25,897 nt of DNA. Origin: a virus. This document shows, piece after piece, positions 1-25,897 of the stretch. The position numbers and the translations under genes were made by a program. Each line of letters begins with the position of its first letter. Position 1 is the first letter of the stretch. The notes under the pieces were generated by a model. That model was given only the letters and a program-made list of their open reading frames with translations. It was not told where the DNA came from and did no database searches. The stretch covers positions 1 to 25,897 of the IMG/VR virus record IMGVR_UViG_3300044858_002001, one strand, 5' to 3'.

Positions 1-56
1 TCGGTAAGCATAGGTAGTTCGGAGCTGTTCCAGACCTCCCTACCTATGCTTACCGA
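1..56. repeat. Perfect inverted repeat 1, 17-bp arms, 22-nt spacer
   Basis: Bases 1-17 are the exact reverse complement of bases 40-56, with spacer 18-39. The repeat lies beyond the minus-strand terminator that ends the 132-aa gene. It is followed by CCCAAACA, an octamer also present in the arms of the two other perfect repeats in this block. The left arm begins at the first base of the window, so the stem may continue outside. Role unknown: it could be an RNase III-type processing hairpin, an insulator or a protein-binding site. Confidence 0.9.
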
Positions 57-84
57 CCCAAACAAAATAGCATTTTGGTAATAC

Positions 85-120
85 AAAAATAGCCCACTCC
101 GCTATTTGCGAAGTGGGCTA
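85..120 (-). terminator. Intrinsic terminator of the leftmost minus-strand unit
   Basis: On the minus strand a 13-bp stem (bases 120-108 pairing with 102-90, one mismatch) is followed directly by a run of five T. It begins ten bases after the stop of the 132-aa gene. Confidence 0.8.
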
Positions 121-129
121 TCGTATTTG

Positions 130-528
130 TTAAATGTAGCGCACTACATCTTTATACAATGACGCACCAACGAACGGGTCAGTAGTCATGTTAAGCAGTT
201 TTATCGTGTTGTTGATTTCCTCTGCTTGATGATTTGGTAGTGTTCCTTCAGGGCTATCTGCTCTTTCAGGTTCTTTAGGCAAGGCTGAGGTTTCTTTGTA
301 GGTGTATCGGATTTCTACTTGATTTCTCCAAGTAGATACATTTACATCCTCAAAGTCCAACTTGCCAGACTTGGCTAGAGAAGCCAACTTTTCTGCCCAA
401 GCCTTTTTATCAGCCTCATACTTGGCGTTGTTTTTTTCCTGAATAGCGTTAGCCTTTTCGCCCAACGCTAATCTATCTTGTAGAGCCTTGATAAGCATAG
501 CCTTATCTACTTTTACTCTAGCGGTCAT
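130..528 (-). CDS. Hypothetical phage protein, 132 aa, coiled-coil N-terminus
   Basis: I do not recognise this family. Residues 1-55 are rich in Lys, Ala and Glu with heptad-like spacing and should form a helix or coiled coil. A beta-type segment (about 60-80) and an acidic, proline-containing linker follow, then a short C-terminal helix. There is no signal peptide, membrane segment or Cys cluster. The ATG at 528 shares its first base with the stop codon of the upstream 161-aa gene, so the two are translationally coupled and transcribed from the motif at 1075-1104. The unit ends at the terminator at 85-120. That the gene is real is fairly certain from the coupling and terminator; its function is unknown. 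Confidence 0.8.
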   Translation of the reverse strand: MTARVKVDKAMLIKALQDRLALGEKANAIQEKNNAKYEADKKAWAEKLASLAKSGKLDFEDVNVSTWRNQVEIRYTYKETSALPKEPERADSPEGTLPNHQAEEINNTIKLLNMTTDPFVGASLYKDVVRYI

Positions 529-1013
529 TAGTTGCCACCTTCCGTAATAGGTGTATCAGCATTTTGTTCCAATCCCTCAACGACCTTTGGGTGTAGTTCC
601 TTACGCATAGTTCCCATCGCTGAGTTTGTCCAGCCAGCCTCAATAACTCTGTATAGCAATTTTGCTAAACTGTATTGAGAGTTGGTTTGTAGTGCGAAAG
701 CCAACGCTTCCTTAGCACTTTCCTCTGCGCCAAGTTCATAATAGAAAGCAGATAGGCACGCATAGAACGGCACTTTATCCATTTCATTATCAACTTGGTT
801 GATTACATTTACGGCTACTGAGGTCATAACCTCTAGGTTGTCGCACTTGGCTAGACCTAAGAAGTAATCTCGGTGCTGTAAGTTAGTAGTCATAGCGACT
901 ACGGCATTAGCAACCGCTTCCTGCGGATACTCTTGCTTATCTAACTCAGCAGATACTAGAGTGTCTATTGCTTCCACTCCATCTCTCCAAGTTAGTTGGG
1001 TTGTTGTATTCAT
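528..1013 (-). CDS. DUF4192-like phage protein, 161 aa
   Basis: The C-terminal half, with a helical repeat reading like ACLSAFYYELG, an AKEALAFAL helix and YSLAKLL, resembles the C-terminal part of actinobacterial DUF4192 proteins, where a TPR-like helix pair precedes a 'sLA.LL' motif. Function of DUF4192 is unknown. The protein is much shorter than chromosomal DUF4192 proteins, so it is a reduced phage version or a look-alike. The start is ATG at 1013 behind GGAAGGTGAGAG. Just upstream is a leader hairpin of 8 bp (TTAGCAGA/TCTGCTAA), and 61 nt upstream the first copy of the 30-bp motif. It is the first gene of a two-gene unit with the 132-aa protein. Family assignment is from memory of the motif pattern. 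Confidence 0.7.
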   Translation of the reverse strand: MNTTTQLTWRDGVEAIDTLVSAELDKQEYPQEAVANAVVAMTTNLQHRDYFLGLAKCDNLEVMTSVAVNVINQVDNEMDKVPFYACLSAFYYELGAEESAKEALAFALQTNSQYSLAKLLYRVIEAGWTNSAMGTMRKELHPKVVEGLEQNADTPITEGGN

Positions 1014-1025
1014 CTCTCACCTTCC

Positions 1026-1060
1026 CATTAGCAGACCATCTGCTAATAAGAGAACTCTCT
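1026..1060 (-). promoter_or_regulatory. Structured leader of the 161-aa gene
   Basis: On the minus strand the leader reads GTTCTCTTAT, then a hairpin with 8-bp arms TTAGCAGA/TCTGCTAA and a TGG loop, then GGGAAGGTGAGAG and the ATG at 1013. The GTTCTCTTAT and GGGAAGGTG elements recur in the leader of the 120-aa gene at 3624, around a hairpin of different sequence. This suggests a structural element that presents or hides the ribosome site. Confidence 0.6.
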
Positions 1061-1074
1061 CATGCTCATTGGTG

Positions 1075-1104
1075 TAAAGCAGACTTGTTATCTAATCGTT
1101 ATAA
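1075..1104 (-). promoter_or_regulatory. Copy A of 30-bp bipartite promoter/operator motif
   Basis: Minus-strand TTATAACGATT, three variable bases (AGA), then TAACAAGTCTGCTTTA. The same 27 fixed bases occur at 2302-2331 and 3689-3718, each 60-75 nt upstream of a minus-strand start codon. TATAAC could serve as a -10 box. The two TAAC blocks are 11 bp apart, about one helical turn, which would also fit a bound regulator. Confidence 0.8.
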
Positions 1105-1105
1105 A

Positions 1106-1184
1106 TGTTTGGGTTGGCTACTATGGCTATGGCTGGCGTGTTCACTAGCGTTCACAGCCATAGCCATAGTAGCCAACCCAAACA
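1106..1184. repeat. Perfect inverted repeat 2, 30-bp arms, 19-nt spacer
   Basis: Bases 1106-1135 and 1155-1184 are exact reverse complements. The outer 12 bases of the left arm, TGTTTGGGTTGG, also form the right outer end of repeat 3. The repeat sits between the terminator of the DUF932 gene (1186-1220) and motif copy A (1075-1104), that is, at a boundary between two minus-strand units. Confidence 0.95.
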
Positions 1185-1185
1185 A

Positions 1186-1220
1186 AAAGCCCCCCAAGCT
1201 TTTTAGGCTTGAGGGGCTTT
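1186..1220 (-). terminator. Intrinsic terminator of the DUF932 gene
   Basis: On the minus strand a 14-bp stem (1220-1207 with 1199-1186, one imperfect pair) with a CTAAAAA loop is followed by a T-rich stretch. It lies three bases past the stop of the DUF932 gene. Confidence 0.8.
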
Positions 1221-1223
1221 GTG

Positions 1224-2228
1224 TTATGCCGAGACTGCTTCTCGCACTACTGAGAGGATGCGAGCCTTCTCCGCATTTACAACTGGGTCAAACCCACTTG
1301 CTCCTGCGATTAATGACTCATTGCTTCCACGCTTTGCACGATAGTAATCAAGGCGCTCGGTGAGAGCGTTGAGCGCTCCCCATGCTGTGCCTTTGATGTT
1401 GGCATTAGTTGGAGATTGCAGATATAGGTCCTGGATTAGACCAATCTTGTTATCGTAGCGAGTGATAGCAACCTTGTTGGCTGTATCTTCAGGCTTTGGA
1501 TAAAGAGTCTCAACAATCTTGCTGAATTGAACGTTAGTTATTGTTGATTCGAATAACTCACGAGCCATGGTCTCGAATGAATCCATGTGTGCGAATGTCA
1601 AACCGAGAGCCTCTCGGGCTGCAGCGATACGACCGTCGACTGTGCTTGTGTGACGAATCTTGAATGATTGCTTAGAACCATTCAATGCCATGTTAAGAGT
1701 GTTTTGGCAAACAACTCTAACTGGTGTGATGTTCGCTTGAACTGCTGTTGAGCCGTCATGCGAAGTGTGAACGAGTAGATAAGTTGTTGTCTTATCGTTA
1801 GCGCCCTGCTCATCTAAGATGAACTCTCTAGGCACTACCAATGAGCCGAACACGACTCTACCATTCTTGATTGAGCCAGCGGATTCCCATGAGGCACCGC
1901 CGTCTAGTATGCCGTCACCGAATGCGAATAACTCCTCATTCTGCACGACTTTGTATCGGTCACCGACCACTGATAGAACATCAGTGCCCTGTCCGAATGG
2001 ATTAGTCCGAGTCACCATATATGACTCAGAAACGAAGTTGTAATCGTCTTTCTCGATTAACTCAAGATTGACATTCCAATCGTTTAACTTAGCAGACTTG
2101 AGCATAACCTCAGTGGTTACATTCTCATCTTTGTCGAATAGAGCGTTAGCAAGGCCATGCCATGCGGGCTCTCCTCTAAGTGCGAACGCAACTGTGCCGT
2201 CCTCACCTATCTCTAACTCATGTGCCAT
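1224..2228 (-). CDS. DUF932 phage/plasmid-like protein, 334 aa
   Basis: The protein matches the DUF932 family (TIGR03299 'phage/plasmid-like' type). Its N-terminus has the GEPAWHGL box, the centre has the VGDRYKVVQN block near residue 90, and then VRVVCQNTL near 175 and a helical C-terminus. The family is common on phages and plasmids of actinobacteria; its biochemical role is not established. A longer frame extends to 2258, but AAGGTGAGAG lies six bases before the ATG at 2228, giving MAHELEIG as the N-terminus, so I chose that start. The gene stands alone as a transcription unit: motif copy B and a leader hairpin precede it, a terminator follows it. Length is typical for the family. Confidence 0.92.
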   Translation of the reverse strand: MAHELEIGEDGTVAFALRGEPAWHGLANALFDKDENVTTEVMLKSAKLNDWNVNLELIEKDDYNFVSESYMVTRTNPFGQGTDVLSVVGDRYKVVQNEELFAFGDGILDGGASWESAGSIKNGRVVFGSLVVPREFILDEQGANDKTTTYLLVHTSHDGSTAVQANITPVRVVCQNTLNMALNGSKQSFKIRHTSTVDGRIAAAREALGLTFAHMDSFETMARELFESTITNVQFSKIVETLYPKPEDTANKVAITRYDNKIGLIQDLYLQSPTNANIKGTAWGALNALTERLDYYRAKRGSNESLIAGASGFDPVVNAEKARILSVVREAVSA

Positions 2229-2237
2229 GTATCTCTC

Positions 2238-2275
2238 ACCTTCTATTAGCACAAACACCAGCGACTTGCTGATAG
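2238..2275 (-). promoter_or_regulatory. Structured leader of the DUF932 gene
   Basis: The minus-strand leader contains GTTCTACCTATC, a small hairpin (ATCAGC/GCTGGT with one G-U pair), and AAGGTGAGAG before the ATG at 2228. It resembles the leaders of the other two motif-driven genes in layout, but the hairpin sequence differs. Confidence 0.45.
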
Positions 2276-2301
2276 GTAGAACATTAGACCATCTCTCCTA
2301 G

Positions 2302-2331
2302 TAAAGCAGACTTGTTATGCAATCGTTATAA
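2302..2331 (-). promoter_or_regulatory. Copy B of 30-bp bipartite promoter/operator motif
   Basis: Identical to copy A at 27 of 30 positions; the three-base spacer is GCA on the minus strand. It lies 73 nt upstream of the DUF932 start codon, and inverted repeat 3 begins five bases further upstream. Confidence 0.8.
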
Positions 2332-2336
2332 AGCCC

Positions 2337-2411
2337 CCAACCCAAACATTCAGCCAATCAGCCGCAGAAGCAATAGCGATAGGCGGCTGATTGGCTGAAT
2401 GTTTGGGTTGG
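2337..2411. repeat. Perfect inverted repeat 3, 29-bp arms, 17-nt spacer
   Basis: Bases 2337-2365 and 2383-2411 are exact reverse complements with spacer 2366-2382. The outer bases CCAACCCAAACA are shared with repeat 2; the rest of the arm is unrelated. It lies upstream of motif copy B, in the same position that repeat 2 has relative to copy A. Confidence 0.95.
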
Positions 2412-2458
2412 CCGCCCTCTCTGCGAGGATTGGAAACTCAAGCAGAGAGTGCGACCAA
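2408..2458. repeat. Imperfect inverted repeat 4, 17-bp arms, 17-nt spacer
   Basis: Bases 2408-2424 pair with 2442-2458 over 17 positions with one mismatch and one G-U wobble; the inner 8 bp (CTCTCTGC/GCAGAGAG) are perfect. It overlaps the end of repeat 3 by four bases, so two long hairpins are stacked back to back just after the stop of the 74-aa membrane gene. There is no T-run on the minus strand, so it is not a classical intrinsic terminator. Confidence 0.75.
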
Positions 2459-2465
2459 CATCTGT

Positions 2466-2690
2466 TTAGAACGGAGGCTTGCTGTTCTGTGCCTCGTTCC
2501 AATCTTGGTAAGTATCCATGTCATCAAGAGGTGGCTCAAGCTGACTTGTATACCAATCATTTATATCTTGTTCACCTGCGCCGTAGCCTTCAATAAATCC
2601 TTCTCGTCGTCCAATTCGATAGAAGGTGAAGCCTACTATGCAAGCAAGGATTATGTCTATCATCAGATTAAATCCATTGTAAAACATCAT
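2466..2690 (-). CDS. Small single-pass membrane protein, 74 aa
   Basis: Unrecognised protein with one membrane segment (about residues 8-26, rich in Ile, Leu, Ala and Phe) followed by RIGRREG and an acidic, aromatic tail, suggesting an N-out, C-in helix anchor. A longer frame starts at a GTG at 2741, but that would place the terminator-like hairpin at 2716-2738 inside the gene. The ATG at 2690, behind TTGGAG at eight bases, is the better start and gives MMFYNGFNLM. It follows the 84-aa gene in the same direction. Function cannot be inferred; possibilities include host-envelope or superinfection functions, with no direct evidence. Confidence 0.65.
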   Translation of the reverse strand: MMFYNGFNLMIDIILACIVGFTFYRIGRREGFIEGYGAGEQDINDWYTSQLEPPLDDMDTYQDWNEAQNSKPPF

Positions 2691-2715
2691 TGCATTACTC
2701 CAATCTAGTAGAGAA

Positions 2716-2738
2716 GGGGGCGAGTATTTCCCGCCCCC
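2716..2738 (-). terminator. GC-rich hairpin after the 84-aa gene
   Basis: Seven-bp stem GGGGGCG/CGCCCCC with a nine-base loop, eight bases past the stop of the 84-aa gene on the minus strand. The following bases TTCTCT are only weakly T-rich, so it may be a partial terminator or attenuator before the 74-aa membrane gene. Confidence 0.5.
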
Positions 2739-2745
2739 CACTTTG

Positions 2746-3000
2746 TTACTGTTGTATTAAGCGCTCGTATTCCTCGTGCGCTTGGCGTAGGTTTGCTAGA
2801 CGACCTTCGTCTAGTGTAGTTACTGCGCTATCCAACTTCTCGGATAGTTCTTTGGCTTGTTTAAAGTTAAGCCACATTGCTATTCCACAGATTTCAACGA
2901 TTACCTCGTTGTCTGTTTCACGGGGACGAACCGAGATGTCTATTGACTCCTCGGCTTTGCAAGCCCACAGAGTTATATCTGTGTAGTCGGCTCTTGCCAT
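2746..3000 (-). CDS. Hypothetical phage protein, 84 aa
   Basis: No family recognised with certainty. The protein begins with a beta-rich half (DISVRPRETDNEVIVEICG) and ends in two amphipathic helices (FKQAKELSEKLDSAVTTL and a Glu/Arg-rich tail). It has two Cys that are not arranged as a metal site, no signal peptide and no membrane segment. The ATG is preceded by a purine-rich GGAGAAGTAA site on the minus strand. It is followed by the GC-rich hairpin, and upstream lies one of the two 29-nt direct repeats. The beta-then-helix layout resembles many small actinophage early proteins of unknown role. Confidence 0.75.
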   Translation of the reverse strand: MARADYTDITLWACKAEESIDISVRPRETDNEVIVEICGIAMWLNFKQAKELSEKLDSAVTTLDEGRLANLRQAHEEYERLIQQ

Positions 3001-3028
3001 TTACTTCTCCAATCGTTCTAGTAGTTAG

Positions 3029-3057
3029 GTGAGCCTTTTTAACTCATGCTCAGGAGT
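3029..3057. repeat. 29-nt intergenic direct repeat, copy 1
   Basis: Starts GTGAGCCTTTTTA and ends CTCATGCTCAGGAGT. It matches 3218-3246 with a single substitution. Within it TGAGC and GCTCA can form a 5-bp stem. It lies upstream of the 84-aa minus-strand gene. Confidence 0.9.
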
Positions 3058-3063
3058 GACGGA

Positions 3064-3186
3064 CTACTTACATTGTTCTAGCAAGTAGTTATTAACTATC
3101 TGCCAATCTGTTTCAGTTACAGGTTCGACCTTGTTAAACTTTAACTCGGTGATTGTAACCTTCACGACATCTCTTACAAGAGCCAT
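3064..3186 (-). CDS. Small protein, 40 aa
   Basis: Short reading frame starting ATG at 3186 with a strong TTGGAGG site seven bases upstream on the minus strand. The product (MALVRDVVKV... EQCK) has a beta-type first half and an amphipathic helical second half. It sits exactly between the two copies of the 29-nt direct repeat, so each small gene here has its own upstream repeat. Not recognised; short length makes it less certain, but the ribosome site and the fit to the spacing of neighbouring genes support it. Confidence 0.6.
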   Translation of the reverse strand: MALVRDVVKVTITELKFNKVEPVTETDWQIVNNYLLEQCK

Positions 3187-3217
3187 GTTCTTACCTCCAA
3201 TCTAATCTAGTGGGTAA

Positions 3218-3246
3218 GTGAGCCTTTTTACCTCATGCTCAGGAGT
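3218..3246. repeat. 29-nt intergenic direct repeat, copy 2
   Basis: Second copy of the repeat at 3029-3057, one mismatch. It lies between the stop of the 120-aa gene (3262) and the start of the 40-aa gene (3186) on the minus strand. Confidence 0.9.
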
Positions 3247-3261
3247 AATGCTATTAAGTTG

Positions 3262-3624
3262 TTAGTAGACCGAGATGTGGTCCATGTCTGCAGACTCTGA
3301 CTCAATGCACATGTCATTGTCGTCAGACTCGAAGCCTTCAGGGTAACGAAGGTTTTCCGAGATTTCGTCCTCTGTCCAGCCAAGGGGAACTGTAACAGTG
3401 AGCGAATAAGTAACCTTCACCTCAACCTCAACCGACTTGGTTAGGTCAATGCTGAAGATTTCAGCGATAGGCTCGGCATGTTCGCCGAGGTCGTCGAAGT
3501 TCTCGACGATGTATTCACGAAGTTGTGCCACCATGACACGATACTGCGTGATTTGCTCTGAGAAGCGAGAGGCTCTTGCGGTTACCTCTCCTAACTCTGA
3601 GCAGGTGTTGGACTCTGTGTCCAT
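3262..3624 (-). CDS. Acidic hypothetical protein, 120 aa, under the SOS-box promoter
   Basis: Not recognised. Residues 1-55 are helical, a strongly beta-patterned stretch follows (EVEVKVTYSLTVTVPLGW), and the last 35 residues are very acidic (DDND, ESESADMD). The net charge is strongly negative, which in small phage early proteins can indicate DNA mimicry, but nothing here proves that. The frame could start at a TTG at 3639; ATG 3624 behind GGGAAGG is better. It is the first gene downstream of motif copy C and the perfect LexA-type box at 3730-3745, so it is the best candidate for DNA-damage-controlled expression in the window. Confidence 0.75.
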   Translation of the reverse strand: MDTESNTCSELGEVTARASRFSEQITQYRVMVAQLREYIVENFDDLGEHAEPIAEIFSIDLTKSVEVEVKVTYSLTVTVPLGWTEDEISENLRYPEGFESDDNDMCIESESADMDHISVY

Positions 3625-3631
3625 AAGCCAC

Positions 3632-3672
3632 CTTCCCAATCTATCGGGTGTCTGTCCCGATAAGAGAACAAT
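3632..3672 (-). promoter_or_regulatory. Structured leader of the 120-aa gene
   Basis: On the minus strand GTTCTCTTAT is followed by a hairpin (ATCGGG/CCCGAT with a seven-base loop) and GGGAAGGTG before the ATG at 3624. The flanking elements match those of the 161-aa gene's leader; the stem sequence does not. Confidence 0.6.
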
Positions 3673-3688
3673 GCCATAGGCGAGAGGC

Positions 3689-3718
3689 TAAAGCAGACTT
3701 GTTACCAAATCGTTATAA
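3689..3718 (-). promoter_or_regulatory. Copy C of 30-bp bipartite promoter/operator motif
   Basis: Same 27 fixed bases as copies A and B, spacer TGG on the minus strand. It lies 64 nt upstream of the 120-aa gene. Here the upstream position that holds a long inverted repeat in the other two copies is occupied by the SOS box. Confidence 0.8.
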
Positions 3719-3729
3719 TCGCTGTCCTC

Positions 3730-3745
3730 TCGAACATCTGTTCGA
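3730..3745. promoter_or_regulatory. Perfect LexA-type SOS box
   Basis: TCGAAC, four bases, GTTCGA: this matches the actinobacterial LexA operator consensus (TCGAAC-N4-GTTCGA) exactly and is a perfect dyad apart from the central four bases. It ends about 11 bp upstream of the conserved TTATAAC block of motif copy C, near where a -35 region would lie, in the space between divergent gene sets. Binding by host LexA would repress in the absence of DNA damage. The site is read directly; function is inferred. Confidence 0.8.
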
Positions 3746-3848
3746 CCCCCCCACCATTAACGACACGCCCGACCTCGTGGGCCGCCAGGGCAAATATATA
3801 GGTGACATGTGAAAAGCTAGGCAGTAGCCTAAGTGATACTCTTCCGCG

Positions 3849-4328
3849 GTGGACAATAAAAGAATTATGCGTAAGTACTCGAAAGGTTATCTTGCGTTTA
3901 CTCAAGGCAAGTTTGATGAGTGGGCAGTTTATGTTAAGTATCCGAACTTTCCAGAATGGCCTACAGACAAGTGGTACTTTATAAAATTACGGGTGTATCA
4001 GCAATATGTAGGAAAAGCGGCTTACGAAGATTTTTGCGGGTTATACGATAAAACTACTGCAGATGTAAGTGATGAAGTATTTGATTGGATTGAAGAGATT
4101 TCTAAGAAGTACCCTAATCCTGAAGAGACAGCTGTGGTATTTGGTATCTACTACATGACTATGATTGCTGAAGAGAACAAAGAGTTTGCGGTGCTGAAGA
4201 AACGCATTAAACGGCTTGGAGTACATCAAGTGCTGGTAGAGGGCCTAAAGCCAGAGTTGGCTGCTAACTTCTCTAAAGGACGCCCTGCCTGGGAGCTTGT
4301 ACACGAATGTCACGACAGAGGGTTCTAA
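3849..4328 (+). CDS. Hypothetical protein, about 159 aa, first gene of rightward train
   Basis: Not recognised. A mostly helical soluble protein with many aromatic residues in its first third (WAVYVKYPNFPEWPTDKWYF), which suggests a folded globular domain. There is no metal site, membrane segment or Walker motif. The start is uncertain: GTG 3849 gives 159 aa and ATG 3867 gives 153 aa. Neither has a clear ribosome site; GATACT at 3835-3840 could be a -10 box for a nearly leaderless transcript from the GTG, as is common in actinobacteria. It is the first plus-strand gene after the divergent control region. Confidence 0.75.
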   Translation: MDNKRIMRKYSKGYLAFTQGKFDEWAVYVKYPNFPEWPTDKWYFIKLRVYQQYVGKAAYEDFCGLYDKTTADVSDEVFDWIEEISKKYPNPEETAVVFGIYYMTMIAEENKEFAVLKKRIKRLGVHQVLVEGLKPELAANFSKGRPAWELVHECHDRGF

Positions 4329-4348
4329 TACCTGATTAATTCTCTTGC

Positions 4349-4585
4349 ATGCCCTACTATTGCCCAATGTTTACACAATGGTTATTAGCACAACGTGAAA
4401 TGAGCGGGGAGGTCGGCCTAGCTGGAAAGCTTGCCTGGGCGGAGATAAACAACGGCATGGTAGCTCGTAAGGACCATCCACTATTCTTCTGGAAAGAGCA
4501 CTTTGAGCATAGAGGCAGGCCTGATTTGTTCAGGTTATTTCTTGTTGCCTATTTAGAGTTTAAAGAAACATCTTCTAAGGCATAA
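4349..4585 (+). CDS. YozE-like SAM-fold protein, about 78 aa
   Basis: From residue 7 the sequence MFTQWLLAQREMSGEVGLAG resembles the YozE SAM-like family (PF06855): an aromatic-x-x-WL start, a 'vgdLA' type turn, an acidic 'D..fP' region and a closing LF..YL helix. That fold is a small helical bundle of unknown function, found in Firmicutes and phages. ATG 4349 and ATG 4367 are both possible; 4367 matches the domain boundary better but neither has a good ribosome site. The domain call is from pattern recognition only. Confidence 0.6.
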   Translation: MPYYCPMFTQWLLAQREMSGEVGLAGKLAWAEINNGMVARKDHPLFFWKEHFEHRGRPDLFRLFLVAYLEFKETSSKA

Positions 4586-4592
4586 TTCTTAT

Positions 4593-4799
4593 ATGAACCC
4601 TAATGACTCTCAGTGGAACGTAGTTCAGCTATCAGAGAAGCGCTTTAGTAAAGCCAATGCCGCTTCATCTCAGTTTGGACCCATTCGTAAAGGTATCGTG
4701 AAACCTAAGTCATCTAAACAGGGGGATAGCGATTCATTACGCCAACACGAAGATGAAGCTATCGCACTAGGCAACAGCTGGCGTGATGCGGATAAGTAA
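4593..4799 (+). CDS. Small hypothetical protein, 68 aa
   Basis: Hydrophilic, Ser/Lys/Gln-rich and likely disordered, with no recognisable motif. Its stop codon shares a base with the ATG of the next gene (TAATG), so the two are coupled. Part of the train of tiny genes between 4349 and 6941. Confidence 0.6.
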   Translation: MNPNDSQWNVVQLSEKRFSKANAASSQFGPIRKGIVKPKSSKQGDSDSLRQHEDEAIALGNSWRDADK

Positions 4800-4942
4800 T
4801 GTCCGCAAAGTTTAAGCGAGCCTCTAAATTTAATCCCATCCAAATAAAGGATGGACACATCGTACGCCTTCGTAAAGATGGACGCATCGCAGCAGTTCTA
4901 GATACATGGCCTCCTTCTAACAATAAGAAAAAAGACAAGTGA
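4799..4942 (+). CDS. Small basic protein, 47 aa
   Basis: The ATG overlaps the stop of the preceding gene (TAATG), and the stop overlaps the GTG of the next (GTGA). The product begins MSAKFKRASKF, has a beta-hairpin-like centre (HIVRLRKDGRIAAVL) and a lysine-rich tail. Strongly basic, so nucleic-acid contact is possible. Not recognised. Confidence 0.6.
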   Translation: MSAKFKRASKFNPIQIKDGHIVRLRKDGRIAAVLDTWPPSNNKKKDK

Positions 4943-5121
4943 AGGAATCCGTAGGTGTAGTTACTGCATATTTGCCTCGGTCAAGCGAATTTGCAAAAGG
5001 TCAACAGTTTAGAAGAATAAGCGACCGTATATTTGGGGGACCACGAGGTACTGTTCAACGGTATTCTTCTTCTATGGCAGCAAGAGATGTTGTTTCTAAA
5101 TCAATTGAGAGACAAAAATGA
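4939..5121 (+). CDS. Small basic protein, 60 aa
   Basis: GTG start inside the previous gene's stop region (GTGA, four-base overlap); the stop overlaps the next ATG. The sequence is Arg/Ser-rich (RRISDRIFGG, RYSSSMAARD) and not recognised. Confidence 0.55.
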   Translation: MKESVGVVTAYLPRSSEFAKGQQFRRISDRIFGGPRGTVQRYSSSMAARDVVSKSIERQK

Positions 5122-5225
5122 CAGAACGTAATACGGATGTTGATTGGAAACTTCAAAATGAGCTGCATAAACAGTGGCTTAAAGATAATCCAGATGCTCA
5201 ATATGCTGGATGGACTTCAATATGA
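5118..5225 (+). CDS. Micro-protein, 35 aa
   Basis: ATG overlaps the upstream stop by four bases (ATGA) and its own stop overlaps the next ATG in the same way. The product (MTERNTDVDWKLQNELHKQW...) is Trp-rich and helical. Short, but the chained overlaps support translation. Confidence 0.5.
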   Translation: MTERNTDVDWKLQNELHKQWLKDNPDAQYAGWTSI

Positions 5226-5305
5226 GTGAGAGTGGATACGCCGACACTTGGTTAGAAGACGAGTATGATTATGGAATTATGACTTACGTAAGGAGCAGCA
5301 ACTAA
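5222..5305 (+). CDS. Micro-protein, 27 aa
   Basis: ATGA overlap with the preceding gene. The product is acidic and Tyr-rich (DTWLEDEYDYG). Its last codons contain AAGGAG, which is the ribosome site of the next gene, so part of its role may be to couple translation. Confidence 0.45.
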   Translation: MSESGYADTWLEDEYDYGIMTYVRSSN

Positions 5306-5616
5306 TGGGACGTAACAACGCAGACTTTAGTGCAGGAAATAAGTTAGACCCTCGTGTTTTTATAGATGGTAAGCACGTTGGTTTTCAAGACCAAGACGGA
5401 AACTTTATGAATTGGGACCAAGATACAGCGGCTCAAAAGCATTACGCTGCACAAGGTTACAACAAAGGTACTGCTGGCGACATGCTTAAAAAGTCTAAAG
5501 CTCGTATTGCTGAGTCAACTGCAGCTGGAAGCGGTTCTAATCAAAACGCACGAAAAGCCAGTAAAGAAAGAACAGCTGCAAGAGAAGAAGCGCGTCGTCA
5601 AGAACGCGGTGAATAA
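5305..5616 (+). CDS. Hypothetical protein, 103 aa
   Basis: The first half (RVFIDGKHVGFQDQDGNFMNW) looks like a short beta domain. The second half is a charged, Ala/Arg/Glu-rich helix ending EEARRQERGE. ATG is preceded by AAGGAG within the previous gene and shares a base with its stop. Its stop shares a base with the HNH gene's ATG. Function unknown; the adjacent HNH gene is its only recognisable partner. Confidence 0.7.
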   Translation: MGRNNADFSAGNKLDPRVFIDGKHVGFQDQDGNFMNWDQDTAAQKHYAAQGYNKGTAGDMLKKSKARIAESTAAGSGSNQNARKASKERTAAREEARRQERGE

Positions 5617-5906
5617 TGGCCGAGGCAAAAAAGTTTGGACCTTACAAAGGTTCTAAGAAAAACGGTGGACGCCCTATATACGTCTACAAGAAAAAAGTAA
5701 ATGGCAAGTGGGTAACAACTTCTAAGGATAAGGCCCGTGCTGATTACGAGTCTAAGAATGGCAAGCTACCTAAGGGGACCGATGTTGACCACAAAGACAA
5801 TAACAAAAATAACGATTCTCCTAGCAACCTTCGCGCTATTTCTAAAAGTAAGAACGTGGCGAAAGAAAACAAGCGTCGAGCAGGCAAAAAAGAGAATGAA
5901 AAATAA
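5616..5906 (+). CDS. HNH endonuclease, 96 aa
   Basis: Small HNH nuclease. The catalytic box is VDHKDNNKNNDSPSNL (residues 57-72): Asp58-His59 supply the general base region, Asn71 the central Asn, and N80 with the KNVAKEN segment stands where the third ligand position lies. This is the HNH_3-like form common in phages, without zinc-binding Cys pairs. Such enzymes cut or nick double-stranded DNA as free-standing homing nucleases or as packaging-associated nucleases next to terminase. Here it lies about 16.4 kb upstream of terminase, among tiny genes, which favours the free-standing type. ATG overlaps the upstream stop. Confidence 0.8.
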   Translation: MAEAKKFGPYKGSKKNGGRPIYVYKKKVNGKWVTTSKDKARADYESKNGKLPKGTDVDHKDNNKNNDSPSNLRAISKSKNVAKENKRRAGKKENEK

Positions 5907-6172
5907 TGCCTAGAAATAATGGGGACCTATCTCAAGGTCAAGAAGACGGTTCTGAAAAGAAAGCTCGTAAACCCCACCCAGGTATATCATTTCCGTTGCC
6001 TTCTACAGTTAAGTCTAAAAATAAAATTCCTGACTCTTTCTCTTTAAAACAAGAGAATCCTTGGGTTGAGGGTGGGCCACTAGCTGATACTGCAGAAAAG
6101 CCTAGAAGCAAAGCTGGCGATGATGATGATATGTTCCGTTTTGGAGCTGCTGGAAGGAGAAGAAAACTTTGA
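5906..6172 (+). CDS. Disordered hypothetical protein, 88 aa
   Basis: Rich in Pro, Ser, Lys and Asp, no folded domain visible, with a DDDDMF segment and a basic RRRKL end. ATG overlaps the HNH stop (TAATG). Not recognised. Confidence 0.6.
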   Translation: MPRNNGDLSQGQEDGSEKKARKPHPGISFPLPSTVKSKNKIPDSFSLKQENPWVEGGPLADTAEKPRSKAGDDDDMFRFGAAGRRRKL

Positions 6173-6342
6173 GAAACAATAAAGATTTTCAAGAAGCAAA
6201 AGATACTAGGTCTGAGATTGAGATTCGTAGAGCTTTCTTACAAGGGGACGCTACAGCCTCTCCTACTCTGTCTGACGGAACCCGAATGACTAAAGAGTCC
6301 CATCCAAACATGTTCGGCTCCTCTAAGAAGGGAAGCAAGTAA
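6169..6342 (+). CDS. Small protein with TTG start, 57 aa
   Basis: TTG at 6169 overlaps the previous stop and is preceded by GGAAGGAGA at a normal distance, a strong site that supports this rare start. The product has an acidic/basic helix (DFQEAKDTRSEIEIRRAFL) and a C-terminal HPNMFGSSKKGSK. The stop overlaps the next ATG. Not recognised. Confidence 0.6.
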   Translation: MRNNKDFQEAKDTRSEIEIRRAFLQGDATASPTLSDGTRMTKESHPNMFGSSKKGSK

Positions 6343-6575
6343 TGATTCCAAAGAAACCACAGATTAAAACTACGATAAACGTTAGTAAAGAGGGAATTCA
6401 TAAAATGGATTCCGAAGGCGTATCTAAGGTAAACGAAAATACAGGAGAAGGTTTATTTGTGCCTTTTACTATGACTAGTAAAAAGACAGGTATTTCTTTC
6501 TCCGGTTCAGCTTTAGGTAAAGCACACCTTGATGACATGAAGAAACGCCACGGCGAAGGTTGGGACTTTACCTAA
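6342..6575 (+). CDS. Hypothetical protein, 77 aa
   Basis: A beta-rich small protein (KTTINVSKEGIHKM, GLFVPFTMTSKKTGISFSG) closing with an amphipathic helix and GEGWDF. ATG shares a base with the preceding stop and follows AAGGGAAGCAAG. Not recognised. Confidence 0.65.
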   Translation: MIPKKPQIKTTINVSKEGIHKMDSEGVSKVNENTGEGLFVPFTMTSKKTGISFSGSALGKAHLDDMKKRHGEGWDFT

Positions 6576-6577
6576 TC

Positions 6578-6703
6578 ATGGGCTGGGCAGAAGGAACATG
6601 TTCTGAAGAGCCTACATGGTCTTTAGATGATGCGGTTGATAACGTAGATAACGGAGTAATGAAAAATGGCAAAGTCAGAAGCCTGGACACGCAAAGAAGG
6701 TAA
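6578..6703 (+). CDS. Small acidic protein, 41 aa, overlapping the next gene
   Basis: ATG two bases after the previous stop. MGWAEGTCSEEPTW, then an acidic helix and a basic end. It overlaps the DUF6321-like gene by 38 bases in another frame, a larger overlap than elsewhere in the train, so either the overlap is real or this frame ends earlier in life than it looks. Not recognised. Confidence 0.45.
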   Translation: MGWAEGTCSEEPTWSLDDAVDNVDNGVMKNGKVRSLDTQRR

Positions 6704-6941
6704 GAACGCTAAAGGCGGTCTTAACGAAAAGGGTCGTAAGTCTTATGAAAAAGCAAACCCTGGAAGTAATTTAAAACCCCCTGTTAAGAAGGAACAAGCT
6801 AAGAAGTCTCCTAAGTCTGCCGCTCGTCGTAAATCTTTCTGTTCCCGTATGGAGGGCATGAAGAAAAAAAATACGTCTAGCAAGACTGCTAAAGACCCAA
6901 ATAGTAGAATTAACAAGTCCCTTCGCGCATGGGATTGTTAA
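6666..6941 (+). CDS. DUF6321-like phage protein, 91 aa
   Basis: The pattern AWTRKEGKNAKGGLNEKGRKSYE, then a basic linker, KSFCSRMEGMKKK and the terminal DPNSRINKSLRAWDC is a highly conserved phage protein type that I associate with DUF6321. It is very basic with two widely separated Cys. Function unknown; its charge suggests nucleic-acid or capsid association. ATG is preceded by GGAGTAATGAAAA. It is the last gene before the structural protein at 6969. The family name is from memory. Confidence 0.75.
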   Translation: MAKSEAWTRKEGKNAKGGLNEKGRKSYEKANPGSNLKPPVKKEQAKKSPKSAARRKSFCSRMEGMKKKNTSSKTAKDPNSRINKSLRAWDC

Positions 6942-6968
6942 ACCCACTCTAGAGAAAAAGGTAATTTA

Positions 6969-7691
6969 ATGGCAACAGATACATCAGGTCGACAAGCCGT
7001 TGACTTTGTATGGGGCAACATCCCTATGCAACCAAACGAAGACCGCGCTGGAGCAGTATCACCAGCTAATTTTTCAGCAAACTCATCAGGCGATAATTTT
7101 TGGGGAGCTACTACTAGAGTAGCCTCAGACCGTCTAAACCCAGCTCTTTCATTTCACGATATGGTAGAAGCTAAGTACGCAGGATTTCCAGAATTTACTG
7201 GAAACAACGACGGAGCTTATATCTCAGGCGTTGCATACATCGTAGTACCTTCAGTAATCGGTGACACAACAGCCGTAGCTCTTGATAAGCTCAAGGATGC
7301 TGGTTACGAAACAGCTAGCATCACAACTGCAACAGCAGCAACAAACGCAGCTATTTCAATCACAGCAGCAGCTCGCACAGCAGGTTCAACAACTGCAACT
7401 CTTACAGCAACCGGAGCAGGCGCAGCCTTCCCAGTTGGTACAAAGATTACAGTTGCATCTCTTACTGACACTGGTGCTCCACTTAACGGAACATACACAG
7501 TTACAGCTAATGCAACTAACACAGTTTCATTCGTATCTTCTGCTTCAACCGTACTTGCCCTCACAGGCTTGTCTGCTGGAACAGTCGTGGGCGTTGCTGG
7601 AACAATCAAGTCTCAGTCAACAGCTGCAAATGCATCTTCAGTGGCTACAACCGCAACAATCACAGTTACACCATACGCAACCGCTTCATAA
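6969..7691 (+). CDS. Virion-type structural protein with PASTA-like segment, 240 aa
   Basis: The N-terminal 85 residues are a Gly/Asn/Phe-rich unrecognised domain. Residues about 92-115 (YIVVPSVIGDTT... KLKDAGYE) fit the PASTA pattern VPxVxG...A...L..aG, which binds peptidoglycan in other proteins. The rest is Ala/Thr-rich and beta-patterned with LNGTYTVTA, a motif seen in many phage tail and decoration proteins. There is no signal peptide, so a virion location is likelier than secretion. Strong AAAAAGG site; a strong terminator follows at 7721-7757. The Ala/Thr-rich, well-biased codon use suggests high expression. Exact virion role is not deducible. Confidence 0.7.
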   Translation: MATDTSGRQAVDFVWGNIPMQPNEDRAGAVSPANFSANSSGDNFWGATTRVASDRLNPALSFHDMVEAKYAGFPEFTGNNDGAYISGVAYIVVPSVIGDTTAVALDKLKDAGYETASITTATAATNAAISITAAARTAGSTTATLTATGAGAAFPVGTKITVASLTDTGAPLNGTYTVTANATNTVSFVSSASTVLALTGLSAGTVVGVAGTIKSQSTAANASSVATTATITVTPYATAS

Positions 7692-7699
7692 AACCAAAA

Positions 7700-7714
7700 T
7701 ACACTTTTAGTGTA
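7700..7714. promoter_or_regulatory. 15-bp dyad TACACT-TTT-AGTGTA
   Basis: Perfect 6-bp arms around three T, between the 240-aa gene and its terminator. It could be an extra hairpin or a small operator. Sequence only; no function assigned. Confidence 0.4.
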
Positions 7715-7720
7715 GTATTA

Positions 7721-7757
7721 GAAGCGGCAGGCCAAAAGCCTGCCGCTTCTCTATTTT
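7721..7757 (+). terminator. Strong intrinsic terminator
   Basis: Perfect 12-bp GC-rich stem (7721-7732 with 7738-7749), CAAAA loop, followed by TCTATTTT. It separates the tiny-gene/structural unit from the DUF7455 gene. Confidence 0.92.
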
Positions 7758-7767
7758 AGGAGACAAT

Positions 7768-7989
7768 GTGATTACAGCAGAAAAGATGCAAGAAGTATTA
7801 ACATTTAAAGATGAACCGTTAACTGCTAATGACCGCTGCGATAGTTGCAGTGCTGCAGCTAAAGTAAGAGTTCACATGAAAACATCTAACTTAGAATTAA
7901 TATTTTGCGGACATCACATGAAAGAAAAACAAGAAGCTTTAAGTTCTGTTGCGTACTTTAACCCTGATTGGGATACTGCGTTACAGTAA
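7768..7989 (+). CDS. DUF7455-type zinc-ribbon protein, 73 aa
   Basis: A short actinobacterial protein family of the pattern 'LT..DRCD.C.a.A.v.....s..el.fC.HH': here LTANDRCDSC (residues 18-27), then IFCGHH (45-50). The two CxxC/CxxH pairs should bind one zinc ion. Function is unknown; the family is common in Streptomyces and actinophages. GTG start five bases after AGGAG, which itself overlaps the end of the terminator's T-run. First gene of the unit that leads to the surface protein and lysis cassette. Confidence 0.85.
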   Translation: MITAEKMQEVLTFKDEPLTANDRCDSCSAAAKVRVHMKTSNLELIFCGHHMKEKQEALSSVAYFNPDWDTALQ

Positions 7990-8001
7990 CATCAGAGGTA
8001 A

Positions 8002-10725
8002 ATGTTAATACTGCGCATATTCGCAGCAACAGTCCTCACATTATTCCTATTTTTGCTTGGTCAATCAACCGCGAGCGCAACTGACCCTACCCCAGAACAG
8101 GTAGCAGTTAGTCCTGCTTCCACAGAGTCTTCGACCGCAACTGCTCCAACTCCATCTCCAAGTCCAGAACCCTCTTCTGCAACTTCGGACCCTCAAACTT
8201 CCAATACGAGTTCTGATGTTGTGGCAAGTCCTGCCCCGTCGTCTTCACCGTCTTCTGAGCCAACGCCTTCTCCAACACCAACACCAACACCAACACCAAC
8301 ACCAACACCAACACCAATCCCAGAACCAACAAGCACACCGCCGCAAACAAATCCATCAATAACCTCCGTTCAAGAAAAAATTGAGGAAGCAACTGTAACA
8401 TTGACAACGGCTGTGAGCGCAGCAAGTCCAGCACAAGTTTCAGCAGCCACAGAGCCAGTAGCAACAGCTCAAACAGCTATTGCGGCAGCAGAGTCAGCAA
8501 CAGCAGTAGCAGTAACCGCAGTAGCAGCAGTTGAGTCACAAACAGCAGTAGTAGCCGTAGTAACGCAGGACGTTACTACTGCAACCGCAGTTGTTGCTAC
8601 AGCCACAGCAGCAGTAGAGTCTCAAACAGCAGTAGTAGCAGTTGCAACCACCAACTTAACTAATGCTCAAACTACATTGACCGCTCTTCAGAATACCCCT
8701 TCAGATAGCAAAACTTATACAACCGAAGGCTATGTAGCCCCTGTTGCTCCTGAAACTCCAACAGTTACTACAACCACACTCCCAACTATGTATGACGGCT
8801 TTACAAAAATTAATACGCCTTTTGACATAAAAATGGGTAACACGGTGTATGAAGGTCAAGGAACAAACAGCCAAATTTACGTAACCTCAAAAGCAACGAT
8901 TACCTTTGGCAATGGCGACTATAACTGGTGGGATTTTCCAGCAGGAGCACATATCTCAGTCTTTGGCAGCGACTTTATGAACGATAACGCAAATGGCTCT
9001 TCAACTGTTGTGAAAACTACCGAAACTACTTTAGAAGTCGATTGGAATTTGCACAAATTTGCACAACCAAATAGCCCTATTACAAATGTAAATTGGAAAA
9101 TGACAGTCAATCCAACAACAGGGGAATGGACTGGTGTTGGAACCGTTTCGGGAAACACAACACAACTGCATAACGGACCACGTATCGGTGTTCGTGAAGC
9201 AGCAGGTCAAGCAGTACAACAAATGACTAATGTAACTAACGAAACTTTAACTGCTCAAATTACTGAGCAAACAGCTGTTGTAGCTGATAAGACAGAGGTT
9301 AAGGCAGAAGCCGTTGCAACACTCACAACTCTTACAGCAGAGAAAACAACAGCAGAGACAACGCTTGCAACAGCTCAGACCACACTAACAACAGAGACTC
9401 AAACATTAACTACCCTACAATCAACAGCTACAACAGCAATTACTACTGCCAATACTTTAGCTGATACCGCTACATCTACAGTTGCTACTGCAGTCACAGC
9501 TCTTCAAACTCCAACTCCTCAGCCAACTCCAACACCCGAGCCAACTCCCGCACCGCAGCCAGAGCCAACACCAGCCCCACAACCAGAGCCAGCACCACAA
9601 CCCGAACCTTCACCAGAACCTCCTACAGTTCCACCAGTGGACCCTGCCCCCACAAATCCTGACCCGGTTCCAACACCTCAACCCGAGCCTCAACCTGAAC
9701 CAGTCTCTCCTGAGCCTGTTGACCCTGTAAATCCCAATCCAGAGCCACCCGTTGAGATTGAGCCCACTCCTGAACCTGAGCCGCAGCCAACCCCAGAACC
9801 TGAGCCTGTTCCTGAGCCAGAGATTGAACCCGTTCCTGAGCCAACTCCAGAGCCTGAACCAACTCCTGAACCCGAATCACCTACTGACCCTGAAACTGAT
9901 ACAGAAGAGCCATCAGAACCCACAGAAGAGCAATCACCAGAGGAAGCGCCCGAAGAGTCACCCGTAGAAAACGAGGAGAGTCCTTCGGAAGACGAAACAC
10001 CCGTGGAAGAAGAATCACAACCAGAGTTACCAGAAACAGAGCCAGAAAATCCGTTAGAAGAATCATCCCCAGAGACTATCACAGAATCTGAAGAAGTTAC
10101 GTCTGCGGTAGAGGATGTGCTATCTGATGGGAAACTTTCTGCTGCTGATGCTGATGCTGTTATGGATGCCTTAAACGCAGACGGAGAAGTAACTGCTGAA
10201 GAGGTATCGGCTTTGTCTGATGCGTTATCTGCTGACGGAAAACTGACTACCGCTGAAAAAGAATTGATAGCGGAAGCTCTTATTGAATCAGTTGCCTCTG
10301 GAGAAACTCTTACCTCAGAGCAAATTCAAGAGGCTGGTATTGAGTATAAAGACTTACCGGCAGAGACACCTGTTGAGGTTAGGCAGGATGAGAACGGAAA
10401 CGAAGTTATAATTACAGCAGACGTAGCCGCGGCTCTAGTTCTTCTAGAGAACCCATCCGAATTAATTGGCGCAATATTTAGCGACCCAGGTGAGGCACTA
10501 CAAGCACTCGGAAGTATCGGTGCAGATATGTCCCCTGAAGAACGTGAAGAAGCAACTGAAATGGTAGTTGCTGCCGTTGTGGCTGCAGGTGCTGCTATGA
10601 ATGCAGTTAGTGCAGCAGCAGGTGCTACTGGAGGTTCAACCTCTGGAGGCTCAAGTGGTGGAGGAAATTCTGGGGGAGGAGCTCCTTCCGGAGATAGTAA
10701 GGGAGTTAGGAGACGTAAACCATGA
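8002..10725 (+). CDS. Secreted Pro/Thr/Glu-rich surface protein, 907 aa
   Basis: Residues 1-27 are a clear Sec signal peptide (hydrophobic core, STASA cleavage site). Then come a Pro/Ser/Thr stalk with ten or so PT repeats (about 85-105), an Ala/Thr/Val helix-forming region (120-235), a folded beta domain (about 262-395, Trp- and Asn-rich), a second Thr/Ala helical region (400-495), a Pro-Glu repeat region (500-640) turning very acidic, and a short calcium-site-like pair (LNADGEVTAEE, LSADGKLTTAE, about 715-755). It closes with an Ala/Val hydrophobic stretch, a Gly/Ser run and RRRKP. The plan is that of a wall-spanning surface protein, but there is no LPXTG motif. It is translated just upstream of the lysis genes, so it may act in the host envelope rather than the virion. 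Confidence 0.85.
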   Translation: MLILRIFAATVLTLFLFLLGQSTASATDPTPEQVAVSPASTESSTATAPTPSPSPEPSSATSDPQTSNTSSDVVASPAPSSSPSSEPTPSPTPTPTPTPTPTPTPIPEPTSTPPQTNPSITSVQEKIEEATVTLTTAVSAASPAQVSAATEPVATAQTAIAAAESATAVAVTAVAAVESQTAVVAVVTQDVTTATAVVATATAAVESQTAVVAVATTNLTNAQTTLTALQNTPSDSKTYTTEGYVAPVAPETPTVTTTTLPTMYDGFTKINTPFDIKMGNTVYEGQGTNSQIYVTSKATITFGNGDYNWWDFPAGAHISVFGSDFMNDNANGSSTVVKTTETTLEVDWNLHKFAQPNSPITNVNWKMTVNPTTGEWTGVGTVSGNTTQLHNGPRIGVREAAGQAVQQMTNVTNETLTAQITEQTAVVADKTEVKAEAVATLTTLTAEKTTAETTLATAQTTLTTETQTLTTLQSTATTAITTANTLADTATSTVATAVTALQTPTPQPTPTPEPTPAPQPEPTPAPQPEPAPQPEPSPEPPTVPPVDPAPTNPDPVPTPQPEPQPEPVSPEPVDPVNPNPEPPVEIEPTPEPEPQPTPEPEPVPEPEIEPVPEPTPEPEPTPEPESPTDPETDTEEPSEPTEEQSPEEAPEESPVENEESPSEDETPVEEESQPELPETEPENPLEESSPETITESEEVTSAVEDVLSDGKLSAADADAVMDALNADGEVTAEEVSALSDALSADGKLTTAEKELIAEALIESVASGETLTSEQIQEAGIEYKDLPAETPVEVRQDENGNEVIITADVAAALVLLENPSELIGAIFSDPGEALQALGSIGADMSPEEREEATEMVVAAVVAAGAAMNAVSAAAGATGGSTSGGSSGGGNSGGGAPSGDSKGVRRRKP
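8271..8318 (+). repeat. Hexanucleotide tandem repeat coding for PT repeats
   Basis: Tandem copies of ACACCA/CCAACA code for alternating Pro-Thr. A six-base unit keeps the reading frame, so copy changes would alter stalk length, not switch the gene off. Confidence 0.8.
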
Positions 10726-10892
10726 AGATAGTTAAAGACATGATTGACCAGCTATGGACTCTATTAGGAATGTTTATTGCCTGGGTAGTTCTAGATGGCT
10801 CAGCTAAGACCGTTGTGGGATACGCAATTGTGGGAACATTAGTTGCTTGGGCGGTGACCTACCCGCTTAGAAATCCGAAGGACGAAGAATGA
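10722..10892 (+). CDS. Small membrane protein (holin-like), 56 aa
   Basis: ATGA overlap with the stop of the 907-aa gene and with the next gene. Two short hydrophobic segments (about residues 11-24 and 31-48, WTLLGMFIAWVVL and VVGYAIVGTLVAWAVTY) flank a tight SAK turn, with a charged C-terminus. Too short to appear in ordinary gene calls but held by overlaps on both sides. Its place at the head of the lysis cassette suggests a holin or antiholin; this is inference. Confidence 0.65.
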   Translation: MKIVKDMIDQLWTLLGMFIAWVVLDGSAKTVVGYAIVGTLVAWAVTYPLRNPKDEE

Positions 10893-11110
10893 TTAAAAGA
10901 CTTATATTATCTGCCCTACTTGTTTTTTCTTTGACAGGTTGCGGGTATGACGGGCATTTTAGATACCCATGCCAAGACCCCACAAATTGGGAAAAAGCAG
11001 AGTGTAAGCCTCCAGTTTGCACCGCTACGCAGACTTGTCCTGTAGACTTAGTTAAAACATCAGACGGAACTACCGCTACTGTAGAACCAGAGGGAACACC
11101 AAATGAGTAA
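10889..11110 (+). CDS. Small lipoprotein, 73 aa
   Basis: Residues 1-17 are a lipoprotein signal with lipobox LTGC (Cys18). The mature part has five further Cys and a conserved-looking GHFRYPCQDPTNWEKAECKPPVC segment that I recall from other phage lipoproteins near lysis or structural genes. The mature protein would be lipid-anchored on the outer face of the membrane with probable disulfides. Overlaps genes on both sides. It could be a spanin-like or superinfection-related factor; in a monoderm host a spanin is less expected. Confidence 0.75.
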   Translation: MIKRLILSALLVFSLTGCGYDGHFRYPCQDPTNWEKAECKPPVCTATQTCPVDLVKTSDGTTATVEPEGTPNE

Positions 11111-11510
11111 AGAACGATTATCACCACAAGACTTAGATGCTCGCTTAAAGTTTATTCTAGGAATCACACTAGGAACAATTCTGCTATGTACATCACTAGG
11201 CATTCTTTATGGCCTTTTATTTGTGACACAGCCAATTGGAGCACAGTCAGAGAATGACAAAATGTTCTTTAACGTTCTTGGAAGCATCGCTACATTTATT
11301 ACAGGAACCCTTGCAGGTATCCTAATTGGTTCATCTGGTGCTAAAGATATTATGAAAGCACAACTAGATAACAAAGAGATGGACGCTAAAAACACACAAG
11401 CCGATAAGAAGCTTGAAGCAGAGATTGATGCTACAGCAGCACGTCTTGCAGCAAAGCCAGACGGCGCTATGCCAGAAGAACAACCAGTAGATACTGACTG
11501 GGATAAATAA
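11103..11510 (+). CDS. Holin-like membrane protein with coiled coil, 135 aa
   Basis: Two membrane helices (about residues 17-41 and 57-80) separated by a polar loop, then a long charged helix (KAQLDNKEMDAKNTQADKKLEAEIDATAARLAA) and an acidic end. ATG overlaps the lipoprotein's stop by eight bases. It lies two short genes before the endolysin, so a holin or holin regulator is the likeliest role. The family is not named with certainty. Confidence 0.7.
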   Translation: MSKERLSPQDLDARLKFILGITLGTILLCTSLGILYGLLFVTQPIGAQSENDKMFFNVLGSIATFITGTLAGILIGSSGAKDIMKAQLDNKEMDAKNTQADKKLEAEIDATAARLAAKPDGAMPEEQPVDTDWDK

Positions 11511-11588
11511 TTGAATTGGATACAGGCATTAATTATTTTTGGTCCTGTATTAATTGTATTAATTGCATTTTGGAAGGATATTAAATAA
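11511..11588 (+). CDS. Tiny membrane peptide, 25 aa, TTG start
   Basis: TTG begins at the base after the previous stop, and the TAA shares its last base with the endolysin ATG (TAATG). The product NWIQALIIFGPVLIVLIAFW followed by KDIK is a single hydrophobic helix with a basic end. Perfect fit into the gap between two lysis genes and the coupling support it as a real tiny gene; it has no clear ribosome site of its own and may be translated by re-initiation. Confidence 0.55.
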   Translation: MNWIQALIIFGPVLIVLIAFWKDIK

Positions 11589-12148
11589 TGGCAGACCAAG
11601 GAACAGCAGCCCGTCTTATTGAAGTTGCAAAAGCAGAAATTGGGACTATTGAAGGCCCAAAAGATAATGAAACAAAGTACGGCGCTTACACAAAAGCTAA
11701 CTTCCAACCATGGTGCGGAAGTTTTGTAAATTGGTGTGGAAAAGAAAGTGGCGTAAAAATTCCTAACACTGTCTACACTCCAAGTGGGGCACAGGCTTTT
11801 AAGAAAGCTGGCTCATGGATTGACGGAGATGTTGCAGACCCAGAACCAGGAGATATCGCCTATTTTGATTTCCCCTCAGATGGCGTCGATAGAATTTCTC
11901 ACGTAGGTATTGTTATCAAAGACAATGAAGATGGCACTGTTTGGTGTATTGAGGGAAACACATCTTCAAAGAAATCTGGAAGCCAAAGAAATGGCGGAGA
12001 AGTTTGCAAACAACTTCGTGCTTTTAAGAAAAACAAGGCTGGAGTTATGATTTCAATCGTAGGATTTGGGCGCCCTAAATTCAAAGCAGCTGGAGCATCA
12101 ACAAACTCTAGCTCTACTGAGGATAAATGCCCTACTTGTGGCAAATAA
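11588..12148 (+). CDS. CHAP-domain endolysin, 186 aa
   Basis: Cysteine peptidase/amidase of the CHAP superfamily, expected to cut host peptidoglycan at lysis. The N-terminal part (residues 1-40) has the usual lead helix (AARLIEVAKAEIGT). Catalytic Cys43 lies in PWCGSFVNWC, His105 in SHVGIV, and Glu122/Asn124 in IEGN, in the correct order. After about residue 155 a Ser/Thr linker leads to a short CPTCGK end that could hold metal or a disulfide; there is no cell-wall-binding domain of normal size. No signal peptide, so export depends on a holin. Directly preceded by the tiny membrane peptide and the holin-like genes. Confidence 0.92.
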   Translation: MADQGTAARLIEVAKAEIGTIEGPKDNETKYGAYTKANFQPWCGSFVNWCGKESGVKIPNTVYTPSGAQAFKKAGSWIDGDVADPEPGDIAYFDFPSDGVDRISHVGIVIKDNEDGTVWCIEGNTSSKKSGSQRNGGEVCKQLRAFKKNKAGVMISIVGFGRPKFKAAGASTNSSSTEDKCPTCGK

Positions 12149-12205
12149 TTAAATAAAATGAGTACATACGAGGTCAAACTAGAGAAAGTGGCTTAAACTT
12201 CTATT

Positions 12206-12976
12206 ATGGCTACTTTTCCTATAACTAACCCTTCCGCTGAATCAGAAGGACGTGCAGCCTCTGGCTTTGGTAAAAAAGCTGGACGCAACTCCTCAATGGG
12301 ACAGATTGCTGCAGCAGTGTTTTTAGGACGAGGAACTCCTGGTGGTAGAGGAGCTAATAGTTCGTCTAGAAGTTCTTCCAGAACATCTTCAGGCTCTAAT
12401 GAAAGAAGTGCTGAAGATTGGCAAAATGAAAACACAATGAAAGAATACGACCTCGATAGAGAAACAAGACGAGGCGATTATCATTATGGCGCATCTGGAA
12501 AAAACACCCCTGAAGGTAGCAAACTAAGAAAACTTTCTGCAGATGGTAAGGGTGGATTTAGCGTTGAGTACGGCGATGTAATTAAAGATGTACAAAATCA
12601 AACAGCTGGCGACTCAACACCAAAACCAAATCCTTCCGGACATTCTGCAGGCAAGCAGTGGAGTTCTACAGGTAAGTCTAAGGGCAGAAAAGGCACCTAT
12701 GCTGATACACGTGCAGCTGTAGCTGGTGGGCACATTACCGAAGAAGACGCTATAGAAATTAGTCCAACATATGCTAAAAAGTATGCATCTAGAGCAGCAG
12801 GTAAAAAAGCAAACGCCTCAGGGTTTGATACGTCTTCAAAACCAGTTAAGTCTAGAAAGTCTGCTAGCACAAAAACTTCTGATGGCAGCTACTCAATAAA
12901 TCCAGAACCAAGTTCAACAATGTTAAGTAACGAAGCAAACTATTTAGCGAGCAAAAGCCGTGGAAAAAGAGTTTAA
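12206..12976 (+). CDS. Basic disordered hypothetical protein, 256 aa
   Basis: Not recognised. Rich in Ser, Gly, Lys and Arg with poly-Ser segments, and without a clear hydrophobic core. A short folded stretch may exist at about 100-130 (GKGGFSVEYGDVIKDV) and a helical one at about 165-200. The overall positive charge would suit interaction with DNA or capsid. The ATG has no strong ribosome site, but codon use is phage-like. The last bases contain the GTG of the next small gene. Confidence 0.65.
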   Translation: MATFPITNPSAESEGRAASGFGKKAGRNSSMGQIAAAVFLGRGTPGGRGANSSSRSSSRTSSGSNERSAEDWQNENTMKEYDLDRETRRGDYHYGASGKNTPEGSKLRKLSADGKGGFSVEYGDVIKDVQNQTAGDSTPKPNPSGHSAGKQWSSTGKSKGRKGTYADTRAAVAGGHITEEDAIEISPTYAKKYASRAAGKKANASGFDTSSKPVKSRKSASTKTSDGSYSINPEPSSTMLSNEANYLASKSRGKRV

Positions 12977-13124
12977 TAGCCCTTTAAATGTACCTAATGA
13001 GCCGGTAAAGCTACTTACTGGACGCAGTAGAGAGTTTAGAGACGCAATAACAAAAGCCGGGTGGCAGCCTTCTCTGCCTGGGATGGTGACTCAACTTATT
13101 CAATGGAACAGGTGGTCCCCATGA
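12960..13124 (+). CDS. Small protein with GTG start, 54 aa
   Basis: GTG inside the end of the 256-aa gene; the stop overlaps the next ATG (ATGA). The product (VEKEFNSPLNVPNEPVKLLTGRSREFRDAITKAGWQPSLPGM...) is a plausible small globular protein. Not recognised. Its existence shows that the next gene's ATG is at 13121, not the earlier 13061. Confidence 0.5.
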   Translation: MEKEFNSPLNVPNEPVKLLTGRSREFRDAITKAGWQPSLPGMVTQLIQWNRWSP

Positions 13125-13276
13125 GTAGAGCAAAAGAGTTTACATACGTCCAACCCAAACTAATAACAGTGCGGGATTCTAGGTTTGGACTACGTAAGTT
13201 ATACTTAAATGACAAAGAAAAGCCAAGTATCAAGAGTTATATGAATCCAGGTCGTGCATACCACGGAACCAGATAA
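13121..13276 (+). CDS. Small basic protein, 51 aa
   Basis: ATG 13121 in a four-base overlap with the preceding gene. A longer frame from 13061 is open but would overlap that gene by 64 bases. Product MSRAKEFTYVQPKLITVRDS..., basic, beta-type. Not recognised. Confidence 0.55.
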   Translation: MSRAKEFTYVQPKLITVRDSRFGLRKLYLNDKEKPSIKSYMNPGRAYHGTR

Positions 13277-13297
13277 CACCTAAAACAACAAATTATG

Positions 13298-13322
13298 GGC
13301 TATCCTAGACTTTTAGGTAGCC
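13298..13322 (+). other. Intergenic hairpin without T-run
   Basis: GGCTA-t-CCTA, six-base loop, TAGG-TAGCC: nine paired bases with one bulge. No T-run follows; it lies 16 bases before the start at 13339 and may influence its translation or stabilise the transcript. Confidence 0.45.
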
Positions 13323-13338
13323 ACAAGGAAGGAACTAA

Positions 13339-13677
13339 ATGCCAACGTTTTCAGCGGCCCGACTTGCAGGCCCAGTACAGCTCTCAACCACAGACTCTCA
13401 GGTAATCACGGCAGTGCCTTCTGGAGAAACTAGAGTGGTAAAACAACTTTTGTTTACAAACGTAACTGGCTCAGCAGTAACTGTAGACGCTAACTTAGTA
13501 CCTAGCGGTGGTTCTGTGACCGCATCTAATAAAATTATAAGCGCCCTATCTGTTGGTGCAAACTCTAATATTATTTTCTCTGTTGATTTGCCTATGGCAG
13601 TTGGAGAAACTTTAACTGCAAAAGCCTCTGCAGTGACATCTGTTAACTTAGTAATTTCAGGGATTGTGATTTCATAA
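13339..13677 (+). CDS. Beta-rich virion-type protein, 112 aa
   Basis: Starts after AAGGAAGGAAC. The sequence is regularly beta-patterned (QVITAVPSGETRVVKQLLFTNVTGSAVTVDANLV) with small residues, as in phage tail, fibre or decoration domains of immunoglobulin-like fold. No signal peptide, no Cys. Coupled to the next small gene (stop shares base with ATG). Exact role unknown. Confidence 0.7.
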   Translation: MPTFSAARLAGPVQLSTTDSQVITAVPSGETRVVKQLLFTNVTGSAVTVDANLVPSGGSVTASNKIISALSVGANSNIIFSVDLPMAVGETLTAKASAVTSVNLVISGIVIS

Positions 13678-13826
13678 TGCCAAGAAAAGGTGATGTTACT
13701 GTATACGGACCAACTGTCCTATCAAATAATGACGATGGCGACCGCAACATCTTTGTTTCTACAGGTGTGCCAGTAAACACTGTAGGTCAAGACGGAGATA
13801 TCTGGCTTACATATACGAGTGCGTAG
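13677..13826 (+). CDS. Small fibre-associated protein, 49 aa
   Basis: ATG overlaps the upstream stop (TAATG). MPRKGDVTVYGPTVLSNNDDGDRNIFVSTG, ending GQDGDIWLTYTSA: the 'G.dGDiwl.y' pattern is frequent in tail-fibre and collagen-like phage proteins. It lies six bases before the adhesin gene and may be a structural partner. Confidence 0.6.
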   Translation: MPRKGDVTVYGPTVLSNNDDGDRNIFVSTGVPVNTVGQDGDIWLTYTSA

Positions 13827-13832
13827 GTATAA

Positions 13833-15908
13833 ATGTCACACGGGTACGTCAAAACACCAAGTGGCTGGCAAGCAGCATCTGCTTATTATGTAAAAGTTAA
13901 TGGTGCTTGGAAAGTTGTTACTAATACTTATGTAAAACATAACGGTGTTTGGCGTCAATCTTTTCCAGCAGCTCCTCCCCCACCTCCACCTCCGCCTCCT
14001 CCTCCTCCTCCTACTCCTCCTACTCCTCCTCCTTCCGGCGGCGGCGGCGTAGTTTCTTGCGTAAGCATAGGATTTTATTACTGTAACGGTGCATCAATTG
14101 TTTCAGGCGGAGCTGTGTGCGGAACAGATAATGGTGTCCCATTTGGTGGGTGTACAACAGGCTCTTGTTGTTCTTATTGGCAAAACCTCTCAGGTAATCC
14201 AAGCAACTGGATTTGTGGTGCTTCAGGAAGTGTAAACCAACCTACCTGCGGTAGCGGCGGAGATGTGTGTCCACCAGCTACTACTACTGGAGGAACTTGT
14301 TATTGCACTTCTGCTGATATATCTAATCCTTGCAGCCCTTGCACAAGTACTTCTCAAACAGGAGCTTGTGGTAACAGATACACAGGTGCGACTTATTGCG
14401 GAGCTTCTTACGGATTTAGCTCAGGTCCTCAAGCAGATGCTACTTGTCCTTCTGGTTTTCGCAGGTACGATACTTATACTTTTGAAGTATCTTCTTGTAA
14501 CTATAGCGTTGCAGACGTCTGCATTGCGCCACAAGGAGGTGGCTGTAGTCAAACTACTACAGGTGGAACTTGTTACTGTTCTGGTGCCGATATTTCAAAT
14601 TCTTGTAGCCCTTGCACAAGTACATCACAGTCTGGACCTTGTGGTAATTACTACTCAGGAGCAAATGTTTCAGTAAACTCTTATTCTTGGAAATGCACAA
14701 CTTCAGTTCAATGTGCTGGCACAGGAAATTGCGGTACCTCTGAATCTGCATCAGATGTTTCTGCAAGTGGTTCAGGTTATTCAACACAATGTATTTATAA
14801 CAACACTGGAGCATATCCAGCATGTCAGTCTACAAACTGCGGCAGTAGTAGTCCACCGCCCCCACCACCACCTCCACCAGCACTTGACTGTGTTACCTGT
14901 GCACTAGGAACAACTCAAGTTTCGTGTCAAGTTTACAACCCAATTTCCGGAACGTTTGTTGCAGGAACACAGACAAGATGTATAACAAACATTGGTTGCC
15001 CAGATACGTATGGCCCTTGCGTTGCGTCTGGAGGCGGTACTCCGCCTCCCCCACCACCACCACCACCACCTCCTGCTTGCACATTTTTATATACTTACGG
15101 TGAGTACAGAGCATCTTGTGGGTCTACTGTAACTATTACAGTTACTTCTTGCGGTGAGTCATTTACTTGTCCAACTCCACCGCCAGCATTTCCACCACCA
15201 CCGCCGCCACCTACTTGTACATGTAACTATGTAAATTACGGAACATATCTTTACGCACCTGAGTGCTGTGCTCCTGATTGCTGTCCAAATATTCAACTAG
15301 GCGGTGGCGGCAATCCACCACCTCCTCCTGACCCAGGTCCGCCTCCTCCTGACCCAGGTCCGCCTCCTCCTGACCCAGGTCCGCCTCCTCCTTCTCCTGA
15401 CCCATTTATACTTCCACCAATCGGACCCATTAAATCTATTGGTGTAAACACTTTGTTAAGAACGCCAGATGGACTAATTGTTGCTGGAAGTGTTGAAGTA
15501 GGAGACGTGCTGCTTTCCGCAGATATTGAAGGGTTCCCTTATGAAGACCTTCCAGGCTCTACTTTGGCTGCAATAAATTGGTCTTCAAAGAACCCAGTGT
15601 TTACTACCGTGGAAACAACAGTTGTTAGTATTACTAGAAGAACCGCTTCTAGAGGTGTGGTAATAAACAACGATTTGTTCTCTGATACTCACTATGTTCT
15701 AGTTAAAAAAGGAGCTAAAGCTTTATTTGTTCTGTCTACAGAAGTGTCTATTAGTGACAAGGTTTATAATTACCAAACCAGTAGTTGGGAAGACATAAAG
15801 TATCTTAAGACTGGTGAAATACCTCACGAAGTTGTTTCAATAGACTGTGAACCGTATGACGTGTTTTATACTGAACATCTATTGGTGCATGATTCTGTAA
15901 GCCTTTAG
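13833..15908 (+). CDS. Pro/Cys-rich tail adhesin with C-terminal Hint domain, 691 aa
   Basis: Residues 5-41 hold three short repeats of the type YVK..g.WK. Residues 48-67 are a polyproline run. A Cys-rich region (75-335) includes a duplicated block (about 149-180 and 240-271) with the core TTTGGTCYC...CSPCTSTSQ. More polyproline linkers (341-349, 404-414, 454-460) separate shorter Cys-rich segments; then a DPGPPPP repeat (495-522). Residues about 535-691 are a Hint (hedgehog/intein) domain: Ser535 in SIGVNT at the nucleophile place, T-P-D-G after it, SDTH (His620), and a terminal FYTEHLLVHD. Such Hint ends on phage fibres can cleave or modify the chain. No signal peptide. Probable receptor-binding structural protein. 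Confidence 0.85.
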   Translation: MSHGYVKTPSGWQAASAYYVKVNGAWKVVTNTYVKHNGVWRQSFPAAPPPPPPPPPPPPPTPPTPPPSGGGGVVSCVSIGFYYCNGASIVSGGAVCGTDNGVPFGGCTTGSCCSYWQNLSGNPSNWICGASGSVNQPTCGSGGDVCPPATTTGGTCYCTSADISNPCSPCTSTSQTGACGNRYTGATYCGASYGFSSGPQADATCPSGFRRYDTYTFEVSSCNYSVADVCIAPQGGGCSQTTTGGTCYCSGADISNSCSPCTSTSQSGPCGNYYSGANVSVNSYSWKCTTSVQCAGTGNCGTSESASDVSASGSGYSTQCIYNNTGAYPACQSTNCGSSSPPPPPPPPPALDCVTCALGTTQVSCQVYNPISGTFVAGTQTRCITNIGCPDTYGPCVASGGGTPPPPPPPPPPPACTFLYTYGEYRASCGSTVTITVTSCGESFTCPTPPPAFPPPPPPPTCTCNYVNYGTYLYAPECCAPDCCPNIQLGGGGNPPPPPDPGPPPPDPGPPPPDPGPPPPSPDPFILPPIGPIKSIGVNTLLRTPDGLIVAGSVEVGDVLLSADIEGFPYEDLPGSTLAAINWSSKNPVFTTVETTVVSITRRTASRGVVINNDLFSDTHYVLVKKGAKALFVLSTEVSISDKVYNYQTSSWEDIKYLKTGEIPHEVVSIDCEPYDVFYTEHLLVHDSVSL
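13975..14035 (+). repeat. CCT/CCX triplet run coding polyproline
   Basis: A low-complexity run of CCT and CCA/CCC codons encodes the first polyproline linker of the adhesin. Frame-preserving if it slips. Confidence 0.85.
15330..15392 (+). repeat. Three tandem 21-nt repeats (DPGPPPP linker)
   Basis: Three exact copies of a 21-nt unit beginning GACCCAGGTCC encode D-P-G-P-P-P-P in the linker before the Hint domain. In-frame copy changes would vary linker length. Confidence 0.92.
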
Positions 15909-15919
15909 GAGACTTAACA

Positions 15920-16486
15920 ATTACAACTACTATATCTCCAATAACAATTGACGGCCACTCTATGATGAACTTGTCTCAATACCCTACAGAGCTAGGTGAC
16001 TCTTGGATTCACGCGTGTTTTGTAAACTCTGAATTTATTAAAATATCTATAGGACTTTACAAGAACACCACATATCCAACGGGAACCATTATATTTTCTC
16101 AGTTTACTCCTAACCAATACCCAGATATGTACACAATACAAGCACCTGACCAACGGGGTTCTTATACAGAGCTTAACAAAACTGTAGAGTCAAATAGAAT
16201 GTATACAAATCCAATATACAGACGACGCGGGTATTGGAAGTTTTTAGCTAGTGTGCTGCGTTCAGTATTCTATAACAATGCTGGGGGCATTCTTTTAGAG
16301 GGAACTAGAAACCGAAGTCCTATAACTAATAGGCTGTATGGAACATTGACTAAATTAATGAACCACAACAACCCTAACAGCCCAATACTTGGGGGTAGGG
16401 TTTCTATGCCTGAACAAGAGCCTCCTAGAGACCCAGCATCTCCTGTGATATGGTTTGGTCAAAGAATTGGGGGGTTTAATGGGTAA
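15920..16486 (+). CDS. GNAT-like acetyltransferase-fold protein, about 174-188 aa
   Basis: Residues (numbered from the ATG at 15962) 84-104, NPIYRRRGYWKFLASVLRSVF, fit GNAT motif A, where a strand leads to the R/Q-x-x-G-x pyrophosphate-binding loop and helix; before it lie strands of a typical N-terminal half, after it NAGGILLEGTRNRSP. So an acetyl-CoA-dependent transferase or a relative is likely; the substrate is unknown. No ATG, GTG or TTG lies at a normal distance from AGGAG (15907-15911); the ATG at 15962 is 50 bases away. The frame is open upstream, and an ATT at 15920 sits eight bases after AGGAG, giving a beta-rich start (ITTTISPITIDGHSM). I give the longer span but the start is uncertain. 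Confidence 0.6.
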   Translation: MTTTISPITIDGHSMMNLSQYPTELGDSWIHACFVNSEFIKISIGLYKNTTYPTGTIIFSQFTPNQYPDMYTIQAPDQRGSYTELNKTVESNRMYTNPIYRRRGYWKFLASVLRSVFYNNAGGILLEGTRNRSPITNRLYGTLTKLMNHNNPNSPILGGRVSMPEQEPPRDPASPVIWFGQRIGGFNG

Positions 16487-17069
16487 CCTAGAGGAAGTCC
16501 TGTTAAATAGAGAACTACAACCTTTTAAAGTATTTACTGGGGCCTCTGACCCTAAAAACATATTAGAAGAGGTAATAAACAAAGTGTACCCACCAGATGA
16601 GGTATACAAATTTAACAGCGGTATAAAGGCCGATTTTCTAGGGCATATTCCTGTAGAAAACCCAGATTCAAAAAACTACTTTGGCGCCTACAATAGAAAC
16701 ATCAACAAGGCTTTACAGGTAATTAAAGGTCTACTTATTGATGCCCTATCTTACTATGATTTAAGTAGCAAAGCTGGTTACTACCTTTCATCAGATTACT
16801 CAGACAGTGTAAGAACTGACGTCTGGTATGACATGGGTGGGGTAAGCGTACCTTGTTTCTCTGGCGTTTATTTTATTGAGTCTTCTGAAGAGTCTACTAC
16901 CTCTGTTAATGGAGATAAATACCCCACTCCTAAAGGAACTATCCTTTTATTTGAAGCTGGAAAACGAATTGTATATGGGGAAGAAAGCATAAAAATTTTG
17001 ACGTTTAGCATAGCCCCCATACCTTTATTAGAAAAACAATATCCTCAAAAATGGCTACCACTTTTATAA
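16479..17069 (+). CDS. Degenerate 2OG-Fe(II) oxygenase-like protein, 196 aa
   Basis: The C-terminal half (residues about 114-180) follows the PF13759-type 2OG-oxygenase pattern step by step: VWYDMGG, then SGVYFIESSEE, then PTPKGTILLFEA and KILTFSIAP at the end. The residues expected to hold iron are, however, not present: the H-x-H/D stretch reads VSVPCFSG, and the late His is replaced in AGKRIVYG. It would therefore be inactive as an oxygenase or use other residues. ATG 16479 after GGGGGG overlaps the GNAT gene's stop; an earlier GTG-type frame start at 16455 is less likely. Family placement is by eye and needs structure prediction. Confidence 0.55.
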   Translation: MGNLEEVLLNRELQPFKVFTGASDPKNILEEVINKVYPPDEVYKFNSGIKADFLGHIPVENPDSKNYFGAYNRNINKALQVIKGLLIDALSYYDLSSKAGYYLSSDYSDSVRTDVWYDMGGVSVPCFSGVYFIESSEESTTSVNGDKYPTPKGTILLFEAGKRIVYGEESIKILTFSIAPIPLLEKQYPQKWLPLL

Positions 17070-17110
17070 TCATAGTATAGAATTGTTGTATTACAGTATA
17101 GGAGAAAAAC

Positions 17111-17515
17111 ATGGACCAGTTACCAGAAGGCTCTAAACGAGTAGGGTTTGTCTTAGATGGAGAAGTTGTAGACTTTATCGGAACCCCGCCTAGACTTGGC
17201 TCTATCTTGCTAAATAATCCAACTATTGTAGATTTAACTAATAACCCTGAAGTGGGTGTTGGATGTAGACACGAAGATGGTGAGTTTGATTGCTCCCCCC
17301 CAACAGAGGACGAAGTTAAAAAGAGAACTGTAAAGCCTTGGGATTTACTAAACAAAGCAAATTACACTGATGACGAAACCGCTAAAAATAGACTAGATAT
17401 TTGTTTGGGTTGTGAACATTTAATTCAACTTACCAAAACATGCAAAAAATGTGGGTGTTTTATGCAAGCAAAAACAAAATTAAAAGAGGCTTCTTGTCCT
17501 ATCGGTAAGTGGTAG
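17111..17515 (+). CDS. Cys-rich zinc-binding protein (DUF6171-like), 134 aa
   Basis: The first 90 residues are a small unrecognised domain with one CRH. The C-terminal 40 residues read RLDICLGCEHL...KTCKKCGCFMQAKTKLKEASCPIGKW: Cys98, 101, 111, 114, 116 and 129, a layout I know from DUF6171-like proteins and phage genes near glycosyltransferases, likely to bind zinc. Good AGGAG site. It follows a 41-base spacer, the only such spacer in the island, so a new transcript may begin here. Overlaps the glycosyltransferase start by seven bases. Confidence 0.7.
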   Translation: MDQLPEGSKRVGFVLDGEVVDFIGTPPRLGSILLNNPTIVDLTNNPEVGVGCRHEDGEFDCSPPTEDEVKKRTVKPWDLLNKANYTDDETAKNRLDICLGCEHLIQLTKTCKKCGCFMQAKTKLKEASCPIGKW

Positions 17516-18486
17516 AAAATGTGGCAAAAATATACGTTTCAATTGCCTCTTACAGAGACCCATTAGTTCAATCTACTATTGACAACCTCTTCATTACCTC
17601 ATCGGGGTCACATGTTATTAATGTAGGCGTGTTTGTTCAAGAATTTAGCACAGACCCTATTTCTATAACTAATACCTATGGGGGAAAAGTAAATTACGAG
17701 TCTAAACTTCCAGGGTGTGTGTTTAGCGTAAGTAAATGCAGAAGTTTAGCAAATAAATGGCTAGATGAAAGCTACGACTATGTTTTACAAATAGATGCTC
17801 ACAGCAGATTTGAAAACAATTGGGATGACATCCTTGTAAAGGAACACAAAAAAACGGAACAACGTACCGACTCTAACGTATTATTTAGCACCTATCTTCC
17901 AGGATGGACTCCGTTTTTAAAAGAGTTGTTGTTTTCCTATGACGCTAGTGTTATCTCAAACGTAAACTACAATAACAAAGTTGCTAAAAAATCTCTTTTT
18001 GATACTTACGAATTAGTCCCTTATCTTGAAGTACAAATGCGAGATAACTATTTGTCAACTAAAAATTGGTATACCTGTGGGCACTTTATATTCGGACCAG
18101 CAAAATACTTTTTAGATGTGGTTCAGCCAAGTTGGATATTGTTTTGGGGAGAAGAGCTTTATCATAGCTTAATGGCTTTTACAAACGGATGGGATGTCTA
18201 TGTCCCTTACAATTTACCAGTTAGGCACATGTACCCTCAAGATGTAAAAAACGACATGGTTTTAAATAAATTATGGGACGACTTTCAACTAGAGTGGGAG
18301 TTGAACAAAATGCCCTCTACTGATTTAGTAATCGATAACATACTAAATAAACTTACGGGTAAAGAGCATTTTGGAACAACTCGTTCGGTTGATGAGCTTT
18401 ATTCATATTTAGGGTATGATATTGGTAAATTATTAGATTCTTGGAGAGAGGAATACAGACTTGAGTACAACAGACAAATACATTAA
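17509..18486 (+). CDS. GlcNAc-type glycosyltransferase (PF11397-like), 325 aa
   Basis: Very clear match to the GlcNAc family (PF11397), which includes the Skp1-hydroxyproline N-acetylglucosaminyltransferase of Dictyostelium. Seen in order: IYVSIASYRDP (residues 8-18), GVFVQEF (40-46), CRSLANKWL, LQIDAHSRF with the D-x-H motif (Asp96/His98), NWYTCGHFIFG (187-196) and FWGEELYHS (212-220), then the late VRHMYP (238-243). It should transfer a sugar from a UDP-sugar in the cytoplasm; the acceptor is not known. GTG 17509 overlaps the upstream gene; a second GTG at 17521 would give MAKIYV. Followed by a DUF6065-like gene that overlaps its end. Confidence 0.88.
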   Translation: MVENVAKIYVSIASYRDPLVQSTIDNLFITSSGSHVINVGVFVQEFSTDPISITNTYGGKVNYESKLPGCVFSVSKCRSLANKWLDESYDYVLQIDAHSRFENNWDDILVKEHKKTEQRTDSNVLFSTYLPGWTPFLKELLFSYDASVISNVNYNNKVAKKSLFDTYELVPYLEVQMRDNYLSTKNWYTCGHFIFGPAKYFLDVVQPSWILFWGEELYHSLMAFTNGWDVYVPYNLPVRHMYPQDVKNDMVLNKLWDDFQLEWELNKMPSTDLVIDNILNKLTGKEHFGTTRSVDELYSYLGYDIGKLLDSWREEYRLEYNRQIH

Positions 18487-19204
18487 GTTTTTTCATACTC
18501 AGCCTATTGGTAAAAGAATGTTAATAGAGCAGGCTCCAGTAGACCGAGAGTGGATGGACCAAACAGCTCAAGGATACGCGTATAGATGTTTACCTATGAC
18601 ATACGCCAGTAGACATGGTTGGTGCATACGCTTACTAGAAGACGTAGAAGTTATGTGGGATGGTGGCTCCGCAGCTAGTGGAACTAATATATTAAAAGGT
18701 AGGGAACAAAACGGTGTTAGATTTGCTGATAACGGAACTGGTAACGGAGTAGTAACGTTTCATTTAAATGCTATACCCAGAACATCTAAGGATTGGAACT
18801 TGTGGATTATGGGAGCACCTAATTTAGTAATTCCTGGAGCTTCTCCATTAAGTGGCGTTATAGAGTCAGATTGGATGTTCTCCGCACCAACCGCTAATTG
18901 GAAGTTAACTCATGCTAATAAACTAGTAGTGTTTAAAAAAGGCGACCCTGTGTTCTTTTTTATACCTATACATAAAACAGAACTAGAAGAGTTTACGTTA
19001 GAGCATAGTTCTGTGGAATACGGAACAGAAATGGACAAACATAATAGAGACTTTTCTGAATGGAGAAACCTTACAGACCAAGCAAGAATGGGTACTTTTG
19101 GAAAGATGTACTTAAGAGGTCAACGTCCAGATGGAACTAAGCCTGAGTGGGAGCACAACCACAAAACTAAACTTAAACTTAATGAACCAGATACTAATAT
19201 TTAG
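18461..19204 (+). CDS. DUF6065-like protein, 247 aa
   Basis: The pattern of a short lead, LPMTYASRHGWCIRLLEDVEVMWDGG (residues 40-66), a beta-rich middle and a late 'fkKGDPvfFfiPi' fits the DUF6065 family, which is often next to glycosyltransferases and oxygenase-like proteins in phages. Function is not known. TTG start behind GAGAGG, overlapping the glycosyltransferase gene by 26 bases, so co-translation is likely. Its stop overlaps the convergent WhiB stop by bases 19201-19204. Family call from memory. Confidence 0.72.
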   Translation: MSTTDKYIKFFHTQPIGKRMLIEQAPVDREWMDQTAQGYAYRCLPMTYASRHGWCIRLLEDVEVMWDGGSAASGTNILKGREQNGVRFADNGTGNGVVTFHLNAIPRTSKDWNLWIMGAPNLVIPGASPLSGVIESDWMFSAPTANWKLTHANKLVVFKKGDPVFFFIPIHKTELEEFTLEHSSVEYGTEMDKHNRDFSEWRNLTDQARMGTFGKMYLRGQRPDGTKPEWEHNHKTKLKLNEPDTNI

Positions 19205-19464
19205 TAATAAACTAACGGCTTAACTACAATATTTAAACGCTTACGCATAAGTCGTCTTTCACGTTCAACAGTGCCAGCCCAAAAACCTTGAACAGCGTTT
19301 TCTAACGCATACTGTAAACAAGGTGTTTGGAACTGACAACTATTGCATATCTTATTTAGTACAGGTTTTAACTCTATAGTTTCAGCACCAGTTTCTGGGA
19401 AGAACATGTCTCCGTTTACAGTAGCGCAGGGTTGCGTACCGTCAAAACCTGGTGCTTTAACCAT
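19201..19464 (-). CDS. WhiB-family iron-sulfur regulator, 87 aa
   Basis: The four Wbl cysteines are present: Cys13 (QPCATVNGD), Cys40 and Cys43 (ICNSC), Cys49 (TPCLQYAL), expected to hold a 4Fe-4S cluster. The G-[VI]-W-[GA]-G turn appears as GFWAG, followed by RERRLMRKRL. WhiB proteins are exclusively actinobacterial and actinophage; phage members such as TM4 WhiB can repress host whiB genes and block superinfection. ATG 19464; the AAGGAG ribosome site is formed by the last codons of the upstream lysozyme-like gene (Lys-Glu), so the two are one operon. Convergent with the DUF6065-like gene. Confidence 0.92.
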   Translation of the reverse strand: MVKAPGFDGTQPCATVNGDMFFPETGAETIELKPVLNKICNSCQFQTPCLQYALENAVQGFWAGTVERERRLMRKRLNIVVKPLVYY

Positions 19465-19467
19465 GTA

Positions 19468-20034
19468 TTACTCCTTATTGTTTTTGATATTAAATATTGC
19501 TGGATATTCAAGCAAAAATTGCTTAAACCGTTCTCCTTCCAAATATGTCCAAGAAGACCAGTCTTCTCCTCCTCGGGTCATATGAAACGCTATCTGAGCG
19601 TTTTTTACTGGGTTAAACAAATCAGAGTTAGTCAATAGAGAGAACTTTTCTCTCCTGTCCTCACCGAGGCTTCCTAACATGTTGATTTGAAAAATGCCAT
19701 AAGAGTTGTCCCCAGTATTAGCATTTTTATTGTGAGCTAAAGGTCGTCCGTTGGATTCCTTTTTAGCTACGGCCCACGCTGTCTTAAGCGCAGACCCTTT
19801 AAATCCGACAAGAGTTAGAAGTTCTTTTAACTCCGTGTCCGTGAGTGAGGTCTTATCTGAGTAATCATTTAATGTAACTACTTGGACAGAACCCATATCT
19901 TTTGCATCTTCAAGTCCTGTTGCGGCTTGAGATGAGCCAGTTGCGTTTACTGTCATCACGACTACGAGTACCATGGACATTGCCATGGCTCCTAGTCCTT
20001 TTGACTCTGGCGCTATGTTCTTAAACAAAAGCAT
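19468..20034 (-). CDS. Exported lysozyme/transglycosylase-like protein, 188 aa
   Basis: Residues 13-33 are hydrophobic (LGAMAMSMVLVVVMTV) with SQAATG after it, a signal peptide or anchor. The domain from about 65 has the SLT-type lysozyme fold: AVAKKESNGRP with the catalytic Glu93, then GDNSYGIFQINM (108-119), then PVKNAQIAF and WSSWTYL. It would cut peptidoglycan outside the membrane. Unlike the CHAP endolysin it has its own export signal. Strong AAGGAGGAAATC site, ATG 20034, own promoter upstream. As part of a two-gene operon with WhiB, it may serve cell-wall entry, remodelling or superinfection rather than final lysis. Confidence 0.88.
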   Translation of the reverse strand: MLLFKNIAPESKGLGAMAMSMVLVVVMTVNATGSSQAATGLEDAKDMGSVQVVTLNDYSDKTSLTDTELKELLTLVGFKGSALKTAWAVAKKESNGRPLAHNKNANTGDNSYGIFQINMLGSLGEDRREKFSLLTNSDLFNPVKNAQIAFHMTRGGEDWSSWTYLEGERFKQFLLEYPAIFNIKNNKE

Positions 20035-20072
20035 TTGATTTCCTCCTTAGTACAAGGAAACACTGAGTTACG

Positions 20073-20101
20073 TATATATGTCAAGTTGAATAGGGTGACA
20101 A
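20073..20101 (-). promoter_or_regulatory. Promoter of the lysozyme-WhiB operon
   Basis: On the minus strand TTGTCA (20101-20096), 17-bp spacer, TATATA (20078-20073), about 40 bases before the ATG at 20034. The spacer contains another TTGACA. Confidence 0.65.
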
Positions 20102-20113
20102 AGGTGTGTTTTT

Positions 20114-20144
20114 ATGACAAACTTTTTTCTACACTGCGTATAAC
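20114..20144 (+). promoter_or_regulatory. Possible promoter for the rightward head-gene unit
   Basis: ATGACA (20114-20119), 19-bp spacer, TATAAC (20139-20144), then 24 bases to the ATG at 20169. Good -10, weak -35 and long spacing. Divergent from the lysozyme promoter. Confidence 0.4.
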
Positions 20145-20168
20145 GCTCTTTAGACAGGAAACATTTTG

Positions 20169-20414
20169 ATGACAGTTTTACAGTGGGCTCAAACATTAGC
20201 TAGTTTTGCTACGTTTGCACTATTTACAATTACAGTAACTAATTGGTTATTGAAGAGTTGGTTAAAAGGGTATTTGTCCGAATTGAAACCAAATGGTGGA
20301 AGCTCAATGAAAGACCAGTTAAATCAAATTAGTAGAGATGTAACAGAGCAAAAAATTTCAATGGCACGCTTAGAAGGTCGGTTTACGCAACATATCGAAG
20401 AATCTTCAAACTAG
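20169..20414 (+). CDS. Small membrane protein with coiled coil, 81 aa
   Basis: One membrane helix (about residues 6-26, TLASFATFALFTITVTNWLL) with an outside start, then a basic turn and an amphipathic, coiled-coil-like helix (MKDQLNQISRDVTEQKISMARLEGRF). This layout resembles small actinophage holins or holin partners. TTG 20166 is an alternative; ATG 20169 has a better spacing from AGGAAA. First gene of the unit leading to terminase. Confidence 0.7.
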   Translation: MTVLQWAQTLASFATFALFTITVTNWLLKSWLKGYLSELKPNGGSSMKDQLNQISRDVTEQKISMARLEGRFTQHIEESSN

Positions 20415-20420
20415 TTGGGC

Positions 20421-20449
20421 TTGACATTAAGTTCTAAATCAGGCAGACT
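20421..20449 (+). promoter_or_regulatory. Weak promoter candidate upstream of the holin
   Basis: A perfect TTGACA (20421-20426), but at 17 bp the -10 position is CAGACT, which is poor. A 6-bp hairpin AGGCAC/GTGCCT (20458-20478) follows before the holin start. Confidence 0.35.
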
Positions 20450-20496
20450 AATTGTGCAGGCACTACCTAGTTGTGCCTCGAAAGGTAGAGAAATAA

Positions 20497-20700
20497 ATGA
20501 ATAAAGCAATGTTGGCCTCATGGGCCCGTTCTTTCATGGCTGCTGCTGTTTCTGCATTTGTTGCCACAGGTGGAGATGTATTCAGCCTTGACCTCGAAGG
20601 AGTAAAAGCTATCCTCACCGCAGGTGTTGTAGCAATTCTCCCAGTACTACTTCGTTACCTAAACCCTTCCGATACAGCATTCGGCACAGGAGCCAAGTAA
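20497..20700 (+). CDS. Phage holin (r1t-like), 67 aa
   Basis: Two membrane segments: about residues 10-25 (ARSFMAAAVSAFVAT) and 36-54 (VKAILTAGVVAILPVLLRYL), with a loop holding DVFSLDLE and a closing NPSD-TAFG. The 'P.l.RylNP.D..fG' end is typical of small actinophage holins related to the r1t type (PF16945). It would form the membrane lesion that lets endolysin out. Second holin-type gene in this window; the other candidates lie beside the endolysin at 10722-11588. Confidence 0.78.
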   Translation: MNKAMLASWARSFMAAAVSAFVATGGDVFSLDLEGVKAILTAGVVAILPVLLRYLNPSDTAFGTGAK

Positions 20701-20704
20701 AAAC

Positions 20705-20971
20705 ATGAAATGTGTAAACTGCCCAAATAATGCTGAGTTCACTCTGGCTGACAAAGGTGCTAACCCAATAAGTTACTGCCCGCTCTGTCTTCCACCACAC
20801 CTACAGGTGAGGGCATTATCTGGGCAGTTACCACTAAATGGAACTGCTAAACCCGGAAACGTTACAGTTGTGGAAGAGCCAAAGAAAACAACTAAAAAAG
20901 CAGCAAGTAAACCTCCAACTACAGAAGTTACTGTAGAATCTACTGAGGAGCCAACAGAAGAGGAAACATGA
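20705..20971 (+). CDS. Small zinc-ribbon protein, 88 aa
   Basis: MKCVNCPNNAEF and SYCPLCLPPHL give two CxxC pairs near residues 3-6 and 25-28, expected to bind zinc. The second half is Thr/Lys/Glu-rich and disordered. A common form of small actinophage gene between holin and terminase. ATGA-type overlap with the next gene. Function unknown. Confidence 0.75.
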   Translation: MKCVNCPNNAEFTLADKGANPISYCPLCLPPHLQVRALSGQLPLNGTAKPGNVTVVEEPKKTTKKAASKPPTTEVTVESTEEPTEEET

Positions 20972-21231
20972 AAATAACACGGGTAAAAGCTGTTCAAGCC
21001 CATCCCGTGCCAGAAAAGGCTTATCAAGCTAAAGGACCTTTTCCAGACCACCTCTTTAGAGAATCAAAGATAGTATTTGATTACGAACCAGAAGATGACG
21101 AAAATGGAAATAATCTTCCTTTAGGAGCTACGGCTCAAAATAATTTTAAACCACCTAAGTATCTTAGATGCAAAGCCTGTCATGCTAGAGTTACAGAAGA
21201 AGAAGCTGTTTTGCATGAATGTGAGAATTAA
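20968..21231 (+). CDS. Small zinc-finger-like protein, 87 aa
   Basis: The C-terminus has LRCKACHARVTEEEAVLHECEN, a CxxC...HxC site like a single zinc finger. The N-terminus is a proline- and acidic-rich segment. Overlaps genes on both sides by one to four bases. A small conserved actinophage type; role unknown. Confidence 0.72.
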   Translation: MKITRVKAVQAHPVPEKAYQAKGPFPDHLFRESKIVFDYEPEDDENGNNLPLGATAQNNFKPPKYLRCKACHARVTEEEAVLHECEN

Positions 21232-21713
21232 TGGCTAAGAAAAAACCTACTATCCCGTCTTGGGAAGAGATGTCTGCTGGTTACACCGCAAACTTTATTG
21301 ACGAACTTTTAAAAGACCCTAAAGAAAATGACCCAGAGTTTCAAGTCATTGACGGTGGGCCCTCTATGAGAACCACTACAACAAGTAACCCATCCAAGCC
21401 AAGAACTTTAAAAGCTGGGTACGATTTTAAGACCAACACAATGACCGTTGTATTTAGGGACGGTACTTGGTGGGACTACCGAGGAGTTCCTGAAGATGTC
21501 TGGTATGACTTTGTTAATGCTCCTTCTAAAGGAGTATTTTTAAGAGAGTCTGGGTTAGACGGATGGGGAGACATGGGGCCTTCAGATGTAACCCGTATGC
21601 CAAAACACCGTAGGGAACAGATGAACGACATTTCAGAGTTTTCAGAATATATGTACGGGTCTAAACCTAAAATACCTACTTTGGATGATTACCTATTTGG
21701 AAAACAGGAGTAG
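21231..21713 (+). CDS. KTSC-domain protein, 160 aa
   Basis: Residues about 62-115 (AGYDFKTNTMTVVFRDGTWWDYRGVPEDVWYDFVNAPSKGVFL) fit the KTSC domain (PF13619), a small beta-sheet domain found alone or beside nucleic-acid enzymes. Here it is flanked by a disordered N-terminus and an acidic C-terminus. The usual lysine and serine near the end of the domain are represented by APSKG. Function is unknown, but phage members are often close to packaging genes, as here. Confidence 0.82.
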   Translation: MAKKKPTIPSWEEMSAGYTANFIDELLKDPKENDPEFQVIDGGPSMRTTTTSNPSKPRTLKAGYDFKTNTMTVVFRDGTWWDYRGVPEDVWYDFVNAPSKGVFLRESGLDGWGDMGPSDVTRMPKHRREQMNDISEFSEYMYGSKPKIPTLDDYLFGKQE

Positions 21714-21995
21714 ATGAAAACATTCGGACCACTATACGTAGATGTAATTCAGTACTACCACCGTAGAGCCCTACCAATAGTAGAAAAAGGCTGGACTCAA
21801 GAAACTGACTTCCCCTACAGGAAAAGCAAAGTTTGTTTAGTTTTTAGAGCCCCGTTTACTAAACCAGGTTTAGTAATAGGTTTATGGAATAAAAACACAA
21901 AGGTAATCTTTGAAGAGGACGCGGACCTTCTTTTGGCAAACGCTCTTGGAGCCCGTAATATGGGCCTCTCTACAGAGGAGATAGACGAATGGTAA
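21714..21995 (+). CDS. Hypothetical protein, 93 aa
   Basis: Starts at the base after the KTSC gene's stop, behind CAGGAGTAG. A compact alpha/beta protein (VDVIQYYHRRALPIVEKGW, KVCLVFRAPFTKPGLVIGLW). Overlaps the next gene by seven bases. Not recognised. Confidence 0.7.
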   Translation: MKTFGPLYVDVIQYYHRRALPIVEKGWTQETDFPYRKSKVCLVFRAPFTKPGLVIGLWNKNTKVIFEEDADLLLANALGARNMGLSTEEIDEW

Positions 21996-22234
21996 TTAGA
22001 CGAAATAAGAACTGGAACAAGCCCTTTTCTGAAAAAGTAGCCAAACGAGTATCCAAGATACCTTCTGGAGAGCTTTTGATTTGGTCAGACCAGATTCTCT
22101 ATGAGTTAAGTCGTTGTCTTTCGGTTTACGAAAAGAACCGAGACCAAGTTTATTTAGACGAAGCACTTACTGGAGCTGAAGCTATCCATGCAGTCGTTGA
22201 CGAGTTGCACAAAAGATTATCTCGCATTGAGTAA
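21989..22234 (+). CDS. Small helical protein upstream of terminase, 81 aa
   Basis: NWNKPFSEKVAKRVSKIPSGELLIWSDQILYELSRCLSVYEK, then YLDEALTGAEAIHAVVDELHKRL: a basic N-terminus and two or three long helices. I have a memory of similar actinophage proteins in front of terminase genes. It could be a small terminase subunit, but there is no visible helix-turn-helix, so the call is only positional. Confidence 0.65.
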   Translation: MVIRRNKNWNKPFSEKVAKRVSKIPSGELLIWSDQILYELSRCLSVYEKNRDQVYLDEALTGAEAIHAVVDELHKRLSRIE

Positions 22235-22296
22235 CTACATTTGTATGATAAAATTATATCCGCCAACTCTCTCCTTCTCTCCCGTGTGGCAGCGGC

Positions 22297-22321
22297 AGCC
22301 CTGGACTTTAAACCCAGGGCT
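22297..22321 (+). terminator. Hairpin before terminase, possible attenuator
   Basis: Eight-bp stem AGCCCTGG/CCAGGGCT followed by TTTCC. Its loop contains CTTTAAA, which can pair with TTTAAAG at 22329-22335, overlapping the terminase ribosome site AAAGGAGGT. A terminator, or part of a structure that controls translation. Confidence 0.5.
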
Positions 22322-22344
22322 TTCCGTCTTTAAAGGAGGTACAA

Positions 22345-23940
22345 ATGTTTGAAGAAAAGCTTGACCTTGACGAGTTCTTTGAAGAAGAAGAAGACTTCGA
22401 AGAAATTGATGAGGACGACCTTGAACCCGCTGAAGAAGACGACGGGTTAGATGAGCTGTCTCGAGAGTTTGTTGACAAACTAGTAGACAAGATGATGGTG
22501 TTCTTAGTAGCACTTGTTGGCTACGAACTGCATCCGTATCAAGCACCGCTTGCACGAAGAATTATGGAATCTGTAATTATTAATGACGGTGAAGAAATCA
22601 CTGCTCTTGCTGCACGTCAGTCAGGTAAATCAGAAACTATTGCAAATACCGTAGCTACACTCATGGTTATTCTTCCAAGACTTGCACGTATGTATCCAGA
22701 TTTATTAGGTAAGTTTAAAGACGGTATATGGGTAGGGTTGTTTGCTCCGGTAGAAGGTCAGGCAGAAACACTATTTAGTAGAACTATTAACAGACTTACT
22801 AGTGACCATGCACTTAGCGTACTAGGTGACCCAGAGATTGATGATGAGGCTAAAAAAGTTGCTGGAGTTACTAAACAAATTAAATTAAAGAATTCTGGCT
22901 CATCTGTAATGATGATGACAGCCAACCCTCGTGCAAAAATTGAATCTAAGTCTTTTCATTTGATTGTTATTGATGAGTGCCAAGAAGCAGATGATTTTGT
23001 AGTTTCTAAATCTATCTCCCCTATGTTGGCGTATTACGCTGGAACTATGGTTAAAACAGGCACCCCAACAACACACAAAAATAACTTTTATCGTTCTATA
23101 CAGTTAAACAAGCGTCGTCAAACTTCTAGAGGAAATAAACAAAACCACTATCAATGGGACTGGAAAGACGTAGCTAAATACAACGACAACTATCAGAAGT
23201 TTATTAAGAAAGAAATATTACGTGTTGGTGAGGACTCCGATGAGTTCCAAATGTCTTACAACTGCAAGTGGCTTCTAGAACGAGGAATGTTTGTAACCTC
23301 TACGGTAATGGATGAACTTGGGGACACGTCTCAAGAAATTGTTAAAGCTTGGCATAGAACCCCAGTTGTAGTTGGAATCGACCCAGCTAGAAAAGTTGAC
23401 TCCACAGTTGTTACAGTTGTTTGGGTTGATTGGGATAGGCCAGATGAATTTGGTTACTTTGACCATAGAATTTTAAACTGGTTAGAAATCCAAAGTGAAG
23501 ACTGGGAAGACCAGTACTTTCAAATAGTTAACTTCTTAGGTAGCTATGACGTGCTAGCTGTCGGGGTTGACTCGGGAGGTGTGGGTGACGCGGTTGCTCA
23601 AAGATTAAAATTGCTATTACCTAGAGCTGAGGTATACCCAATTGGAAGCAGTCAACCTGAGCAATCTAAACGTTGGAAACACCTTAAAACTCTAATTGAT
23701 AGGCGCCTTATTGGATGGCCAGCCCATGCTAAGACCAGAAGACTTAGAACTTGGAAAAGGTTTTACCAACAGATGACAGACCTAGAAACTAAATTCACTG
23801 GGCCTAACTTTTTAGCTCATGCCCCAGAAGAAGCCCATGCCCACGACGACTATGCTGATAGTTTGGCTATTGCCTGCTCTCTAACCATGGACCTTACAAT
23901 GCCTCAGGTTGAGGTCTCGTCGTCACCATTTTTCAGATAG
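22345..23940 (+). CDS. terL: Terminase large subunit, 531 aa
   Basis: DNA-packaging motor: ATPase and nuclease. Walker A-like RQSGKSE at residues 91-97, Walker B LIVIDE at 206-211 (Asp210, Glu211), a coupling segment TGTP at 238-241. The RNase H-type nuclease has Asp346 (VGIDPAR), Asp409 (VGVDSGG) and Asp501/502 with Asp505 (HDDYADSL). Full-length for the family. Unusual: the first 40 residues are almost all acidic (DLDEFFEEEEDFEEIDEDD...), a tail not typical of the family. AAAGGAGGT is a near-perfect ribosome site. Confidence 0.95.
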   Translation: MFEEKLDLDEFFEEEEDFEEIDEDDLEPAEEDDGLDELSREFVDKLVDKMMVFLVALVGYELHPYQAPLARRIMESVIINDGEEITALAARQSGKSETIANTVATLMVILPRLARMYPDLLGKFKDGIWVGLFAPVEGQAETLFSRTINRLTSDHALSVLGDPEIDDEAKKVAGVTKQIKLKNSGSSVMMMTANPRAKIESKSFHLIVIDECQEADDFVVSKSISPMLAYYAGTMVKTGTPTTHKNNFYRSIQLNKRRQTSRGNKQNHYQWDWKDVAKYNDNYQKFIKKEILRVGEDSDEFQMSYNCKWLLERGMFVTSTVMDELGDTSQEIVKAWHRTPVVVGIDPARKVDSTVVTVVWVDWDRPDEFGYFDHRILNWLEIQSEDWEDQYFQIVNFLGSYDVLAVGVDSGGVGDAVAQRLKLLLPRAEVYPIGSSQPEQSKRWKHLKTLIDRRLIGWPAHAKTRRLRTWKRFYQQMTDLETKFTGPNFLAHAPEEAHAHDDYADSLAIACSLTMDLTMPQVEVSSSPFFR

Positions 23941-24019
23941 ATTTGACTTTATCCTGAAAAATTAACGTTTTAATAAGACACTTGTACTGAGGCCTCAACC
24001 TTTTAAAGGAGTAATAAAC

Positions 24020-24418
24020 ATGGCAATTGCCCCAACACCACAAGTTCCAGAACGCTCTGGAAACACTTACGACCGTAAGATGGCTTCCGCTGTCCCAGGA
24101 CAACGCGGACCTCTACGCTTTCAAGAAGGTATCGGAACCGATACCGATGTTCCACAAGAATTTGGAAAGGGTGCTGCACAAGGTTACACACCAGCAGCAG
24201 GCCGTCCAAATCGTAATGCACCTGTTCACACCAAGCCAGCTGAAGAAACTATGCGCGAGCGTGCTCACGTAGGTTCAGCTTCTTGGATTGAAGCAACAGA
24301 TTTTCTTCAAGAGTTTTCAAATGGTTCTTTTCAAGATTATGCAGAACCAACAATTGAAGAAGTTACACGTAACGGCGCTCGCCAATCACGTGTAAGCCCA
24401 GCAGTAGTTCAGGACTAA
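24020..24418 (+). CDS. Hypothetical head-region protein, 132 aa
   Basis: A polar, Pro/Gly/Arg-rich first half (VPERSGNTYDRKM, GQRGPLRF) without strong folding, then an acidic helical end (WIEATDFLQEFSNGSFQDYAEPTIEEV). It lies between terminase and portal, behind AAAGGAG. Codon use is very biased (GCA/CCA/CGC), as in strongly expressed genes, so it may be an abundant virion or head-assembly protein. Not recognised. A near -35 TTGACT at 23943 may belong to a promoter. Confidence 0.7.
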   Translation: MAIAPTPQVPERSGNTYDRKMASAVPGQRGPLRFQEGIGTDTDVPQEFGKGAAQGYTPAAGRPNRNAPVHTKPAEETMRERAHVGSASWIEATDFLQEFSNGSFQDYAEPTIEEVTRNGARQSRVSPAVVQD

Positions 24419-24426
24419 TTAAGTTT

Positions 24427-24466
24427 CCTGCCCCCTTCCAGCGTCCCACCATGCTGAGGGGGCAGG
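24427..24466 (+). terminator. 10-bp hairpin after the 132-aa gene
   Basis: Perfect CCTGCCCCCT/AGGGGGCAGG (24427-24436 with 24457-24466), with a possible inner CAGC/GCTG stem. No T-run follows on either strand, so it may stabilise the upstream transcript or slow polymerase rather than end transcription. Confidence 0.5.
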
Positions 24467-24489
24467 ATTCCCTGCATTGAGGATAATAA

Positions 24490-24813
24490 ATGTTAATCAA
24501 AGGTAAAGAAGTTCAAGAGGGTCCTAAACAACTCCCTGCTAACCCTAGACTTTGGAACATGATTACCACACAGGCAAAAACTAGATTTTCAAAACAATCC
24601 CCAGCATCAGCTCACTGGGTTCATTCTCGATATGTTCAAATGGGTGGAAAGTTTGTAGATTCTAAAAAAGATATTGACCCTAAGAATAGGGACGTAGCAC
24701 AAGAAAAAACAGACAAAATTGAAGCTTCTAAAAAGAAGAAGGTTACCAAGTCTATTAAGAAGTCAGTAACCAAAGATGTAAACAAGCCAGTAAATCGGCC
24801 AATAGCAAGATAG
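24490..24813 (+). CDS. Basic hypothetical protein, 107 aa
   Basis: A short folded first half (MLIKGKEVQEGPKQLPANPRL... HWVHSRYVQMGGKFV) and a very lysine-rich C-terminal half (KKKKVTKSIKKSVTKDV). Good AGGATAATA ribosome region. Not recognised; between terminase and portal, so a head or DNA-packaging role is possible. Confidence 0.65.
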   Translation: MLIKGKEVQEGPKQLPANPRLWNMITTQAKTRFSKQSPASAHWVHSRYVQMGGKFVDSKKDIDPKNRDVAQEKTDKIEASKKKKVTKSIKKSVTKDVNKPVNRPIAR

Positions 24814-24881
24814 GTGGTTCCGCAAGTTAGCAAACTAATGCTAAACTACGGTAGTTAAATATTTGAATGAGAGGATTTTAG

Positions 24882-25897
24882 GTGAGCATAGATTTTTCAC
24901 CCCCTAGTTATAGGGCCGCCTCATCTGACTTAACCATATCCATATCCCCTTTGGGATTAGTAGAACTTGCTGATGAAGAGTTTGAAGTTCATGGTCCGCG
25001 TTTAAATCGGTATTCTCTTAACTGGGCGATGTACCTAGGTCACCATACATCTTTCCGCCGCCAACAGGGCGAACCTCAAATGGTATTCAATTACTATCGA
25101 GCAATTACAGATTTTATTATTAACTTTACTTTTAGCAAGGGTGTTCAATTTAGAAGCCCTAAAGCAACAGAGGCTATTGTTCCTGATTTGCTTGAGCGCG
25201 TATGGGAAGTAGATAACAACAAAGCAACCGTACTTTGGGAGATTGGTCAACAAGGTTCTGTATCTGGAGACTGTTTTGTTAAAGTAGCATACGAAGAAGC
25301 ATGGGTAGACCCAGCCGGTATGCAGCACCCAGGACGTGTACGTGTATTACCTCTAAACTCTTCTTTCTGTTTCCCAGAGTTTCACCCGCATGACCGCAAC
25401 CGTTTGATTCGGTTTAAACTCAAGTATCGTTTCTGGGGCACATCTCTAGAAGGTACACGACAGGTTTATACCTATACAGAAATATTAACTGACGACGTTA
25501 TCGAAGAGTATATTAATGATGAGCTTATTGACTCTCGTCCAAACCCACTTGGAACTATTCCTGTAGTACACATGCCTAACATTAGAATTTCAGGTTCTCC
25601 TTGGGGACTATCTGACTGTAATGAAATGATTTCTTTAAACCGTGCCTACAATGAAACTGCAACAGACATTGCAGACATTATTAATTATCACGCTGCTCCT
25701 GTAACAGTAATTATTGGAGCTAAAGCATCCCAGCTTGAAAAGGGTGCTAATAAAGTGTGGGGTGGACTACCAAAAGACGCAAGGGTAGAAAACCTAGAAG
25801 GTGGCGGACAAGGCCTTAAAGGCGCTATGGATTACATGACTATGTTAAAGCGTGCTATGCACGAAATGACTGGTGTTCCAGAAACTGCTCTAGGTCA
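24882..25897 (+). CDS. Portal protein, N-terminal part, runs off the window
   Basis: GTG at 24882 after GAGGATTTTAG. The frame stays open through the last base; 338 residues are visible. The sequence fits the SPP1 gp6-like/actinophage portal family: an N-terminal region ending NYYRAITDFIINFTFSKG, GQQGSVSGDCFVKVAYE (residues about 124-140), RVRVLPLNSSFCFPEF, a beta-rich wing, then IPVVHMPN and DIINYHAAPVTVIIGAK. It forms the dodecameric portal ring through which terminase drives DNA. Alternative starts in the first 50 residues are possible. Confidence 0.9.
   Translation, partial: MSIDFSPPSYRAASSDLTISISPLGLVELADEEFEVHGPRLNRYSLNWAMYLGHHTSFRRQQGEPQMVFNYYRAITDFIINFTFSKGVQFRSPKATEAIVPDLLERVWEVDNNKATVLWEIGQQGSVSGDCFVKVAYEEAWVDPAGMQHPGRVRVLPLNSSFCFPEFHPHDRNRLIRFKLKYRFWGTSLEGTRQVYTYTEILTDDVIEEYINDELIDSRPNPLGTIPVVHMPNIRISGSPWGLSDCNEMISLNRAYNETATDIADIINYHAAPVTVIIGAKASQLEKGANKVWGGLPKDARVENLEGGGQGLKGAMDYMTMLKRAMHEMTGVPETALG

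Follow-up and report, generated by a model that had tools for sequence, protein, structure and literature searches.

Perfect inverted repeats with site-specific arms in a gene block of related, probably actinobacterial, phages

Inverted repeats at the start of the record

The window analyzed here is the whole of one virus record (IMGVR_UViG_3300044858_002001; 25,897 bases). Its start is occupied by three inverted repeats (hairpins 1 to 3), by terminator-like stems and reverse-strand genes of a single block, and by copies of a 32-bp motif with an operator-like core (Table 1). The pattern described in the earlier note is confirmed. The stem at the first base of the window is real, with 17 perfectly complementary pairs around a 22-base loop and CCCAAACA directly after its right arm, and repeats 2 and 3 are likewise perfect, with TGTTTGGGTTGG common to one outer end of each; relative to the loop, the shared sequence stands in opposite senses in the two. 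A chance origin of these hairpins is ruled out by a shuffle test, in which 100 dinucleotide-shuffled versions of the window gave no perfect stem longer than 13 bp, against the 30, 29 and 17 observed (loops of up to 45), and by the excess of TGTTTGGG, which occurs seven times on both strands of the window against 1.0 expected, five of these occurrences being hairpin ends. A sigma-70 scan of window positions 1-4400 was uninformative, yielding one promoter-like site against 6.6 expected. The third motif copy lies upstream of a gene at 3262-3639, and a short TCGAACA/TGTTCGA hairpin is found just beyond it (window 3688-3740). Elsewhere in the window, positions 8002-10725 and 13833-15908 each encode a long protein containing proline-rich repeats; that at 13833-15908 is also cysteine-rich.

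Table 1. Features of the hairpin block in the window.
Feature	Position	Strand	Details
Hairpin 1, cut off by record end	1..64		inner arms 1-17 / 40-56, loop 18-39, outer right arm CCCAAACA 57-64
Terminator-like stem with T run	88..122	-	between gene 130-528 and hairpin 1
Hairpin-block gene, no Pfam match	130..528	-	
Hairpin-block gene, DUF4192 match	528..1013	-	downstream of hairpin 2
32-bp motif copy 1	1074..1105	-	11-bp direct-repeat operator-like core TAACGATTAGATAAC at 1087-1101
Hairpin 2, type A (TGTTTGGGTTGG outermost left)	1106..1184		perfect 30-bp arms, 19-base loop
Terminator-like stem with T run	1186..1220	-	between gene 1224-2258 and hairpin 2
Hairpin-block gene, DUF932 (PHROG 1221)	1224..2258	-	downstream of hairpin 3; marker used to find relatives
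32-bp motif copy 2	2301..2332	-	core TAACGATTGCATAAC at 2314-2328
Hairpin 3, type B (CCAACCCAAACA outermost left)	2337..2411		perfect 29-bp arms, 17-base loop
32-bp motif copy 3, without long hairpin	3688..3719	-	core TAACGATTTGGTAAC at 3701-3715

Since the window is the entire record, nothing to the left of its first base can be read in it, and the outer left arm of hairpin 1 is missing. The first 22 bases of this hairpin are present in four other viral contigs (L006-L009), and the bases to its left were read in these relatives. The sequence predicted there, TGTTTGGG, is found in all four, where it extends hairpin 1 to a perfect stem of 25 bp around the 22-base loop; the earlier observation was right, and the predicted continuation holds in close relatives. 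The companion suggestion, that another motif copy might lie beyond TGTTTGGG, was borne out in part. Leftward of TGTTTGGG the relatives read TTTATTTGGTAACGATTTGATAACGATTA (TTTACTTGG in L008), with GGTAACGATTTGATAACGATTA standing left of the completed stem, and this flank contains TAACGATTTGATAAC, identical at 14 of 15 positions to the core TAACGATTAGATAAC of motif copy 1. The 15-bp core is there, in the opposite orientation to the window motif, and the AAGTCTGCTTTAC half is absent. The complete hairpin in L008 has a DNA fold of -31.6 kcal/mol (z -12.6). In L014, the gene to the left of the hairpin runs away from it and encodes a 262-residue protein with a DUF1281_C match.

A hairpin family in related phages

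Relatives were gathered through DUF932, with 80 loci kept of 160 found, and perfect stems of at least 18 bp with loops of up to 45 were searched for in 128 sequences. This yielded 127 perfect hairpins, overlapping loci being counted repeatedly; of one set of 42 contigs, the resulting table lists those that have a perfect 18-bp stem. The hairpins are a family within one lineage of related, probably actinobacterial, phages. Both DUF932 (about 55% identity) and terminase (about 55%) have their closest isolate relatives in Streptomyces phages, and an actinobacterial host is hence likely. On a tree of 47 DUF932 proteins, a single change explains the presence of the outer module.

Usually a gene and its terminator are followed by a perfect inverted repeat, then by an operator-like box and the next gene, and a terminator-like stem lies upstream of 56 of 69 hairpins. 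By eye, nearly all hairpins carry an outer module, which is TGTTTGGGTTGG in the species of the window and TGTTTGTGTYGG, TTGTTGAGTTGG, TTGTTACGTTGG, TTGTTAGGTTGG, TTGTTGGGTTGG or TTGCTGGGTTGG in other phages; L015, L020 and L028 carry two or three variants from the last-named ones. The arm ends are nearly constant within one phage. Hairpins with TTGTT..GTTGG outermost left were termed type A and the reverse type B, and in the sense-oriented loci having both (L010, L015, L016, L017, L019, L020 and L052) type B lies upstream and type A downstream of a point near DUF932. In long records, scanned over their whole length, the hairpins are confined to one block of a few kb: module-bearing hairpins occur solely at 82.2-87.8 kb and at 5-70 in G008 (88.6 kb), solely at 82.3-85.7 kb in G010 (98 kb), within 6.1 kb of the start of G007 (46 kb) and within 2.4 kb of the start of G011 (95 kb), which also has one module-less 15-bp stem at 88.9 kb. 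The longest reported arms, of 64 bp, belong to a perfect inverted repeat with a 12-base loop (L171:7356-7495) that extends on each side over module and operator-like repeats. Immediately after the hairpin block of L019, an AAA ATPase is followed by a VWA-domain protein (L019:6882-10396), and a similar-looking pair is found in L014.

A search of bacterial genomes with the type A pattern returned matches in 13 genome contigs, five of which (L194, L195, L197, L198 and L200) have a perfect stem of at least 15 bp at the matched place, while the stem of L201 overlaps that place. By eye, none of the 13 shows a phage-type module beside the same layout. A literature search, with most subscription papers outside its reach, found no paper on such hairpin elements.

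Constant ends and site-specific inner arms

The arms stay perfectly paired although their inner sequence varies from site to site. Among 97 module pairs, in a table that takes in L095, L096, L107 and L124 from the range L090-L127, 79 have at least 60% inner pairing, and these 79 contain 30 mismatches in 948 inner pairs, the 18 pairs below 60% having been dropped from this count. The inner arms carry an 8-bp word that is doubled and specific to the site. Matches at a lag of eight bases number 147 of 250 in type A hairpins of the TTGTT kind (66 in shuffles, z 12) and 91 of 163 in type B (47 in shuffles, z 8.2), with a weaker signal of 27 of 62 in type A of the TGTTTG kind (16 in shuffles, z 3.2). 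The words differ among the hairpins of one phage, and some recur, by eye, at the same gene in different phages, as does TTGCCT after DUF932 in L017, L019, L020 and L052. Doubled, site-specific words within perfect arms make this an unusual kind of DNA element.

These features bear on a somewhat improbable, if serious, alternative to our preferred interpretation, in which the inverted 12-mers alone would matter, as a pair of protein-binding sites, and the perfect inner arms would be a by-product of template switching during replication, with one arm copied onto the other. Such a process would be consistent with the inner mismatches, which lie at the loop end in the 17 imperfect rows shown, with the occurrence of loops in both orientations, and with the long arms of L171, which take in module and operator-like repeats alike. 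It is also in line with pairs in L036, L050, L071, L083 and L088 whose inverted 12-mers flank an unpaired inner part, and which indicate that full pairing is not always needed. Against it, the inner arms are not free, since their word is doubled at 8 bp in all three classes of hairpin, and similar words appear, by eye, at the same gene in different phages.

Possible cassette borders and recombination

Two comparisons of loci show junctions at the hairpins. L042 differs from L045 (and L044) over about 0.7 kb, and each of the two breakpoints of this stretch lies within a hairpin. L016 has, relative to L010, an extra gene and hairpin between hairpin B and DUF932, joined at the hairpin and the operator-like box. 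Over 19 locus pairs, 45 of 136 breakpoints are no more than 20 bp away from a hairpin, where 18 would be expected. This count is inflated by matches between paralogous hairpins, to which every one of the 22 breakpoints between the near-identical L185 and L192 belongs, so that only the two cases followed base by base, L042/L045 and L010/L016, are firm. The junctions fit cassette gain and loss at hairpins, by way of short homology or of something more specific. That the hairpins exist as cassette boundaries for recombination, in a somewhat integron-like system of gain and loss, nonetheless seems unlikely to us: both firm junctions and the raw excess of breakpoints speak for it, but the excess is the inflated figure just described and short common homology would be enough to produce the junctions.

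A probable element of DNA rather than RNA

The hairpin likely acts at the DNA level. In 59 sense-oriented module pairs, the sense-strand mismatches comprise 10 G·T, 10 A·C and one other, whereas the 56 terminator-like stems upstream of the hairpins have 14 G·T, no A·C and two others (Fisher p 0.0017 for the G·T/A·C contrast); the module set covers loci L010-L089, with nine rows of less than 60% inner pairing among them added back by hand, and leans on few lineages, L020 and L028 supplying 12 of its 21 mismatches. The loops do not keep to one orientation either. Among 29 loops of the TTGTT kind, 18 run one way by eye, seven the other, and four are unclear; a crude script rule called the same 29 as 11 forward, six reverse, three both and nine neither, differing from the eye at L028 2516. 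Moreover, L017 and L019 have one orthologous loop in opposite orientations. Of 68 hairpins, 11 have a T run directly after the right arm, and the pattern is thus not that of an intrinsic terminator; the terminator scan of the window, with its loop limit of 8, was blind to hairpins 1 to 3. The symmetry of the mismatches, the two loop orientations, the scarcity of T runs and the terminator-like stem already present upstream together point to a DNA element.

An RNA element (an RNase III site, a back-up terminator or a stability hairpin) is correspondingly very unlikely. It would account for the strong folds, computed here with DNA parameters, and for the compensated changes in the apical mini-hairpins of L042 and L044, which are as expected of RNA and were compared among stems chosen beforehand as perfect. 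Opposed to this are the lack of a G·U excess on the sense strand, unlike in the terminator-like stems alongside, and the other three lines of evidence listed above. An Rfam search of window positions 1-6000 gave seven matches, all of them microRNA precursors below gathering scores.

Six records begin or end inside a hairpin of the family or within five bases of one (the window, the contigs of L017, L021 and L186, G007 and G008). The window starts inside a stem, probably as a result of the assembly having broken at the palindrome, and the practical corollary is that assemblies of these phages may break at their hairpins. That hairpin 1 is itself a product of chance or of assembly at a record end, as the stopping of this and five other records at a palindrome might suggest, can be practically dismissed, for it is complete inside four other contigs.

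Operator-like boxes beside the hairpins

Of 66 hairpins, 51 are followed within 70 bp by one of five box patterns, and the other 15, which include all four of L018, have none of the five there; the 66 are what is left of 69 rows after setting aside L018 6561 and L020 6564, which are neighbors and not members of the family, and one row without 40 downstream bases. The box varies between lineages while the hairpin stays, with forms that may be described as CRP/GlxR-like, DnaA-like, PhoP-like and MtrA/GlnR-like, names that reflect sequence likeness and partial fits to the consensus. On the DUF932 tree, box type requires six changes among 27 module-bearing rows and eight among 46, with labels assigned by hand that are weak for L022 and L050. 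Two sister pairs starred on this tree, L015 with L018 and L020 with L028, differ in box.

In L083, TGTGAN6TCACA occurs seven times against 0.04 expected; three of the seven have a central TA and four lie within 10 bp of a right-hand module. L083 and L088, and not the window, were compared with the GlxR operator consensus TGTGANNTANNTCACA (PMC4254451). All seven palindromes of the CRP/GlxR type in G021 (87.5 kb) are found at 2.2-8.4 kb, and all eight in G022 (93.4 kb) at 13.3-19.4 kb, five of the eight within 10 bp of a module. Palindromes of this type cluster solely around the DUF932 block (L083:2186-8439, G022:13293-19440), and no CRP-like domain was found in these two phages. Two or more CRP/GlxR-type boxes are present in 28 of the 80 DUF932 loci kept of 160, most of them without modules.

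A second box, TTATCCACA, which we take to resemble the DnaA box, is found in L026, L031, L036, L038, L039, L042, L044, L046 and L071. It occurs eight times in L031 against 0.24 expected, and in whole records it is concentrated in the same manner, with nine of 10 copies at 80.8-87.1 kb in G010, six of seven in the first 3.9 kb of G011 (the other at 95.0 kb) and all eight at 22.1-28.0 kb in G020.

The remaining boxes are direct repeats. L015, L020 and L052 have 11-bp direct repeats of GTTYACC, and L020 has five sites of the long form GTTYACCTNNNGTTYACCT against 0.00 expected. These loci, and not the window, were compared with the PHO box, which consists of two 11-nt direct repeats with GTTCACC (PMC6988585); the spacing of the L020 sites fits, and one or both of their repeats have GTTTACC in place of GTTCACC. 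TAAC recurring at a distance of 11 bp is the box of the window, L017, L019 and others. TAACNNNNNNNTAAC occurs five times in the window against 1.3 expected (two of 100 shuffles reach five), which is weak when taken alone, and three of the five are the motif copies. The MtrA site is [GT]T[GA]ACC-N5-GT[GT]ACN, direct repeats about one turn apart (PMC5650626), and the bases of the window box fit a site of the MtrA/GlnR type only in part.

A phage-encoded regulator of the CRP, OmpR or DnaA type was considered and set aside: the corresponding DNA-binding domains are each found in none of 27 phage records (16 + 11, that of the window included), an absence made weak by the many fragments among them. 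From it we infer that host proteins would bind the putative boxes.

Relation to known systems

The nearest known system is the extended start-associated sequences (ESAS) of Cluster K mycobacteriophages, of which two of the three features tested are lacking here. ESAS have imperfect 17-bp arms, a spacer of mostly 4-13 bp and a 13-bp SAS at the start codon (PMC3203893). Both elements are inverted repeats that recur in front of some of the non-structural genes of an actinophage, and a consensus that differs between subclusters has its counterpart in modules that differ by phage (TGTTTGGGTTGG, TGTTTGTGTYGG, TTGTTGAGTTGG, TTGTTACGTTGG and others). The hairpins described here depart from ESAS in having perfect arms of up to 64 bp with loops mostly of 13-50 (30, 29 and 25 bp in the window, the last as completed in relatives, with loops of 19, 17 and 22), in being usually followed by an operator-like box, and in their site-specific inner arms. 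The SAS, GGGATAGGAGCCC, has no match in the window with up to two mismatches.

A likeness also exists with Streptomyces phage Jay2Jay (Stanwilliamsviridae), one of the kind of phages in which the closest DUF932 relatives among isolates are found; there the palindrome GTCCGNNNCGGAC occupies, by eye, the same slot between terminator and promoter in the leaders shown; it occurs ten times in the first 11.5 kb (L128:754-11509) against 0.02 expected in 25 kb. The Jay2Jay palindrome differs in being short, and the first 25 kb of this phage have no module and a single module-less 18-bp hairpin (9967-10027). No GlxR, DnaA or PHO-type boxes were found in the same 25 kb, where one TAAC-type match is present. 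The kind of block, and its place in Jay2Jay, lead us to infer that the genes of the hairpin block are probably early.

Integron attC sites are palindromes between gene cassettes that are variable inside and constant at the ends. The hairpins of these phages are also palindromic, lie between cassettes and have nearly constant ends and a variable inside, but they have perfect arms, and a promoter seems to belong to every cassette. In phage N4, short DNA hairpins at early promoters are recognized by the virion RNA polymerase. The two cases would share a DNA hairpin as part of early promoters and differ in that the hairpins here are long and upstream of an operator-like box.

A possible mechanism and its meaning

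We tentatively interpret hairpin 1, with belief and doubt close to balance, as a member of a repeated DNA element that heads single gene cassettes, probably of early genes. Each cassette would open with the terminator of the preceding gene, continue with the perfect inverted repeat and an operator-like box specific to the clade, and close with the promoter region and the gene. Speaking against this interpretation are the third motif copy of the window, which has no long hairpin, and the 15 hairpins with none of the five boxes. The element may act as double-stranded or extruded (cruciform) DNA, not as RNA, and a protein, probably tuned to each phage, may read the 12-mers. The analysis linked none of the phage proteins to the 12-mer; a small protein of L019 (5874-6218) that by eye resembles a helix-turn-helix of the Cro/CI type, with no Pfam match, is a candidate reader. 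The perfect arms might permit extrusion when the block is strongly transcribed, and extrusion would separate each promoter from its neighbor and present the 12-mer beside the site of a host activator. The distinct inner words, in turn, would prevent recombination between hairpins that share a genome.

A broader and more speculative proposal, to which we give rather little credit, is that of a plug-in gene system, in which separate cassettes would each stand under a barcoded, extruding DNA hairpin that marks their border, together with a swappable site for a host master regulator (GlxR/CRP, DnaA, PhoP, MtrA or GlnR) suiting the present host. If this were true, a phage lineage could rewire its whole early program with the hairpin kept. 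The gene block would be wired to regulators of host physiology, responding to cAMP, replication, phosphate or nitrogen state, and would be rewired as a set, and the way in which uncultured phages sense the state of their host would become testable.
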